64,000 nt of DNA from NCBI RefSeq assembly GCF_007859755.1, contig NZ_SJPF01000007.1, positions 21,691-85,690 on the forward strand. The letters are read 5' to 3'. Below the pieces are notes generated by a model, which saw only the letters and a program-made list of their open reading frames with translations, was not told the DNA's origin and ran no database searches. Made by a program: the position numbers and the translations under genes. Source of the stretch: Blastopirellula retiformator. GTDB lineage: Bacteria > Planctomycetota > Planctomycetia > Pirellulales > Pirellulaceae. Positions 1 through 64,000 of this stretch are shown here, in pieces; positions within the stretch are counted from its first letter, which is position 1; each line of letters starts with the position of its first letter.

Positions 1-2
1 CG

Positions 3-323
3 AACATGCCGTTCGCTCCGGCCGAAATTATTTCGATCTTGTACTCGTACCGCTGGACGGTCGAAATCTTCTTCCGCTTCTACAAGCAACTGATGGGGGG
101 CGCGCACCTGATCAGTCACAGCAAAAATGGGATCGAGATTCAGGTTTACTGCGCGATGATCGCCTGCCTGTTGATCCACCTGTGGATCGGCGGCAAGCCA
201 AGCAAACGGACGTTCGAGATGATCGGTTACTACTTCACCGGCCTGGCCAACGAAGCGGAGATGCTGGCCCACATCGCCAAGATCCGGAAGCAAGCCGCCA
301 CGACTGCGAAGAAAAAATCGTAG
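3..323 (+). CDS. IS4-family transposase, C-terminal part (cut by window edge)
   Basis: This is the tail of a DDE transposase. The frame is open to the left edge, so the true start lies outside. The visible part carries the IS4 signature Y-x2-R-x3-E-x6-K within YSYRWTVEIFFRFYK, followed by a hydrophobic YCAMIACLLIHLW helix and a basic C-terminus (TTAKKKS). The Glu of this motif is the third catalytic acidic residue of the family. The protein would cut and paste its own insertion sequence. A dispersed hairpin repeat starts about 150 bp downstream; whether the two are related cannot be told here. Nothing recognisable was seen between 324 and 476. Confidence 0.85.
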   Translation, partial: NMPFAPAEIISILYSYRWTVEIFFRFYKQLMGGAHLISHSKNGIEIQVYCAMIACLLIHLWIGGKPSKRTFEMIGYYFTGLANEAEMLAHIAKIRKQAATTAKKKS

Positions 324-476
324 CAGGCAGTAAGGAGTCCGCCGTCGAAGCGGTCTCTCGGTTGATGCTGCGCGGATGGAAAATGGAACGGCAGCTTGCA
401 CGGCCTCGCTGGTCGACGAAAATGCGTGAAGAGGTCGCGGCGGCGCCGAGCTAGTGCCTGGCGAATCGCCGTGCCG

Positions 477-623
477 AACAGTATTGCCATCGTGGCATTT
501 TCCAACCTCGCCAGGCTCAGAGCATAGCTCTTCGCGGCTCGCAAATTAACGACTTACGTCGCTATTTTGGGATCGCATCCCTGCGATCACGCAGTCCGTC
601 GAGAAAATCAACGAACTGTTAGC
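477..623 (+). repeat. Multi-hairpin dispersed repeat, copy 1
   Basis: First of five related elements (others at 23435, 26893, 57348, 61323). It contains the shared core TTTTCCAACCTCGCCAGGCT, the GCTATTTTGGGATCGCATCC segment, and the closing GCAGTCCGTCGAGAAAATCA. The left end is degraded compared with the full copies. It lies between the IS4 transposase and the 3' end of the minus-strand permease, whose stop is about 70 bp away. Orientation is given so that the element reads from its GCTGCCTGTTG-type end. Confidence 0.8.
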
Positions 624-691
624 GACCGGCCACCAAGCGACAGCAGTACCGGCGTCTCTGATCACCACCATTAGCAAGCGAACAACGCAAA

Positions 692-2266
692 TTAGGGATC
701 GTTGACGGCGTTGATCGCAGGCGACAAGGGCACAGGTTCCAGGTACGACTTCCGCAACCGCGTATACGATGCCCCGACCTTGCTTGATAGCTCTTTCGCC
801 AACTCCTGATCTTCGTCTTCGACCGCATGCTCCAGGCGTTCCAGGTATTCGCGGAAGACTTGACCTTTGTACTGATGATACGGTTCGACCTCGCCGCTGC
901 GCAGGAACTGACTCACCTCCAGCTTGCGGCTCCAGTCGTCGTAGATCGGAATCCAGTGCTGGGCGACTTCCCAATGGGCCGTTCGGGCGCCGTAGATTAC
1001 TTCGGCGTTGATGGCCCGCATTTCTTCAAAGATCTCGTGCGGCGGCGGATAGTAGAGATAGCAGCCGGCGATACTGGTAATCACCAGCCCGACCAGTGAA
1101 ATCGCCCCCAAAACCGGCCCCGGAATGGTGCGATCAAACTTCTGGGGCGCAGCCGGCGGCGCCGCTCGCAACCAAGACTCCAGCCGCTGCTGCGGATCGG
1201 CCAGCCGTAAACCAATCGCGAACAACAGCGCGACCCCAAACAGCATCACCGCTACCTTCTCGTGCGGGGCGATCTTCTTGGTCAGTTCGGTCCATGTCGC
1301 CGTGATCGGATTCGCTGTGCCGGCAGAGAACGGCCTGCAGTAGCCGTCGAACGCATGCGTATGCCCGGCCGGCTCGACCCCTTGCGGATAGAGCGGCCCG
1401 TCGACGCTGTACGCCAGGCCAACGACGATGCCAATTAGCAAGCCGAACCACGCCGCCGTTCTGCTCCATCCGTACGACTGCGTCATCCACGCGATCAAGC
1501 CAACATTCGCGCCAGCGCCCAGGGCCAACAACGAGAACGCCGCGCCGACCGAATTCCCATGGGCGAACATCGACGCCAACTGCACCATCGCGACCATCGG
1601 CGTCGCATAAGCCGGGATCGCGATCGCAGTCATGAACAAAATCGCCGTCGGATCGTCATGCTCGGCCGATTGCTGCAAACTGCCATACGGCAAGATCGCG
1701 CTCAGCAAGGCGACGCCCAATAGGCCGACGATCACGTATCCCATCGCCGGCCCCGTGACTTGCCGCAATCCAAACGTGGCCGTCGCCAGCAGGCGTCGCC
1801 ACCCTTCTGGGATTTGCTCACTCGCTTCCAGGTCTTCGGTCTCGGCGGTCGGAAAGAATCGATCCCACAGCCAACCGCATCCTGTCACGATCACCAGCGA
1901 GCAAAACGAGAACGTGATGATCACCAGCGGGTCAGAAAGCGTCAGTCCGTACAGCACCGAGATCGGATTGAACAGCGGCGCCGTCAGCGCGAACGCCAGG
2001 ATCGTTCCGCCAGAGAGCTTCGCACGGCGGAGCTCCATCGCCACCGGAATCACTCCCAACGAGCATACCGGCAGCAACATTCCGATCAGCCATGCCGCGA
2101 AGAGCGACTTCATGCCCGATCCGCCAAACAACCGCCGCGTGCCGGCCGGGCCAAGCCAAACGCGAAAGATCGCCGCCACCAGAATCCCGATCATGATCGT
2201 CGGAATCGCGGCCACGCCCGCCTGGCAAAACCGCAGGATCGCGCCCCAGAAGAGAAGTTGGATCAT
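692..2266 (-). CDS. YraQ/ArsP-type permease (DUF318) with C-terminal soluble extension
   Basis: Polytopic inner-membrane protein of 524 residues resembling the DUF318/UPF0718 (ArsP_1) permease family; relatives include organoarsenical exporters, but most substrates are unknown. Hydrophobic segments fill residues 1-390, including the typical early stretch GMLLPVCSLGVIPVAMELRR and the FALTAPLFNPISVLYG helix with its Asn-Pro. A last membrane helix near 395-415 is followed by about 110 soluble residues rich in charged and aromatic positions (YYPPPHEIFEEMRAI onward), which many family members lack. The start overlaps the stop of the upstream lipoprotein gene by 4 bases (ATGA), implying translational coupling. 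Substrate is not predictable; a metal or metalloid is a guess from the family. Confidence 0.8.
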   Translation of the reverse strand: MIQLLFWGAILRFCQAGVAAIPTIMIGILVAAIFRVWLGPAGTRRLFGGSGMKSLFAAWLIGMLLPVCSLGVIPVAMELRRAKLSGGTILAFALTAPLFNPISVLYGLTLSDPLVIITFSFCSLVIVTGCGWLWDRFFPTAETEDLEASEQIPEGWRRLLATATFGLRQVTGPAMGYVIVGLLGVALLSAILPYGSLQQSAEHDDPTAILFMTAIAIPAYATPMVAMVQLASMFAHGNSVGAAFSLLALGAGANVGLIAWMTQSYGWSRTAAWFGLLIGIVVGLAYSVDGPLYPQGVEPAGHTHAFDGYCRPFSAGTANPITATWTELTKKIAPHEKVAVMLFGVALLFAIGLRLADPQQRLESWLRAAPPAAPQKFDRTIPGPVLGAISLVGLVITSIAGCYLYYPPPHEIFEEMRAINAEVIYGARTAHWEVAQHWIPIYDDWSRKLEVSQFLRSGEVEPYHQYKGQVFREYLERLEHAVEDEDQELAKELSSKVGASYTRLRKSYLEPVPLSPAINAVNDP

Positions 2267-2778
2267 GTCTCGTTTTCCTTTTCTTCATCCGGCAAAAGAT
2301 CGCCCAACTGCTGAATCTCGGCTTGTTGTCGCTGAATTGTCGCGGCGTGCTGCTCCAAGCCGGGCAATGTTTCGGCGATTCGAGCACAGAACGTCGTCCG
2401 ATCTTGGCCGGTATCGGCTTGCTGCGAACTCCACCGCACCGCTTCGCTGCGCAGCGACGCGGTGGCGGCGAACATCTCGTTCCAATCGTCACGACTCAAG
2501 TCGGTATCGGCCGCCAATTCCGGCAACCAACGAACCAGATCGGCCGCCTCGCGGACGACGTCGCCGTCCGGATGCGCCGATGCGATCAGCCTCTTTTCGC
2601 TCGCCGCGACCTCAATCGCCCGCAAACGCTGGACCGCCCCGACAAACCCGTTGGGATAGTGAGGCGGATCGCGATGCTCGGCATGTTCTTCCGTCTGGGC
2701 GCCGCAACCGGCGGCCAACAGCGCGGCGCACGCCACGGTCAGAGACCAGACAATCGATCGGGATAGGCACATTCGCAC
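2263..2778 (-). CDS. Small lipoprotein, coupled to the permease
   Basis: 171-residue protein with a lipoprotein signal: hydrophobic residues 9-21, then lipobox LAAGC with Cys25, followed by a short acidic/His region (TEEHAEHRDPPHY). The rest is predicted mostly helical and polar (repeated Gln/Glu/Ala toward the end), with no catalytic motif that I recognise. It lies 14 bp after the MoxR gene and its stop overlaps the permease start, so it links the MoxR operon to the permease. Its likely place is the periplasmic face of the membrane as an accessory of the permease; function is otherwise unknown. Confidence 0.7.
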   Translation of the reverse strand: MRMCLSRSIVWSLTVACAALLAAGCGAQTEEHAEHRDPPHYPNGFVGAVQRLRAIEVAASEKRLIASAHPDGDVVREAADLVRWLPELAADTDLSRDDWNEMFAATASLRSEAVRWSSQQADTGQDRTTFCARIAETLPGLEQHAATIQRQQAEIQQLGDLLPDEEKENET

Positions 2779-2792
2779 AAACTCCTTCCAGA

Positions 2793-3770
2793 CTATTTTG
2801 AAACCGGGACGCTGACGTCGCTAAGGATCGCTTCGATCGTCGCTCGCGGCGATTCGTAGTCTCCGGCCAACCGCACCTGCAGCACCGGCAGCGCAATCTC
2901 TTGCACGTCATCCGGGGTCACGAAATCACGCCCGTGCAAGTGAGCCCGAGCTTGGGCGACTCGCTGCAGCGTCAATAGACCACGCGGGCTTAGCCCCAGC
3001 GTGATGTCGCGGTGATTTCGCGTTGCGGACGCTAGATCGACCAGGTAGCGGCAAACGTTCTCTTCCACATGCACTGATGCGACGTGATCCTGCAGTTCTT
3101 GCAGCGAATGAGGAGTCAGAATCGGCTCGATGTTCTTTTTGGCGCGGTTACCGCGGCCAATGTTCTCGGCCAGCATTTCTAGCTCGCTGCCCGGGTCGGG
3201 ATAGCCAACCGTCAGCTTCATGGCGAAACGATCGAGCTGAGCTTCCGGCAGCGGATAGGCGCCATGACTGTCGACCGGGTTTTGCGTAGCGATCACAAAA
3301 AACGACTCGGTCAGGCGATGCGTCGACTTGTCGATCGTCACCTGCCGTTCGGCCATCGCCTCGAAGAGCGCACTTTGGGTGCGCGGCGTCGTCCGATTGA
3401 TCTCGTCCGCCAACAGCACGTCGGAAAAAACGGGCCCTTCGACAAACTCAAACTCGCGCGTCTGTTGATTGAACATCGAAAACCCGGTTACGTCGGTCGG
3501 CAGCAAGTCGGGCGTACACTGCACCCGGGCAAACCGTCCCCCGACAGCGCCCGCCAGCGCTTTGGCGAGGGTCGTCTTGCCGAGCCCCGGCAAGTCTTCT
3601 AGCAGCAGATGCCCCCGCGCCAGCAGACAGGCGATCACCAGTTCGACGACGTCGCTTTTCCCTTTCAGCGTCGAGTTCAAGGCGTCTCTCAAGCCGTCGA
3701 TAAACGGCTGAAACTTGCACGTCGAGGGAGTATCGGAGTCATGTTGATGTTGCGAAGCGAGAACATGCAT
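2793..3770 (-). CDS. MoxR-family AAA+ ATPase
   Basis: AAA+ chaperone-like ATPase of 325 residues. Walker A is LEDLPGLGKTT (about residues 57-67), Walker B is DVLLADEINR (about 117-126), and sensor-type motifs FFVIATQNP and LPEAQLDRF follow, all diagnostic of MoxR. The open frame extends upstream to 4022, but that extension is Arg-rich and overlaps the preceding gene, so the Met of MHVLASQ at 3770 is chosen. MoxR proteins typically act with DUF58/VWA proteins in maturing membrane or periplasmic complexes, and the genes just upstream are a DUF58 protein and a transglutaminase-like membrane protein, the classic trio. Confidence 0.92.
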   Translation of the reverse strand: MHVLASQHQHDSDTPSTCKFQPFIDGLRDALNSTLKGKSDVVELVIACLLARGHLLLEDLPGLGKTTLAKALAGAVGGRFARVQCTPDLLPTDVTGFSMFNQQTREFEFVEGPVFSDVLLADEINRTTPRTQSALFEAMAERQVTIDKSTHRLTESFFVIATQNPVDSHGAYPLPEAQLDRFAMKLTVGYPDPGSELEMLAENIGRGNRAKKNIEPILTPHSLQELQDHVASVHVEENVCRYLVDLASATRNHRDITLGLSPRGLLTLQRVAQARAHLHGRDFVTPDDVQEIALPVLQVRLAGDYESPRATIEAILSDVSVPVSK

Positions 3771-3802
3771 GGTTCGGTTCGGTTTTCGATTGAGTGATTG
3801 AA

Positions 3803-6091
3803 CTAAGGAAGTGTGTGGGAACGACGGCTCAACTTCGAAGCGAATCGCCGCAGCGAGTCGACCTCGCTCTTGGCGACCGGGCAAGTCGATCCGCCGCCAT
3901 ACAGCGCCCAACTGCAGAGCGCGATCGCCTGGCGGCGGAGCGTCTCTTCGCCGGCGACGATCGTTTTTTGCGAAAGCCACGACTGTAGCGTGGCGCCTTT
4001 GGGCCGCTGCGGGCCAAGCCACTTCTCGCGGACCTGGATGACGTAGAGCGTATGCAAGACGCGGCGCCGCTCGTCACACAGCGCCGTCCAAAAGTCAGCG
4101 ACGCGGGCCGCGCCGTCAAATAGCAACCCCCGCAACAGCCAACCGGCCACCAAGAGCATTGCCGACAGCGTCAGCGTCCATTTCTGCGACCAGCACCACA
4201 ACAATCCGCTCCAGATCGCTTCGGCGACCAGCGTCTTGAAATCGCGCGGCGGGGCCAGCGTTTCGTAGCCGGGACTTGGATCGACCGTATGCCAGTTGAC
4301 GCCATCGCTCACTTCGAGCCAAAAGTGAGCGTCTTGGGTGTAGATGGGAGTCTGGCCACTCGCCGCGACAAAGCGATCGGGTGACGCGTAAAAGCCGCTC
4401 ACGATTCGGACCGAGTACCCCAACTCTCGCAACAGCAGCGCGGCCGACGCGGCGAATAAGTAGTCAGGCCCTCGTTTCGTTTTTAAGAGAAACTGTTCGA
4501 TCGCGTCTTCTTCAAACTCTACGTCGGCGACGCGCTGCAACTCAAAGTCGCTGCGCAGCTTGTCGACAACGGACGTTATCGCCTCCCAACCAGGCGTGTT
4601 CTCCGCCGTCCAAATCTCGGCCAATTCTCTTATTCGCGTTGAAGAATCCTCAGGCGGGGCCTGCCTAGAACCAGCGAACTTGCGGCTATAGCGGTCGCTT
4701 CGCAGCGTCTCATCCGCTACCAGGAAGAAGCGTTGCCGCATGACGGTTGACGACGGCACGCGAGCAGCGTCGAGCCGGAGTACCCCATCGTCGGTCCACC
4801 GGAAAAAGTCGGGGCGATCGACATCGGGAATATGAAGCTGTGAGAAATGGCTGGGCGATGGGATGCGGGGCGAATTCAAGTTGATGAACTTCAGCATCGA
4901 CTCTTCGACATAGGCGACGTCCGAATCGTTCACCAGACAAGGGAGATCGATCCACGGCTTTCCATCAATGTCCGAAAGCAACAGCAGGGAGTCCGTTCCA
5001 TCGGCGGCCTCGATCAGTTGGTTCCCCTCGATGCGGTCGTAGATGTTCGTCCGCAGATGCTGCGGAACCCGCCCTTTGACGTATAGCAACGCATGCGTCG
5101 TGCGATCTTCCATTTGCCGCCGCTGCTGATTCGCCCGTTTGCGGACCAGGCTAAACTCCTTGCCCGACTGCTCGCTGCGCGCAACCTTTTGATGTCGGTG
5201 CTGCAGGCGATCAGGCGCCAGCGCCACGGCCCGCTGTCGCTCCTTCTTTTTGTTCGATTTGACCGGCACGTCGTAGGTGTCGTTGAAGACGTCGTACAGG
5301 CTCGGCATCTGCGACTCGAGAAAGACCTCGCTTTCGGTCGGGCCAAAGCTCATCGCATCTTCCGTCCCTGCGACCAGGTCGTTCCCATCGCCGACGCCAG
5401 AGTGAGCCGCCTCGCTGTCGTATTGGTTGCCGCCGGAACTCGGCATGAATCCCGAGAGGGCGATCGCCGCCTGATCGCGATCGACCAGGCAGAAGAGCGT
5501 TAGCGCGAAAAGAAGCGCCAAACCGGTCGCCGCCAGCCCGGCGGTCTTCGGGACCGTCCTTTCGGCCGAACTGGGCAGACTCCCTTGAATCCGATCCCAG
5601 TAGTCTCCAATGAGCCACCACAGGCCGATCATCGCGTAGACGGCGCAAACGGCCGTGATCGAAGCATGAATCTCGAAGATGAACGCAAAACAGGTCAATA
5701 CGAAACTGAGCCCGAGCGACAATCGCAAACAGGCGGGAAAATAGGCCAACACGGCCGCGGCGATCATCAGGTTGCGTAAAGCCAAAGAGGTTTGCAGCTC
5801 CATCGTTTTCCCGAGCGCCGGGGCGAAACCCGCCAGCGCCGCTTCGATCACCAAATGCAACAGCAGCGCCCCCACCAACAAGATCACGGCGCCGGCGGTC
5901 GGTTGCGTTTGCTGGGGATCGGCGTTCGCAATGATCACGCGACCGGCAAGCAGCGAGACGATCAGCACGACGGCGACCTCCAGCCAATCCCACCACGTCC
6001 CAAGCGCGCCGCGGTGCAAGGAAAGCTGCAGCGCGACCGTCGCCAGCGTCACCAAGATAGCGTTCAGTCGAATCAAAAACGGGTTACCCAT
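3803..6091 (-). CDS. TgpA-like membrane protein with transglutaminase-like domain lacking its catalytic Cys
   Basis: 762-residue protein. Six or so membrane helices occupy residues 1-200, a long extracytoplasmic region follows, a transglutaminase-like fold lies at about 480-650, one more membrane helix at about 635-655, and a DUF4129-like cytoplasmic tail ends the protein. The His (DAHFWLEV) and Asp (TVDPSPG) of the catalytic triad are present. At the position where active members have the nucleophile (G-Y-C-E-H-F-A) this one reads G-P-D-Y-L-F-A, so the Cys is Asp. It may bind rather than modify its substrate. It overlaps the DUF58 gene by 8 bases and is followed 32 bp later by moxR, so the three are co-transcribed. 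Confidence 0.85.
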   Translation of the reverse strand: MGNPFLIRLNAILVTLATVALQLSLHRGALGTWWDWLEVAVVLIVSLLAGRVIIANADPQQTQPTAGAVILLVGALLLHLVIEAALAGFAPALGKTMELQTSLALRNLMIAAAVLAYFPACLRLSLGLSFVLTCFAFIFEIHASITAVCAVYAMIGLWWLIGDYWDRIQGSLPSSAERTVPKTAGLAATGLALLFALTLFCLVDRDQAAIALSGFMPSSGGNQYDSEAAHSGVGDGNDLVAGTEDAMSFGPTESEVFLESQMPSLYDVFNDTYDVPVKSNKKKERQRAVALAPDRLQHRHQKVARSEQSGKEFSLVRKRANQQRRQMEDRTTHALLYVKGRVPQHLRTNIYDRIEGNQLIEAADGTDSLLLLSDIDGKPWIDLPCLVNDSDVAYVEESMLKFINLNSPRIPSPSHFSQLHIPDVDRPDFFRWTDDGVLRLDAARVPSSTVMRQRFFLVADETLRSDRYSRKFAGSRQAPPEDSSTRIRELAEIWTAENTPGWEAITSVVDKLRSDFELQRVADVEFEEDAIEQFLLKTKRGPDYLFAASAALLLRELGYSVRIVSGFYASPDRFVAASGQTPIYTQDAHFWLEVSDGVNWHTVDPSPGYETLAPPRDFKTLVAEAIWSGLLWCWSQKWTLTLSAMLLVAGWLLRGLLFDGAARVADFWTALCDERRRVLHTLYVIQVREKWLGPQRPKGATLQSWLSQKTIVAGEETLRRQAIALCSWALYGGGSTCPVAKSEVDSLRRFASKLSRRSHTLP

Positions 6092-7322
6092 CTTGCAGCC
6101 CCTTCTTTCGACGGCGATTCCAAACTTCTTGAAACTTCGCCCCGCTCACCTCGCGGGCGTCCAGTTCGATCCAGTTCCCCTTTGGTTCCGCTCGCGCGTC
6201 GCTCTCCTCGTTCGTTCGCAGCACGATGGCGCGGCTTTCTCTCGGCGTTGACGGCGCCAGGTCGGTGCGCACGCCGATCACGAGCCCGTTCGCAGAGACG
6301 GCGGTTGGCGTCGCGGCGCTTGGCGTCAATTGCGCGGCCGTATCGAGCAGACGGCGCCACGACGCCGGCCTTCCATCCAGCAAGTGCGTCTGTCCGCCCA
6401 GTGCGACATGCACGGTCACGTTTTGTTTGACCAGCGCGGCGGCGACGCTGAGGCCAATCCGCAGACTCCACTCCAACGTTGCGTCGCGGCCCACGCCCCG
6501 ATGCTGCGATTGGCTTGAGTCGATCACGACGGTGACCGCCGTCTGCGCCGCTTCTTGACGCTCGCTTACGATCAGGCGATCGCATCGGGCCGTCTGCGCC
6601 CAGTGGACGTTGCGGAGCGAATCCCCTAGCCGATACGGCCGGGCGCCGGTGCGGTCGCCATGATCGCCGCTGCGAGTATCGCTGGCGCCCAGCAATTGCC
6701 GGCAGTTGCCCGACGGCAACTCGAGCGAAGTCAGCGGGAACACCCGGGGCCAGACGATCAGCGACTGCGCCACCTGCGTTGGGCGACTCGCCTTCCACAG
6801 CCCAAACGGAAACTCGGTGGCGATCGACGGGGGCGTCGTGGGATAGACGCCGCGAACCATCGGCCGATACGTGAACGAAAAGCGGCAGGTCGTCCAGCCT
6901 GGGATCCGGGCCAACGAAACGACCGCCTCTCGTTCGCCTTGCTCGCTGTGGAAGAACCCTCGCTCGATCGCCAAACCCCAAACCGGAAAGGGCCAGCGAT
7001 TGACGATCTCGACCTCGACCGCCACTTCTTCCTCTTCTTCACATCGCTGGCGCGGAAAGCGGAGCGAACAGCCAACTCCCCGCAGGCCGATCCAGGGCCA
7101 ACAGATGCCGATCGCCAGCACCCCAGCGATCGCGCCAAAGATGACGAAGCTTTGCGGCGTAACGAACCAACCCAGCACCAGCGAGACGACCGCCGCAGCG
7201 ATCAAGACGCCAAATGGCGTTCTTAACCAGTAGACGTAGCGGTTCGCCCACGGCGTGTAGTCGCGGGTCAGCAATTGGCGCAGCCCCAGCGGTGCGCCGT
7301 CCAACTTTCGGATCGGTGGCAT
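6084..7322 (-). CDS. DUF58 domain protein
   Basis: 412-residue protein with two N-terminal membrane helices (around residues 35-80 from the MPPIRKLDG start), a beta-rich middle, and the DUF58 core with its characteristic HWAQTARCDRLIVSERQ-type stretch followed by a VWA-like strand TVVIDSSQSQH. The frame continues 30 codons upstream, but Met at 7322 starts just before the conserved region. DUF58 proteins pair with MoxR ATPases and transglutaminase-like proteins in many bacteria and are thought to help assemble envelope proteins. It is the first gene of the five-gene operon that continues to the permease at 692. Confidence 0.88.
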   Translation of the reverse strand: MPPIRKLDGAPLGLRQLLTRDYTPWANRYVYWLRTPFGVLIAAAVVSLVLGWFVTPQSFVIFGAIAGVLAIGICWPWIGLRGVGCSLRFPRQRCEEEEEVAVEVEIVNRWPFPVWGLAIERGFFHSEQGEREAVVSLARIPGWTTCRFSFTYRPMVRGVYPTTPPSIATEFPFGLWKASRPTQVAQSLIVWPRVFPLTSLELPSGNCRQLLGASDTRSGDHGDRTGARPYRLGDSLRNVHWAQTARCDRLIVSERQEAAQTAVTVVIDSSQSQHRGVGRDATLEWSLRIGLSVAAALVKQNVTVHVALGGQTHLLDGRPASWRRLLDTAAQLTPSAATPTAVSANGLVIGVRTDLAPSTPRESRAIVLRTNEESDARAEPKGNWIELDAREVSGAKFQEVWNRRRKKGLQDG

Positions 7323-7439
7323 GAAGCATCCTTGGAGCGCACGCGCGCAGTCGCTATCGAAGCGGCGGCGGCCAGCGCTATTGCGAAGGAAGAAGGTACC
7401 ATCGCCCGCCAAGCTAGACGGGCGACCACGAATCTCCAG

Positions 7440-7901
7440 CTAGAGAATCGCTGGCGGACCGCGAGAATGCGGCGCTACGGCAATGCGGGGCGACATCGTT
7501 GGCCTGGGGGGCGCCGCAATCGCCTCCATTGCTAGAAACGGCGAGTAAAGAATCGCCCGGGAAACATCGGCTTGTCGCCAACCGCGAAGCAGCCGGCAAA
7601 TCAAGCAATCGCCATCCTCGGCCGCGAGATCTGCGCCGGCGACCTGATCGACATCCTCCTCGACCATCGCCAAGCAAGCATGCGTCCCATGATCATGGCA
7701 AGCGTGCCCGTGGTGGTGGTCGCCGTGGTGACGACAGCCATGGCCGCAACCATGCCCATCATGCGCGGCGCCCGGCAGGGCATGCAACGCCTCTCCCAGT
7801 CCCCCTGCCAAAAGCAGGACGACCAGTTGCAGCAGTGCGACAAATTGCAGACTACTCGAGGACATATTCAACATGCGTGAAAGGAACGTCGATGCTCCCA
7901 T
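7440..7901 (-). CDS. His-rich secreted protein with CxxC, probable metal binder
   Basis: 153 residues from the Met at 7901; earlier in-frame starts add a non-hydrophobic leader and are less likely. A signal peptide (LQFVALLQLVVLLLAGGLGEA) is followed by a very His/Cys/Gly-rich stretch (HDGHGCGHGCRHHGDHHHGH) and later an acidic patch with CLICRLL. Such composition suits zinc, copper or nickel binding outside the cytoplasm. It ends about 120 bp before the DUF58 operon on the same strand. The family is not one I can name; a real gene is likely because the signal peptide and His block are coherent in one frame. Confidence 0.55.
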   Translation of the reverse strand: MGASTFLSRMLNMSSSSLQFVALLQLVVLLLAGGLGEALHALPGAAHDGHGCGHGCRHHGDHHHGHACHDHGTHACLAMVEEDVDQVAGADLAAEDGDCLICRLLRGWRQADVSRAILYSPFLAMEAIAAPPRPTMSPRIAVAPHSRGPPAIL

Positions 7902-8162
7902 TTTGGTCGGCGCCCGCGGATCGTCAATCGACTTCACGCCCTTTTTGCACAATATTTGCAATTTGCAGTCAAACTGCGAAACAAAAGACCTCCTAAACCC
8001 CCGCGGCCCCGCCCTTTTCCGCAATCATCCGGCATGGCCGCCCGCTCGACCTCCATCCCTGGGGTGGAGCAACCGCAAGTTCGCCCCGCCGAGCCCGATT
8101 GGGCTCACAAAATGCCTACAGCTCCTTTGGCGGTCTTTGCAACCCTGCAGAGTGCTAATTCG

Positions 8163-8372
8163 ATGAGCACTGCGACCTTTTCCCGTATCGCCGGCGCCGA
8201 AAATCAAAGCGACTCTCTGATCGACGCCGAATTGGCCGACTTCCTCGACATCCTGCAGCTATTGATCCGCGAGCTGGAGGAAGTGGGCGCGCGGGTGCAG
8301 TATTCCCAAGGCGTGCTAGTCGCCCAGGGCTCCCGCCCTTACGACCTGGTTCTGTCAGCCAGATCGTTCTGA
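8163..8372 (+). CDS. Small hypothetical protein
   Basis: 69 residues, acidic and helical in the middle (LADFLDILQLLIRELEEVGA), with codon choice like the neighbouring genes. The ATG at 8163 starts just before the conserved-looking part; the frame is open further upstream but with a Pro/Arg-rich composition. It overlaps the end of the convergent gene at 8339 by 34 bases. I do not recognise a family. Confidence 0.4.
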   Translation: MSTATFSRIAGAENQSDSLIDAELADFLDILQLLIRELEEVGARVQYSQGVLVAQGSRPYDLVLSARSF

Positions 8373-8647
8373 CCACCCTGGTCGAAGTTGACGACTTGCA
8401 CGTTGGTGATTCGCGGCAGCCCGACACCCGGCGATCTGAGCGTCTCAAAGTCAAACTTCAGCGGCGAAGCGGGATAGCTTGTTCCTCCAGAGAAGACTTC
8501 CGCCTGCGGGCGCAGCGACGGCAGTAAGGGAAACGCCAGCCACGTCGCTATCGGAATCGCCGCCGCCACCACAATCAACGTCAACAAGCCAACCAACATA
8601 GCGTGCATCAATCTCGTGGCGGGGTCATTGGGGGAAGGTCCCGCCAT
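8339..8647 (-). CDS. Small single-pass membrane protein
   Basis: 102 residues from the Met at 8647. One strong membrane helix (MLVGLLTLIVVAAAIPIATW) follows a short polar N-terminus, and a soluble C-terminal half ends the protein. The GTG further upstream at 8728 would place the start inside a terminator hairpin, so it is rejected. It follows the TolC-like gene on the same strand but is separated from it by that terminator. Function is unknown. Confidence 0.45.
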   Translation of the reverse strand: MAGPSPNDPATRLMHAMLVGLLTLIVVAAAIPIATWLAFPLLPSLRPQAEVFSGGTSYPASPLKFDFETLRSPGVGLPRITNVQVVNFDQGGQNDLADRTRS

Positions 8648-8689
8648 TTTGAACGCCGCCGCAAAGCGATGCAAGCCAACCGCAAACAC

Positions 8690-8725
8690 AAGAAACCGCG
8701 GGAGACGGCTCTCCCGCGGTTTCTT
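8690..8725 (-). terminator. Strong hairpin after the TolC-like gene
   Basis: A perfect 16-bp stem with a 4-base loop: left arm AAGAAACCGCGGGAGA, loop CGGC, right arm TCTCCCGCGGTTTCTT. It lies 32 bp past the stop of the TolC-like gene on the minus strand. A-rich/T-rich stem bases flank the GC core, fitting a factor-independent terminator. Confidence 0.85.
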
Positions 8726-8756
8726 CACCGCATCGGTGCAACAAGGAAACCTGCCC

Positions 8757-10394
8757 CTAGTTGTTCATCGGGTTCGGGTCGAGCATCGGCCCGGGGACCG
8801 GCATCGGCGCCGGTACCGGTTCGCCCGGCGGAACCGGGTTGTCCGGAGCCAGCGGGTTGGCGCCGGGTGCATTCGGGCCTGGTAGCGTCGTCTGCGGGTC
8901 GAGCATCAGTTCGGCTGGGACGCCCGCCGCTTCGTCGATCGGACCGAAGGCGAACGGAGCTTGCCAGCCGCCGCCCAAAGCCTTGTACAGGTTGACCAAC
9001 GCCAGGTAGGTGTCGCCGCGAGCCGCCACGTATTGGTCTTCCAAGTCGGCTTGGAAACGCTGGGCGTCCAACAACGTCTGGAACGGGATGATGCCGCCCT
9101 CGTACTGCACTTCCGAGATCTCCGACGCGCCTTGGGCCGCTTCGACCGCTTTGTACAGCTCTTCGGCTCGAACCTGCGTAAACCGGTATTCGATCAACGC
9201 GTTCTCCACTTCTTCCGAAGCGTCCAGCACCGTTTGCTGATAAGCGTACACCAACTCACGCCAACGGGCTCGTTGGTATTCGATATCGCCCCAGACGCGA
9301 CCAAAGCTCAGCACGTTCCACCGAGCGGTCGGGCCAAAGCTGTAGGCGATACTGTCCGTCGTGAACCAGGCATTGATGTTCGTCGCATTCACGCCAAACG
9401 TACCGGTGAGCGTAAACTTCGGGAACAAGTCGGAGGTCGCCACGCCGATGCGGGCCGATTGGGCCGCCAGTTGGCGTTCGGCCGAACGAATGTCGGGACG
9501 CTGCCGGATTAAATCAATCGGCAACCCGACCGCGATGTGATCCGGAATCTTAAACAGCTGCCGGGCGCCCATCAACTCGTTGGTCAAGTCTTGCGGAGGC
9601 ATCCCCTGCAGCACCGCCAAACGGTTGTACGACAGATCCAAGTTTTGACGCAGGGTCGGAATTGTCGACTCGGTCGAGTACAAGTTAGAGCGAGCTTGGT
9701 AGACGTCCAACTTGCTGACCGTGCCTGCGTCCAACTTCGTTTCGGCGATCTGCAACGATTGTCGCTGTAACTGCACGTTGCGTTGGGCGATCAAGATGCG
9801 ATGTTGCAGCGTGCGGGCCTGCACGTAGTTGGCGCCCACTTCCCCTTGCAGCGAAACGAGTACCGCATTGTGATCTTCGATCGACACGTCGATGTCGGCA
9901 TTGGCCGCTTGCAAGTTGCGACGTACACCGCCAAAAACGTCGATTTCCCACGAAGCGTCGACCAGGTTGGCGCTCCAGTAGTTAAACGCGGGCGTACTGA
10001 ACGTCAAGCCGATCGGGCTACCGTTGCTACTCGACTTGACCCGCGAATAGGAGGAGTCCATGTAATAGTCAGGGAACAACCCGCCGCGAGCGATCGCCCG
10101 ACGAGCGCGAGCCTGCGCGATCCGCTCGTACGCCTGGCCCAACGTCAAGTTGGACTGCGCGGTGCGGACCATCATCTCGGACAGCACCGGGTCGTTAAAC
10201 TTCGTCCACCAAGCGACCGAGTCGTTCGGCTCGTCGGTCACCCCTTCCGGAAGCGGGCGACTCCAATGAGGTAAAAAGGGCGCCCCGGGGTCACAATGAT
10301 CTGGCCCCACCAGACAGCCCGTGCTCAGCAAAGCGGAAGCCATCAAAGCTACCGCCGCCATACGTTGCGTCGAGAAAATCTGTATCCAAGTCAC
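8757..10394 (-). CDS. TolC/NodT-family outer-membrane efflux lipoprotein
   Basis: 545 residues. A signal peptide with lipobox LLSTGC (Cys27) is followed by two OEP repeats with long helical hairpins, including the typical LPIDLIRQRPDIRSAERQLA and DIRSAERQL-like junction. Length and layout match the OprM/NodT group, which form trimeric outer-membrane exit ducts for tripartite efflux pumps. The last 60 residues are an unusual Pro/Gly/Asn-rich tail (PVPPGEPVPAPMPVPGPM) beyond the normal family end. No RND pump or periplasmic adaptor gene is in the window, so partners are elsewhere. A strong terminator follows. Confidence 0.92.
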   Translation of the reverse strand: MTWIQIFSTQRMAAVALMASALLSTGCLVGPDHCDPGAPFLPHWSRPLPEGVTDEPNDSVAWWTKFNDPVLSEMMVRTAQSNLTLGQAYERIAQARARRAIARGGLFPDYYMDSSYSRVKSSSNGSPIGLTFSTPAFNYWSANLVDASWEIDVFGGVRRNLQAANADIDVSIEDHNAVLVSLQGEVGANYVQARTLQHRILIAQRNVQLQRQSLQIAETKLDAGTVSKLDVYQARSNLYSTESTIPTLRQNLDLSYNRLAVLQGMPPQDLTNELMGARQLFKIPDHIAVGLPIDLIRQRPDIRSAERQLAAQSARIGVATSDLFPKFTLTGTFGVNATNINAWFTTDSIAYSFGPTARWNVLSFGRVWGDIEYQRARWRELVYAYQQTVLDASEEVENALIEYRFTQVRAEELYKAVEAAQGASEISEVQYEGGIIPFQTLLDAQRFQADLEDQYVAARGDTYLALVNLYKALGGGWQAPFAFGPIDEAAGVPAELMLDPQTTLPGPNAPGANPLAPDNPVPPGEPVPAPMPVPGPMLDPNPMNN

Positions 10395-10613
10395 GATTCA
10401 TCCGCTCCCGGCGTCGTTTCATTCGCAAGCTAATCATCGAAACGCATTTGCCTGCCATTCCGATACTGCTTGACGTATCGACAATTCCGAAAAGACCGGA
10501 TGAAACTTCCTTAAGGGCCCGGCAAGGTGAATGGAAACGGAAAAGTCGCCGATAGCACCGCTTACAACGGCCCCGACCGGCGACATTAACGACTGCGTAA
10601 GACGTCATACCAA

Positions 10614-11150
10614 CTAGATCGATTCGATGTGAATTCCCCGCCGCATGCGCTCTTTTCGCCGGGCGCCATCGATCAGTTCGGCTACTTGTTTCACATCTTC
10701 GATCCCATCCATCACCAATGTGGGGTGGGTGCGATCGCTGGAGGTAATCGCGATCGTGCCGACGCCAAACATCCGATCAAAGATGCTTTGCGTAAAAGTA
10801 ACGTCGTCGATGTCGATCACTTCGATCCGGTCGGTGGTTCGGCTAAGGATCCCCTTCTCATGGACGAAACGCTGCGTCGTCAGTTCGTAATGGACGCTCC
10901 ATTTCCGCCACATCAAGCGGAACAGCAATCCGATCCAAACGAGCGCCACCACACCAATGACCGGTAAGATCGCCGGCAAGAAGAAGATGCCGGAGACCGC
11001 CAGGGCCGCGATCGACAACACCGCGGCGATGATCCACGCACCATACATATCTTTCGCCGAATAATCGCCCGACCACAGCTTTTCTTCTGGATCGTCACGG
11101 CGGCTATCGTCTCGGGGCTTCATTTTGTCAGTAAATTCGTCTTTATCCAT
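10614..11150 (-). CDS. Bacterial PH-domain (DUF304, YdbS/YdbT-like) membrane protein
   Basis: 178 residues. A charged N-terminus (DKDEFTDKMKPRDDSRRDD) is followed by two adjacent membrane helices at about 36-80 and a bacterial pleckstrin-homology-like domain (YELTTQRFVHEKGILSRTTDRIEVIDIDDV, split here as a beta-rich stretch) typical of DUF304. Members sit at the membrane; their ligands are mostly unknown. The gene is divergent from nrdR, sharing a 245-bp upstream region. Confidence 0.8.
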   Translation of the reverse strand: MDKDEFTDKMKPRDDSRRDDPEEKLWSGDYSAKDMYGAWIIAAVLSIAALAVSGIFFLPAILPVIGVVALVWIGLLFRLMWRKWSVHYELTTQRFVHEKGILSRTTDRIEVIDIDDVTFTQSIFDRMFGVGTIAITSSDRTHPTLVMDGIEDVKQVAELIDGARRKERMRRGIHIESI

Positions 11151-11395
11151 CGTAGCGCCCTTGTTGCTTTCACTGCGGGAGTGGTTGTTGATCTATTCGC
11201 GTCAGCAGGCAAAATCTTGGCCAGCTTCCGCGGGCCATTATAGCGGCTGAATATAGTGGAGACACGCGCCCCCAAAACGAGTCGGCTCAGCCGCGGAAAC
11301 GGGCCGATTTTTCACACGCAAGCGGGCCCGGTGGTGTATATTGTGAAAATCGCTCGTTGATCGGGCTTCTCCCCCCAATCGCGGAATCATCTAGC

Positions 11396-11872
11396 ATGCG
11401 CTGCCCATTTTGCCGTACGGATAACGACAAAGTGATCGACTCGCGCGCCAGTCAGGACGGATTCTCCATCCGTCGCCGCCGCGAGTGCCTAGGCTGCAAA
11501 CGTCGCTACACGACGTATGAGCGGGTCGAGGAAATGTCGATCAAGATCATCAAAAAGGACAACGTCCGCGAGCCGTTCCAGCCCGAGAAGATCAAAAAAG
11601 GTCTCGCGCTGGCCTGCTGGAAGCGCCCCATCAGCGAAGCCCAGATCGAGGGAATCGTCTCCGGCGTCGAAAGCGACATCTACGCCGAGTGCGAAGGGGA
11701 AGTCGAAAGCCACTACATCGGCGAGCTGGTAATGCGTCACCTGCAAAAAATCGACCAGGTCGCCTACGTCCGCTTCGCCAGCGTCTACCGCGAGTTCAAA
11801 GACGTCCACGACTTCGTCGACGAACTCCAACCCATGCTCAACACCCCGCGAAATCCAAACGCCCCGCAGTAG
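11396..11872 (+). CDS. nrdR: Transcriptional repressor NrdR
   Basis: 158 residues from ATG 11396. The N-terminal zinc ribbon has Cys3, Cys6, Cys31 and Cys34 (MRCPFCR ... RECLGCKRRYTTYE), followed by the ATP-cone domain (VREPFQPEKIKKGLALACWK). NrdR senses ATP/dATP and represses ribonucleotide reductase genes by binding NrdR boxes. Length and both domains are standard. The open frame starts at 11357, but the conserved Met-Arg-Cys-Pro start at 11396 is clear. Confidence 0.97.
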   Translation: MRCPFCRTDNDKVIDSRASQDGFSIRRRRECLGCKRRYTTYERVEEMSIKIIKKDNVREPFQPEKIKKGLALACWKRPISEAQIEGIVSGVESDIYAECEGEVESHYIGELVMRHLQKIDQVAYVRFASVYREFKDVHDFVDELQPMLNTPRNPNAPQ

Positions 11873-11951
11873 GCGGCATAGTAGCCCGATGCGCGAGCAA
11901 AGCGGAAACCGGACCGCAACCCGCACTTTTTTTGATCCCCCATCCGCGTAG

Positions 11952-11968
11952 GGTCCGCTGTGCGGACC
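11952..11968 (+). repeat. GGTCCGC palindrome, copy A
   Basis: GGTCCGC-TGT-GCGGACC, a perfect 7-bp stem with 3-base loop. It is embedded in a longer shared unit that begins with a T-run and GATCCCCCATCC, then GTAGGGTCCGC, and ends AAGAGCCTGC. Copies B, C and D are at 12209, 12285 and 14490. The stretch 11873-12261 between nrdR and the convergent ATPase gene otherwise holds no supported gene. Confidence 0.85.
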
Positions 11969-12208
11969 AAGAGCCTGCCGAGTCGCCCGTTTGGCGAACA
12001 ACCCCAACCGGACCGCCACGTTTCAAAATTTCCGAATTGCCAAACACCGCCCGCATCGTCATCAGCCCATCGGGGCGATCTAATAGCGGCGCCGTTTGTC
12101 GGTTCGTATCCCGCGATGGACTGGACCGATGGTTTGCATTTTTTTCGCTCGCCGACGTCGATCGGGACTGGACCGCAGCGCACGTTTTTTGATCCCCCAT
12201 CCCCGTAG

Positions 12209-12225
12209 GGTCCGCTGTGCGGACC
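12209..12225 (+). repeat. GGTCCGC palindrome, copy B
   Basis: Same palindrome and same flanks as copy A (T-run, GATCCCCCATCC, GTAG before; AAGAACCTGCT after), in direct orientation about 257 bp downstream. Confidence 0.85.
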
Positions 12226-12261
12226 AAGAACCTGCTGGTTCGGTCATTTGGCGCCCGTTGC

Positions 12262-13542
12262 TCATGCTTGTTGAGCAGGTTCGTGGTCCGCACAGCGGAC
12301 CCTACGACTGGATCGCTCCGTTTCCTTTTTTTCTTCGCCCGGCGGCAACGTATATCGCTTGAGCGTCGAATGGGGTTCTTTCGGCATCTCGACAATCTTC
12401 CCCGCGGTCATCATCCGGTCCCAGGTCGGGCCGAACTTGCTGCCGCTCATGCCGCTGTTGCTGCGGATGTTGTATTTGCAGAGGCCGTTTTCACCAGCAT
12501 CGATCAAGACGCGGCGAAGTTGGGACTCCAGCTTTTCGAATTTCACGTCTTCTTTCGCCTGCTTCGCGGCGGCTTCGATTTCGGTCGCTTCGCGCAAGCG
12601 GACATTCCAGCGGCGGCCCCCCTCGTCGGAAAGACGACCTTCGTCGATATCAACGCCCCACTCGCCACCTTGCCCGGCGTAGCCGCCGATCGACAGCCAG
12701 AGTTTGTGCTTTCCGCTGCCACTTTGAAACGCTTCGCGACGATTCACCAATAGCCATTGCTGGGCGAAGTCGAGACTGCCCGCCAAGATCGACGCGTCCA
12801 GCTTGCCCGGTTTCATTTCTTTGCGAGTTTGCACGCAGAGAATCGGCGTGGCGCCAGCTTTCGAAATGGTCTTTACCAGCGTTTGAATTGCTTCGGCCTG
12901 CTTGCGTTTGTTGGTGGAGCCAAGACGCAGTGGATCGATCACGACGACTTCCAGTTCAAACTTCTCGATCCACTCCCTCAGGCTCTCCAGGTTCTCTGGA
13001 GCTGCCGGCTCCTCGACCGACATGAACCACTGCAGGTTGTCGAGCGTTGGGTTTTCCTCGCGGGCGGCGCTCCACCGGACCGCCAAGTCGGTGAGCTGCG
13101 ACTGCTTGTTGTCGGCGCCAACAAAGCCGACGCGGAACACTTTTTCGGCGGCGAACTCTCCCAAAAACTTGCCGCCGGTCGCGAGCGCCGCGCACAGATC
13201 GACCGCCAGCGACGACTTTAATGTCTTGCTCGGCCCAACGATCACTGCCGGCTCGTTCTTGGTTAGCAGGTTGTTGAAGAGCCACTCTTGCGGCTTTCGC
13301 TCGGCGAGCATTTCGGCGGTCGAGAGCGTGCGATGCGTCTCTTTCGCTTCATCACCGCCGCCGACGTCGAGGCGAACGATACCTTGATCGGCGGTGAAAA
13401 AATCGACTCCCCTCCGTGCGTCAATCTCTTTTTGCACTTTCGCGATTTCGGCGGTGATCTGTTCGACCTCTTGCTGCTCCCGGCGGTCTTTCCGCAGCTG
13501 ACGCATCCGGGCTTGGAACTTCTGAATTCGGGCTCGGCGCAT
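12262..13542 (-). CDS. RepA-like AAA ATPase (AAA_25 type)
   Basis: 426 residues from Met 13542. A basic coiled-coil N-terminus (residues 1-45) is followed by a RecA-fold ATPase with Walker A GPSKTLKS at 103-110 and Walker B LEVVVIDPLRLG. The middle resembles RepA/DnaB-type helicase-like ATPases found on plasmids, phages and integrated elements. A C-terminal winged-helix-like region (LIDAGENGLCKYNIRSNSGM) may bind DNA. The last dozen residues (VRCADHEPAQQA) are encoded by a dispersed palindromic repeat, so the original end was probably replaced. An in-frame upstream start at 13644 is possible but lies in another repeat. Likely accessory DNA; target unknown. Confidence 0.72.
   Translation of the reverse strand: MRRARIQKFQARMRQLRKDRREQQEVEQITAEIAKVQKEIDARRGVDFFTADQGIVRLDVGGGDEAKETHRTLSTAEMLAERKPQEWLFNNLLTKNEPAVIVGPSKTLKSSLAVDLCAALATGGKFLGEFAAEKVFRVGFVGADNKQSQLTDLAVRWSAAREENPTLDNLQWFMSVEEPAAPENLESLREWIEKFELEVVVIDPLRLGSTNKRKQAEAIQTLVKTISKAGATPILCVQTRKEMKPGKLDASILAGSLDFAQQWLLVNRREAFQSGSGKHKLWLSIGGYAGQGGEWGVDIDEGRLSDEGGRRWNVRLREATEIEAAAKQAKEDVKFEKLESQLRRVLIDAGENGLCKYNIRSNSGMSGSKFGPTWDRMMTAGKIVEMPKEPHSTLKRYTLPPGEEKKETERSSRRVRCADHEPAQQA
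12285..12301 (-). repeat. GGTCCGC palindrome, copy C (inside a reading frame)
   Basis: Same palindrome in inverted orientation (loop ACA on the plus strand, flanks AGCAGGTTCGT before and CTACGACTGG after). It lies within the 3' end of the minus-strand AAA ATPase gene and encodes its last residues. Confidence 0.85.
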
Positions 13543-13580
13543 GAGATTTCCCTTGGTTTGTGAAAACAAAATCTGGGTGC

Positions 13581-13677
13581 CACTGGCCTTCAGCCAGTGT
13601 CTTCCGTTGAATCGATATCCAGCTCCGTACTTCGACCGCGTCACTTCGATCTGAAGAGCACTGGCTGACGGCCAGTG
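13581..13677. repeat. Pair of inverted CACTGGC hairpins (REP-like)
   Basis: Two hairpins, CACTGGC-CTTCA-GCCAGTG at 13581-13599 and CACTGGC-TGACG-GCCAGTG at 13659-13677, lie head to head about 60 bp apart just upstream of the ATPase gene. Read on opposite strands they differ at one loop position (CTTCA against CGTCA). This arrangement resembles a bacterial interspersed mosaic element. Confidence 0.75.
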
Positions 13678-14034
13678 GCGCCCCGGTGGGAAGTTGGTTC
13701 GCTCAGCGCGCAGGGAGAGCCATCAGCGACCTGCGTGCTTGGAAAAATCGCCTTGCCGCCATGCAGGGCGCGAAGAATTTTGGCGTTCCGGGCGATTGAT
13801 CATACGCCCGCAACATTAAGGGGTGTAGTGTACGAAATGCCAGGCGGTTTTGCAACCCTTTTTTGACGCTTCGTAGGCCCTGGGTAGGCTGGGTCGAGCC
13901 GCTGGGTCTTGACCCAGTTCACGCTCTACCTGCGGGTTGCATCACGGCGCGATGGGTGGAACAATCGGCTCGCGCAAGTTTTTCACGCACCTAAGAAGTT
14001 CTCGTTTGGCGAATCTTTTTCCGTGAGCCGTTCG
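13678..14034. other. Intergenic region with no recognised gene
   Basis: About 357 bp between the CACTGGC hairpins and the next plausible gene. It holds a weak repeat GGGTCGAGCCGCTGGGTCTT-like stretch near 13890-13915 but no open frame with convincing composition and no RNA gene that I recognise. Confidence 0.5.
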
Positions 14035-14436
14035 ATGGAAATGAAGCCTTCTTCGCAAGCAGCGTGCGATAAGTTGCTAACTCGCTTTTACAACTTCCAC
14101 GATGGCGTCATCCGCTCGGTAACGCTGCAATATGTGGAAGGGGGCGAACGCACGGTCGAACTGCTAATCGCGACGCGTGACTCCATGGCGACCGAAAATG
14201 AGAGCTGGGTCGCGGTACGGATCCTCGTTCGACAGGTTTCTAGCCTGGCCATTTGCGAACGTCCGCGAACGACGTTGCAAGTCTTATCGCAGGGCCTTCA
14301 TCTATTGGCTACGGGTGATCAAGTCGGCGTGGAATTTGGCGGCTTTGACGACCAGCCTGATTCGTTGGATGAGCTGGCGGCGTCGGATGGTTTTGCGATT
14401 GGGAAAGAGATGGAGTTTCGCGTCGAGCCCTATTGA
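14035..14436 (+). CDS. Hypothetical protein
   Basis: 133 residues from ATG 14035. The opening FYNFHDGVIRSVTLQYV resembles the His-Asp strand seen in small immunity-like or DUF proteins of beta-rich fold, and the remainder alternates strands (VELLIATRD, WVAVRILVRQV, LQVLSQGLHLLATGDQVGV). An in-frame TTG/ATG-like start upstream would add 42 residues of doubtful composition. It sits in the repeat-rich accessory patch. Function is unknown; the immunity-like resemblance is weak. Confidence 0.5.
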   Translation: MEMKPSSQAACDKLLTRFYNFHDGVIRSVTLQYVEGGERTVELLIATRDSMATENESWVAVRILVRQVSSLAICERPRTTLQVLSQGLHLLATGDQVGVEFGGFDDQPDSLDELAASDGFAIGKEMEFRVEPY

Positions 14437-14489
14437 ACGCAATTGCGTTACCACGCGGTAGGCGGAATGAGCGGCCCTAGCAGGTTCGC

Positions 14490-14506
14490 GGTCCGCACAG
14501 CGGAAC
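14490..14506 (-). repeat. GGTCCGC palindrome, copy D (degenerate)
   Basis: Inverted orientation like copy C, preceded by AGCAGGTTCGC. One extra A in the right arm (GCGGAACC) spoils the palindrome, suggesting an older copy. It lies between the hypothetical gene ending at 14436 and the polyprenyl synthase gene. Confidence 0.65.
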
Positions 14507-14575
14507 CCGCGCGGAGGCGATTTCTTCCGCTTTCGGCTCTCCGCTTTCCGCTTTTCTTCTCGGGCGTTTCGCCTC

Positions 14576-14592
14576 GGCAGGCACGGCCTGCC
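14576..14592 (-). terminator. GGCAGGC hairpin after polyprenyl synthase
   Basis: GGCAGGC-ACG-GCCTGCC, a perfect 7-bp stem 15 bp past the stop of the minus-strand prenyl synthase gene. No clear T-run follows, so it may be a repeat-type hairpin that works as a weak terminator. Confidence 0.45.
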
Positions 14593-14606
14593 CTACGGGG
14601 AGGACG

Positions 14607-15623
14607 CTAACACGACCTAGCGGTGACGAAGCTGGCTAGTTGTTCTAGCGTGGTGCGGGCTTCCGACGGTGGGAGGATGGCGAGGGCGTCGATCGCCGAT
14701 TGGACGTATTCGTTGGCGCGGCGACGGGCATAGCCGAGGGCGTCGCATTGGGCGAGCCACGGTTTTAGGTCTTCGCCGCGGCGTTCGGCCGGGCCTTCGA
14801 CGACCGCCAAGACTTGCTCGCGCTCGTCACCCTGGAAGTACTGCAGGGCGTAGATCAGCGGCAGGGTCGGCTTTTGCTTTTCGAGATCGGTGCCGAGCGA
14901 CTTGCCGGTTTCGACTTCGTTCCCTTCAACGTCCAGCAGATCGTCGGCGATCTGGAAGGCGATGCCGAGATCGCGGCCGAACTCTTCGAGGGCGGCGATT
15001 TGCTCGTCGGTCGCTTCGGCGTAGCGAGCGCCCAGTTCGCAGGCACACGCACAAAGCTCAGCCGTTTTGGCGTCGATGATCTCGAAGTACTCTTCTTCGC
15101 TCGTTTCAAACGCCTGGCGGCTGGCGATCTGGCGGAGTTCCCCTTCGCAGACGACGTTGGTCGAGCGGCCGATCATCCGCGCGGCGCAGGTGGTCGGCAA
15201 CGTCGTCGCCAGGTAAAAGGCGTGCGAAAAGAGGAAGTCGCCGAGCAGGACGCTCGTTTCGTTGTTCCAGCGCGAGTTGACCGTGGCCAAGTGACGGCGC
15301 TGGTCGGCTTCGTCCAGCACATCGTCATGGACCAACGTGGCGGTGTGGATCATCTCGATCACGGCGCCAAGCGTGTAGTGGGCGTCGGTCACATTGCCAC
15401 AGGCCTTGGCGGCGAGCAGCAGCAGAGCGGGACGCATTCGTTTGCCGCCGAGCATGCAGCCGTACGAGACGACTTCGGCGACCGCTTCGTAACGCGAGCT
15501 CATTTCGCGGGTCAGGATCTTTTCGACCGCCGCCATTTCGTGCGCAATGCCGCCGTACGCCGAAGAAAGAAACTGGGCGTCAGCGGGTAAAGAGCGGGGA
15601 ACGCCGTTGGCTGCTTGGCTCAC
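14607..15623 (-). CDS. Polyprenyl (trans-isoprenyl) diphosphate synthase
   Basis: 338 residues. The first Asp-rich motif is HDDVLDEADQRR (Asp100, Asp101, Asp104) and the second IADDLLDVEG (around 219-225), with GGKRMRPALLLL for substrate binding. The enzyme condenses isopentenyl diphosphate with allylic diphosphates, giving the side chain of quinones or a related long chain. The bulky residues before the first motif (TATLVH) fit a medium- or long-chain product rather than geranyl diphosphate, but this is an inference. It follows moaC by 64 bp on the same strand. Confidence 0.92.
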   Translation of the reverse strand: MSQAANGVPRSLPADAQFLSSAYGGIAHEMAAVEKILTREMSSRYEAVAEVVSYGCMLGGKRMRPALLLLAAKACGNVTDAHYTLGAVIEMIHTATLVHDDVLDEADQRRHLATVNSRWNNETSVLLGDFLFSHAFYLATTLPTTCAARMIGRSTNVVCEGELRQIASRQAFETSEEEYFEIIDAKTAELCACACELGARYAEATDEQIAALEEFGRDLGIAFQIADDLLDVEGNEVETGKSLGTDLEKQKPTLPLIYALQYFQGDEREQVLAVVEGPAERRGEDLKPWLAQCDALGYARRRANEYVQSAIDALAILPPSEARTTLEQLASFVTARSC

Positions 15624-15687
15624 AACTATATCGCCCTAAAACTAGCGGTCGAAAAATTCGGGGTGTTACAAATGGCCTGATCGCGCC

Positions 15688-16197
15688 TTAGGCGGAGTCG
15701 GCCGAGTCCCCGTCGGCGGGTCGCAGGAAGTGACCAGAGCGTCCGCCTGTTTTTTCTAACAGCCGAACCGCCTGAATCTCCATCGCGCGATCCATCGATT
15801 TACACATGTCGTAAACGGTAAGTGCGGCGGCGGAAGCGGCGGTCAGCGCTTCCATCTCGACGCCGGTCTTGCCGGTGGTTTGCGTGGCGGCGGTGATCAC
15901 CAGGGTGGTCTCGCCGCGAAAGCGAAAGTCAATCGTCACCCCTTCCAGCGGAATCGGATGGCAGAGCGGAATCCACTCACCGGTTCGCTTGGCCGCCATG
16001 ATGCCGGCCAGCCGAGCCACCTCAACCACATCCCCTTTGCCAACATCACGCTGGGCGACTCTGGCGGCGGTAGCCGCAGCCATCACAACTTGCGCTTCGG
16101 CGGTAGCCGTACGGACGGTCGTCGGCTTGGCGCTGACGTCGACCATGCGGCTGGCGCCGGAGTCGTCGAAATGGGTCAGTTCGCCGGCCATATCCAC
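15688..16197 (-). CDS. moaC: Cyclic pyranopterin monophosphate synthase MoaC
   Basis: 169 residues with the family signatures MVDVSAKPTTVRTA, EWIPLCHPIPL and TGVEMEALTAAS. MoaC converts the 8-cyclo-GTP product of MoaA to cyclic pyranopterin monophosphate, the first stable intermediate of molybdenum cofactor synthesis, in the cytoplasm. No moaA or other moa gene is next to it. Length is normal. Confidence 0.96.
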   Translation of the reverse strand: MDMAGELTHFDDSGASRMVDVSAKPTTVRTATAEAQVVMAAATAARVAQRDVGKGDVVEVARLAGIMAAKRTGEWIPLCHPIPLEGVTIDFRFRGETTLVITAATQTTGKTGVEMEALTAASAAALTVYDMCKSMDRAMEIQAVRLLEKTGGRSGHFLRPADGDSADSA

Positions 16198-16361
16198 TGC
16201 TAGGGTTCAATTTAGGACAACCCACCATGGTACCTAGCCAACCGACCTTGAAAAGAGGCCTTTTGGCGTCAAACTGTCGCAGGCGCCCCGATTTCAACCG
16301 TAAGCGGGTTCAGCAGTTAACTGCGGTCGGGGCCAAAATCGCTTGAGATGGGCGATAGCGC

Positions 16362-16395
16362 AAAAAAAAACGCCGCGGGGGTCTGTCCGCGGCGT
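16362..16395 (-). terminator. Terminator after the HTH-receiver gene
   Basis: Stem CGCCGCGG / CCGCGGCG (8 bp) with an A-run on the plus strand from 16362, that is a run of T on the minus-strand transcript. It lies 35 bp past the regulator stop and is a classical factor-independent terminator. Confidence 0.85.
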
Positions 16396-16429
16396 AATGC
16401 GTATCGGCGATTCTGTTAGCGAGTGCTGA

Positions 16430-17002
16430 TTAGACCAATTCTTTCTTGGCGCCAATCAGCGTGCGAAGGCGCTCGGCCAGCAAAGCGGCATCGAACGGCT
16501 TCTTAAAGGTTTCGTTGATCGTCGAACGATCGAAGCTCATCGGGTTACCGTCGTCCGGCAACAGGGCGATGAGGATCGTTTCGGCAAAGTCAATGTTGCG
16601 ACGCAGATTTTGGCAAATCTGCAACGCTTCGACGCGGCCGATCGAAAAATCGACGATGATGCAGTCCGGGTGGAAACCTTCGGCTTGAATACCGGCTTCA
16701 AAACCGCTCGCGGCCACAGCGACCTTGAACGACTTTTCGGGCGGCAATTCACGACGCAGATTCTCGACCAAGACTTGATCTTGAGCGACGATCAGGCACT
16801 TGGCCATCGCTTCGTCTTCCAGGTCGCCCAAGGGCATCCCGTGCTCTTTCAAGAACTTAATCAGATATTCCCGCGGAATTCGGCGATCTTGCGATCCCGG
16901 AATCCGGTAACCTTTAAGACGGCCCGAATCGAACCACTTGCTTACCGTGCGCGGGGCCACTTTACAGATCTTCGCGACCTGTCCTGTTGTGAAGACCTTC
17001 AT
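16430..17002 (-). CDS. Excisionase/MerR-like HTH fused to a receiver domain
   Basis: 190 residues in two domains. Residues 1-52 are a helix-turn-helix of the excisionase/MerR type (FTTGQVAKICKVAPRTVSKW, then RRIPREYLIKFL). Residues 66-188 are a response-regulator receiver with the likely phospho-acceptor Asp118 (CIIVDFSIG) and a Lys near 168 (FKKPF). The acidic pair that normally binds Mg is reduced to one residue (VAQDQ), so phosphorylation is uncertain. The DNA-binding domain is at the N-terminus, the reverse of most response regulators. No histidine kinase is adjacent. It carries its own terminator and a long upstream region, so it is probably a single-gene unit. Confidence 0.82.
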   Translation of the reverse strand: MKVFTTGQVAKICKVAPRTVSKWFDSGRLKGYRIPGSQDRRIPREYLIKFLKEHGMPLGDLEDEAMAKCLIVAQDQVLVENLRRELPPEKSFKVAVAASGFEAGIQAEGFHPDCIIVDFSIGRVEALQICQNLRRNIDFAETILIALLPDDGNPMSFDRSTINETFKKPFDAALLAERLRTLIGAKKELV

Positions 17003-17741
17003 CTCAGGCTCTCCGTTACTCTCTAGTTGAGTTGACCTCCACCGCGTTCCCGCAAATCGGAAACACGCGTCCAGCCCTTGCTCACTACGCGCCTTGACGC
17101 AACTTCCCTCGCGTCGACAGTGGGACTTGTCCGGCGCCCGTAAACATCTGGGTTAGGGCTGATAAAAATGCATCGCTCTGTGGCTCGTGTTCAGTTCCTT
17201 CTGACTCCGCGCCTCAAGTGTCTAAACCACCAAAAGCGAACTTCGGCAAAGAGGGTGAGAAATCTTTTCCCAACACCTTCGCGTCGCTTCGAATTCGATG
17301 ATTCGGCGAGGTGGCGGCTCAAGGGATCCCCTCAGAGAAGACGTACCTCCACCTCGTTTCGCATCCCGTCCGTCGCGAAACGATGCGGCTTACGCCCTGA
17401 TTGAGATGTACCCCCCTTGCCGGTCTGCCTGCAGAGGCGCGTCTAGGTGACGCAAACTCAATAGAACAGACCTGCCGAAGCTTAATTTCGAATCAATCGG
17501 GGGCTTTTCTTTAGCATCTTTCCGGTCAGAAGCCGCCAACAAGCAAAATCGTGCCGCACGGAGCGACCGTCGCTACCCGCATCCTATGAAGCGCGACCGA
17601 TGCAAGTCGTGTTTATTAGCCGGGTTACAATGGCTGGCCGCGAGCGCGAGCCGACAGATGATTTCTTTGCTAATACTTAAATTATAGGCGCGGCGACTTG
17701 AGAAGGCCTGCGCGATCGTAACGATTACGCGGCGATTACGG
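17003..17741. other. 739-bp region without a recognised gene
   Basis: Between the HTH-receiver gene and the 3' end of smc. It presumably contains the promoter of the regulator (read leftward) and an untranslated end for smc. A 78-codon plus-strand frame at 17168 has poor codon composition and is not called. I saw no tmRNA, RNase P RNA, SRP RNA or 6S signature, though an unknown small RNA cannot be excluded. The AT-rich stretch near 17670-17695 stands out. Confidence 0.5.
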
Positions 17742-20700
17742 TCACGCTACCTGGGCGTCGTCGTCATTATCGCGATCGCCGGCGTCTCGCTCGACGGCCG
17801 CCTGCGAGATCTCGCCATCGTCGCTGACGTCGTCGAACTGCACCGAGACGCGCTTCGAGACGCCTGACTCTTGCATCGTGACGCCATACAGCGTCGAGGC
17901 GGCCGCCATGGTCGCCTTGGAGTGCGTCACGATCACAAACCGGGTCCAATCGAGGAACCCTCTTAAGACGTCGACGAAGCGTCCGATGTTCGCTTCGTCG
18001 AGCGGGCCGTCCACTTCGTCCAAAATACAGAAAGGACTGGGACGGAACTGAAAAATCGCTAGCAGCAGCGTCACCGCCGTCAGCGCGCGCTCGCCGCCGC
18101 TCAACAGCGAAATGTGCAAGGTGTTTTTGCCCGGCGGAGTGGCGACGATGTCGACGCCGGCTTCGAGGACGTCGACTCCTTCTTCCAGGATGATGTCGGC
18201 CGATCCGCCACCGAAGACCTTGCGGAAGAGATGCCGGAAGTTCTCGCGAACCGTCACCAGCGTCTCTTCAAACAACCGCCGGCTGTCGGCGTTGATCTTC
18301 TGGATGATCTTTTCGAGCGCCTGCTTCGCTTCGGTTAAATCGGTCAACTGACCGGACAGATGGGCGTATCGCTGCTCTAGCTCGTCCAGTTCCTGCAGGG
18401 CGTCGACATTGACGGCGCCGATGTTGGTCACCTTGCGGCGGAGGTCGGCGATCTCTTCGTCGACCGCCTGACGGTCTTCGATCGGCTCGAGATCCTCCTT
18501 GTCGGCATGCTTGGCGATCTCGATGCCGTAGTCTTCCAGCAGGCGGGCCGCTAGCGTCCCCCGTTCGTGCCGCAGGTCGCCGCCAGCCAACTCCTTGCGA
18601 TGGACTTGCTCGGCGATCGCTTCCATCTCGCGCCGCATCTTTTGCGACTGCGCCTGGATCTCGGCCCGCTGCGTCTCGATCGCCCGGCGACGGACGCGGC
18701 CCGAGTGGACCTCGCGATAGCGTTGCTCGCGGACCAGGTAGAGATGGGCCAGCTCGCCGTTGGCCGACAAGATCTCCCGCTCCAGCGTCGCGTATTGCTG
18801 CTGCTCGGCGGTCAGACGGTCGCGATTTTCGGCGATCGCCTGCGATTTTTCGGTCAGGGCCTGCTCGGTCTGCTTCGCTTGCTGCTGCAGCGAGGTGACC
18901 TGTTGCTCGCTTTTGGCGAGTTCGATCTTCAGGCTGGTCGCTTGCTGCCCGACCTGGGCTCGCTCGCTCTCGAGCATCGCCGCTTTGGCGTGGTCGTCGT
19001 CGGCCGCACGCTCGAGATTGGCCGTTTCTTGCTGTTTTTCGGCCAGCGAGTTCCGCACCGACTGCAGGCGTGAGTCGCCATCCTCGATCTGTCGGCGGAT
19101 CGCTTCCTGCTCTTGGCCGCTCCGCTGTTGATCGCGGGCCAGGTGTTCTAGCTGCTGCTGCACCGCGGCCAGGCGAGCTTTGTGCTCGGACTGGGCCAGG
19201 GTCGCCTGGCGATGTCCGTCGATGGCGCTCCGCAGTTCGTCGTCCGCCTCGGCGATCTCGTGCTGTAGAGCGGTGATCTCGTCGCCGCCGGTTTTGATTT
19301 CGTCGTCCAGCTCGGCCAGTTGATCCCGCAGCGAGCGCAGTTCGCTCCGCCGCGAGATAATACCGGCCGCATTGGCCCGCGGGCCGACGTAGATTCGCCC
19401 GTCCGCTTCCAGCATTTCGCCCGTCTCAGCCACAAACCGACGCCGCGGGTATTGCCGCTGCAAGCGACGTGCAGCCGCCAGATCGGTCACAATCCAGGCA
19501 TCCCCCAGCAACTGACTGACCAGCGGGGCGAACTCTTCGGCCGTTTCGACAAACCGGTCGGCGCGCCCTTTGACGTCGCCATCTTCCGAGAGCGTCTGTT
19601 CGTCCTCTTCGGCAACCCGCGGCAAGCAGTTCTCAAGCTCGATCAGGCCAACCCGCCCCGGAAAGTGAACGCTACCATCCTGGATCGCATCGACCAGCCC
19701 GGCGTCGCGCAGCACCACATAATGGGCGGCGTCGCCAAGCGCGATTTCGATCAGCGTGGCGTTTTTGACGTCGACCTGAAAGACGTCGGCGACCAGGCCG
19801 GCGACCGAGCGGAAGTGGTATTCTTTTTCGTCGCGAGCGCGTGATAGCACCTCTTTGACGCCGGCGTTGAGCCCTTCGTACCGCTTCTCCAACTCGTCGA
19901 GCACCTTGGCTCGCTCGTGAATTGCAGCACGGCGGTGTGATAGCGTCGTCAGGGCGTCTTGCCGATCGCGGAGATCGTCGCGCTGGCGGGTCAGGCGATC
20001 TTGCGTCTGATCGAGCCGCTCTTGCTTCTTCTCCAGATCGATCGCAACCCGGGCGCCCTCCTCTTCAAAGGCTTCCGCCTCTTGCCGCTGCTCGGCGATC
20101 GCGGCGCAGATCTCGCTGTATTGTTCGCCGACTTCGCTCAACCGGCGGCCGGCGGCGGCGACTTCGGCCTCGATGGCGCCGATCGAGTTTTCCAGGCTCG
20201 ACGCTTCTTTCAGCAGTTCGACATGCCGCTGGCGCCGCTCTTCGCGATCTTTGCGCAGCTGTTCGACGCCTGCTTCCAGATCGACGGCGGTTTCTTCGAC
20301 GCTGTGCAGCTCTTCGACGACCGTTTCGTATTGCAATCGTGCGGCGTCAAGCAAGCCGCGGATCGACTGCACGTCGACAGAGAGCGACGCCTCGGCCGAC
20401 TTCAGCCGTGAGACCCGTTCGCGGCGGTTGGCGATATCGCCGGTCAGTTCGTGCAGTTGGCGATACTGCATCGTCGAGGCGGCCGACAGCGTGGCGACCC
20501 GCTGTTCGGCGCGAGAGAGATCTCCCTCGGCCTGGGCCATGCCGTCGGTTAGCGTGCGGGCTTCCGCTTCGAGGGCCGCGCTGCGTTCTTCGGACGCTTT
20601 CACCGCTTGCGCTAGCGAGGCGGCCTCTTCGCGAAACTGCGACAGCTCGACTTCGTACTCTTCGAGCCGGGCCGAGAGCGATCGCCAGTCGACCCAACCG

Positions 20701-21389
20701 ACGCTAACCCGCAAATCTTGCAGACGTTGACTATATTCACGATATCGTTGCGCTTTGCCGGCCTGGGCGCGAACGCTCTTCAAACGGCCGCCGACCTCAT
20801 CGACGATGTCGGCCAGGCGAAGCAGGTTTTGCTCAACGCGGTCGAGCCGCCGCTGCGTTTCCAGCTTTTTCGACTTAAAGCGACTGATGCCGGCCGCTTC
20901 TTCAAAGATCGCGCGGCGGTCTTTGGACGACGCCTGCAGCAGCGTGTCGACCTTGCCTTGCTCGATGATCGCGTAGGCGTCGGCGCCGACGCCGGTTCCA
21001 CTGCACAGATCCCGCACATCCCGTAACCGGCAAGGATGGCGGTTGATCAGGTACTCGGCCTCGCCGCTGCGATAAACCCGGCGCGAGACGTGAACTTCGG
21101 GCGAATCGATCGACAGTTGGCCGTCGCTATTGTCGAAAACGATCGTCGCTTCGGCCGAATTGGCCGCTTTTCGCGAGCCCGAGGCGGCGCCTTTGAAGAT
21201 GACGTCGGCCATCTCTTTGCCGCGGAGACTTTTGGCGCTTTGCTCGCCTAACGCCCATTTGATGGCGTCGACGATGTTCGACTTGCCCGAACCATTAGGC
21301 CCAACCACCACGGTAATGCCGGGGGGAAACTCGAATCGCGTTTTGTCGGCGAAGCTCTTGAAACCGACAAGTTCGAGCGCCTTCAGCAT
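17742..21389 (-). CDS. smc: Chromosome segregation protein SMC
   Basis: 1215 residues with the complete SMC layout: N-terminal ATPase half with Walker A GPNGSGKSN (30-38), a long coiled coil rich in Glu/Gln/Arg, a hinge around 510-680 (YHFRSVAGLVADVFQVDV and LLGDAWIVTDLAAARRL), a second coiled coil, and the C-terminal half with signature LLSGGERALTAVTLLLAI and Walker B FCILDEVDGPLDEANI. It acts as a dimer with ScpA/ScpB in DNA loop extrusion. An acidic tail (DDVSDDGEIS ... DRDNDDDAQVA) follows the ATPase and is longer than usual. No scpA/scpB gene is adjacent. Confidence 0.97.
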   Translation of the reverse strand: MLKALELVGFKSFADKTRFEFPPGITVVVGPNGSGKSNIVDAIKWALGEQSAKSLRGKEMADVIFKGAASGSRKAANSAEATIVFDNSDGQLSIDSPEVHVSRRVYRSGEAEYLINRHPCRLRDVRDLCSGTGVGADAYAIIEQGKVDTLLQASSKDRRAIFEEAAGISRFKSKKLETQRRLDRVEQNLLRLADIVDEVGGRLKSVRAQAGKAQRYREYSQRLQDLRVSVGWVDWRSLSARLEEYEVELSQFREEAASLAQAVKASEERSAALEAEARTLTDGMAQAEGDLSRAEQRVATLSAASTMQYRQLHELTGDIANRRERVSRLKSAEASLSVDVQSIRGLLDAARLQYETVVEELHSVEETAVDLEAGVEQLRKDREERRQRHVELLKEASSLENSIGAIEAEVAAAGRRLSEVGEQYSEICAAIAEQRQEAEAFEEEGARVAIDLEKKQERLDQTQDRLTRQRDDLRDRQDALTTLSHRRAAIHERAKVLDELEKRYEGLNAGVKEVLSRARDEKEYHFRSVAGLVADVFQVDVKNATLIEIALGDAAHYVVLRDAGLVDAIQDGSVHFPGRVGLIELENCLPRVAEEDEQTLSEDGDVKGRADRFVETAEEFAPLVSQLLGDAWIVTDLAAARRLQRQYPRRRFVAETGEMLEADGRIYVGPRANAAGIISRRSELRSLRDQLAELDDEIKTGGDEITALQHEIAEADDELRSAIDGHRQATLAQSEHKARLAAVQQQLEHLARDQQRSGQEQEAIRRQIEDGDSRLQSVRNSLAEKQQETANLERAADDDHAKAAMLESERAQVGQQATSLKIELAKSEQQVTSLQQQAKQTEQALTEKSQAIAENRDRLTAEQQQYATLEREILSANGELAHLYLVREQRYREVHSGRVRRRAIETQRAEIQAQSQKMRREMEAIAEQVHRKELAGGDLRHERGTLAARLLEDYGIEIAKHADKEDLEPIEDRQAVDEEIADLRRKVTNIGAVNVDALQELDELEQRYAHLSGQLTDLTEAKQALEKIIQKINADSRRLFEETLVTVRENFRHLFRKVFGGGSADIILEEGVDVLEAGVDIVATPPGKNTLHISLLSGGERALTAVTLLLAIFQFRPSPFCILDEVDGPLDEANIGRFVDVLRGFLDWTRFVIVTHSKATMAAASTLYGVTMQESGVSKRVSVQFDDVSDDGEISQAAVERDAGDRDNDDDAQVA

Positions 21390-21508
21390 AGAAACAGACG
21401 ATTGCGGGGGAGTTAAAGGTAAACCGGGAGCCCACCGCGCAGAGGGCGGCCAGCTTCAATAGTAGTCAAAGAATGTTCCCGTACTATACGCACAGGGAAG
21501 TTCTTAGT

Positions 21509-23296
21509 TTACCAAAACTGCCACCAACTTTTCTCGTCCGATTTCTCGCTGGAAGCAATTTCCTCGGGGTCGGCGTCCGCCATATCCTCTGCAACCGCTT
21601 CCTCTTCCGAGTCTCCCTCGCTCCAGAACTCGGAATCTTCGTCATCCTCGCGATCGAGATAATAGACCCGATCGTTACTAGCCATGGCGTCCGAGCGAAC
21701 CATCGCGTCGATCGCGCCTTGGCTCTTCAGATTGTAAATCGCCTTCATGACCTCCGGATAATCGCTGTCGGCGTCGACAAGTCCCTTGATCACCTCACCG
21801 ACGGTCGGTTCGCACATAAAGGTGCGGTTCTCGCGACCGGCGACCACGCGGGTCACCTTGATCTTGCCGTCCGGCGTCCCAGCGATGGTCAGCCCCTTCG
21901 GCATCAGCACGACGGCGTCGCTCTTCACCGGAATCGCATCGCCAAAGACGACGACCTCGGCCCGCTCCGTCAAGCGGAAGTGAAGCAGCGGCGGCGAGTT
22001 GGTCCGAATCGAATGGAAGACGAACTTCCCCTTCATGTCGACGCCCCGAATCACCGGCGCCTTGCCGGTCTTCTTCAGCAGCGTCTCAAACGCGCCATAG
22101 CGGGCTTCGACGCTTTCGCAGTGAAGCAAGCCTTCCAACTCGTCGATCACCGTCAGTTCGTCCAGCGTCCCCATCGCGAGAAACGCGCGGTGGCGGAATT
22201 CGCTTTGGCTGCGAGCCGCTTCGGTCAACGTCGGAATCGCTTCCGCATCGTCCAGGTAAGCGAGCGCTTCGGCCGCACAGAAGCGGACCAGCGGGCTCTT
22301 CGAGACCAGGCCCGTCTTCAGCGACTCGAGCGAGTCCTTGCCAAGGGCTTCCAGTTTCATGGCGCCCGCTTCGGCCGACTCCGGAATCAAGAGTTCCGCC
22401 TCGGCGTTGGCGATCCGTTGCAGGCGTTCTTCGGTCGTGTCGCCAATCGGAATGTAGCGGACCACGCGGACAAAGCGCGGGACGTTCTCGTAATACTTCG
22501 GATGGACGCGCAGTTCGATTTTCTTGTCGTCGACCGGATTGGCGACGCCCGTCTTGCCGCCCCCATTTTGATAGCTGAAAAAACGGCCGTTAATCGCCTG
22601 GCCGACGCGAGCGCTGGCCTGGATCGAAACGTCGTTGGCGCCCATCGCCAGTCCAAGCGGGCGGTCTTTTTTCAGTACGCCGCCGCCAAGGATGACGCCT
22701 CGCTTGGGCAACAATTCTGAATCGTCGCGACCTTCGCGAATGTCGTCCGTCAGGATGGCGCCATGGCCGCGGACGAAGGTTTCCCCCTTCCGCAATCGGC
22801 CTTCGAGCACCGCCGATTCCGACAGGGCGACTTCCAGCATCCAGCCGCCAGCCAAGCTGGTCGTTTCCGAGTCGCGCGGCGTCAGCACGCGAATGTCGAC
22901 TCGATCGCCGGCGCGGGCGCCAGCCGGAATCAACGCTTCGGCGATCGCCAGCGAGGTCCGCGGCGAGGCAAGCTCGGTATTGGGATTGGCGATCTTTCGA
23001 ATCCGCATCTCGTTGATCAGCGCTTCTTGCAGCGGCGACGGAGGAGGATCGCTGCCGGTGTTGTCGAGCCCGACCACCATCGAAATCCCTTGGATTTTCG
23101 CTGGGCCAATGCCGACCGGCACGGTCAAATCGCCGACCACCCGCGACAATTCCCAGTCGGCCGGCGAGGTGTCGATCATCGCCGTCGGCTCTTCCTCATG
23201 GAACCATGAGACGCACCCGGGCGAGAACAGCAAACCACCGGCGATCAGCCCAATGGCGGCGTAACGTGAACGAGATGAAAGGGCCCGAGTAGTCAT
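21509..23296 (-). CDS. Lipoprotein with FlgI (flagellar P-ring)-like domain and HEAT-like repeats
   Basis: 595 residues. A signal peptide ends in a lipobox-like LLFSPGC (Cys28). Residues 55-270 follow the flagellar P-ring pattern: ISMVVGLDNTGSDPPPSPLQ, then RTSLAIAEALIPAGARAGDR and LAGGWMLEVALSE. Residues about 320-420 are short helical repeats of HEAT type (VSKSPLVRFCAAEALAYLDD). The end is highly acidic (SEGDSEEEAVAEDMADADPE) and finishes WWQFW. FlgI forms the P ring, but the fusion with HEAT repeats and the absence of any flagellar gene nearby argue for a different envelope ring or scaffold. Start at 23296 gives a complete signal peptide. Confidence 0.75.
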   Translation of the reverse strand: MTTRALSSRSRYAAIGLIAGGLLFSPGCVSWFHEEEPTAMIDTSPADWELSRVVGDLTVPVGIGPAKIQGISMVVGLDNTGSDPPPSPLQEALINEMRIRKIANPNTELASPRTSLAIAEALIPAGARAGDRVDIRVLTPRDSETTSLAGGWMLEVALSESAVLEGRLRKGETFVRGHGAILTDDIREGRDDSELLPKRGVILGGGVLKKDRPLGLAMGANDVSIQASARVGQAINGRFFSYQNGGGKTGVANPVDDKKIELRVHPKYYENVPRFVRVVRYIPIGDTTEERLQRIANAEAELLIPESAEAGAMKLEALGKDSLESLKTGLVSKSPLVRFCAAEALAYLDDAEAIPTLTEAARSQSEFRHRAFLAMGTLDELTVIDELEGLLHCESVEARYGAFETLLKKTGKAPVIRGVDMKGKFVFHSIRTNSPPLLHFRLTERAEVVVFGDAIPVKSDAVVLMPKGLTIAGTPDGKIKVTRVVAGRENRTFMCEPTVGEVIKGLVDADSDYPEVMKAIYNLKSQGAIDAMVRSDAMASNDRVYYLDREDDEDSEFWSEGDSEEEAVAEDMADADPEEIASSEKSDEKSWWQFW

Positions 23297-23434
23297 AGCG
23301 TGCGACGCTCCGTGTCGGCGTGGCTATCGCGCCGCGAATCCTTGCGGCACGTAGGGATCAAATGTTTGCGGGCGAAGGCTATTGCAATCTGATAGCACGG
23401 TCAAGGTCGATTTAGCAGACAGTCGAACCTTTTG

Positions 23435-23587
23435 GCTGCCTGTTGGAAAATGCCCTCGTGGCATTTTCCAACCTCGCCAGGCTCAGAGCATCGCTCTTCG
23501 CGGCTCGCAAAATAACGACTTGCGTCGCTATTTTGGGATCGCATCCCTGCGCTCACGCAGTCCGTCGAGAAAATCAACGGACTGTCA
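23435..23587 (+). repeat. Multi-hairpin dispersed repeat, copy 2
   Basis: Nearly full-length member of the five-copy family, from GCTGCCTGTTGGAAAATGCC to AACGGACTGTCA. Its last three bases are the stop codon of yidD on the opposite strand. The central segment reads GCTCAGAGCATCGCTCTTCG, with the same hairpin positions as the other copies. Confidence 0.88.
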
Positions 23588-23833
23588 GGGAGGATCCCAG
23601 CCCCCGGTGCAAAACGGATTGCACCGCACGATCCGCCACGCGCCCCGCAGCAGTCCGCTAATCGGCCCGTACTTGTTCACCGCGCCGATAAAGTAGTGAC
23701 TGCAGGTAGGCTGGTAAATGCACTGCCGCCCAAAGATCGGGCTCAAAAAGAACTGGTAGAGCCGCACCAGAAAGATCATCGTCTCGGCTAGCAGCCCTTC
23801 GGCGGCCTGTGCCAGGATCGCCAGCAGGTTCAT
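23585..23833 (-). CDS. yidD: Membrane protein insertion efficiency factor YidD
   Basis: 82 residues of the YidD (UPF0161) family: VRLYQFFLSPIFGRQCIYQP, then TCSHYFIGAVNKYGPISGLL, and the Cys motif NPFCTGGWDPP near the end. It is a small inner-membrane-associated protein that helps YidC-dependent insertion. The start is 3 bp after rnpA, as in the usual rnpA-yidD order. The stop codon lies in the tip of a dispersed repeat, so the normal C-terminus may have been trimmed by a few residues. Confidence 0.95.
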   Translation of the reverse strand: MNLLAILAQAAEGLLAETMIFLVRLYQFFLSPIFGRQCIYQPTCSHYFIGAVNKYGPISGLLRGAWRIVRCNPFCTGGWDPP

Positions 23834-23836
23834 TTC

Positions 23837-24208
23837 TTACGCCCCTCGCTGGCCAAGTTTTTTGCGAGCCCGCTTGGCCGTGCCGACCAGACTGCGGCAA
23901 AGTCGCTCAAACGGCGGCTCGACGGCGGCCCTCGGAATAACGATCAGGTCGCAGTTGTGAGGCAGACGTCCTTGCTGCACGCGAAACGCTTCGCGCAGTC
24001 GGCGTTTCCAACGATTGCGGCGGACCGCATTGCCCACTTTCTTTGAGACGACCAGGCCGATGCGCGAACCGAGCCCGTCATTGGCGGCAATGTAGACGAC
24101 CAGAATGCCATCGGCGGCCGAGCACTTGCCGGCGAAGACGCGATCAAACTGCGCGCTTTGCAGCAGCCGTTTTTCTTTGCCGAAGCGGCGATCGTCCTGC
24201 TGATTCAT
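23837..24208 (-). CDS. rnpA: Ribonuclease P protein component
   Basis: 123 residues with the RNase P protein signature RRNRWKRRLREAFR preceded by VSKKVGNAV. The protein binds the RNase P RNA and helps it trim tRNA 5' ends. It sits between dnaJ-like and yidD with gaps of 4 and 3 bp. The usual upstream partner rpmH is not present here. Confidence 0.96.
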   Translation of the reverse strand: MNQQDDRRFGKEKRLLQSAQFDRVFAGKCSAADGILVVYIAANDGLGSRIGLVVSKKVGNAVRRNRWKRRLREAFRVQQGRLPHNCDLIVIPRAAVEPPFERLCRSLVGTAKRARKKLGQRGA

Positions 24209-24212
24209 CCGC

Positions 24213-25172
24213 TTACCAGGCGAGATCTTTGCGGGGGCTCTCGGTGTAGAGTTCCCCCAGTTGTCGCACCAGCTCCTGCGCTTTCTCGTCCAATTCGGCC
24301 GGCATTTTGATCTGCAGTTCGGCGTACAGGTCGCCTGGGTCGCCGGTCTTCGGCTTGACTCCCTGCCCTCGTATCCGCAGACGTTTGCCGCTCGACGAGT
24401 TCGGCGGAATGGTCAGCGTGATCGTGCCATGCGGGGTCGGCACATCGATTTTGCCCCCCAGCGCCGCTTCTTCGAGCGTGATCGGCACTTTGACTTCCAG
24501 GTTCTTGCCGTTGCGGATGAAGCAGCGGTGCCCGTCGACATGGACGGTGATCAAGATATCGCCGGCCGGTCCGCCGCCAGGGCCGGGTTCTCCCTGCCCG
24601 CGCAGACGCACTTTTTTGCCATCTTCGATGCCGGCCGGAATTTGGGCCGAGATCGTTTCGACGCTGTTGCCACGGCGGACGCTCAGCATCACCTCGCCCC
24701 CTTCGACCGCGGTCTTGAAGGGAACGGTCACCTCATGGTGCAGGTCGGCGCCGCGAATGGGGGCCGATCGACGGCGACCACCGCCGCCGGTGAATTGGCG
24801 GAAAATATCGGAGAAACCGCCGCCATCCCCTGCTCCGCCGCCGCCAAAACCTCCACCGCCACCTCCAAAGATGTCGCTGAAGTCGAACTCTTGACCTCCA
24901 CCGGGGCCGCCGCCAGCATGGCGCCATCCGCCTTGCGGGCCGCCCCCCATCTGTTCGTAGCCGTGGCCGAACTGATCGTACTTGGTGCGTTTTTCCGAAT
25001 CCCCCAAGACGTCGTAGGCGTTTTGGATCTCCTTGAAGCGCTCTTGCGCTTTTTTGTCGTCCGGATTGACGTCGGGATGGTATTTCTTGGCGAGCTTGCG
25101 GTAGGCCTTCTGAATTTCTTCAGCAGACGCTCCCCGCGAAACGTCTAGTGTCTTGTAGAAGTCTTCGGGCAT
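24213..25172 (-). CDS. DnaJ/CbpA-type co-chaperone without zinc finger
   Basis: 319 residues. The J domain (1-70) has the HPD motif in KKYHPDVNP. A Gly/Phe-rich linker (about 75-130) with long Gly runs follows, then the two C-terminal substrate-binding beta domains (VRLRGQGEPGPGGGPAGDIL; LRIRGQG). The four CxxCxGxG zinc repeats of classical DnaJ are missing, placing it in the CbpA-like group. It stimulates DnaK ATPase. It heads the dnaJ-rnpA-yidD transcript, an unusual grouping. Confidence 0.93.
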   Translation of the reverse strand: MPEDFYKTLDVSRGASAEEIQKAYRKLAKKYHPDVNPDDKKAQERFKEIQNAYDVLGDSEKRTKYDQFGHGYEQMGGGPQGGWRHAGGGPGGGQEFDFSDIFGGGGGGFGGGGAGDGGGFSDIFRQFTGGGGRRRSAPIRGADLHHEVTVPFKTAVEGGEVMLSVRRGNSVETISAQIPAGIEDGKKVRLRGQGEPGPGGGPAGDILITVHVDGHRCFIRNGKNLEVKVPITLEEAALGGKIDVPTPHGTITLTIPPNSSSGKRLRIRGQGVKPKTGDPGDLYAELQIKMPAELDEKAQELVRQLGELYTESPRKDLAW

Positions 25173-25246
25173 GGAGGTCAGACGGTCGAAAGAACCTAAA
25201 CCGTTGCGGTAAAATCTGTTACGAGATGCAAAAAACGGCAGTGCGT

Positions 25247-25276
25247 ATTGTAGGCCTTGGGCGATCGATCAATCAA
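25247..25276 (-). promoter_or_regulatory. Candidate sigma70-type promoter for dnaJ-rnpA-yidD
   Basis: On the minus strand TTGATT (25276-25271) and TACAAT (25252-25247) are 18 bp apart, giving a transcription start about 70 bp before the dnaJ-like start codon. No CIRCE element was seen near it. Confidence 0.45.
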
Positions 25277-25361
25277 GGCGCTTGTCCCTTGGGGGAGGCG
25301 ATCCCTAGAATTTCGTTCATCCGAAATCGAACGTTCTGTGGCGGTAGCCCCTTTTGGCGAA

Positions 25362-25517
25362 ATGCCGCAGCGAGGTTTGGTTTTTGACCGCCGTGGTCAA
25401 CGCGTGCCTTTCGACGTTTTGCGGCATCGGACAGAACAGATTGATTCTCCGGCGCTTGCCGCCGCACCTGCAGACAAGCTGGTCGCCAATTTGCGGCCCC
25501 CCAGGAAGAGCGAATGA
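25362..25517 (+). CDS. Possible small protein coupled to the DinB-like gene
   Basis: 51 residues from ATG 25362 (MPQRGLVFDRRGQRVPFDVL). Its stop overlaps the next start by 4 bases (ATGA), which hints at translational coupling. No family is recognised, and the length makes chance possible. Confidence 0.3.
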   Translation: MPQRGLVFDRRGQRVPFDVLRHRTEQIDSPALAAAPADKLVANLRPPRKSE

Positions 25518-26011
25518 CTCCCAAAGAGCGTCTCCGCAAACGATTGATCGCCGCCCGCGAGTTTACTGAACGATTGCTGCAAGATTTCCATACGCCGCAG
25601 GAGTGGACGCAGCAGGTTTGCACGCAGACCAATCACGCCCTCTGGATCGCCGGGCACTTGGCGCTGATAGACAACTTCTTCCTCAGCCAGATCGCTCCCG
25701 AACAAGCCGAACCCCGCGACGAGTATCAATCGCTGTTCGGCGTCGGCTCGCAACCAGTTTCCGATCCAGACCAATACCCAGCCGCGGAAGAGGTGCTCAC
25801 TTACCTGCGTGATCGCCGATCGGCGCTGCTCGCGGCGTTTGACGCCATCGACGAGGAAGGAATGTCGGCCGCCGCGCCAGCCGGTTCGCCCGACTTCTTA
25901 AACGACGTCGGCGCCGTCTTCGAAACAGCAGTCTGGCACGAAGGCATGCACACCGGCCAACTCTCGGTCGTGCGACGGTCGCTGGGTCACGAACCGATCA
26001 ACGCCCCATAG
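25514..26011 (+). CDS. DinB-like four-helix protein
   Basis: 165 residues, all helical, with the DinB_2 pattern: a His in the second helix (NHALWIAGHLALIDN) and a C-terminal WHEGMHTGQ motif whose His residues would complete a metal site with the first. Family members include thiol-dependent enzymes and proteins of unknown role induced by damage. It is probably cytoplasmic. The substrate cannot be inferred. Confidence 0.8.
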   Translation: MTPKERLRKRLIAAREFTERLLQDFHTPQEWTQQVCTQTNHALWIAGHLALIDNFFLSQIAPEQAEPRDEYQSLFGVGSQPVSDPDQYPAAEEVLTYLRDRRSALLAAFDAIDEEGMSAAAPAGSPDFLNDVGAVFETAVWHEGMHTGQLSVVRRSLGHEPINAP

Positions 26012-26117
26012 CTGCAGCGGTAAAGACCCGCTGCCGTCATGTTCTTACGGCGTCTTCTCGCAGTTCTCATTGCTGGACAAGCCAGCAGTACCACCCGCCG
26101 CCAAGCTATCGTGACTC

Positions 26118-26780
26118 CTACGACAACGCTGACACCAACAGCTTCTCGGCGGCGTCCAAGCCGAGCGTGGTCCTTCGTCCGGCGACTTCGATCGTGATCA
26201 CTCCGGCTTCGGCGCGGTAGGCGACGATCTTACCTTCGCACCCGGGCGCGAGCGACTCTTCGGTCAGGTAACGCAGGAAGTCAGGCGACTGATCCATCAC
26301 CCGGTTTAAGCGAAACGGTTCTGCCGGATCCCATTTGGTCAGCTTCTTGGTATCGATGCTGACCATGCTGCCGTCAGCCCGCGGAATTGGATCGCCGTGC
26401 GGATCGGTCGCCGGATGGCCAAGATACTCGTCGATGCGATCGATCAGCAAGTCGCTGACGGCGTGCTCCATGTGCTCCGCCTCTTCGTGCACTTCGTCCC
26501 AGGTTAGATCGAGCGTGTGGACCAGAAAGACCTCGATCAAGCGATGGCGGCGCAAGACCCGCAGCGCAAGCGTCCGCCCCGACGGCGTCAGACTGACCCC
26601 TTCGTACTTCATGTACTCGGCCAGTCCCGCCTCGCTGAGCGTCTTCAGCATGCTGGTCACCGTGCCAGGCGAAACGGAGAGCGCCGTCGCCAATTCGCCG
26701 GTCGACGCCGCATCTTTATCGTCCCGGGCACAGACCTGGTAAATCGCTTTTACGTAATTTTCTATCGTCAGATTCTGCAC
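26118..26780 (-). CDS. DtxR/MntR-type metal-dependent transcriptional regulator
   Basis: 220 residues from the GTG at 26780 (VQNLTIENYVKAIYQV, the usual family opening); a longer frame upstream is unconserved. Winged HTH (TGELATALSVSPGTVTSML) is followed by the dimerisation region with metal ligands (EHMEHAVSDLLIDRID; HPATDPHGDPIP) and a FeoA/SH3-like C-terminal domain. Such proteins repress manganese or iron uptake genes when loaded with metal. Target genes are not evident next to it, although an iron-related cluster lies at 47-60 kb. Confidence 0.9.
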   Translation of the reverse strand: MQNLTIENYVKAIYQVCARDDKDAASTGELATALSVSPGTVTSMLKTLSEAGLAEYMKYEGVSLTPSGRTLALRVLRRHRLIEVFLVHTLDLTWDEVHEEAEHMEHAVSDLLIDRIDEYLGHPATDPHGDPIPRADGSMVSIDTKKLTKWDPAEPFRLNRVMDQSPDFLRYLTEESLAPGCEGKIVAYRAEAGVITIEVAGRRTTLGLDAAEKLLVSALS

Positions 26781-26892
26781 GCGGGTCTCCTGCGGATGGG
26801 GACCGCCAATTCTACGACTGAAAGGCCGCGGGAACAATCGACCTTTGGCGCGGTAGACTTGCAACTAACCCGTCTTGCTGAAACAACATGGG

Positions 26893-27050
26893 TTAGCAGT
26901 CCGTTGATTTTCTCGACGGACTGCGAGATCGCAGGAATGCGATCCCAAAATAGCGACGCAAGTCGTTATTTTGCGAGCCGCGAAGAGCTACGCTCTGAGC
27001 CTGGCGAGGTTGAAAAATGCCACGATGGCATTTTTCAACAGGCTGTTAGC
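26893..27050 (-). repeat. Multi-hairpin dispersed repeat, copy 3
   Basis: Full-length copy in the reverse orientation, between the divergent DtxR-type regulator and mch. It begins TTAGCAGTCCGTTGATTTTC and ends CAACAGGCTGTTAGC. It ends only 13 bp before the Shine-Dalgarno-like GGAG of mch, so it forms part of the mch leader. Confidence 0.9.
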
Positions 27051-27074
27051 AACTTTTCATTCGGAGCCCCTCTT

Positions 27075-28016
27075 TTGAACCTGAACCAACGCGCCTTTGA
27101 ACTCGCCCAGGCGATTGTCGATCAGCCTGAGCAATACCAGGCCGCCATTCTGACCGCCGAATGCGGCGTGCAGTTGATCGATGTCGGCGTCAATGCGCCC
27201 GGTGGACAAGAGGCGGGCCGCAAGCTGGCCGAGGTTTGCCTGGCGGGACTGGCCGACGTCAACTTCACGCTCGGCAGCCTGGAAGGGATTCCGCTGGATG
27301 TGCATGTCAAAACCGAGCAACCGGTCGTCGCCTGCATGGGTTCGCAATACGCCGGTTGGAAAATCTTGCACGGCGATTTCTTCGCGATGGCGTCGGGGCC
27401 GATGCGGGCCATCGCCGGCAAAGAGCCGCTAATCACCAAGCTCGACCTTGCCGAGTCGGCCGACGTGGCGGTTGGCGTGCTCGAAACGTCGCAGCTGCCC
27501 CCCGACGACGTTTGCCGCGAGATCGCCAAGCAATGCGGCGTCGAGCCAAGCCAATTGCGGCTGCTGGTCGCCCGCACCGCCAGCATCGCCGGTCATGTGC
27601 AGATCGTCGCGCGGAGCGTTGAAACGGCGCTGCACAAACTACACGAACTGAAGTTCGACCTGCGCAAGATCGTCAAGGCCGAAGGCTTCGCGCCGCTGCC
27701 GCCGATCGCCGCCAATGACGTGCAAGGGATCGGCCGCACCAACGACGCGATCCTCTATGGCGGGCAAGTAACGCTGTGGGTCGACGCCGACGACGAACAG
27801 ATCCTGGAAGCGGGACAGCAACTTCCCAGCAATAGCTCGCCGGCGTACGGCACGCCGTTCGAGAAAATCTTACGGGACGCCAACTTCGATTTCTATCAGA
27901 TCGATCCGATGCTCTTCAGCCCAGCGCAAGTGACCTTAATGAATGTGAACAATGAGCAATTGCACACGTTTGGGGAAACGTCGGAACCGCTGCTGAAAGA
28001 AAGCTTCGAGCTGTAG
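27075..28016 (+). CDS. mch: Methenyltetrahydromethanopterin cyclohydrolase
   Basis: 313 residues. Characteristic motifs include VGVNAPGGQEAGRKLAEVCL, ACMGSQYAGW, FFAMASGPMRA and GRTNDAILYGG. The enzyme interconverts methenyl- and formyl-H4MPT in the archaeal-type C1 pathway, which planctomycetes are known to share with methylotrophs. No ATG lies near the conserved start; TTG at 27075 is preceded by GGAG at 27063-27066 with an 8-base gap, so it is chosen. A longer open frame upstream only reads through the repeat. An ATP-grasp ligase gene lies 2.8 kb downstream; other pathway genes are not seen. Confidence 0.93.
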   Translation: MNLNQRAFELAQAIVDQPEQYQAAILTAECGVQLIDVGVNAPGGQEAGRKLAEVCLAGLADVNFTLGSLEGIPLDVHVKTEQPVVACMGSQYAGWKILHGDFFAMASGPMRAIAGKEPLITKLDLAESADVAVGVLETSQLPPDDVCREIAKQCGVEPSQLRLLVARTASIAGHVQIVARSVETALHKLHELKFDLRKIVKAEGFAPLPPIAANDVQGIGRTNDAILYGGQVTLWVDADDEQILEAGQQLPSNSSPAYGTPFEKILRDANFDFYQIDPMLFSPAQVTLMNVNNEQLHTFGETSEPLLKESFEL

Positions 28017-28173
28017 TGTTGTCTTTTTTTAGGTCGGGTGCAGCGAAGCGCAACCCAACAATGCGGCTGCAAGTGCACTTGCGAGCGCAGAAGGTGGGTT
28101 ACGTAAGCGTGTGCGCGTGAACCTTGAAATTCAAGCGTTCTCGCGCCTACTCCACCACCCTACAAGAAGAAAA

Positions 28174-30018
28174 TTAGCGAAGGTCTTCGCTGGGCTGCGC
28201 GGCGATGACTTCGACGCCGCCGATGACCGACTGCAGACGATCGAAGGCGACTCCGGTCAGAATCAGCGGATCGAGTTGGCGGATCATCACTTCGCGCTTG
28301 TCGTTGGTCACCGCGACCCACTGTCCGTCGGCCGAAATCGCGGCCGCTTCGATATGACCAGCGACTTGCGGCAACTTGACGCCGAGGGCCACTTCATCTT
28401 CGCCACCGAGAATCGTCCGGCGAACCAGACCATGCTCATCGACCGACGCCAAGGCGCCATCCGGCAGGAAGCGGATCAGCTGGATTGGCTGTTCATGACC
28501 GAAGACCGGCGTGGTCGTGCCGAGGTTCCAGTTGATGACTTTCAGATCGCCCCGTTCGCCACCGATGGCGACGTTTCCTTTGGCGAAATCAACGTCCGCC
28601 GCCAGCGGCATGATCTTGAAGGTGGCGATCGTGTCGGGGCGGATCATCTCGCCCAGTTCCCATCGGCGAACGACGCACTCGCCGCCGCGACCACTTTCCG
28701 AGACAGTCACCAGTTGCGAGCTATCGGCCGAGAAGACGACCCGATCGGTCAGTCCATGCTGAGCCCGCATCGCGACGGTCATCCGGTCGCCGCTCTTCGG
28801 GTTCAGCCGCCACAGCTGAACGAATCCGTCGGCCGACGAGGTAAACGCCCAACGTCCGTCAGGGCTGAGCTGCGCCGCATGGACGCGCCCGAAGTGCTGC
28901 CCCAAGGTTTGCACCACTTGCGGCTGTCCCTTGGCCTGCAGATCCCACAGCAAGATTTCGCTCGGGCTGCCGGGCGCCGCTTGGGCGCCCGAGAGGAGCC
29001 AACGAGAGTCAGCGCTGAAGTCGATCGACAGGACCCGTTCGTCATGCCCAGACAGCACGACCGGCGACTGCGCCACTTCGCTGCTGCTGACGTCCCACAA
29101 GCAGATCGAAGCGTCAAAGCTGGCGGTCGCCAATTGCCGCGAGTTGGGAGAGAATTTGACCTGGCTGACGCGGCTCCAGTGGGCTTCCAGCGGGATTGAA
29201 ATCCGCCGGCCGTCAAGGCTGTGCAAGATCGCGCGATTGTCATCGCCGCCGCTGGCCCACAGCGTGCCGTCGTTGCTGAACGCGATCGAGCGGATCGCGT
29301 CGCTGTGCCCGGTTGGGCGAATCAGCGATTGGTCTTGCAGCTGGTCGAATAGCACCTGCACGGCGCCGGCCGCCGGAAAATGTCGCGAATCGCGGGCAAT
29401 CTGGACCGATTCGGCCGCGAGCATCAGCGAACGTTGCGGCGCCGCTTGTTCAAGCCGCGTCGCTTCGTCGGCTAGTCGCAGCGAGAGATCGCGGCGGGCG
29501 TCAAGCCGCGCTTGATCAAGCTGTTTGCCGAGCGCCCTCGATTTGATCTGGGCCGAGTCGACCAGCAACCGAAGCTCTTCGTCGCGCTCTTGGGCCAGCT
29601 TCTGCGTCGTTTGATGGGCGACTCGTTCGTCCGCCAATTGCCGCTGCGCGACGACGCTGCTTTGCATGGAATGGGCCGCGATCGCCGAGACGCCCAGTAG
29701 CGCGATCAGAAAACAGGTAACCGCTCCCCAGTTTTCTTGGGCCCAGCGAGAAAGACGGAGCGAGATCGGCGCCGCTTTCCGCTCGATCGGCTTGCCGGCC
29801 AACCAACGATCAAGCTGATCTTCGTCCGGCTCGTCATCACACAGCGGTCCGCTGCGGGCGGGCGCCAGCTCTGGTAGCGGATCGCGCTGTTGCGCAACTT
29901 CGATCGACAAGCCGCAACTGTGGCAATTCCACAAATCGCGGATGCTATCTTCGTCGCGCTGGAGCGCTGTTCCGCAGAGCGGACAATCAGCTTTGCGACT
30001 CTGTAGCCCCGTTTGCAT
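28174..30018 (-). CDS. Zinc-ribbon, membrane-anchored WD40-repeat protein
   Basis: 614 residues. Zinc ribbon with Cys12, Cys15, Cys32, Cys35 (CPLC ... CHSC); a membrane helix at about 99-117 (CFLIALLGVSAIAAH); a coiled coil at about 120-190; and a C-terminal beta propeller from about 235 with WD40 repeats (GHSDAIRSIAFSNDGTLWAS; GHDERVLSIDFSADSRWLLS). Topology would put the propeller outside and the ribbon inside the cell. It lacks the kinase domain that often accompanies such propellers in planctomycetes. A scaffold or sensor role is likely; partner unknown. Confidence 0.8.
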   Translation of the reverse strand: MQTGLQSRKADCPLCGTALQRDEDSIRDLWNCHSCGLSIEVAQQRDPLPELAPARSGPLCDDEPDEDQLDRWLAGKPIERKAAPISLRLSRWAQENWGAVTCFLIALLGVSAIAAHSMQSSVVAQRQLADERVAHQTTQKLAQERDEELRLLVDSAQIKSRALGKQLDQARLDARRDLSLRLADEATRLEQAAPQRSLMLAAESVQIARDSRHFPAAGAVQVLFDQLQDQSLIRPTGHSDAIRSIAFSNDGTLWASGGDDNRAILHSLDGRRISIPLEAHWSRVSQVKFSPNSRQLATASFDASICLWDVSSSEVAQSPVVLSGHDERVLSIDFSADSRWLLSGAQAAPGSPSEILLWDLQAKGQPQVVQTLGQHFGRVHAAQLSPDGRWAFTSSADGFVQLWRLNPKSGDRMTVAMRAQHGLTDRVVFSADSSQLVTVSESGRGGECVVRRWELGEMIRPDTIATFKIMPLAADVDFAKGNVAIGGERGDLKVINWNLGTTTPVFGHEQPIQLIRFLPDGALASVDEHGLVRRTILGGEDEVALGVKLPQVAGHIEAAAISADGQWVAVTNDKREVMIRQLDPLILTGVAFDRLQSVIGGVEVIAAQPSEDLR

Positions 30019-30305
30019 TTCGATTCCGCCTGCCCGTCGACGATGCTGTCCCCAAAATCTGACTACCTGGCCCTTTTCGCCAAATAACAGTCTTCTCCGA
30101 TATACGGAGATGATCGGGTTTTAATGGGCGGCGTGCGGCATGAAAGGAAGCCAGGTGGGACAGCCACCTTGGCTGACAAACCTTCGCCAATCGCCACAGT
30201 CTGCGGGGTCGCTTCTAGCTTGCCAAGAAACGTGGGCAGGACGAGCTGTGATAGCACGTCCTGCCGAGGTTTTCGTCGCCCAATTCTAGGCCGCAATCCT
30301 GGAAA

Positions 30306-30674
30306 CTAGGCTGCCCGGCGTCGCGGAGTGATGCCAGGCTGCTTGTCGGAGAGGTCGTCGGATTTGATTCCCCACGAAGCCTTTTTGTTCTGCAAGGCTT
30401 CCAGCAGTTCGGTGAGCGTAACGGTGCGATTTTCGATTTCCAGCGGAATCTCACTGCCCGGATCGCAGTAGAGATCGACCGCGTCATCTTCACTCATTAG
30501 ATGATCTAGATCGCGAAGCAGGCCGTCGCGAACGGCTTGGCGAACCAGGTGGCCGCGCGAGGCCGCCACGCTGCGTCCAGCGTCGCCCAAGTTTTCGTTG
30601 GCGCGCTGCACGAGAGCCGGCAGGTATTCGCTCGGAATTTCGACGGTTTTCGGTACGTAGACTTTGACTTGCAT
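30306..30674 (-). CDS. Hypothetical protein
   Basis: 122 residues from MQVKVYVPKTVEIPSEYL. The N-terminal part looks like a small strand-helix unit, followed by charged helices (LVRQAVRDGLLRDLDHLMSE) and a Lys/Arg-rich tail. No family is recognised. It is divergent from the ATP-grasp gene. The upstream Met at 30734 would add 20 unlikely residues. The 30019-30305 interval is intergenic with nothing clear in it. Confidence 0.55.
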   Translation of the reverse strand: MQVKVYVPKTVEIPSEYLPALVQRANENLGDAGRSVAASRGHLVRQAVRDGLLRDLDHLMSEDDAVDLYCDPGSEIPLEIENRTVTLTELLEALQNKKASWGIKSDDLSDKQPGITPRRRAA

Positions 30675-30854
30675 TTTTTCGGTTCCCGACCCTGAACGAT
30701 GACTTCGACTCGCTGCCCTTGGATTTGCGGCCATGGGATCGCGTGCATATGATTCTGTGCACTATGGTGATCGGCAGTTTGACTCTAACGATTGAAGCGA
30801 TTGTTCCCTTTTTCCTGATTATTCCAATCGGCGCCCAACGACTGGCAATTACCT

Positions 30855-31763
30855 GTGCCCAAGACCCCTCTCCAGATTGGCCTGCTCGCCGCTTCCGATA
30901 GCTGGTACGCCCAGGATCTCGCCCGGGCGGCCGCCGCTTTTTCCAATCTTTCGGTCACGCCGGTCGACTTCCGCCGCCTGCAGGCTTCGCTAAGTGCGCA
31001 GCCCGGCTTTTGGTACGGCGACCAGCTAGACGCCCAGCAGCTACAGGCCCTGCTGGTTCGCACCATGCCGCTGGGCAGCTTAGAGCAGGTCATCTACCGC
31101 ATGAATTGGCTGGCCGAGTACCAGCAGCAGGGGGCGGTCGTGCTGAACGCCCCCCGCAGTCTCGAGATCGCGATCGACAAGTATCTGACCCTGTCGCGAT
31201 TGGCGGCCCGGCGGATCTTGGTTCCCGAGACTTATCTATGTGAAACGTGGGAAGACGCCCTGGCAGCGTACGAAGCGCTGGGGGGGGACGTCGTCGTCAA
31301 ACCGCTGTTTGGAGGCGAAGGCCGCGGCATTTTACGGGTCGAATCGCCCGACTTGGCCGAGCGGGTCTTCAAGACGTTGTCGCGGACCGACTCGGTGCTG
31401 TTCCTGCAGAAGTTCGTCCCGCATGACGGCTACGACATTCGGGTGCTGGTGATCGGCGGCAAAACGTGGGGAATGACCCGCCATAACGAGCACGATTGGC
31501 GGACCAACGTACAGCGGGGCGCCGCCAGTCGACCGCACACTCCCACGCCCCAGCAGTTGGAAATCGCCCTGGCGGCGGTCGACCGGCTGCAGTTGGACAT
31601 GGCGGGGGTCGACCTGCTGCCTGGCCGAGACGGCAACCTTTATCTGCTGGAGGTCAACGGCGTGCCGGGCTGGAAGGCGCTGGCCCGCACTTGCGAGATC
31701 GACATCGCCGCCGAAGTACTTTCCCACGTTCGGGCGGTTGTCGAGAGCCGCCGATCGGCCTAG
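30855..31763 (+). CDS. RimK-like ATP-grasp ligase
   Basis: 302 residues from GTG 30855. The ATP-grasp fold shows in VVVKPLFGGEGRGILRVES (glycine-rich nucleotide loop), the DIRVLVIGG strand, and the Mg site LLEVNGVPGWKAL. RimK-type ligases attach glutamate or other amino acids; homologues make the glutamyl tail of tetrahydromethanopterin in methanogens and methylotrophs. With mch 2.8 kb away, a role in H4MPT cofactor synthesis is a reasonable inference, but an unrelated ligase cannot be excluded. It is the first gene of the plus-strand series that continues into the Ole genes, 45 bp before oleC. Confidence 0.85.
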   Translation: MPKTPLQIGLLAASDSWYAQDLARAAAAFSNLSVTPVDFRRLQASLSAQPGFWYGDQLDAQQLQALLVRTMPLGSLEQVIYRMNWLAEYQQQGAVVLNAPRSLEIAIDKYLTLSRLAARRILVPETYLCETWEDALAAYEALGGDVVVKPLFGGEGRGILRVESPDLAERVFKTLSRTDSVLFLQKFVPHDGYDIRVLVIGGKTWGMTRHNEHDWRTNVQRGAASRPHTPTPQQLEIALAAVDRLQLDMAGVDLLPGRDGNLYLLEVNGVPGWKALARTCEIDIAAEVLSHVRAVVESRRSA

Positions 31764-31808
31764 ATTACCGAGCTTTGACCCTGTTCCCTTCTACCTGCGG
31801 TAAGTATT

Positions 31809-33497
31809 GTGGCGACCGCCGCTTCGACCTCCACTAAGAATGTCGGCTCTCTCTTGGCGCAAGTCGCCCAAGAGCGCGGCGACGCCGTCGCCATCGCCAC
31901 GCCAGCTCGCCGCGGCAAGGATGGCCGGCGGGTCTATCAAACGATTACCTTCGCCGAGTTGGAAGCGGACAGCACGCGCCTGGCCGCTGGTCTGGCCGAG
32001 TTGGGCGTGACGCCCGGCACCCGGCTCGCGCTGCTGGTGAAACCGAGCATCGACTTCGTGTCGCTCGTCTTCGCCTTATTTAAGGTGGGCGCGGTTAGCG
32101 TCTTGATCGACCCCGGCATGGGGCGGAAGAATCTGCTGCGGTGCCTGGATCAGGTCGAGCCGGAAGGGTTTGTGGCGATCTCGATCGTGCAGGCGGTTCG
32201 CGTTCTGATGGGGCGGCGCTACGCCCAAGCGAAGAAGAACGTCACGGTCGGCCGCCGCTGGTTTTGGGGGGGCGCGACGATTGACGACTTGCGGAAAGCG
32301 GACGCCAGCGGCTTTCAGACGTTCGCCGCGGCCGATGACGACCCCGCGGCGATTATCTTCACCACCGGCAGTACCGGTCCGCCGAAAGGCGTGCTCTTTC
32401 GGCATGAAGGTTTTTACGAGCAGGTCCAGCAGATCCGCGATCGGTACGAGATCGCCCCCGGCGAAGTCGACTTGCCTGGCTTTCCGCTGTTCGGGCTGTT
32501 CAACAGCGCGATGGGCGTGACGTCGGTCATTCCGGAAATGGACGCCAGTCGTCCGGCGTCGGTCAATCCGCTCAACATCATCGAACCAATCCACGATTGG
32601 CAGATCTCGCAGTCGTTCGCCTCGCCGGCGGTTTGGAACAAGGTAAGCCTCTACTGCGAGCAGCATCAGATTCAACTGCCAACGCTCAAGCGGGTCTTGT
32701 CGGCCGGGGCGCCAGTTCCGCCCCATGTGTTGCGGCGGATGAAGAGCGTCATTCATCCCGAAGGCGACATCCACACGCCGTACGGCGCGACCGAGGCGCT
32801 GCCGATCGCGTCGATCGCCGCCAGCGAAGTTTTGGGCGGAACCGAACTCGAGTCGCAGCAAGGCGCCGGCACGTGCGTCGGTCGCCGCTTCAGCGGGATC
32901 CAGTGGCGGGTCATCCGCATCAGCGACGCGCCGATCGAAACGCTCGATCAATGTGAAGAAGTCGCCGCCGGGGAAATCGGCGAACTGATCGTCTCGGGGC
33001 CGGTCGTCACGCGGCGCTATTTCACCAGCGAAGAAGCGACGCGTCTGGCCAAAATCACCGATGGCGAGCGGATCTGGCACCGGATGGGAGACGTTGGTTA
33101 TCTCGATGCCGAAGACCGCTTTTGGTTCTGCGGCCGGAAGGCGCATCGCGTGCAAACGCCTGATGGCGACATGTACACGATTCCGTGCGAAGCGATCGCC
33201 AACAACCACGACGCGATCTATCGCAGTGCACTGGTGGGCGTAGGTGAGCCGGGCGAGCAGTTTCCGGTGATGATCGTCGAACCATGGCCCGATCGCTATC
33301 CCCAAACAAAGGAGGCGATCGACGCCCTGTTGGCGGAAGTCCGCGAGCGGTGTGCCGCGCATCCGCTGACCGAGACGATCTACGACTTCTTGCTGCATCC
33401 TTCGTTTCCGGTCGATATTCGCCACAATGCGAAGATTTTCCGGGAAAAGCTGGCGGTTTGGGCCGAGGAGCGACTCGACCTGCCGCACCAAGACTAA
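31809..33497 (+). CDS. oleC: OleC-like acyl-AMP ligase / beta-lactone synthetase
   Basis: 562 residues from GTG 31809. The adenylation fold has the P-loop IIFTTGSTGPPKGVLF and the TPYGATEALP motif, with a C-terminal FVVDIRHNAKIFR-like end (VDIRHNAKIFREKL). OleC activates a beta-hydroxy acid with ATP and cyclises it to a beta-lactone in head-to-head hydrocarbon synthesis. Identity as OleC rather than an ordinary fatty-acid ligase rests on overall resemblance and on OleD and OleA being in the same block. OleB is not fused or adjacent. Confidence 0.85.
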   Translation: MATAASTSTKNVGSLLAQVAQERGDAVAIATPARRGKDGRRVYQTITFAELEADSTRLAAGLAELGVTPGTRLALLVKPSIDFVSLVFALFKVGAVSVLIDPGMGRKNLLRCLDQVEPEGFVAISIVQAVRVLMGRRYAQAKKNVTVGRRWFWGGATIDDLRKADASGFQTFAAADDDPAAIIFTTGSTGPPKGVLFRHEGFYEQVQQIRDRYEIAPGEVDLPGFPLFGLFNSAMGVTSVIPEMDASRPASVNPLNIIEPIHDWQISQSFASPAVWNKVSLYCEQHQIQLPTLKRVLSAGAPVPPHVLRRMKSVIHPEGDIHTPYGATEALPIASIAASEVLGGTELESQQGAGTCVGRRFSGIQWRVIRISDAPIETLDQCEEVAAGEIGELIVSGPVVTRRYFTSEEATRLAKITDGERIWHRMGDVGYLDAEDRFWFCGRKAHRVQTPDGDMYTIPCEAIANNHDAIYRSALVGVGEPGEQFPVMIVEPWPDRYPQTKEAIDALLAEVRERCAAHPLTETIYDFLLHPSFPVDIRHNAKIFREKLAVWAEERLDLPHQD

Positions 33498-33532
33498 AAT
33501 AGAAGCGTTCCTCTGCTTGGAGATCCCGCCTG

Positions 33533-34543
33533 ATGCAACTGCGCTGCCCTCACTGTTCGACCGTGCTCGAAATCCAATCGCCTGCCGGTACGCAGGTGCA
33601 GTGCCCTACGTGCAGCGGCGTCTTTGTGGTCCCCGACATGGGCGCTACGACGCCTCCGCCGCCGCTTCCCAATGTATCGCAATCGCCGCAGCCCCCCAAT
33701 CTGTCGGCGCCGCAGTTGCAAACCCGGCCCAACGCCCCTGGGCGAAAGTCGCCGCCGCCGAAGAAGAGCAAGCCGGCCGCAGCGGGCACATCAGCCGGCG
33801 CAGCTGCGGAAGGCTCCGAAGGGGAAGACGAAGAAGTTTCGTTCTTCAACAAGCATCAGAAGCTGATCTTCAACATCGTCGCCGGCGGCGTCGGCGCGGT
33901 GGCGCTGTTCCTGGTCTTTGCGGTCGCCAAGGCGCTGCTGACCGGGGGCGGAGAAGACGCGCCGGTCGCAGAAGTTGCCAACGAAACCAACACCAACGTC
34001 GGCAACAAGATCCAGGAAATCATGGATCGAGCCGAGAACGACGACAGCTTCTATATCAACTGGTCCGACGCGTCGAAGAAGAGCAAGATCCTCGACGGCT
34101 TGAAGGTGAAGGTTCATCACGTCGATTGGGGCGAAGTCCGCGGCCACGACGAACAAGGAGAATTGCAAACCTCCGGACGCCCCTTCATGGTCGTCTATCT
34201 CGAGATCGGCAATCGCTCGGGCAAGCCGATTCACTTCAAGACATGGTACGGCACCGAGTTCAAATCGCCGGCCGGGTTCCGCACGGCGCAGCTGTCGGAT
34301 GAACAGCGAAACATCTACTATCCGACGCGGTTTGACGACATCGCCCGCCTGAAATGGAACACCCCGGAAAAAACGTTCGAGCCGAAAGAGGATGGAACCG
34401 ATTCGATCGTGTTTGACGTCGGCGAAGACTTCAATCCGAAGACGGTGCAAAATCTCTATCTCGACCTGCCGGGTCAGGCAATCGGCGAAGGAGGATCGTT
34501 TCGCTTCAAGATCCCCCGCTCGATGATCCAAGGTCTCGACTAG
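33533..34543 (+). CDS. MJ0042-type zinc-ribbon membrane protein
   Basis: 336 residues. Zinc ribbon Cys5, Cys8, Cys24, Cys27 (CPHC ... CPTC); a Pro-rich linker (PPPPLPNVSQSPQPPNLSAP) and an acidic/basic stretch; one membrane helix at about 110-133; and a soluble C-terminal beta-rich domain ending IPRSMIQGLD. This type is common in planctomycetes and of unknown function. Its place between oleC and oleD with short gaps (35 and 31 bp) is unusual and may mean it is co-expressed with the pathway or only co-transcribed. Confidence 0.75.
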   Translation: MQLRCPHCSTVLEIQSPAGTQVQCPTCSGVFVVPDMGATTPPPPLPNVSQSPQPPNLSAPQLQTRPNAPGRKSPPPKKSKPAAAGTSAGAAAEGSEGEDEEVSFFNKHQKLIFNIVAGGVGAVALFLVFAVAKALLTGGGEDAPVAEVANETNTNVGNKIQEIMDRAENDDSFYINWSDASKKSKILDGLKVKVHHVDWGEVRGHDEQGELQTSGRPFMVVYLEIGNRSGKPIHFKTWYGTEFKSPAGFRTAQLSDEQRNIYYPTRFDDIARLKWNTPEKTFEPKEDGTDSIVFDVGEDFNPKTVQNLYLDLPGQAIGEGGSFRFKIPRSMIQGLD

Positions 34544-34574
34544 CTCTTATTTTGGAAATGGAAAGGCGGTTCTG

Positions 34575-35561
34575 GTGCGCGCGCTCGTCACCGGTGGTGG
34601 AGGATTCTTAGGTCAATATATCGTCGAGCAGCTGCTCGCCCGCGGCGATCAGGTGCGCGTCCTCGGACGCCGCGACTATCCTGATCTCGTTGAGCTGGGG
34701 GTCGAGTGCGTCCGCGGCGATGTGGCCGACGCTAAGATCGTCTCGCAAGCCTGCGCCGGCATGGACATCGTCTATCACACCGCCGCGATCGCCGGTATCT
34801 GGGGACGCTGGGAAGATTTCTACCAGGCCAACGTCGTCGGTACCGAAAACATCATCGCCGCTTGCCACGAGCATGGCATTGGCAAACTTGTTTACACCAG
34901 CAGCCCCAGCGTCACCTTTGACGGCAGCGACCAGAACGGGATCGCCGAGACCGGGCAGTATCCAGACCATTACTTGGCCCATTACCCCCGCAGCAAAGCG
35001 ATCGCCGAGAAAATGGTGCTGAAGGCGAACGAGCCGGGCAAACTGTTGACCTGCGCCCTGCGGCCCCATCTGATTTGGGGCCCCCGCGATCAGCATCTGA
35101 TTCCGCGGCTGCTGGAGCGGGCGAAATCGGGCAAATTGCGGATTGTTGGAAATGGTCGGAATATGGTCGACATGATTTATGTCGAAAACGCCGCCATCGC
35201 CCATCTGCAAGCGGCCGACGCGCTGCGCGAGGGGGGGAAGGTTTGCGGAAAAGCGTACTACCTGAGCCAGGGAGAGCCGGTGATGTGTTGGGTTTGGATC
35301 AACGACCTGCTGAAATTGGCGGAAATTCCTCCCCTAACGCGGAAAATCTCGTATCGCGCCGCTTATGCGATCGGCTGGCTGATGGAATGGGGCTATCGAC
35401 TTTTGGGCAAATATCGCAGCGAACCCCGAATGACCCGCTTTTTGGCGGCTCAGCTGGCGACCAACCACTACTACAACATCGCCGCTGCCCGGCACGATTT
35501 CGGCTTTGAGCCGACAATTAACATCGAGGAAGGGATGCGCCGCCTGGCGAAAACCCTTTGA
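34575..35561 (+). CDS. oleD: OleD-like NAD(P)-dependent 2-alkyl-3-oxoacid reductase
   Basis: 328 residues from GTG 34575. Extended SDR: TGGGGFLG near residues 6-13, TSSPSV, and the catalytic YPRSK with Tyr137 and Lys141. The family is 3-beta-HSD-like; OleD reduces the beta-keto acid made by OleA to the beta-hydroxy acid that OleC then activates. The assignment leans on the neighbouring oleC and on oleA in the same block. A TM-like helix near the C-terminus (RAAYAIGWLMEWGY) is typical of this group. Confidence 0.85.
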   Translation: MRALVTGGGGFLGQYIVEQLLARGDQVRVLGRRDYPDLVELGVECVRGDVADAKIVSQACAGMDIVYHTAAIAGIWGRWEDFYQANVVGTENIIAACHEHGIGKLVYTSSPSVTFDGSDQNGIAETGQYPDHYLAHYPRSKAIAEKMVLKANEPGKLLTCALRPHLIWGPRDQHLIPRLLERAKSGKLRIVGNGRNMVDMIYVENAAIAHLQAADALREGGKVCGKAYYLSQGEPVMCWVWINDLLKLAEIPPLTRKISYRAAYAIGWLMEWGYRLLGKYRSEPRMTRFLAAQLATNHYYNIAAARHDFGFEPTINIEEGMRRLAKTL

Positions 35562-35590
35562 TCGACATCGCTCGATCTGTGGCGCATATC

Positions 35591-35619
35591 TTGTCAACGT
35601 GCAGGGGAATCGGTAGTTT
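35591..35619 (+). promoter_or_regulatory. Candidate promoter for the acyl-chain operon
   Basis: TTGTCA at 35591 and TAGTTT at 35614 with a 17-bp spacer, 34 bp before the ketosynthase start. The -10 match is weak. Confidence 0.3.
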
Positions 35620-35652
35620 GGACTGTTTCTCTGGACCCTTCGGTAGCAGTTC

Positions 35653-36906
<1,254 letters not shown>

Positions 36907-36931
36907 GCGGCAACGCAGGAGATACAACGCA

Positions 36932-37183
36932 GTGACGCCAGCGGAAATTCGTGAGGAAGTTCTAGACATCTTGCGCGACATCGCCCCGGATGACGACATT
37001 TCCGACATCGACGACGCGAAGCCGTTTCGCGAACAGCTCGAACTCGACAGCATGGACTTCCTCGACATCGTCATGGAACTCCGTAAGCGGCACCGCGTGC
37101 AGATTCCGGAAGAAGATTATCCGGAACTCGGTTCGATGGCGAGCACCGTCGCCTATCTCGAGCCCCGCATGAAAGACCTGTAA
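36932..37183 (+). CDS. Acyl carrier protein of the acyl-chain operon
   Basis: 83 residues from GTG 36932. Phosphopantetheine site LDSMDFLD with Ser40, flanked by acidic helices as usual. It follows the ketosynthase by 25 bp and would carry the growing chain. A second, different carrier protein is at 45991, so this one is likely dedicated to the operon. Confidence 0.92.
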   Translation: MTPAEIREEVLDILRDIAPDDDISDIDDAKPFREQLELDSMDFLDIVMELRKRHRVQIPEEDYPELGSMASTVAYLEPRMKDL

Positions 37184-37265
37184 TCAGGCTCATTCGGCAA
37201 GCGGCGTGCGAAAGCGCGCCGCTTCGCCTTCGCTAACAACGTTCGCTTTTCCCAGCTATTGTTCC

Positions 37266-38657
37266 ATGTACGACGCGATCATCATTGGCGCTGGGATGTC
37301 GGGGTTGTCGGCCGGAATTCGGCTCGCCTACTACGGCCAGAACGTTTGCATCCTCGAGCGCCACTACACCATCGGCGGGCTCAACTCCTTCTACCGCATG
37401 GCGGGACGCGACTTTGACGTCGGCCTGCACGCGGTGACCAACTACGCGCCCAAGGGAGACCGCCGCGGTCCGCTCGGCCGCCTCTTGCGGCAGCTGCGGT
37501 TCAAGTGGGAAGAGTTCGCCCTGTGCGAGCAGCGCGGTTCGTTGATCTCGTTCCCCGACGTCCAATTGGCGTTCGATAACGATATCGAACTGCTCAAGAG
37601 CGAAGTCGCGACCAAGTTCCCCGGCAAGGCCGACGCGTTTCAGCAGCTGCTCGACAACATCATCGATTACGACGACATCTCCGACGATAATTACGCCGGA
37701 TCGGCTCGCGAAATCTTGATGGAGACGCTCGGCGATCCGCTGTTGGTCGAGATGATCCTCTGCCCGCTGATGTGGTACGGCAATGCCCGTGAGCGGGACA
37801 TGGACTGGGGCCAGTTCTGCATCATGTTCCGCAGCATCTTTTTGGAAGGGTTCGCCCGGCCTTACAAGGGCGTCCGTCTGCTGCTGAAGAACCTGGTCCG
37901 CAAGTATCGCGAACTCGGGGGCGAACTTCGCCTGCGCAATGGCGTGCAGCGGATTGTGCATGAAGAGGGCAAAGCGGTCGGCGTCGTACTGGATAGCGGC
38001 GAAGAGTTGCAGGCCCGCAAGATCATCTCGTCGGCCGGTTGGTTCGAGACGATGCGGATGTGCGGGCAGCCAAAAGAGAAGCTGGAAGGCTCGCCCGGCG
38101 TGCTGAGCTTTATCGAAAGCATCTCGGTCCTGAACCAGCAGCCGAAAGACATCGGCTTCGAGCCGACGATCGTCTTCTACAACGACTCCGACAAGTTCCA
38201 CTGGGAGATGCCCAAAGATGAGATCTGCGATACGCGGACCGGCGTCATCTGCTCTCCCAACAACTTCCTCTACCCCGGCGATTCGCAACTGGACGAAGGG
38301 TTCATGCGGATTACGACGCTCGCCAATTTCGACCGCTGGATGACGATGTCGGACGAAGAATATCGCCTGGCGAAACTCAAATGGTACGACGCGGCGGTCG
38401 CCTCGGCGGTACGGTTTGTCCCCGACTTCCGCCGGCACATCGTGGCGACCGACATGTTTACGCCCAAGACGATCCATCGTTACACCTGGCATGACAATGG
38501 CGCGGTGTACGGAGCGCCCGACAAGCGATTGAGCGGCGAAACGCACCTGCAAGACCTTTACATCTGCGGGACAGACCAAGGTTTTGTCGGTATCATAGGT
38601 TCGATCGTCAGCGGCTTGTCGATCGCCAATCGGCACGTCTTGCAAGCGGCCAGCTGA
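37266..38657 (+). CDS. Phytoene-desaturase-like flavoprotein 1
   Basis: 463 residues from Met 37266 (MYDAIIIGAGMSGLSAG). FAD-binding dinucleotide fold at the N-terminus and the terminal motif DLYICGTDQGFVGIIGSIVSG of the CrtI/retinol saturase group. Family members desaturate, saturate or isomerise polyenes and fatty chains. It lies in the acyl-chain operon, suggesting that it acts on an ACP-bound or free acyl chain rather than on a carotenoid. No carotenoid synthesis gene such as crtB is nearby. A hairpin (AAGCGGCG ... CGCCGCTT) lies 40 bp upstream. Confidence 0.87.
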   Translation: MYDAIIIGAGMSGLSAGIRLAYYGQNVCILERHYTIGGLNSFYRMAGRDFDVGLHAVTNYAPKGDRRGPLGRLLRQLRFKWEEFALCEQRGSLISFPDVQLAFDNDIELLKSEVATKFPGKADAFQQLLDNIIDYDDISDDNYAGSAREILMETLGDPLLVEMILCPLMWYGNARERDMDWGQFCIMFRSIFLEGFARPYKGVRLLLKNLVRKYRELGGELRLRNGVQRIVHEEGKAVGVVLDSGEELQARKIISSAGWFETMRMCGQPKEKLEGSPGVLSFIESISVLNQQPKDIGFEPTIVFYNDSDKFHWEMPKDEICDTRTGVICSPNNFLYPGDSQLDEGFMRITTLANFDRWMTMSDEEYRLAKLKWYDAAVASAVRFVPDFRRHIVATDMFTPKTIHRYTWHDNGAVYGAPDKRLSGETHLQDLYICGTDQGFVGIIGSIVSGLSIANRHVLQAAS

Positions 38658-38739
38658 CGCATTTCGTCGCTGACCGCCAACCCGCGCGACGCGCCCCTTT
38701 TCACTTTCCCAAGCTACAGATTCAGATCGAGTTTCTCCC

Positions 38740-40191
38740 ATGGCCAAAGATTTTCTCGCCGGAGCGAAAGACTATTACGACGTCGTGGTGATCGGCAGCG
38801 GATTGGCCGGCATGACCGCCGCCAACACGTTAGCCCGCGCCGGTCGTTCGGTCCTGCTATGCGAACAGCATTACAAGCTGGGGGGGATGGCGACCTGGTT
38901 CAAGCGTCCCGGCGGGCACATCTTCGACATCTCGCTGCACGGCTTTCCGATCGGCATGATCAAGAGCTGCAAGCGCTACTGGACCAAGGAGATAGCCGAC
39001 TCGATCGTGCAGTTGAAGAACATCCGCTTCGACAACCCGATGTTCTCGCTCACCACCACCTTCAACCGTGATGACTTCACCCGACTGCTGATCGAGCAGT
39101 TTCAGGTTCCCGAAGAAACGGTCATCGCGTTTTTTGACGCGGCCCGGCAGATGAACTTCTATGACGATCAGCAGATCACCACGCGTGAGCTGTTCGATCG
39201 CTTCTTCCCGGGGCGAGAAGACGTCATCCGGCTGCTGATGGAGCCGATTACCTACGCCAACGGCTCGACCCTGGAAGATCCGGCGATCAGCTACGGCATC
39301 GTCTTCTCGAACTTCATGTCGAAGGGGGTGTTCACCTTCGAAGGCGGAACGGATCGCCTGATCCAGCTGATGGAAGCCGACATGAAGAAGAGCGGCGTCG
39401 ACATCCGCATCCGCTGCGACGTCGACAAGATCCTGGCCGAGAATGGTCGCGCGAACGGCGTGGTCGTCAACGGCCGCACCATCAAGGCGGGCTCGGTCAT
39501 CTCGAACTCGAACCTCCGCGGCACCATTTTGGAGCTGGTCGGCGAAGACAAGTTCGACAACAAGTTTGTCGACGAGGCGAAGGCGGTTCGCCTGAACAAC
39601 TCCAGCACCCAGGTCTACATGGCGCTGAAGCCGGACGACACCATTCCGGAAGAGACCGGCGATTTGCTCTTCAGCAGCACCGCCCCGGCGTTTCGTACGG
39701 ACTTGCTGCTGAGCCGCGACATCACCAGCCGAACCTACTCGTTCTACTATCCGCGGACGCGGCCCGAAGGTCGCCCGCGCTGCTTGATCGTCTCCAGCAC
39801 CAACGCTCGCTACGAAGACTGGGCGAACCTGCCGGAAGACGAATACGAAGCGAGCAAGCAAGACCTGGTCGAGACGACGCTCGACGCGATCGAGAAGTAC
39901 GTCCCCAACATCCGCGAGCGCATCGACCACGCCGAAGCGTCGACCCCGCGGACTTTCCAGCATTACACCAAGCACAATCTCGGCTCGAGCTTTGGCACCA
40001 AGTTTGAAGGCCTGGCCGTCAGCCGCGCCCTGCCCGAGCAACTGCCCGGCCTATACCACGCCGGCAGCGTCGGCATCATCATGTCAGGCTGGCTCGGTGC
40101 GATTAACTACGGCGTGATCGTCTCGAACGACGTCGACTCGTACCTGCTGAAGAACGCCGAGAAGAATCCTTTCGCCACTACCACGAAGTAA
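38740..40191 (+). CDS. Phytoene-desaturase-like flavoprotein 2
   Basis: 483 residues. FAD motif [17 protein letters not shown] and CrtI-type C-terminal signature [19 protein letters not shown]. It is clearly paralogous to flavoprotein 1 but diverged, so the two probably catalyse different steps. Such a pair in one fatty-acid-like operon is also a feature of loci proposed for ladderane lipids in anammox planctomycetes. The stop is 6 bp before the dehydratase. Confidence 0.87.
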
Positions 40192-40197
40192 GCCTCC

Positions 40198-40629
40198 ATG
40201 ACTCGCGAAGCCATTTACGCTGCGATCCCGCACCGCCCGCCGATGCTGTTGGTCGACGAGATCGTCAGCCAGACCGAAGAAACGATCGTCTGCCGCAAGA
40301 CCTTCACCGCCGACGAGTACTTCTTCCAGGGACACTACCCGGAGTTTCCGCTCGTCCCCGGCGTGATCCTGTGCGAAGCGACGATGCAGTGCGGCGCGGT
40401 GATGCTGTCGAAGTTCGCCGCTGAAGGCAAAGGAGTGCCGGTCGCGACGCGACTGAGCGACGTGAAGCTCAAAAAGATGATCCGCCCCGGCGACACGATC
40501 GAGATGGAAGTGAAGCTGGTCGAGCGAATGGCGGACGCCTTCTTCATGACCGGCAAAGCGACTTGCGACGGCAAGGTGGCGGTTCGCTTTGACTTCGCCT
40601 GTACGATGGCCCCCACGCCGGGAGAGTAA
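40198..40629 (+). CDS. FabZ/FabA-like 3-hydroxyacyl-ACP dehydratase
   Basis: 143 residues, hot-dog fold. [10 protein letters not shown] is the FabZ opening, and [20 protein letters not shown] contains the catalytic pair His46 and Glu60 at the normal 14-residue distance. It would dehydrate the beta-hydroxyacyl intermediate made after the ketosynthase and a ketoreductase. It ends 4 bp before the enoyl reductase. Confidence 0.9.
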
Positions 40630-40633
40630 CCGC

Positions 40634-41437
40634 GTGAGCGATTTCCTCAAGCTGTCAGGCAAAACGTTTGTCGTCACCGGCGTCGCCAATCGCAAGAGCA
40701 TCGCCTGGAAGATCGCGGAGATGCTCGAAGGGGAAGGCGCAAAGGTCGTCTACGTCGTCCGCAGCCAAGCCCGCAAAGAGAGCCTGACCAAACTGCTCTC
40801 AGGCGGCGAAGTCCACATCTGCGACGTCGAGCACGAAGAGGAAATCGCCGCCCTCCCCTCGAAGATTGCCGCCAACCATCAAGTGATCGACGGGCTGGTC
40901 CACTCGATCGCCTTCGCCGACTACAGCGAAGGGATGCGGCCGTTTCACGAAACGACCAAGAAGCAGTTTCTGCAGGCCGTCGACATCAGCTGCTTCTCGT
41001 TGGTCGCCCTGTCGAACGCTTTGAAGGAGCTGTTCGCCCCGAATGCGTCGGTGGTGACGATCTCGATTTCGACCACGCGGATGGCGAGCGAGAATTACGG
41101 CTTCATGGCGCCGATCAAAGCGGCCCTCGATTCGTCACTGGCCTTTCTGGCGAAGAGCTTCAGCCAGTTCTCGCAGGTTCGCTTCAACGCCGTTGGCCCG
41201 AGCTTACTGAAGACGTCAGCGTCGGCCGGCATTCCTGGCTACGTGGACGCTTATCTATTCGCCGAACAGGCGATCCCGCGGAAGCAGGCGCTGCAGACCG
41301 AAGAAGCGGCGAGCGTGGCGGTCTTTTTGCTCAGCCCGCGCAGTAGCGGCATTCAGGCGCAAAACCTGACCGTGGATGCCGGTATGTCAATCAACTACTT
41401 CGACCGCGACATTATTGAGCGGACGATGAACAAGTAG
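40634..41437 (+). CDS. FabI-like enoyl-ACP reductase
   Basis: 267 residues from GTG 40634. The FabI opening [18 protein letters not shown] is present, and Tyr155-x6-Lys162 (YGFMAPIK) matches the FabI active site. The second conserved Tyr of E. coli FabI (10 residues before) is Ile145 here, so substrate handling may differ. It closes the acyl-chain operon. Its 3' end overlaps the convergent oleA by 26 bp. Confidence 0.88.
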
Positions 41438-42569
41438 TCGCGTCGCTATCTTCGTTGTCTTGGCCCTGGACCGGATGCAGCACTTCGGCCGGCAGCTCGC
41501 CGGTTCCGCAGACGCGGGCCTCTTGCCAATCGACTCCCATCATCACGCAGTTGATGCCCGAGCCGATCCCCAGCATGGCGACGTTTTCGCCTTGCTTGAT
41601 CCGCCCGGTCTGGGCGCCAATCGCCATCGTCACCGGCAGCGCGGCCGAGCCGGTGTTGCCGAGCCACTGCACCGTGGCGAAGTCGTTGTCGACCGAGAGC
41701 CCCAACCGCTCCAGCACCAGTTTGCGATGGGTCAGACCGACCTGGTGACTGAAAGTCCGCTGAATCTCTTCGCCGCTCCAGCCTGACTTGCGAAGGAAGT
41801 CGTCGAACGTGGCGCCGCCAACTTCGATCCCTTCGACCATCAGCCGCTCTGAATCGGTCTGCATCAGCGGGCTGCCGACGCCGGTCTCGTCCGATCCGGC
41901 GATGCTGTGACACAGCTGATTATGCTGCGTATGGGCTCGCACCGCGGCGGCGTGCAGCAGGTTTTGCGTCTGGCTTAGCTCGCGATCACATAACAGCATC
42001 GCACAGCTGGCCGAACCGATGGTCAGCGACGCGACCGCCAGCTTGATCTGATTGCGGGTCAGGCTCTTGTCTTCGTTGAGGGTGCGGACCGTGTTGTCGA
42101 CCAGTTGCCGGCCATTTTCGGTTCCGACAACCAGCCCGGCCCGGATCTGCCCGAGCTCAATCATGCTGGCGATCTGCAAAGCGCCGCTCAACACGCCCAG
42201 ACAGGCGTTCGAGACGTCGTAGATCACGCAGTCTTGCCGCAGGCCCAGTTCGTGATGCACGCGACACGCGGTGGCAGGCTCCAGGTGGTCGCGACAGACC
42301 GAACCATGCACCAGCGCGCCGATCTCACCAACGTCGATGCCGGCCGCTTCGATCGCGTTGCGGCCACTTTGGATGCTGATCTCGCTTGGCATCGTCTCCG
42401 GCGACCAGAAGCGGCGCTCGCGAATGCCGGTCATCAGTTCCAAGCGGCCTGCCGGCAGCCGCAGGCGCTCGTACAGGGGCGCCAGCCGGGCTTCCAGCTG
42501 ATCGGAGGTGACCGTTTCGGCCGGCAATGCGTACCCGAACGACTCGAGACAGACGTTATGAAAATTCAT
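41412..42569 (-). CDS. oleA: OleA-like head-to-head acyl condensing enzyme (thiolase fold)
   Basis: 385 residues. Cys123 (SNACLGV), His275 (FSHQVGL) and Asn305 (WLGNTGSA) form the FabH-type triad. Glu97 (DHLEPATA) lies exactly 26 residues before the Cys, the spacing of the extra Glu that distinguishes OleA (Glu117/Cys143 in Xanthomonas) from FabH. OleA joins two fatty acyl thioesters through the alpha carbon of one and the carbonyl of the other. It is convergent with the acyl-chain operon, and oleC and oleD lie 8 kb upstream. A C-terminal Asp/Ser/Thr-rich tail is extra. Confidence 0.88.
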
Positions 42570-43156
42570 GCAGCGGCCGAATAAGGGCGAAAAGATAGCA
42601 GTAACTCTACTAAATGTAAGCCTTTAGGGTCGCTTCGGCAACTGCTTGGCCGGTCAGAATCGGTGTTGCGTCGCTTGGGTCCCGGTCTGCCCCAAACCGG
42701 AGTCAACACAAGATATTGTGCAAGCACTCTCGCCGAGACGCAAAATAGTGACAACGATTGCTAAAGTCGGCGCAATCCTTAAACTCTGCGGATGTCTTGC
42801 TATCAATCTGGGCTGACTTGGACTGGTCGTTGCCCGAGACGCTACGGATATGGAGGTCTGTGGTTAGCGAAACCAAGAGAGGGTTTCACAAGCAAAAATT
42901 CGTTTCTGAGCGAATTCGGTCAAGGAAGGCATTCTGAAGGACTGCGGCATGCCTGCCACGTTTACCGAATTAACGCGGGCGATCTATCTAGCAAAGTCGT
43001 GATCTCTGGACAAGGTCAACGTCTTTCGCCGCCTAGATTCGCCGCTTGAAACTGGATTTGTGAAATCTGACCTGTGGTTCGTTAACCTGTGATCCGTGGT
43101 CTTGGGCAGGTTACCAATGTTCCGGCACATGATGTGCCCACACAGGAAAAACCCAG
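42570..43156. other. 587-bp divergent intergenic region
   Basis: Separates oleA (leftward) from the C26-like gene (rightward) and should hold both promoters. An 85-codon plus-strand frame at 42792 has unsuitable composition. A short palindrome GGCACA-TGA-TGTGCC is near 43124. Nothing else was recognised. Confidence 0.5.
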
Positions 43157-43921
43157 ATGCAATCCAAACCGTTGATCGGCTTGAACGCCAATTTTCGCCC
43201 GGCCACCCATGACCGTCCCGCCTTTTCGTTTGTCGGGGCAGGTTACTACGACGCGATTATCGCTGCTGGCGGCATTCCCGTCGTGATTCCCCCGGTTGCC
43301 GAAGAGGCGGATATGGAGGCGATCCTCGATCGACTGCATGGCATCGTGTTTATCGGCGGCCCCGATCTCGATCCGCATCGTGATGGATTCATGCGCCACG
43401 CCTCGGTTCGCCCGATGGAATCGCGTCGTGAAGATCTCGATCGCGCCTTGATGTCGCTAGTCGTGCGTCGCCGGCTGCCGGTGTTCGGCATCGGCGTCGG
43501 CCTGCAACTGCTCAACATTACGATGGGCGGCAACCTTTACTTCCATATTCCGGCCGACGTGCCGACCGCTTTGCCGCACAAAGATCCGATCGACGCGGGT
43601 CATCGTCACGGCTTGGAAGTGGTCCCCGGCACGATCATGGACCGCATTTATGGAGATGGCGAAGTTCGCGTCAACAGCATGCACCACATGGCGATAGACG
43701 AACTGGCCCCCGGCTTCCAAGTTGCGGCTCGCGCTCCGGATGGACTGATCGAGGCGGTCCAGTGGGCCGGCGACGATTGGGTCGCCATCGGCACCCAGTT
43801 CCATCCCGAAGCCGAATCGGCCTCGGCCTTGGACCAACGGATCTTCGAAGAGTTTATCGAAGGGATCCATGCCCAATACGGCGTCCCCCGCACTCCGGTT
43901 GCGGCGACCGCCGGCGCCTAA
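43157..43921 (+). CDS. Peptidase C26 / glutamine amidotransferase-like protein without catalytic Cys
   Basis: 254 residues of the gamma-glutamyl-GABA hydrolase (PuuD) family by overall pattern: IGGPDLDP, GGNLYFHIP, RVNSMHHMAI and IGTQFHPEAE with His216 and Glu218 of the triad. At the nucleophile elbow (normally GICRGMQ) it reads GIGVGLQ, so the Cys is Gly113. Hydrolysis by the usual mechanism is therefore not expected; binding or regulation of a gamma-glutamyl or amide compound is possible. The gene is followed 170 bp later by the AnmK-like gene on the same strand. Confidence 0.82.
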   Translation: MQSKPLIGLNANFRPATHDRPAFSFVGAGYYDAIIAAGGIPVVIPPVAEEADMEAILDRLHGIVFIGGPDLDPHRDGFMRHASVRPMESRREDLDRALMSLVVRRRLPVFGIGVGLQLLNITMGGNLYFHIPADVPTALPHKDPIDAGHRHGLEVVPGTIMDRIYGDGEVRVNSMHHMAIDELAPGFQVAARAPDGLIEAVQWAGDDWVAIGTQFHPEAESASALDQRIFEEFIEGIHAQYGVPRTPVAATAGA

Positions 43922-44093
43922 GTCGCCGCCATAGCGAAACAGGAGCGTCCTGCGATCGAGCCCGCACTTGGTCGTGGGGCGTTACCGCCTCTATCCAATT
44001 CACGATCGGTCCGCATCTCGGCCGACCGATCGCCACGCTTGTTTCTTACGGCGGCGGATTGCTAAACCTTTCCTTTTTGCGAAGGGGCCCATC

Positions 44094-45311
44094 GTGCCCT
44101 CGGACGCAACCATCTCGCTCGAGCGTCGACGCTGGTTTCTCGGCACAGCCGTAGGCTTGCGCGCCGAGACCGTTGATGGCGTCGTGATCGCCACCCGCGG
44201 CCGCGGCTTGGAAGCGATCGTCGAAGTGGTCAGCGAAGGTTACGTCGAACTGCCCAAGCCAATCGCCATCACGCTGCGCGAGCATCTGCAGGGAGAACCG
44301 GTTTCTCCCAGCGAGCGGGTTGAACTGTCGCGGCAGATCGCCGAACTGCAAACGGTCGTCGTCGAACGGTTGCTGCACGAGGTCGATCTCGATGCCCGGC
44401 AAGTCGCCATCGGTTTGTCAGGGCCCACCGCCTGGCGCCAGATGGGCGAAACCTGGGGCCCCGAAACGATCGGCGCCCCGGAGCTGGTCGCCGAAGCGAC
44501 CGGAGCCACCGTGATTGACGCCTTCGCCGAGCGCAACGTCGCCGCCGGAGGCGCCGGCGGTCCGCTCGAAGCGTTGCCGCTCTGGCTGTTATTTTCTCCT
44601 CCGCAGTGGTCGAGCGCAGGGCGCCCGACGATTGCGGTGACGTTCGACGAAACGGTCGACGCTTACTTTATCCCTCCCCGAAGAATCGGCGCTGACATTC
44701 CGCCGATTTTTTGGTCGCCTGTTGCGCCGGGACGCTTGTTGCAAGACGAGCTCCAGCGGACTCAACCCGCCGCGGCCGGCAAAAGTAAGTTTGAAGCGGT
44801 CCTGCGCGCCTGGCGCGAAATCGAATCGCTTTATCAACCGCCGATCTGGCGGCCCGACCTGTTTGACCTGACGCCCTTCGTCGATGCAGCCGCTGGCCGC
44901 GTTGACGAAAATCAAGGGGAGTCGCTGCTGCGCCGCTTCTGGCAAGATCAGGTCATCCACGCCATCCAGGCCGATCTGCCCACCTCGGCCGCCGCACAGC
45001 GATTGGTGTTGCTGGGCGAACCGCTGGGCGTTGAAGAGATCGCCAACGCGATTCGCGATCGGACCGAACTGACGGTCGAGACGGCGACGGACATCGGCTG
45101 GAGCCCCAGAATCCGCGGCCCCGTGGTTGCGGCGCTGTTGGCCTACTCCGCACTCGAGCGTTTTCCGGCCGACATCACGACGCTGACCGGATCAAAAGCG
45201 GCCCGCGTCTTAGGCCGCATCACGCCGGGCAGTCCGGCCAATTGGCAGTATTGTCTGGAGCAACTCGCCACCGCCCCGTGCGGCAAAATGCCGCTTCGCA
45301 ACGCGGTGTAG
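44094..45311 (+). CDS. AnmK-like protein (anhydro-MurNAc kinase fold), catalytic Asp replaced
   Basis: 405 residues from GTG 44094, preceded by AAGGGG; a longer frame starts at 43968 but is unconserved. The middle segment WGPETIGAPELVAEATGATV continues to AERNVAAGGAGGPLEA, which corresponds to the AnmK hallmark with RDVAAGGQGAPL. The catalytic Asp (182 in Pseudomonas AnmK) is Asn148 here. AnmK opens and phosphorylates 1,6-anhydro-N-acetylmuramic acid in cell-wall recycling. The C-terminal half is diverged, so enzymatic activity is doubtful. Planctomycete cell-wall recycling is poorly understood, and another sugar may be bound. Confidence 0.72.
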   Translation: MPSDATISLERRRWFLGTAVGLRAETVDGVVIATRGRGLEAIVEVVSEGYVELPKPIAITLREHLQGEPVSPSERVELSRQIAELQTVVVERLLHEVDLDARQVAIGLSGPTAWRQMGETWGPETIGAPELVAEATGATVIDAFAERNVAAGGAGGPLEALPLWLLFSPPQWSSAGRPTIAVTFDETVDAYFIPPRRIGADIPPIFWSPVAPGRLLQDELQRTQPAAAGKSKFEAVLRAWREIESLYQPPIWRPDLFDLTPFVDAAAGRVDENQGESLLRRFWQDQVIHAIQADLPTSAAAQRLVLLGEPLGVEEIANAIRDRTELTVETATDIGWSPRIRGPVVAALLAYSALERFPADITTLTGSKAARVLGRITPGSPANWQYCLEQLATAPCGKMPLRNAV

Positions 45312-45363
45312 GTCGTATTGTTGCAATCGCAACGCCTCGGGCTACGATTGGGCACGCCGAACC

Positions 45364-45951
45364 CTACAACGTGATCTTCGTTCCCAGCACTTCCAGGAAC
45401 GCCCGGATCCACGCTGGGTGGGCCGGCCACGCCGGGGCGGTCACCAGGTTGCCGTCGACGTGCGCGTTGTCAAAACCTTCGCTCGCTTCGACGAACGTGC
45501 CGCCGCTGAGCGTCACCTCGGACGAACAGGCCGGATAGCAGCTGCACGACTTGCCGTCGAGCACGCCGGCGGCGGCCAGGATCTGCGGGCCGTGACAGAG
45601 CGACGCGATCGGCTTATCCGCCTGGGCGAAGTGCTGCACGATCTCGATCACCTGCGGATTCAGCCGCAGGTATTCTGGAGCGCGACCGCCGGGGATGACA
45701 AGCGCGTCGTAGCTGGTTGGGGCGATCTCGCTGAAGGTGGCGTTCAGCGTGAAGTTGTGCCCCTGCTTTTCGAGATACGTCTGATAGACGGTGAAGTCGT
45801 GGATCGCCGTGGCGACCTGTTCGCCTGCCTTCTTATCGGGGCAAACGGCGTCGACCTGGTGGCCAACCATCAGCAGCATCTGAAACGGAACCATCACTTC
45901 GTAGTCTTCCACGAAGTCGCCGACCAGCATCAAGATTTTTTTCGCAGGCAT
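45364..45951 (-). CDS. DJ-1/PfpI family protein
   Basis: 195 residues. Nucleophile elbow ASLCHGPQ with Cys119, acidic Glu15 (DFVEDYE) and the [12 protein letters not shown] strand are typical. The family covers glyoxalases, deglycase-like and protease-like proteins; activity cannot be assigned further. It ends convergent with the AnmK-like gene. Confidence 0.88.
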
Positions 45952-45990
45952 AGTATCGTCTTGTCGTCGCGATAATAGAGTGAGAGAGCG

Positions 45991-46251
45991 CTAGCGTTTG
46001 CTCTCGATCAAGTTGCTGAAGTCGCCGAGCGTTTCGATGTCGACGACTTCATCAAAGTCAATCCGCACGCCGAAATGCTCTTCGACAGCGGTCGCCAACT
46101 CGATCAATTCAAACGAGTCGGGAATCAGATCTTCGGCCAGCGAGCTTTCGGCATGAATCAAGTCGAGCCGAATCTGACGTCGCTCGGCGATTTCTTTGCG
46201 CAGCCACGAGAACACTTCGGGCGGCGGTGAGTTTGTCTCGGTCCCCATCAT
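45991..46251 (-). CDS. Acyl carrier protein-like protein
   Basis: 86 residues with phosphopantetheine site IPDSFELIEL (Ser46). Two Met codons open the frame; the GGAGG in front is better spaced for the second one (46248). The sequence differs from the carrier protein at 36932. It could serve the same acyl pathway as a second carrier or another one. The gene sits between the DJ-1 family gene and a small membrane protein, same strand. Confidence 0.8.
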   Translation of the reverse strand: MMGTETNSPPPEVFSWLRKEIAERRQIRLDLIHAESSLAEDLIPDSFELIELATAVEEHFGVRIDFDEVVDIETLGDFSNLIESKR

Positions 46252-46282
46252 CCCCTCCGCAAGTTGAGCGTGTTGAACAGTC

Positions 46283-46408
46283 TTATCGCCCGCGTCCCCA
46301 GAAACGCATCGTCACCCAAGTCAAGGCTGTGCCAATCATAATACCGCTCGCCAGCGCGACCAGGACGGTGGGAAACTCATGATTGGTAATGTGAGCGATC
46401 AATTCCAT
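46283..46408 (-). CDS. 41-residue single-pass membrane protein
   Basis: Short frame from ATG 46408 to TAA 46283: a polar start (MELIAHITNHEF), one membrane helix (PTVLVALASGIMIGTALTW) and a basic end (MRFWGRGR). Its inside-positive C-terminus and place 31 bp upstream of the acyl carrier gene support a real small protein. No family is recognised. Confidence 0.5.
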   Translation of the reverse strand: MELIAHITNHEFPTVLVALASGIMIGTALTWVTMRFWGRGR

Positions 46409-46536
46409 CGACTAAGGCCTAAAGGTGGGTGATTGCTGAAGGAGAAGAAACAGCCAGATTCTAGCACTCTCCGCCCTATTTGAAAGCCAGGATCCTAAAC
46501 CATTACCGGCTTTCCTCTTACGCCGCGGGCATGTTT

Positions 46537-46561
46537 GTTTGTCTCGGTCACTGAGACAAAC
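46537..46561. repeat. Perfect inverted repeat near the integrase remnant
   Basis: GTTTGTCTC-GGTCACT-GAGACAAAC, a 9-bp stem with a 7-base loop. It lies 130 bp beyond the 3' end of the integrase remnant. It could be a recombination core, a terminator without a T-run, or an operator. The interval 46409-46689 holds no gene. Confidence 0.5.
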
Positions 46562-46689
46562 ACTGGGACAAAAAGAACCGATTATTTTTCCCAAAACCCC
46601 GTTCTTAACGTTTTCTTAGGCGTCGTCTTTTCCGGCAGCGTCACGCATCTCCCTGTTGGCCGTCCTTCCGACGAAAGCCAAGCTCAAAA

Positions 46690-46962
46690 TTATGCGACGT
46701 CACAGTTTTCCCCTTCCTCGTCGTCGCGTCCGAGAAAGTTGATTTGTTGCATACGGCGATGACCATCTTTCTGACGAAGATGCCGATAGCGCCGCGTCAT
46801 CTTGGAATTGCGGTGTCCGAGCCACTCCAGCAGTTCCGCTTCCCGTGCACCATTGCGGAAAGCTTCGCTGCAGAAGAAATAACGCAACCCATGAACCGTT
46901 CCCGATTCCAATCCAATCCAATCTCGCCCGGCGGCGTCGGGAATTCTTTGAGAAGAGGCTTG
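46690..46962 (-). pseudogene. Tyrosine recombinase (phage-type integrase), C-terminal remnant
   Basis: The frame encodes HGLRYFF (His-x-x-Arg box), EWLGHRNSKMTRRYRHL (Gly-His and catalytic Tyr) and the closing RRMQQINFLG, the end of a planctomycete-type integrase. The preceding segment (SQRIPDAAGRDWIG) belongs to the same domain, but no N-terminal arm- or core-binding domain is found upstream. The first Arg box is missing, so it cannot be active. It marks a former integrated element near 46.7 kb. An alternative-frame ORF overlapping it is not a gene. Confidence 0.75.
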
Positions 46963-47123
46963 ATAAATACGAACAACGACCAGATCTGCCGAAAGGATCC
47001 AATTTAAAATCGACGACAGACAATAGCCGGCGGAAAAGCCTCGGAATCCGCGTGCATCCCTCCAATCGTCGTGCGACCTGTAAAAAATTGCGGAGCTGAG
47101 ATCTGAATAACTCTCGCGATCGG

Positions 47124-49889
47124 TTAGATGGCGTCACGGTCCCGTTGGAGTAATGCCAGAGGACGCATCCGTCCAATAGAAATCGCCGGCCAAACCGCGG
47201 CCAATGAGGACAAGGCGATGACGTATAGCAACCCAGTGGAGATCGCCAGCCAGGGGACGTTCAGATCAGGGTGCAATCCACCGAAGAAGCTGATGTGCTG
47301 AGCGATCCCGCAGCCGCACCAGCCGACCATGATGCCGAAGCCTAGACTTAGCAGGCAGGCGGCGATGCCGATCAGCGCTCCTTCAGCGATGATGGCGCGG
47401 ATGATCGCCGATTGTGTGATACCAATCGAACGGAGCACTCCCATCTCCCATTGTCGCGTTCGGACCGAGGCGAGGATGACGTTCAGCACGCCAAAGCCGG
47501 CGATGGCGACTGCTGCGATTGGCAATTGGCTCACCGCCCAGATCCAGCGGGCGGCGTTGGTTCGCGTCATTTCACGAATGGTCTCGACCGGCATGATTCG
47601 GACCTTCGCTTCTTCTTCGTTGCCGGGCTGTTCCACATGATGGGCGGCGTCGAAAATGTCTTGCGCCGCGGCGTTGACCTGTTCTGGGTCGTTTTCGGCA
47701 TTTGCAAAATTGAACCAAACGTGCGTTGCGGCCGGGAAATCAAAGTCGCGGGCGACATCGTCATATCCGGCGAACGCCATGGCGGCGGCGCGATGCGTGC
47801 GTGAGCGGAACCCGGTCAACTTCGTTTGCCAATGCCAGCCTGGTAGTCGGACGGCGCCAGCAATTTTGTATTTAACCGTGTTGGTGGAATTTTCGGGAGG
47901 AGCCAGTTCGACGCTGTCCCCTACGCTCAGACCGGTTTCGGTCAGAAAGTGATCCGGCACAATGCAAGCGCGCTCGGTCTGCATTTGCTGGACGGCCTCT
48001 TGCGGATCTCCGGCGACCCACTGGAGTGTGAAAAGCGGGGTGTCGCCGCCGAACGCCGGCCCTGGATCGACGCCGACCAACACCAGGTTGTCTTGGCGAA
48101 TCACGGTCGGCCGCTCAGCGCTGCCGGTGATATCTTCGACAAAGCGAGGTTGCTCGACGACGATCGGCAAACACTCCTGCGCATCAACGCCATCGATCTG
48201 AGCGATTTGAGGAACGCTTTCCAGCGGCAAGCCCCCGGCAGGAAACGCAATTATCGCATCGGGCGCCCAGGGCCCAACCAGAAAGCCATCCAGCATGGTG
48301 AAGCCCCAGACCTGGACGCTGATGAAGAGCCCCATACCGACCGCCAGCGAGACGGCTGCCGCCGTCGTCCGCCACAAGTGGCTGGTGATTTGACTGGCGA
48401 GCAGCTTGGCGTCGATTCGCAGCAACCAAGCCAAGAGCGGCCCGATCAGCCGATCGACCAGAAACACGACGACGGGAGCGATCAGGACGAATCCGAGCGC
48501 CGTGCTAATGGAGCCGACCCCAAAATAGCCCAGCACTTGCGTTTCGGCCGAGGGTGGAAAGCCAAACGTGATCATCGGATTCACGGCGATCAGCGCTAGG
48601 CCAAGCAGAATCAGCGGCATAGGGAGCGTCATTGGAACCAATTGCACCGCCAGCGCCATCGCGTCGACAGGCCGAACGCGTGTGGCTCGCCAAGCTGGAA
48701 TGATGGCCGCCAAGAAAGCGCCGCCAAAGGTCGCAGCGGCGGCAAGCGCTAAACTGTGCGTGCCGATGACCGCGCCGTGTCGCAGCACCCGCGGAAACGC
48801 CAGCGCGACGCCGTTCAGCAGCAACCAACTGACCACAAGTCCCGCCACAAAACCGATCGTCGCCAGCAGCAACGCTTCGGCGAAGATCAACATGCAGACC
48901 TGCCATCGCGTCAGCGCCACTGCCCGCAAAATCGCGAACTGTCGGACACGTTCCGAAACGCCCATGTTGACCGTGCCGAAAATAACGAGGAGCGCGACGA
49001 GGAGCGAAATGCCGGTACCTGCATACGACTGGATTCGCAGGTTGTCGGCCGCCGCACTTTCATCCAGCGCCTCTTCAATTTCATACGCTTCTTGAAACTG
49101 CACTGGCACGTCGAGTCGACTCAATTTCGGCCCCCAGCCGAAGCGAAACTTGTTGACGTCGGCTCCCTCCGCCATCGCGACTGCGAGAAAGCTGATCTCG
49201 GCAGGCTGGCCAAACATCTGCTGGCCGAGTTCGGTGGAGACAAAGACGTCGCCAGCGCTCGGCGTCAACATATTGGGCACGGCGTAGGTCCCTGCTCCCA
49301 AGGTAGGCGCTTTTAGCAAACCAACCACGCGCAGGTTCCAGGTCTCGTCATGGTGCGTGATCGTGATGACGTCGTCGATCGCCACCTCTAACCGCTGGGC
49401 GGTATCGGTACGAACAACCGCCTCGAGGGCGTCGGGATGCTGGCGATTGAGCCAACGCCCATCGACTTCAAATGGCGGACTGGCGGTGGAACTGCTGAGC
49501 ACCGCATATTCGGATCGAATGTTCGGCGGTCCTCCTTCGAGGCGGTCCGATTTGGGGGCGTTGGGATCGAACGGCTTGGCGTTTCCGCGCACAACAGTTC
49601 GCTTCAGCCACATCGGATCGGCTGAGGCGACCGCTGGATCGGCGCGCATCGCGTCGATCACCTCCTGGGGAACGGCGGTCGGTTCGGTGGTGGAGATAGG
49701 CGCGATCGAAAGTTCGTAATGCCCTAGCGCTACGTTGGCCCAATGATCGAACGACTGGAGCAGCGCGTCATAGCCCGCCGCCAGCCAAATCACCATGCAA
49801 CCCGCCGCCGCCGTCGCCAGAGTCGTCAGTACGACGCGTGTGGGATGTTCCCACAAGAAGGCGCTGGCCAGTTTCGCAACCTTTCTCAT
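47124..49889 (-). CDS. ABC transporter permease, double FtsX type (second pair)
   Basis: 921 residues. An N-terminal membrane helix (residues 15-35) leads to a large periplasmic domain, then FtsX-type membrane segments around 300-440, a second periplasmic domain and another FtsX block near the C-terminus (PIAAVAIAGFGVLNVILASV, LISLGFGIMVGW-like). The start overlaps the stop of the ATPase gene by 4 bases. Such LolE/MacB-like permeases act as mechanotransmitters extracting or exporting lipoproteins, peptides or siderophores rather than pumping through a channel. It is paralogous to the permease at 50691, so the operon arose by duplication of a pair. Confidence 0.88.
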   Translation of the reverse strand: MRKVAKLASAFLWEHPTRVVLTTLATAAAGCMVIWLAAGYDALLQSFDHWANVALGHYELSIAPISTTEPTAVPQEVIDAMRADPAVASADPMWLKRTVVRGNAKPFDPNAPKSDRLEGGPPNIRSEYAVLSSSTASPPFEVDGRWLNRQHPDALEAVVRTDTAQRLEVAIDDVITITHHDETWNLRVVGLLKAPTLGAGTYAVPNMLTPSAGDVFVSTELGQQMFGQPAEISFLAVAMAEGADVNKFRFGWGPKLSRLDVPVQFQEAYEIEEALDESAAADNLRIQSYAGTGISLLVALLVIFGTVNMGVSERVRQFAILRAVALTRWQVCMLIFAEALLLATIGFVAGLVVSWLLLNGVALAFPRVLRHGAVIGTHSLALAAAATFGGAFLAAIIPAWRATRVRPVDAMALAVQLVPMTLPMPLILLGLALIAVNPMITFGFPPSAETQVLGYFGVGSISTALGFVLIAPVVVFLVDRLIGPLLAWLLRIDAKLLASQITSHLWRTTAAAVSLAVGMGLFISVQVWGFTMLDGFLVGPWAPDAIIAFPAGGLPLESVPQIAQIDGVDAQECLPIVVEQPRFVEDITGSAERPTVIRQDNLVLVGVDPGPAFGGDTPLFTLQWVAGDPQEAVQQMQTERACIVPDHFLTETGLSVGDSVELAPPENSTNTVKYKIAGAVRLPGWHWQTKLTGFRSRTHRAAAMAFAGYDDVARDFDFPAATHVWFNFANAENDPEQVNAAAQDIFDAAHHVEQPGNEEEAKVRIMPVETIREMTRTNAARWIWAVSQLPIAAVAIAGFGVLNVILASVRTRQWEMGVLRSIGITQSAIIRAIIAEGALIGIAACLLSLGFGIMVGWCGCGIAQHISFFGGLHPDLNVPWLAISTGLLYVIALSSLAAVWPAISIGRMRPLALLQRDRDAI

Positions 49890-50644
49890 CGGTTCGCCTC
49901 GGAGACCGGCGCAAGGGCGAACTGATATCGGGCCGCCAGATCCTGAGGATCACGCTGGTCGGAAGGAGCAAACTCGGTCAGATTAGCGCCATCCTTCAGC
50001 ACGACGACGCGATCGGCCCACATCGCCACATGCGGCTCGTGCGTGACGATAGCGATCGTCCGCCCTTGTTCGTCGCAAAGCTCGCGCAATAAACGGCAAA
50101 TTTCTTGCCCCGAAACGGAGTCGAGGCTTCCGGTCGGCTCATCCGCTAAGACGACGGCAGGATCGCAAACGAGCGCTCGGGCGATCGCGATCCGTTGCTG
50201 TTCACCGCCCGACAATGCGCCCGGTTTGTGCGTCCTGCGCTGGCGCATGCCGAGCCGATCGAGCAGGGCGTTCACCTTGGCCGTCAGTTCGGGACCGTCG
50301 ACCGCCGGCAAACGAATATTGTCTTCGGCAGATAGTGCGGGGATCAGGTTAAATGCCTGAAATACGAGCCCAATATGATCTCGCCGAAAACTCGTCAGCT
50401 GCACGTCCGATAGGGTCGCCAGATCGCGGCCATCGACCAGCACCTGACCGGCGTCAACATCGGTCAATCCCGCCATCACATGCAGCAAGGTGCTTTTGCC
50501 AGAGCCGGAGGCGCCCATGATGGCGATGAATTCGCCGGGGCGGATCGTTAGTTGCACGCCCCGCAGCGCTTCGATGACGTTGGATCCCTGTCGATATCGT
50601 TTGACGACGCCGTTGACTTTCAACGGCAGCTGTTCCGCGGACAT
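49886..50644 (-). CDS. ABC transporter ATP-binding protein (second pair)
   Basis: 252 residues of the LolD/MacB ATPase group: Walker [11 protein letters not shown]-loop FQAFNLIPAL, signature LSGGEQQR and Walker [14 protein letters not shown]-terminal extension of about 25 residues follows the H-loop region. It energises the permease whose gene overlaps its 3' end. The gap from permease 1 is 46 bp. Confidence 0.95.
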   Translation of the reverse strand: MSAEQLPLKVNGVVKRYRQGSNVIEALRGVQLTIRPGEFIAIMGASGSGKSTLLHVMAGLTDVDAGQVLVDGRDLATLSDVQLTSFRRDHIGLVFQAFNLIPALSAEDNIRLPAVDGPELTAKVNALLDRLGMRQRRTHKPGALSGGEQQRIAIARALVCDPAVVLADEPTGSLDSVSGQEICRLLRELCDEQGRTIAIVTHEPHVAMWADRVVVLKDGANLTEFAPSDQRDPQDLAARYQFALAPVSEANR

Positions 50645-50690
50645 AAGTTCGCTCGTTCCTCGAGTTCCGGAAAGTCGTTCGCCGGCCAGA

Positions 50691-53558
50691 CTACGTCGCA
50701 GCCCGCCCGGCTTGCAACAGCGTCAGCGGCTCCGTTCGGCCGGCGCTAATCGCCGGCCAGAGCGCGGCGATCGTACAGAGGACGAACGTCAATGCGTAGC
50801 CAAACCAGAGCGAAGTCCAAGGAATGATCAGCGATGTGGCGACTCCTTCAAACCAGGCATTGCTCACGTAACGCACTAATCCCAAGCAACTCCAGCCGAC
50901 GACGACGCCAAACGCCAGGCTCAGCAAACTGGCGACGGCCCCAATCAACAACGCCTCGGAGAGCACCAGCCGACTCAACCCAAATCGCTTCAGGCCAACA
51001 GCCCGCAATACGCCAAACTCCCAGCGACGAGCTCGGACCGACGCCGCGATCGTATTGACGATACCGAGCGATACGACGACTAAGGTAATCAACGGGAGCC
51101 AACCCATGGCGTTAATCGCCGCTCCGGCCCGCGATCGCATGCTGTCGCGGACATCCTTGATCGACGAAACCTGAACGGGACCGTCGCGTCCGCCTCTGCC
51201 ACGGCCTCTACCGGGTCCGCGTGCCGGAGGCCCCGCGGCCGCCGCAACTGGAGGTTGACGAGTCGATTCGCCTCTTGCTGCGGCTTCGCGGCCTGGTCCC
51301 GTTTCACCATTTGGTCGGCCGCCGCCACGCGAAGAAGCGACCAACGTTTGCAGTCGCTCCTGCAATTGTTCGGCCGTAACTCCCGACGCAACATTCAGCC
51401 AGAAAAACTCTCGATTCGGCAGCTTGAAATCGTCGCGCACTTGCCGCTCTGAAGCAAACGCCAGGCCCGCCGTCCGGACGGAATTGCGCCGGAGGCCAGT
51501 CGTCTTCGTAATCCAGTTCGAGCCAGGCATCGCCGCGATCCCCGCGATCTCGTATTCCACGGGATTGTCTGGATCGCTGGGTGGAATGAAGCCCACCTTG
51601 TCTCCAACGTTCAGCCCAGCCAATCGCTGAAACGTGTCGGGGAGAATGCAATAACGCCCCTGCTGCAGCTTCGCAATCGCCTCTTCACGGGTCCCCTGAA
51701 CGAACTCAAGCCGAAAGAGAGGGGAATCGCCGCCGAGTCCTGCCGCGGCATCGAGCCCAATCAAGCAAACGTTGTCCTGCCGAACGGCGGAATCCTTTTC
51801 CCGACTTTTCAGCGGATCGCCGACCAGCTTCGTTTGTTCGACGGCAACCGAAAGAAATTGATCCGCCAACACCCCTTCGGTCTGCCGCACTTTTTCGACC
51901 GTTTCGACCGGCAGTCCCGGATCGAACTTGACGATTACGTCCGGCGTCCAGCGCCCCGGTAAGAATCCGCTGAGCATCGACCACCCCCATACCTGCGTTG
52001 CGGTATACAGCCCCAGTCCCAGCATCAGCGAAGCGGCGATCCCCGCACTACGCCACATATTGGCGCTCAATTGCGTTTGCACCAGGTTGTTCTGAAGTCG
52101 CATCACCGTCGCTACGACCGGGCTAAATATTTTCTCGACGACCAATACAAACAGCGGTGCGAGCAAGATGAATCCCACAATCGTCGCCGGCGCTCCTACC
52201 AAGAGGACCAAAGCGAAACGCAGCGTTTCGGGTAGCCCTGGCAAATAAACCAACAGCGGATTGATCGCAATCAAGAGTAGGCTCACCAGGCCAATCGCGC
52301 CATACGAGCGGAATCCGCCTGGTGCGACTTGCAGCGGCGCCATCGCTTCGAGCGGACTGATGCGCGTCGCTTTCCAGATCGGGAAGATCGACGCTAACAA
52401 CGCCCCAAACAGCGAACAGCAGCCAGTCAGCAAGACGCTTGCTCCCCCCAGCGCTACGCCATCGGGAAACAACTGCGGCGTCGCGCTGGCAAGCGCCTGG
52501 AGTAGGAGCCAACCGCCAAGCAATCCTCCCAGCCAGCCGAACAGCGCCAGCGCCAGCGCTTCGGTCACGACCAGCGACGCCACTTGCATGCGGCGTAGAC
52601 CGACGGCCCGTAATACCGCCAATTGCCGGGCACGTTCGTTCACGCCCATACTGAGCGTGGTGAAGATGATGAACGCGGACGCGAGAATCGACAGCGCCGT
52701 GACGAAGTACGCCTGCTTGCGAGCCCCTTCCGCCTCAAACCCACCGGCGATTTTCGCTTGGATATCGGCAGGCCGCAGTAATTCGGCATTATCGGCGACG
52801 GAGGCCACTTTTTGCTCCAACTTGTCCATTTTCAGCGCGGCGTCCAGGCGAAGCTCGGCCAGGTTGATCGCAGGCGCCGATCCGGTCAACGGCTCAACGG
52901 CGCTCATCGGAATATAGGTCGCTAATGAAGCCGGGCCGCGATTCGTGCCACCGGGGGCGCCTCCTTTGGTGCGCATCATCGCGAACTCGACGTCATCCAC
53001 TTGCTCAACGACGCCAACAACGGTGAAAGAGGACGGCCGCTTCTCTTTGTCGACGATCTCAATCGAGTCGCCCGGCCGAACTGTGAGCGTCTTGGCGATG
53101 CCGCTGCTGATGACCGCTTCGTCCGTAGCGTCCTCCTTCAGCCAGCGACCGTCCGACAGTTCGTAACGCGGTTCCAGCGAGTTCGTACCAACGATCGTCG
53201 GTCCCATCCGCCCCATGCCGCGTCCCGGCGGGCCAGCGCCTTCCGGCGGCGGACCAACGCGGCGAATCGACATCCGAAACTGGGCGACCGGGTTGACGGC
53301 AGCGATCATTCGATCGTTTTCGAGGGCGGTCAACAATTCGGGCGAGAGTTGATCGTCTAGTTCTGTGGGAATGACGAAGACTTCGTAGGCGCCGACGAAA
53401 TTGGCGGTCTGATCTTCGAACTTGGAGGCGATTTTTTCGTACGCGGAAACGACCCACAGCACGACGCCGATCGCGGCGATCATCGCCGTCAGCGTCAACG
53501 CCAAGCGAACCTTTTGCTGGCGCGCATGCGCGAGAAACAAGCGGAGAATTAAGCTCAT
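50691..53558 (-). CDS. ABC transporter permease, double FtsX type (first pair), with Gly/Arg-rich insert
   Basis: 955 residues with the same layout as the permease at 47124: N-terminal helix, periplasmic domain, FtsX block, second periplasmic domain, second FtsX block (LPLITLVVVSLGIVNTIAAS). Two low-complexity inserts distinguish it: a Pro/Gly/Arg stretch near residue 100 (GAGPPGRGMGRMG) and a longer Gly/Arg/Pro-rich segment around 740-795 containing PARGPGRGRGRGGRDG, both in the predicted periplasmic parts. The start overlaps the stop of its ATPase gene by 4 bases. Confidence 0.88.
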   Translation of the reverse strand: MSLILRLFLAHARQQKVRLALTLTAMIAAIGVVLWVVSAYEKIASKFEDQTANFVGAYEVFVIPTELDDQLSPELLTALENDRMIAAVNPVAQFRMSIRRVGPPPEGAGPPGRGMGRMGPTIVGTNSLEPRYELSDGRWLKEDATDEAVISSGIAKTLTVRPGDSIEIVDKEKRPSSFTVVGVVEQVDDVEFAMMRTKGGAPGGTNRGPASLATYIPMSAVEPLTGSAPAINLAELRLDAALKMDKLEQKVASVADNAELLRPADIQAKIAGGFEAEGARKQAYFVTALSILASAFIIFTTLSMGVNERARQLAVLRAVGLRRMQVASLVVTEALALALFGWLGGLLGGWLLLQALASATPQLFPDGVALGGASVLLTGCCSLFGALLASIFPIWKATRISPLEAMAPLQVAPGGFRSYGAIGLVSLLLIAINPLLVYLPGLPETLRFALVLLVGAPATIVGFILLAPLFVLVVEKIFSPVVATVMRLQNNLVQTQLSANMWRSAGIAASLMLGLGLYTATQVWGWSMLSGFLPGRWTPDVIVKFDPGLPVETVEKVRQTEGVLADQFLSVAVEQTKLVGDPLKSREKDSAVRQDNVCLIGLDAAAGLGGDSPLFRLEFVQGTREEAIAKLQQGRYCILPDTFQRLAGLNVGDKVGFIPPSDPDNPVEYEIAGIAAMPGSNWITKTTGLRRNSVRTAGLAFASERQVRDDFKLPNREFFWLNVASGVTAEQLQERLQTLVASSRGGGRPNGETGPGREAAARGESTRQPPVAAAAGPPARGPGRGRGRGGRDGPVQVSSIKDVRDSMRSRAGAAINAMGWLPLITLVVVSLGIVNTIAASVRARRWEFGVLRAVGLKRFGLSRLVLSEALLIGAVASLLSLAFGVVVGWSCLGLVRYVSNAWFEGVATSLIIPWTSLWFGYALTFVLCTIAALWPAISAGRTEPLTLLQAGRAAT

Positions 53559-54358
53559 GTTGCGTTCGCCAGGGAAGAACCGGAGACAATATCTTGATAG
53601 CGGGCGGCCAACTCATGCGGGTCTTGCGTCCCCTCGGCCAACCATTCGGCGCCAATCGCACCATCCTTCATGATCACGACCCGCCCCGCCCAAGCGGCGA
53701 CGGCAGGCTCATGCGTAACGACGACGATTGTCCGACCTTCTTTCTCGTTCAGTTCCTTCAGCAACTCGCATATCGCGCGGCCGTTGGCCGAGTCGAGACT
53801 TCCGGTCGGTTCGTCCGCCATGACGATCGCCGGATCGGTGATCAAGGCTCGAGCGATCGCGACGCGCTGTTGTTCGCCACCGCTCATCGCATCGGGACGA
53901 TGCGCCAACCGCTGCCCCAGTCCGAGGCGATCTAAGAGAGCAACCGCTTGATCTCGCGTCTTACCGCTGGCCGAGGCGCCGCCAGCCATGAGCGGCAACA
54001 TCACATTCTCAATCGCAGTCAACGCTGGGATTAGATTGAACTGCTGGAAGACGAGTCCAATTCGGCGGCGGCGAAAATCGGTTAACTTGGCGTCGGGCAG
54101 GGACGAAAGTCGCTCCCCTTCCACGAAGACCTCTCCCGAATCGGGGCGAGTCAATCCGCCCATCACGTGCAACAGCGTACTCTTGCCCGAGCCGCTGGCG
54201 CCCATAATCGCGGTGAACTCTCCTTGCGGAACTTCGAGCGTCACCCCATTCAAAGCAGTGACGCTGCTAGTCCCCTGGCGAAACGTCTTAACGAGCTGGG
54301 ACGTGCGGAGCGGCACGTTGCTCAAGCTTGGTTCCGCTGCTGTAGTACTTTCCGACAT
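53555..54358 (-). CDS. ABC transporter ATP-binding protein (first pair)
   Basis: 267 residues from Met 54358, preceded by GGAAAG; the longer frame to 54418 would overlap the neighbouring gene. Walker [20 protein letters not shown], signature MSGGEQQR and [11 protein letters not shown] are all complete. It is closely similar to the ATPase at 49886, and the two ATPase/permease pairs form one four-gene unit with 4-base overlaps within pairs. Confidence 0.94.
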
Positions 54359-54414
54359 CTTTCCAATCCCAAGAATTGTAAGCGCAGATTGCAAGAATTC
54401 ACTCGACGCTACGG

Positions 54415-55332
54415 TCAAGTGATTACCTCTTGTCCGTCACGCGTATGCATCGCCATCACCATGTCGACGTCGGTCGTTTCTGGCAAGAATCGAACGCTGC
54501 CGTCGCAAAGTCCCACGTTGGCGCCACCAGAGTGAAAGCTGTAGACGCCCATCTTGTTGGCGCAGTTGATGACGCATGTGTAGAAGGTTTCGGAACCCGA
54601 CGTGTCGACTTGCTCTTGCGTTCCATCGGGTGAGTAGCTGTAGAGCCGCAGCGCTTGCGGTCCGGCCCAACAAGACCAACCTGGCTGAGTGGCTTGCACG
54701 CCCGATTGAATCTCTCGCTTGTAGTAAAGTTGCGGACGCGCCGCCACTTCCCCCGGCAGCACCGTGTTGGAGAGTCGATCGGTGAAATTCGCCAAGCGGG
54801 TCGCCTTGTTCGAGTCGAAGCCAGCGTTGGCGACATCGCCTTGCGAGTTGCGGATCGTTTGCAAGCGGACGTAATCGTCCCCCGGAGCGCCAGTCGCTCC
54901 ATACCCATTCGGAAACTCACGTTCGCCATTAGGCGTCGACGGGCAGATGAACATCTGGACCTTCGTGTTGATCGCAACGGCATTGTCCGTGGCAAAGAAG
55001 GGTTGATTGTGATCATACAAATCGTTGAGATTTCCCTGCTCGATATCGGGCAAGATCGCCGTCGGCCAACCCGAGTGGACGGCATTGCCAACTGCGGTTC
55101 CGCTTGGCAGCGTCGCGGGCCCCGTAATTCGGGCTTGGGGGAAACCCTTCTGAACGTCGGCGTAGTTGTGGAACGCGATTCCGATCTGTTTCAGATTGTT
55201 CGTACATTGCATCCGCCGAGCCGCTTCGCGGGCTTGCTGGACAGCGGGCAAGAGCAACCCGATCAATACTCCGATGATCGCGATTACCACCAGCAATTCG
55301 ACCAAAGTATAACCGTACCGCTTACTTGCCAT
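54415..55332 (-). CDS. DUF1559 pseudopilin-like protein 1
   Basis: 305 residues from Met 55332. The type IV pilin-like N-terminus ([20 protein letters not shown]) is preceded by a short basic leader that a prepilin peptidase would cut before the aromatic residue. The DUF1559 body has [15 protein letters not shown] and a C-terminal H-x-G-G-AN motif ([18 protein letters not shown]). DUF1559 proteins are extremely numerous in planctomycetes and thought to be surface pseudopilins. It is 56 bp upstream of the ABC genes on the same strand. Confidence 0.93.
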
Positions 55333-55592
55333 CCTGTCCCTCAAACCCTCGAAACGGGGGGCCGTTTCCAATGATCGCTGTAGTCGAGCGAGCCTCATCA
55401 GCGAGCAATCGTTAGTTAGCAAGCAAAGAACGTGCCACAGTGAAGAATTCGCGGTCGACAGGAAAATCACAATTGCAATGACGTTGGAGTTCGGAATCGC
55501 GTCGCCCTGGTCGACATGCCTGTCGTTTAATATCACAAGACAACGGGGCGCCCCGCTCATTCGGTGCGGGCTGAATCGTCAATCGTGGTGCG

Positions 55593-57245
55593 TTACTTCT
55601 GGGATGACCCGTCGTCGCCATTAGGACGAAGGATGTCGCTCAATCCCTGGGGGAGATTGTAGCGCCAGTAGAAGTAGCCGTGACCGCCTGGGAACTCTCG
55701 AAACTGGACGGAACGCCCCTTGGCCTCCAACACGTCGCGCAAGTGTTTGGTGGTCGTCAAAATGCTGCCGATCCGATCGTTCGACTCAAACGAGCCTGCC
55801 TCGAGAAAGTAGTTCACGTCGCCAACCTGAGCGGTCACATACTCTCGCGTCAGCCACTCGGCAGGTCGCTTTGTCGGGGGAGCTTTCAACGCGTTCGGCG
55901 CCCACCAGAACGAACCTGATTGACTGTAGACACTGCCGAACAACTCTGGATGTTGCAGTCCAAGATAGGCGGCGGCCAACCCGCCATAGCTGGCTCCGGC
56001 GACAACTGTGTGTTGGCGATCCGCCTGCAAACCATGCTCTTTCGCCCACGGCATCACTTCTTCCGCGATGAACTGCGCGAATTTTGGATTGCAGGGCAAC
56101 TCACTCGATCGACTTTGGGGCGATGGGTTACTGATCAAGATTGCCGCCGTCGGGCGAATCTCGCCAGCGGCAAGCAAATTGTCGAGAATCGCGTCGATCC
56201 CAACTTCCTGCAGGTAGACGTCGCCATCGAAGAATACGGCCAGTCCATTCCCCGTTGCCTGCGGGTCATAGCTGGCCGAGCGATAAAGATAGATGTCGCG
56301 CGTGTTGCCTAGGATCTTGCTCTCGAAGCGATGACGCTCGGTCTTTCCAGCGGGCACGTCGTCTCGTCGCTTCAGCCAAGGGGCTTTCGGTGCGTCGGGC
56401 AGTTCCACCACCGAGCTGCCGGCATAGACGTCGATATTGTCCGCGGGAAACGCCAGCGGATTGAGAGGATCACGCTGCGCCGTCGCCAGGATCGCGCGAC
56501 GTCGCTCCCATTCGGAACCTGGGAGTTCAGGCACATCCGGCGCCAGTCGGTAGTCAATGCGCGCGGCGGACGGTACGCGGTAACTGCCATACCAAACGTC
56601 CGAGTCGCCCAAGCGTTTCAGGTTGTCGTGATCCCCCGATGGTGCGCCAAACAACCGCACGTTGCGCTTCGCCCCGCGGTAGAGGAACGTCACAAGCGCC
56701 TCATTGCTGGCCAGCGGAGGAACCACCTCACCCGTTTCCACAAGCGGCGTTCCCTCTTGCTCCAGCTCTTTCCAAAACGAATCGGTCGTTCCACCTGCGG
56801 AGAGCTTCTGCTGAAGCTGTCGCAAGCGTGGACTCTCCAAAACAGTCGGCGGCGCCACCTGATCTTTTGCCGCAATGATCGCGTCGACAGTCAACGCGAA
56901 CTTGCCGCCATCTTCCGCCACAATTTGCAGCGCGTAGGGTCCGGCGTCGCCAACGACGAACATAAACGGAAAATTCGGTCCCTGGCCGTCAACCAGACAG
57001 CGAACGTCCCGCCTTTCGCGATCCAACAACTTTAGCCGTACGCCCGAGCCGGCCAAGGCGCCACGGACAAAGTCCCCCGCCGCGGCCGGAAGCGCAAACG
57101 TCACGACTTGCTTGGCTTGAAGTTCGCCTTCGCGCTTTTCTCCCACGAGAAGCGGAGAAGATTGGCCCGTCTCCTTCGCATTGAGGCTTAAGTGGCCAAA
57201 CAGAAGCAGGAAGGAGACGAATGCGACGTAAGAGCGTGGTGACAT
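55593..57245 (-). CDS. Secreted enterochelin esterase-like protein
   Basis: 550 residues with a signal peptide (VAFVSFLLLFGHLSLNA). A beta-rich N-terminal region (about 30-300) contains an enterochelin-esterase N-domain-like part (VTFLYRGAKRNVRLFG). The alpha/beta-hydrolase domain has nucleophile elbow GASYGG (Ser419), followed by YSQSGSFWW and a His in FPGGHGYFYWRY near 521. Fes/IroE enzymes hydrolyse ferric catecholate siderophores to release iron. The export signal suggests action in the periplasm. It lies in the same strand block as PepSY and ABC genes. Confidence 0.88.
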   Translation of the reverse strand: MSPRSYVAFVSFLLLFGHLSLNAKETGQSSPLLVGEKREGELQAKQVVTFALPAAAGDFVRGALAGSGVRLKLLDRERRDVRCLVDGQGPNFPFMFVVGDAGPYALQIVAEDGGKFALTVDAIIAAKDQVAPPTVLESPRLRQLQQKLSAGGTTDSFWKELEQEGTPLVETGEVVPPLASNEALVTFLYRGAKRNVRLFGAPSGDHDNLKRLGDSDVWYGSYRVPSAARIDYRLAPDVPELPGSEWERRRAILATAQRDPLNPLAFPADNIDVYAGSSVVELPDAPKAPWLKRRDDVPAGKTERHRFESKILGNTRDIYLYRSASYDPQATGNGLAVFFDGDVYLQEVGIDAILDNLLAAGEIRPTAAILISNPSPQSRSSELPCNPKFAQFIAEEVMPWAKEHGLQADRQHTVVAGASYGGLAAAYLGLQHPELFGSVYSQSGSFWWAPNALKAPPTKRPAEWLTREYVTAQVGDVNYFLEAGSFESNDRIGSILTTTKHLRDVLEAKGRSVQFREFPGGHGYFYWRYNLPQGLSDILRPNGDDGSSQK

Positions 57246-57347
57246 GGTTCGGTCGTCTTGGCGATGGAGAGAGTCTCGTCCTAAGGAGTTGGAGCCGTGC
57301 GGCGCCGCACGGCTCCAATAGAAAACAGGTCGGTCGTTGGGGCGCCC

Positions 57348-57505
57348 TTAGCAGTCCGTTGATTTTCTCGACGGACTGCGTGATCGCAGGGATGCGATCC
57401 CAAAATAGCGACGTAAGTCGTTATTTTGCGAGCCGCGAAGAGCTACGCTCCGAGCCTGGCGAGGTTGGAAAATGCCACGAGGGCATTTTCCAACAGGCAG
57501 TTAGC
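57348..57505 (-). repeat. Multi-hairpin dispersed repeat, copy 4 (reference copy)
   Basis: Full-length, 158 bp. Hairpins from left to right: CAGTCCGT/ACGGACTG at 57352-57378; GATCGCA/TGCGATC with GGGA loop at 57382-57399; AAAATAGCGAC/GTCGTTATTTT with GTAA loop at 57402-57427; and TTGGAAAATGCC/GGCATTTTCCAA at 57465-57493. The element's terminal GTTAGC supplies the TAA stop of the DUF1559 gene that follows. It lies in the 255-bp gap before the esterase gene. Confidence 0.92.
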
Positions 57506-58520
57506 GAGCGACCTCGACCTCATTTCCGCTCCGCGTCCACGCGGCTCGCCACAGGGCAAGATCGACCGTGTCGGCGACGAAGTGGACGCTGCCATCGACG
57601 TAGACCGCGTTGGCGCCACCCGGGTGAAAGCTGCGTGCGGCCGTCAACTTCGACGAACCGTAGACGACGTCTGGGTTCTTGCAATTGGGAGGTAGCCAAC
57701 CATTGAGCGTCGGTCCATTCGGAACCGAACCGCGCAACCAGTAGGCTTGACGCGTTCCGTCCCACGATCCAATCGAAGAGGAGATGTCGTTACCCGCGGC
57801 CGCGTCATTAGCGAGGGTCGCGTCAATCGCTGCGGACAAGCTACCGCGGTACTTACGCTCGTCCTGAGCCGGAGTCGCCGCCGCGACCTTACCGCCAGGG
57901 CCCTTCGACGATTCGGCGAACGCGATCGTGTTGCTCGTGCCGTCGGTAACCGACGCAAACTTGATCTTCGAGCCAACCCAGCAAAGGCCGTCGTTCGGGG
58001 TGCCGTTGCCAGGATGGTAGTTTCCGTCCTGACCGCTACCGACGTTCATGCAATAGTTGCTGCCGGCGACCTTAATCACGGCGCCAGACTGCATCGTTAG
58101 ATCCGAGGTCGAATCGCCCGGATCGCTGGGACAGAGAAACGGCTGCACCACGGTACCGGCTGGACCTTGCAAAGCGGACGGTAGATCAACCAGCGCGGGA
58201 TGCCCCATGTAGATGCCGTAGTCGACGAGATTGGAGAGATTCGCTTGTTCGATGTAGGGAAGCAGCTTCGCGATCGGCGAGAAGTCGCTGGGATATCCGC
58301 CCGAGACCGGCGTGCCGTTGTTCGGAAACGCTTCCTGATACGTCGAAGCATAGTTGTGCAGGGCCAACCCAATTTGCTTCAGGTTGTTCGTACACGACAT
58401 CCGCCGCGCCGCTTCGCGAGCCTGTTGTACGGCGGGAAGCAACAATGCGATCAAAACGCCGATAATGGCGATAACGACCAACAACTCAACTAGCGTAAAC
58501 GCATTACGTCGAGACGACAT
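57501..58520 (-). CDS. DUF1559 pseudopilin-like protein 2
   Basis: 339 residues with prepilin-like N-terminus [20 protein letters not shown] and DUF1559 motifs [19 protein letters not shown] and [17 protein letters not shown]. Its stop TAA lies in the tip of the multi-hairpin repeat, and the sequence before it ([10 protein letters not shown]) is a normal DUF1559 ending, so little or nothing was lost. Confidence 0.94.
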
Positions 58521-59025
58521 GGAAAGACCTCTTCTGGCTAGAACTGCCGGTACTAGACGGCATGTACGGGGGTGAAACTGGAGGACATCGGAAATTGGGA
58601 ATCGCCCTGCGGACGACAGTTTTGCCCTTCAAAGCCTGGCAATTCGGGCGAAACAAGCGGAGAGCCTCCGCGGGCGTGGCTGGCAGAAGTCGCTAGCAAA
58701 GCAGGCTGCAGCGAGTACTGAGACTCGATATCATTGTTATAGTAAAAAGAACTGCCTCCTTCAAGGGCTGCAACCAGAACCGATGGGAAAGTGCGAGACA
58801 TTCGGTCGCCGGCACATTCTCCCAGCGTTCCGAACCGCTTCGCTGCTCGGCGAAATTCGACGATGCAAGTTGCGGACCAATCAAGCCAATCCCACAAACC
58901 CAGCAACAAGAGGAGTCAAGCGATTGCGATCGAGGGAACGTTTGTCGGTTGTTTCACCCCCATGTCGTTCAGAACGACATGGGACAAACCAATCTCACCA
59001 CAAAATTGAAGGGGCCCGCCCCCAG
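58521..59025. other. 505-bp region with a hairpin, no supported gene
   Basis: Holds a strong palindrome CCCATGTCGTT-CAG-AACGACATGGG at 58959-58983 (11-bp stem), 43 bp past the PepSY stop on the minus strand; it may end that transcript although no T-run follows. An AT-rich patch near 58730-58750 is a possible promoter zone for the DUF1559 gene. The open frames here are short and shadow-like. Confidence 0.5.
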
Positions 59026-60417
59026 TTACGCAGCGCCACGCATTCGGTCAATCTTTCCCCAAAGAAGGTCGATCAACGCAACCGCCAGCATCGAGATCCC
59101 CGCGACCGGCAACAAGATGGCGGCGACAAGGATCACCAGCCAGCCCCACGCTGGCATCGCCCCGGTCGCGGGACGACGCGGAAAACCAGTTCTCCCTTTG
59201 GGACGACGCTTCCACCACATCCAGACGCCGGTCACCGATAGGAGAAAGAGAGCGATCGAGGTTACCAGCGCCAAGATTTTCGTCGGCATCCCGAAGATCT
59301 TCCCCATGTGAATCGAAACGGCCCAGACCCGAACGCGATACAAGAAGGGATTGTCGGCCGCATCTACCACGTCAATCGTCTCGGCTGTGTATTGATCCAC
59401 CGACACCATGCGGAGCTTGTTCTTGTCGTCATCCTGAATCAAGAACGCCTTGTAGGCATCCTTGGGATTGGTCACAAAACGCACCGGGATCAGGTCATCC
59501 TTTCCCCGGCTGTGCGAAAGCAACGTCGACATGACTTGATCCAGCGAGGCAGGCTCAGCGCCTTCCGCAACCGGCGCCGAAACCGCAGGCCCAAACCACT
59601 TCGGCGCCCAGTGCCCTGCCGCTTTCACCGAAGCGTTAAACGCTGAGCCCATCACGACCGCAAAGAAGAGTCCGGTTCCCATCACGATCACAGCGAGCGG
59701 AACAAAGTAGAGTCCGGAAACTGCGTGCCAATCGCGCAAGACGGCGTACAGTTTCCCCTTTACGCGAGGCACCCAAACGCCGACGTTCTTCTTGCCACGC
59801 GGCCACCAGAGATAAACTCCCGTCGCCAGCAGCAGCAGCCCCCAACTTGTCGCCAACTCGGACAAGATGCGACCAGTGGTTCCCATCATCAACGAGCGAT
59901 GCAGGCTGAGAACAATCGCAAAAAAGTCATCTTCGGCGATTTTCGAACCCAGCACTTCGCCAGTGTACGGATCAAGATAAATGTGCCGATGCTTTTCACG
60001 GCCATGGTCATGATCACGCTCTTCCTCTCGGGCGGGATCATGCATCTCGGTCGGTGCAACGAACGCCACGGAGCGACTGGGGTCGGGAGAAACCATGATC
60101 CCTTCCAGTTCGATGGGCGCAACCTCGGCGGCAGCCAATTCGCGCAAACGCTCGTAACTGATCCGCTCTTCGCCAACCGCCACCTCCCGCAGAGACTGAT
60201 CTCGTGAAGCGGTCAATTCGGTTTGAAAGACGTAGAGCGCGCCCGTAATTGTGACGATCCAAAAAATCGGCGCCGTCAAAATTCCCGCATAAAAGTGCCA
60301 CCGCCAGACAACCTGATAGAGCTGCGACGCGGCTGACTTCTTCGATGCTGACGCCGATGATTCAGCGGAGACTTGCGGCCTTGCGGGCGTTTCCAGTGAA
60401 ACGAAGGGGTCGTTCAT
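59026..60417 (-). CDS. PepSY-domain membrane protein, probable iron-siderophore reductase type
   Basis: 463 residues. Four membrane helices: WRWHFYAGILTAPIFWIVT near 39-57, SWGLLLLATGVYLWW around 190, WHAVSGLYFVPLAVIVMGTG around 232-255, and another pair near 385-450. Periplasmic loops include a His-rich patch (HDPAREEERDHDHGREKHRH). WHFYAGI and LHRSLMM motifs carry the conserved His residues of the PepSY_TM family, members of which reduce ferric siderophores or handle copper. The neighbouring esterase-like gene favours iron, while the His patch suits any transition metal. Confidence 0.87.
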   Translation of the reverse strand: MNDPFVSLETPARPQVSAESSASASKKSAASQLYQVVWRWHFYAGILTAPIFWIVTITGALYVFQTELTASRDQSLREVAVGEERISYERLRELAAAEVAPIELEGIMVSPDPSRSVAFVAPTEMHDPAREEERDHDHGREKHRHIYLDPYTGEVLGSKIAEDDFFAIVLSLHRSLMMGTTGRILSELATSWGLLLLATGVYLWWPRGKKNVGVWVPRVKGKLYAVLRDWHAVSGLYFVPLAVIVMGTGLFFAVVMGSAFNASVKAAGHWAPKWFGPAVSAPVAEGAEPASLDQVMSTLLSHSRGKDDLIPVRFVTNPKDAYKAFLIQDDDKNKLRMVSVDQYTAETIDVVDAADNPFLYRVRVWAVSIHMGKIFGMPTKILALVTSIALFLLSVTGVWMWWKRRPKGRTGFPRRPATGAMPAWGWLVILVAAILLPVAGISMLAVALIDLLWGKIDRMRGAA

Positions 60418-60503
60418 TCGTTACACATGCTTCTGATACTGAGACTCATCGAGTGAAACGCGTACTAGCATGGATTCCCAGCGCGCCAATAACAAGAGGA
60501 GGT

Positions 60504-60617
60504 CGAAATATCAAGGAAATTGCGGTGGCGCTTTCGCTTTCCCCCGCGAAGATCAAGCGTGATCTTCGTTTCGTACGGAGTTGGCTCTACCGAGAAATTT
60601 CCGATGGCCGCAAGTAG
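60504..60617 (+). pseudogene. ECF sigma factor, C-terminal remnant
   Basis: Frame encoding IKEIAVALSLSPAKIKRDLR then FVRSWLYREISDGRK, the region 4 helix-turn-helix and end of planctomycete ECF sigma factors of the type found with Ser/Thr kinases. Everything upstream of region 4 is missing, and the PepSY gene starts divergent 87 bp away. It overlaps the kinase remnant by 14 bases, the usual junction of such pairs. Confidence 0.72.
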
Positions 60618-61152
60618 TTCGCATTCGATCGACGTCCTTCAACGCATTTTCGAACAAGTCGCCGATCTCCACGGGACGGAACGTCAGGCGCGTCTGCAAC
60701 AACTTTGTCACGACGACGAATCGCTGCGCAAGGTCGCCGCCATCGCCAGGCTCGGTCCCGTCCTGATGGCGGATATATTCCTGAATCACCTCGTCGGTCA
60801 CGTTGCCGCTGGTCGCCACAAAGTACCCGCGTGCCCACAGATGCCGGCCCCAATACTGTTTTTGCAAATGCCGAAACTCCATCAACAGCTTCCGTGAACT
60901 CTTCCCCTTGATGTACTGCATGATTTTGCTGGGCGCAAAGTTCGGCGGGCACGACAGCAGCACATCAACATGGTCTCGGGAGACCGCCCCTTCTAGGATT
61001 TCAATCTCGTTGGTGCGGCAAACCTCGCGAACGAGTTCCCGTACACGAACGCCGACCTCCCCCACGAGAATCGGTTTGCGATACTTGGTCACCCAGACAA
61101 AGTGGAACTTGATGTCAAAACGACTATGCGAACTGGTGCGGTATCTTTCCAT
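60553..61152 (-). CDS. IS200/IS605-type Y1 transposase with altered HUH motif and foreign tail
   Basis: 199 residues. Residues 1-130 match IS200-type TnpA: FHFVWVTKYRKPILVG, YIKGKSSRKLL, ARGYFVATSGNVTDEVIQEY with catalytic Tyr126. The metal-binding HUH box reads DHVDVLL (61-63), with Asp where the second His belongs (GAT for CAT), so cleavage activity is doubtful. Residues beyond about 135-150 run into sequence antisense to the kinase remnant and are not part of the normal enzyme (usually 130-155 residues). These single-stranded-DNA transposases use subterminal hairpins; the adjacent hairpin repeat at 61323 is therefore of interest. Confidence 0.85.
   Translation of the reverse strand: MERYRTSSHSRFDIKFHFVWVTKYRKPILVGEVGVRVRELVREVCRTNEIEILEGAVSRDHVDVLLSCPPNFAPSKIMQYIKGKSSRKLLMEFRHLQKQYWGRHLWARGYFVATSGNVTDEVIQEYIRHQDGTEPGDGGDLAQRFVVVTKLLQTRLTFRPVEIGDLFENALKDVDRMRTTCGHRKFLGRANSVRNEDHA
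60604..60738 (+). pseudogene. Ser/Thr protein kinase, N-terminal remnant
   Basis: Starts MAASSSHSIDVLQRIFEQVA and continues with a Glu-Arg-Ala-type helix ending LCHDDESLRKV, the pre-kinase segment typical of planctomycete kinases. The homology stops near 60738, where sequence belonging to the oppositely oriented IS200-type transposase begins; no kinase catalytic motif follows. Confidence 0.68.
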
Positions 61153-61322
61153 TCCCCGATTTTAGCCGGAAACGGAAGAACCTAAAGGTTTCGCCTGAAG
61201 GCGAGGGTATTAGACCCATCGCTTGGAAAATAAAAACCCGAGCGGCTGCTTGATGCTCTCGAGAGTACTGGTCGCCATCCTCCAGAGCAGGTCCATTCGT
61301 ACGAAGGCGGCAAGACTTCGCC

Positions 61323-61479
61323 GCTAGCTGCCTGTTGAAAAATGCCATCGTTACATTTTCCAACCTCGCCAGGCTCAGAGCATAGCTCTTCGCGGCTCGC
61401 AAAATAACGACTTACGTCGCTATATTGGGATCGCATCCCTGCGATCCAGTAGTCCGTTGAGAAAATCAACGGACTACTA
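61323..61479 (+). repeat. Multi-hairpin dispersed repeat, copy 5
   Basis: 157 bp from GCTAGCTGCCTGTTG to CAACGGACTACTA. It lies 170 bp upstream of the IS200-type transposase start. Several arms carry changes (GCCATCGTTACATTTT weakens one stem; GCTATATTGG; CCAGTAGTCCGTTGAG), some compensated on the other side (AGTAGTCCGTTGA/TCAACGGACTACT). Confidence 0.9.
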
Positions 61480-61785
61480 CGGACCTTCTGACTGCAATCG
61501 AAGCTGCCCGCCGCCCAGGCGAGTCTGTAGCGATCTCTTCCCAGGATTACCTTGATCGCCGCGCGGCCGAGCTGCCTTGCGCGCGGCCAATACCCTCCCC
61601 CAAGCCCCATTTCAGAAAAATGTGCCAAGAAGGTGAACTTTTCACAAAGGATAAAGTGGGGAGCCTAGGTTCCAATTGCCGATAAGCAAACCGTGCAGGC
61701 AAGGAAAGCTAGCATTTGGCGAGCCATCGTCAGAATGTCGGGGACGGAGCGGATTTATCGATCCAGCAGACGCACCGAAAGCCGC

Positions 61786-62298
61786 ATGAACGAATCAACT
61801 CCCCTTTACCTTTTGTTTTGCGAATCGACCGAAGGCCCTTATGGCGGCAGTTGGCGCTTCGTTTTGGAATGTGTTGACCAACAAGAACGCCTTGTCGCCT
61901 CCGGAGAAGAGGCTTGGCGCGATCGTGACCGTCTGGCGCTGCTATCGGTCGTTCGCGGCTTAGAGGCGTTGCCAGAGCCATCTCGCGTTACCTTGCTCAC
62001 GCCGTCGCGCTACGTCAGCCGCGGTTTTCGCTATGGATTGGCGGTTTGGCGCGAATCAGGCTTCCGCTGGGAGCGTTTCGGTCGCCTGGCGCCGGTCCGC
62101 GACGCCGATCTATGGCAGCGCATCGCCCAAGCGATGCAGTTTCATCGGGTTGATTGCCGCCCTTGGCGATTTGAAGCGGCTGATCTCGACCACGAAGATG
62201 ACAACAAAATGCCATCGGAGTCGTTGCATTTCGGTTCGCGACGCAATCGGCGCACGATTCGCATTGAAGAACAAGAACTAGCAGCCGCCGCGGGCTGA
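61786..62298 (+). CDS. RNase H-fold protein lacking catalytic residues
   Basis: 170 residues from ATG 61786; an in-frame start 17 codons earlier is possible. The order of elements follows RNase HI: LYLLFCESTEGPYGGSW, a helix RDRDRLALLSVVRGLEAL, then TLLTPSRYVSRGFRYGLAVW and APVRDADLWQRIAQAM. The catalytic residues are replaced: Glu48-equivalent is Ala51, Asp70-equivalent is Pro73 (TPSRYV for TDSQYV), and the last Asp is absent. It may bind RNA/DNA hybrids or serve structurally. Tail is basic then acidic. The 306 bp before it (61480-61785) hold nothing recognised. Confidence 0.65.
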   Translation: MNESTPLYLLFCESTEGPYGGSWRFVLECVDQQERLVASGEEAWRDRDRLALLSVVRGLEALPEPSRVTLLTPSRYVSRGFRYGLAVWRESGFRWERFGRLAPVRDADLWQRIAQAMQFHRVDCRPWRFEAADLDHEDDNKMPSESLHFGSRRNRRTIRIEEQELAAAAG

Positions 62299-62355
62299 GT
62301 TTATTCGCGGTATTCATCATCCCCCACCTGAACACAAAATCACGAGGAGAAGCGT

Positions 62356-64000
62356 GTGCGCACGAATGTTACACTAGATAACATGGGGGCTTTAATCGAA
62401 TGCCGGTCTGAAGATCCGTATCGCATTCTCGGTCCCCATCAAGTTGAGCACCGCGGAGAGCCTGCGATCGCCGTGCGGGCCTACCTGCCGGAATCGGAAC
62501 AAGCATGGGTGTTCCATCCCGGTCATAATAATAGCCAGCCAATGCGGCGGATCCATCCGAGCGGTTTGTTCGAGGCGATTTGTCCACAGGATGAAATCAT
62601 GAAATCGGGACAATATCAATTGCGCACTAGTGACCAGAGCGGCCAGATGAACTCAGTTCGAGACCCCTACGCGTTTCCTTCGTACTTTAGCGATTACGAC
62701 CTTTACCTGCTGGGCGAAGGCGCCCACTGGAAGTCGTACGACAAGCTGGGGGCACAGCTCCGCGAGGTCAACGGCGTCACTGGGGTCAACTTCGCCGTCT
62801 GGGCGCCCAACGCCAAAAGCGTCGCCGTCGTCGGGCAGTTCAACAAATGGGATGGCCGCGTCCACCCAATGCGCAAGCTTGGCTCCAGCGGCATCTGGGA
62901 AGTGTTCATTCCCGATCTGAAGCCGGGCGTCCAATACAAATACCGCGTCAATCAGCATGACCGCACGGTCGACAAGTGCGATCCTTACGCGTTCGCCGCC
63001 GAAGTTCCGCCCCGCACGGCGAACATCGTCACCGACCTGTCGACCTATACCTGGGATGACGCCGAGTACATGGCTCGCCGGGCCGAGCAAAACCAGCTGG
63101 AACGCCCCGTCTCGGTTTACGAGGTGCACCTGGGCAGCTGGAAATGGAACAACGACTCGAAGTCGGGCTGGTTCAACTATCGCGACCTGGCGCACCAGCT
63201 GGTCGACTATTGCCAGAAACAGAACTACACCCACATCGAACTGATGCCGGTCTCCGAGCATCCGTTCACCGGCAGTTGGGGATACCAGGCGGTCGGCTAC
63301 TTCGCCGCGACCAGCCGCTATGGCACGCCGGAAGACTTCATGTACTTCGTCGATTACTGCCACAAGCATGGCTTGGGCGTGATCATCGACTGGGTGCCGG
63401 CTCACTTCCCCAAAGACGACCACGGCCTGCGTCAGTTCGACGGCACCGCGCTGTACGAACATGACGATCCTCGCAAGGGCGAGCACCCCGACTGGGGCAC
63501 GTTGATCTTCAACTACGGTCGCAACGAGGTCAAAAACTTCCTGATCTCCAACGCCCTGTTCTGGTTCGACAAGTTCCACATCGACGGGCTCCGCGTCGAC
63601 GCAGTCGCTTCGATGCTGTACCTCGACTACAGCCGCAAGCATGACGAGTGGGTCCCGAACCAATACGGCGGTCGCGAGAACATCGAAGCGATCTCGTTCC
63701 TCCGCGAGTTCAACGAACAGTCGCACCTGCAGTACCCCGGCATCATGACGATCGCCGAAGAGTCGACCGCGTGGGGCGGCGTTTCGCACCCGACCGACGG
63801 CGGCGGACTCGGCTTCAGCCTGAAGTGGAACATGGGCTGGATGAACGACACGCTCCGCTACATGGGGAAAGATCCGGTTCACCGCAAGTTCCATCATGGC
63901 GAACTGACGTTCAGCCTGATCTATGCGTTTACCGAAAACTTCTGCCTGCCGCTGTCGCATGACGAAGTGGTGCATGGCAAAGGTTCGCTGCTGGACCAGA
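62356..64000 (+). CDS. glgB: 1,4-alpha-glucan branching enzyme GlgB (cut by window end)
   Basis: At least 548 residues, open at the right edge. GTG 62356 is preceded by GAGGAG at 6-7 bases, while the next Met (62383) has none, so the GTG is chosen. N-terminal GlgB domain ([10 protein letters not shown]) and a CBM48-like domain ([20 protein letters not shown]) are followed by the GH13 barrel: [12 protein letters not shown] and GYQAVGYFA, nucleophile Asp415 ([10 protein letters not shown]), acid Glu468/469 (AEEST) and Asp536 (SHDEVVHGK). The enzyme makes alpha-1,6 branches in glycogen. No other glycogen gene is visible upstream. Confidence 0.97.

What the first reader, a model, noticed from the sequence alone, without database searches (positions are those of the whole stretch)
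31809..42569. A dedicated acyl-chain operon with two desaturase-like flavoproteins embedded in an Ole hydrocarbon locus
Seen: oleC and oleD, then ketosynthase, acyl carrier protein, two CrtI/phytoene-desaturase-like proteins, FabZ-like and FabI-like genes on one strand, and oleA converging at the end. Known: OleA condenses two acyl thioesters; CrtI-like enzymes desaturate or isomerise polyenes; loci with FabF/FabZ/ACP plus phytoene-desaturase-like genes were proposed for ladderane lipids in anammox planctomycetes; some planctomycetes make highly unsaturated C31 hydrocarbons. Inference: this operon may make a polyunsaturated or otherwise modified acyl chain that feeds OleA. I do not know of a description of this pairing.
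Basis: partly seen in the sequence, partly recalled or inferred. Interest (0 to 1): 0.85.

Follow-up and report, generated by a model that had tools for sequence, protein, structure and literature searches.

The report
Alternative polyunsaturated-chain supply for hydrocarbon genes
In many planctomycete bacteria a small set of separate enzymes, including two unusual flavin proteins, appears to take the place of the giant polyunsaturated-fatty-acid synthase that otherwise feeds the genes for making long hydrocarbons.

Summary
In detail: oleC, oleD, ketosynthase (KS), ACP, two CrtI/CrtISO-like flavoproteins (FlA, FlB), FabZ and FabI-like genes on one strand, oleA convergent. KS-ACP-FlA-FlB recurs in 20 of 34 neighbourhoods of relatives. 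In 393 planctomycete genomes FlA and FlB occur in exactly the same 113, not adjacent in 42. All 113 have OleA; 63 more have OleA without FlA/FlB. Of those 63, 51 carry PUFA synthase PfaA over its curated cut-off, against 0 of 113 FlB genomes (at E<=1e-200: 61 of 63 against 4 of 113). On an RpoB tree the route label needs 10 changes, on OleA trees 2: OleA travels with its acyl source. So the operon most likely is a discrete stand-in for Pfa, supplying a polyunsaturated acyl-ACP (probably 16:4n-3, for C31:9) to OleA; FlA and FlB may replace the two FabA-like isomerase domains, which is inference. The anammox flavoprotein examined is distant (22-24% identity), not an orthologue. No chemistry was tested. 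A FASII-based PUFA route with phytoene-dehydrogenase-like enzymes was proposed in 2009 (Rattray); the alternation with Pfa did not turn up in nine library searches.

The parts
31809..33497 (+). OleC-like beta-lactone synthetase
   Evidence: NCBIfam NF006754 695.6 bits (cut-off 478); OleC models NF045786 596.6 and NF045785 529.8 bits, below their cut-offs of 900 and 850
33533..34543 (+). zinc-ribbon protein of unknown role, inserted between oleC and oleD
   Evidence: weak zinc-ribbon matches; seen in 5 of 34 neighbourhoods
34575..35561 (+). OleD-like 2-alkyl-3-oxoalkanoate reductase
   Evidence: NF042423 402.2 and NF042422 392.7 bits, best matches but below the cut-off of 580
35653..36906 (+). 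divergent FabF-type ketosynthase with Cys-His-His triad and invariant NSFGMLGIN near the C-terminus
   Evidence: TIGR03150 315.5 bits, below its cut-off of 493.75; alignment A3; conservation in 21 of 21
36932..37183 (+). acyl carrier protein of the operon
   Evidence: PF00550; DSM motif, Ser in 22 of 22
37266..38657 (+). flavoprotein A (FlA), CrtI/CrtISO superfamily; start moved from 37206 to the ATG at 37266
   Evidence: best NCBIfam TIGR02730 carotenoid isomerase 87.7 bits, far below the cut-off of 586.9; AlphaFold2 pLDDT 86, nearest 4rep, 4dgk
38740..40191 (+). flavoprotein B (FlB), CrtI/CrtISO superfamily
   Evidence: best NCBIfam TIGR02730 100.4 bits, far below cut-off; AlphaFold2 pLDDT 85, nearest 4rep
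40198..40629 (+). FabZ-type 3-hydroxyacyl-ACP dehydratase
   Evidence: NF000582 109.9 bits (cut-off 113); FabA TIGR01749 only 28 bits; His/Glu kept
40634..41437 (+). FabI-like enoyl-ACP reductase (open frame from 40589; start at 40634 is my choice)
   Evidence: PF13561; NF006369 174.3 bits, below cut-off of 370; YX6K kept
41412..42569 (-). OleA, convergent with the operon, in the FlB-route part of the OleA tree
   Evidence: NF006720 439.7 bits, cut-off 285; nearest solved structure by sequence 3fk5; tree with the window's own OleA

Best explanation
The operon is a set of discrete (type II) enzymes that builds a polyunsaturated acyl chain on its own ACP and hands it to OleA. It does the job that the giant type I synthase (PfaA, PfaBC) does in other OleA-bearing planctomycetes. 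Proposed course: KS extends the chain; a housekeeping FabG reduces (no ketoreductase is in the operon); FabZ makes trans-2-enoyl-ACP; then either the FabI-like enzyme reduces it or a flavoprotein moves or turns the double bond so that it survives. For 16:4n-3, chain arithmetic by hand asks for trans-2 to cis-3 isomerisation at C6 and C12, trans-2 to cis-2 at C8 and C14, and full reduction at C4, C10 and C16. That is two isomerase activities used in turn, and there are two flavoproteins in place of the two FabA-like domains of PfaBC. OleA joins two such chains; OleD, OleC and OleB finish to C31:9. Shown here: gene content, order, co-occurrence, alternation with Pfa, OleA lineage going with the route. 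Inferred: the product and the isomerase roles. My odds: dedicated acyl source for OleA 0.85; polyunsaturated product 0.7; isomerase roles 0.4.
For: FlB in 113 of 393 genomes, FlA in the same 113 although not adjacent in 42; all 113 have OleA. PfaA over cut-off in 51 of 63 OleA+/FlB- genomes and 0 of 113 FlB+. OleA trees: 27 of 28 Pfa-route OleAs lie on one side of a branch with no FlB-route OleA (100/100); route needs 2 changes against 29 or 28 for taxonomic family. RpoB tree of 60 chosen genomes: route needs 10 changes; well supported branches force at least 6 for the Pfa label. FlB within 20 kb of OleA in 34 of the 93 genomes with both places listed, also in families of other classes with a different gene order. 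Pfa locus L134: end of a PfaA-like protein, a protein with KS, AT and two FabA-like stretches, then oleA, hydrolase (oleB), oleC, oleD. In print: pfa mutations abolish C31:9 and OleA is proposed to take 16:4n-3 from the Pfa ACP domains (PMC6463001, passages); Geobacter bemidjiensis with tandem pfa-ole makes C31:9 (PMC4882568, passages; PMC3098273, passages); Desulfotalea psychrophila makes C31:8 and C31:9 with no known PUFA pathway and with phytoene-dehydrogenase-like FASII genes (PMC2649909, passages). A flavoprotein, FabX, stands in for FabA in Helicobacter (PMC8626469, passages).
Against: No lipid was measured in any FlB-route strain here. Four FlB+ genomes (G025, G264, G390, G394) have PfaA-like hits at E<=1e-200, all below the curated cut-off and on other contigs than OleA. 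Two of 63 OleA+/FlB- genomes (G041, G328) lack a strong PfaA hit, though in G328 a weaker one lies 13.9 kb from OleA. One Pfa-route OleA (G043, long branch) falls outside the Pfa clade, and one FlB-route OleA (G053) is its sister. An ancestor with both routes and later losses would explain the trees as well as exchange. FlB is not within 20 kb of OleA in 59 of 93 genomes. FlA and FlB resemble desaturases in fold (4rep, 4dgk); no carotenoid isomerase is among the 50 matches listed for each. In FabX the flavin dehydrogenates and the isomerisation is said to be spontaneous, so it is a precedent for the swap, not for flavin isomerase chemistry. The genome has three FA_desaturase-family (PF00487) homologues that could also introduce double bonds. 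Co-occurrence is clustered by descent, and the RpoB tree is one gene, quick mode.
Confidence: 0.7

Rival explanations
1. FlA and FlB are true CrtI-type desaturases: the Fab genes extend a chain and the flavoproteins oxidise it, as proposed for Desulfotalea and Kuenenia by Rattray et al. The product still feeds OleA.
For: Nearest solved folds are carotenoid desaturases 4rep and 4dgk, with 5mog also listed. The proposal is in print, with isotope data taken to mean that monounsaturated fatty acids are precursors of the C31 hydrocarbons in D. psychrophila (PMC2649909, passages).
Against: Best NCBIfam match for both is carotenoid isomerase TIGR02730, though far below cut-off. Desaturating a saturated chain is the harder task, as the 2009 authors note. 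An isomerase scheme explains why there are two and why they alternate with a synthase bearing two FabA-like stretches.
Confidence: 0.2
2. The operon makes a non-PUFA chain (cyclic, branched or conjugated) that OleA turns into a different hydrocarbon or ketone.
For: Divergent KS with an unusual C-terminal motif; anammox loci with KS, FabZ, ACP and a flavoprotein are proposed for ladderanes (PMC4790861, passages).
Against: Alternation with Pfa while each OleA lineage stays with its route points to an equivalent product; the anammox flavoprotein examined is not an orthologue.
Confidence: 0.1
3. The operon serves membrane lipids and its link with ole is only shared regulation or chance.
For: FlB lies further than 20 kb from OleA, or on another contig, in 59 of the 93 genomes with both places listed.
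Against: 113 of 113 FlB+ genomes keep OleA; order-mates G152, G358, G031 and G392 lack OleA, FlA and FlB together.
Confidence: 0.05

Closest known systems
Pfa-type PUFA synthase next to ole genes (secondary lipid synthases of Shulse and Allen; Geobacter bemidjiensis, Shewanella)
   Same: Feeds polyunsaturated acyl chains to OleA; in sister planctomycetes it lies beside the ole genes where this operon lies here.
   Different: Pfa is a multidomain type I system with FabA-like domains; here each activity is a separate protein, no FabA-like domain is in the operon and two flavoproteins are added.
FASII clusters with phytoene-dehydrogenase-like genes of Kuenenia and Desulfotalea psychrophila (Rattray 2009)
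   Same: FabF, FabZ, ACP and CrtI-like flavoproteins together; D. psychrophila makes C31:8 and C31:9 without a known PUFA pathway.
   Different: The anammox loci seen here have two KS genes side by side, a further 486-residue protein after the flavoprotein (radical SAM in the published Kuenenia table), no OleA at E<=1e-60 in the families concerned among the 393 genomes, and a flavoprotein 22-24% identical to FlA and FlB, about as far as FlA is from FlB. Desulfotalea could not be compared.
OleABCD head-to-head hydrocarbon pathway
   Same: OleA, OleC and OleD in the window, an OleB-like hydrolase elsewhere in the genome.
   Different: OleA lies apart from the Pfa-route OleA clade; the OleB-like gene is unlinked.
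FabX of Helicobacter pylori
   Same: A flavoprotein that supplies cis-3-enoyl-ACP in place of FabA.
   Different: Other fold (TIM barrel with FMN and 4Fe-4S); its flavin dehydrogenates, isomerisation is said to be spontaneous.
Carotenoid isomerase CrtISO / desaturase CrtI
   Same: Superfamily and FAD fold.
   Different: Scores far below family cut-offs; genomic partners are acyl-chain genes.

Membership tests
OleABCD pathway | OleA over its curated cut-off with Cys/His/Asn site | tested here: met
   439.7 bits against 285; site kept in 8 of 8
OleABCD pathway | OleC and OleD over OleC/OleD-specific cut-offs | tested here: inconclusive
   Best matches, but 596.6 of 900 and 402.2 of 580 bits
OleABCD pathway | OleB present in the genome | tested here: met
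   Homologue of the hydrolase beside oleA in L134 at C2:633775-634629, 43% identity, E 1.4e-67; taken as OleB by position in L134
Pfa PUFA synthase | PfaA-type multidomain protein over TIGR02813 cut-off | tested here: not met
   Window genome's best hit E 2.0e-109, 366 bits against 1010.1
Pfa PUFA synthase | FabA-like dehydratase/isomerase domains | tested here: not met
   Only a FabZ-type protein in the operon; FabA 28 bits
Pfa PUFA synthase | makes a polyunsaturated chain used by OleA | not testable with these tools
   needs lipid analysis; indirect support
Anammox/Desulfotalea FASII-flavoprotein clusters | orthologous flavoprotein | tested here: not met
   Six anammox rows of one flavoprotein type form their own clade, on FlB's side of the midpoint-rooted tree with long branches, 22.2% and 24.4% mean identity to FlA and FlB; the second Kuenenia flavoprotein and Desulfotalea not tested
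CrtI/CrtISO carotenoid enzymes | score over family cut-off | tested here: not met
   87.7 and 100.4 bits against 586.9 for TIGR02730
CrtI/CrtISO carotenoid enzymes | same fold | tested here: met
   Foldseek 4rep E 1.6e-24 (FlA) and 2.5e-21 (FlB)

The most novel reading that the evidence does not exclude
This is a discrete, type II polyunsaturated-fatty-acid synthase in which two flavoproteins of the carotenoid isomerase/desaturase superfamily act as redox-neutral acyl-ACP double-bond isomerases, one trans-2 to cis-3 and one trans-2 to cis-2. It is functionally interchangeable with Pfa: the two routes have replaced each other (or been sorted by loss) some six to ten times in one phylum, each time together with a matching OleA.
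Probability: 0.38. Interest if true: 0.92.

Novelty: new variant of a known kind. Interest (0 to 1): 0.8.

Why it matters
Some C31:9 producers have no Pfa genes, and how they make the chain has been open since at least 2009. This operon is a specific, small and expressible candidate answer. It also suggests a new enzyme role (flavin acyl-ACP isomerase), would give a route to omega-3 chains with separate proteins instead of megasynthases, and offers a comparison for the still unsolved ladderane flavoproteins.

Tried and rejected
Ladderane homology: genomes taken as anammox were found by a Kuenenia-type FabZ (33 of 294 genomes match at E<=1e-30, 19 of them at 64% identity or more), and seven stretches fetched (one was only 3 kb). 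In the six full ones the ACP-FabZ-KS-KS-flavoprotein order fits the published Kuenenia locus. Their flavoprotein is not orthologous to FlA or FlB, so membership is rejected; the second Kuenenia flavoprotein was not looked for. Carotenoid biosynthesis: rejected on family scores and partners. Spread outside the phylum: the one scan of named genomes kept 80 of at least 581 relatives; by title 77 are planctomycetes. Three (L232, L253, L271) have another or no phylum in the title and were not verified; five genomes were checked for OleA (those of L253, L271, L201, L246, L199) and all five have it over the cut-off. Desulfotalea and Geobacter could not be reached. Promoter/terminator scan: nothing above shuffles. 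The ATP-grasp gene upstream of oleC looks like C1 metabolism (MptN/RimK; mch lies nearby) and was left out.

Dropped or missing rows: G041 and G088 are not in the OleA trees because I did not have their OleA place. The trees hold 74 OleAs (with two FabH) and 75 (window's own added); two of them (G018, G027) come from the relatives, the rest from the 176 OleA+ genomes. The RpoB tree holds 60 genomes of my choice, all among the 393. FlB of L033 was dropped for a stop codon. G024 and G035, with FlB in pieces, were not fetched, so 34 of the 36 relatives with FlB were. A third CrtI-like paralogue of the genome was meant for the tree but did not pass its filters.
Full report
WHAT IS THERE. On the + strand lie OleC (31809-33497), a zinc-ribbon protein (33533-34543), OleD (34575-35561), a divergent FabF-type ketosynthase (35653-36906), an ACP (36932-37183), two CrtI/CrtISO-like flavoproteins FlA (37266-38657) and FlB (38740-40191), FabZ (40198-40629) and a FabI-like protein (about 40634-41437); OleA (41412-42569) is convergent on the - strand. 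An OleB-like hydrolase is elsewhere in the same genome. Active-site residues are kept in the sequences aligned. The KS carries an invariant NSFGMLGIN (21 of 21) where canonical FabF has, from memory, NSFGFGGTN. OleC and OleD are best matches to OleC/OleD models but below those models' strict cut-offs.

CONSERVATION. Of 40 genomes, the window's own and relatives up to order level, 37 have an FlB-type match. In the 34 neighbourhoods fetched, hits to KS, ACP, FlA and FlB follow each other in 20, OleD directly precedes KS in 17, OleC is present in 10 and OleA in 7. In 20 further FlB neighbourhoods from other families of the order, class and phylum, the KS-ACP-FlA-FlB run is present in 10 and at least one ole gene in 11; in some the order differs (OleA first, or OleC and OleD after FabI), so the clustering was rebuilt or kept through rearrangement. 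Named genomes with the run include records titled Blastopirellula, Bythopirellula, Botrimarina, Rhodopirellula, Pirellula and Gimesia, several of them MAGs (80 of at least 581 relatives were kept).

CO-OCCURRENCE. The same 393 genomes of the phylum were searched four times (completeness filter 90%). FlB: 113 (every genome's best hit is at E 4.8e-147 or better although the threshold was 1e-60). FlA: the same 113, no exception; the two genes start more than 3.5 kb apart or lie on different contigs in 42 of these, some of them fragmented assemblies. OleA: 176, including all 113 (113/0/63/217). Order-mates G152, G358, G031 and G392 lack FlA, FlB and OleA together at these thresholds.

ALTERNATION WITH PFA. 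Of the 63 OleA+ genomes without FlB, 51 have PfaA over the TIGR02813 cut-off; none of the 113 FlB+ genomes does. At E<=1e-200 the figures are 61 of 63 and 4 of 113 (G025, G264, G390, G394, not on OleA's contig); at the loose E<=1e-60, which also catches other type I ketosynthases, 63 of 63 and 52 of 113. Nine further genomes at E<=1e-200 have neither OleA nor FlB. In 23 of the 57 OleA+/FlB- genomes with both places listed the best PfaA hit lies within 25 kb of OleA. Locus L134 shows the plan: a KR/dehydratase stretch near the end of the locus, a 2225-residue protein with KS, acyltransferase and two FabA-like stretches, then oleA, a hydrolase taken as oleB, oleC and oleD. In 12 of 20 OleA-centred FlB-negative loci a KS-like hit lies about 6 kb upstream of OleA on the same strand.

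OLEA FOLLOWS THE ROUTE. In a tree of 74 OleAs (46 FlB route, 28 Pfa route) 27 of the 28 Pfa-route OleAs form one clade (100/100) without any FlB-route OleA; the route label needs 2 changes, the taxonomic family 29. With the window's own OleA added the figures are 2 and 28 and the window's OleA lies with its genus-mates among FlB-route rows. The one outlier is G043, on a long branch. On an RpoB tree of 60 chosen genomes (37 FlB, 20 Pfa, 3 neither) the route label needs 10 changes, and well supported branches alone force at least 6 for the Pfa label. Families f20 and f90 contain both routes, each with the matching OleA. This is the strongest argument: whether by exchange or by sorting of two ancestral routes, acyl source and OleA stayed together, so they work together and the two sources look equivalent in use. 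The RpoB tree is a single gene in quick mode.

ANAMMOX. In six loci taken as anammox the flavoprotein beside KS and FabZ has mean identities of 22.2% to FlA and 24.4% to FlB, against 22.8% between FlA and FlB; it forms its own clade on FlB's side of the midpoint-rooted tree, on a long branch. So it is a third member of the superfamily, not an orthologue. Only one of the two Kuenenia-type flavoproteins was examined.

MECHANISM. In Shewanella, pfa mutations abolish C31:9, and OleA is proposed to take 16:4n-3 from the Pfa ACP domains (PMC6463001, passages). Geobacter bemidjiensis carries pfa and ole in tandem and makes C31:9 (PMC4882568, passages; PMC3098273, passages). If this operon replaces Pfa, it must retain cis double bonds every third carbon. 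Chain arithmetic by hand for 16:4 (4,7,10,13) asks for a trans-2 to cis-3 shift at C6 and C12, a trans-2 to cis-2 change at C8 and C14, and reduction at C4, C10 and C16. The Pfa locus has two FabA-like stretches; the operon has none, but two flavoproteins. Their best NCBIfam match is carotenoid isomerase, far below cut-off, and their models (pLDDT 85 and 86) are nearest to carotenoid desaturases. A flavoprotein in FabA's place is known in Helicobacter FabX, and FabA can replace it; but there the flavin dehydrogenates and the isomerisation is said to be spontaneous (PMC8626469, passages). Redox-neutral flavin isomerisation by CrtISO and type 2 IPP isomerase is recalled, not looked up. The steps of this paragraph as applied to the operon are inference.

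PRIOR ART. Rattray et al. 2009 (PMC2649909; part 1 of 7 of the text and passages read) proposed a FASII-based anaerobic PUFA route with phytoene-dehydrogenase-like enzymes for Kuenenia and Desulfotalea psychrophila, the latter making C31:8 and C31:9, and cite such hydrocarbons in planctomycetes. Javidpour et al. 2016 (PMC4790861, passages) found that two Kuenenia flavoproteins do not make lycopene. Shulse and Allen 2011 linked pfa-like clusters with ole genes. I recall, without having read it (not held), that Sukovich et al. 2010 reported C31:9 in a Planctomyces strain. The nine searches of an open-licence library showed me, in the titles and abstract openings listed, no description of this operon's pairing with ole or of its alternation with Pfa; papers under other licences were not searched.

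VERDICT. Real, conserved, and most likely a discrete replacement for the PUFA synthase that feeds OleA. Chemistry is untested.

Noticed in passing
G076, G118, G128, G147, G290 (f52) and G233, G310 (f78); e.g. G128:C1:1692336-1698692: Genomes that look like anammox bacteria (Kuenenia-like FabZ, or the same family) carry large PfaA-like type I synthases (best E 7e-234 to 4e-249) but no OleA, FlA or FlB at E<=1e-60; a possible lead for ladderane chain synthesis.
   Followed up: no
window 30855-31763 +: A RimK/MptN-like ATP-grasp gene lies directly upstream of oleC in 9 of the 10 fetched neighbourhoods that hold OleC; methenyl-H4MPT cyclohydrolase lies nearby (26517-28016), so probably C1 metabolism.
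   Followed up: partly
L201, L202: MAGs titled Candidatus Kuenenia stuttgartiensis carry an FlB 79% identical to a Planctomycetaceae-type FlB; the first also has two OleAs over the cut-off. The titles are probably wrong.
   Followed up: partly
L271: A 1.6 Mb MAG titled Dehalococcoidia has OleA-KS-ACP-FlA-FlB-FabZ-FabI in a row: mislabelled, or transfer outside the phylum.
   Followed up: partly
G000:C3:166835-167680 and C3:189114-191105: A third CrtI/CrtISO-like flavoprotein lies about 21 kb from a type I ketosynthase hit in the window's genome.
   Followed up: no
window 33533-34543 +: Zinc-ribbon protein wedged between oleC and oleD; a match was seen in 5 of 34 neighbourhoods, the three same-genus genomes among them.
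   Followed up: no
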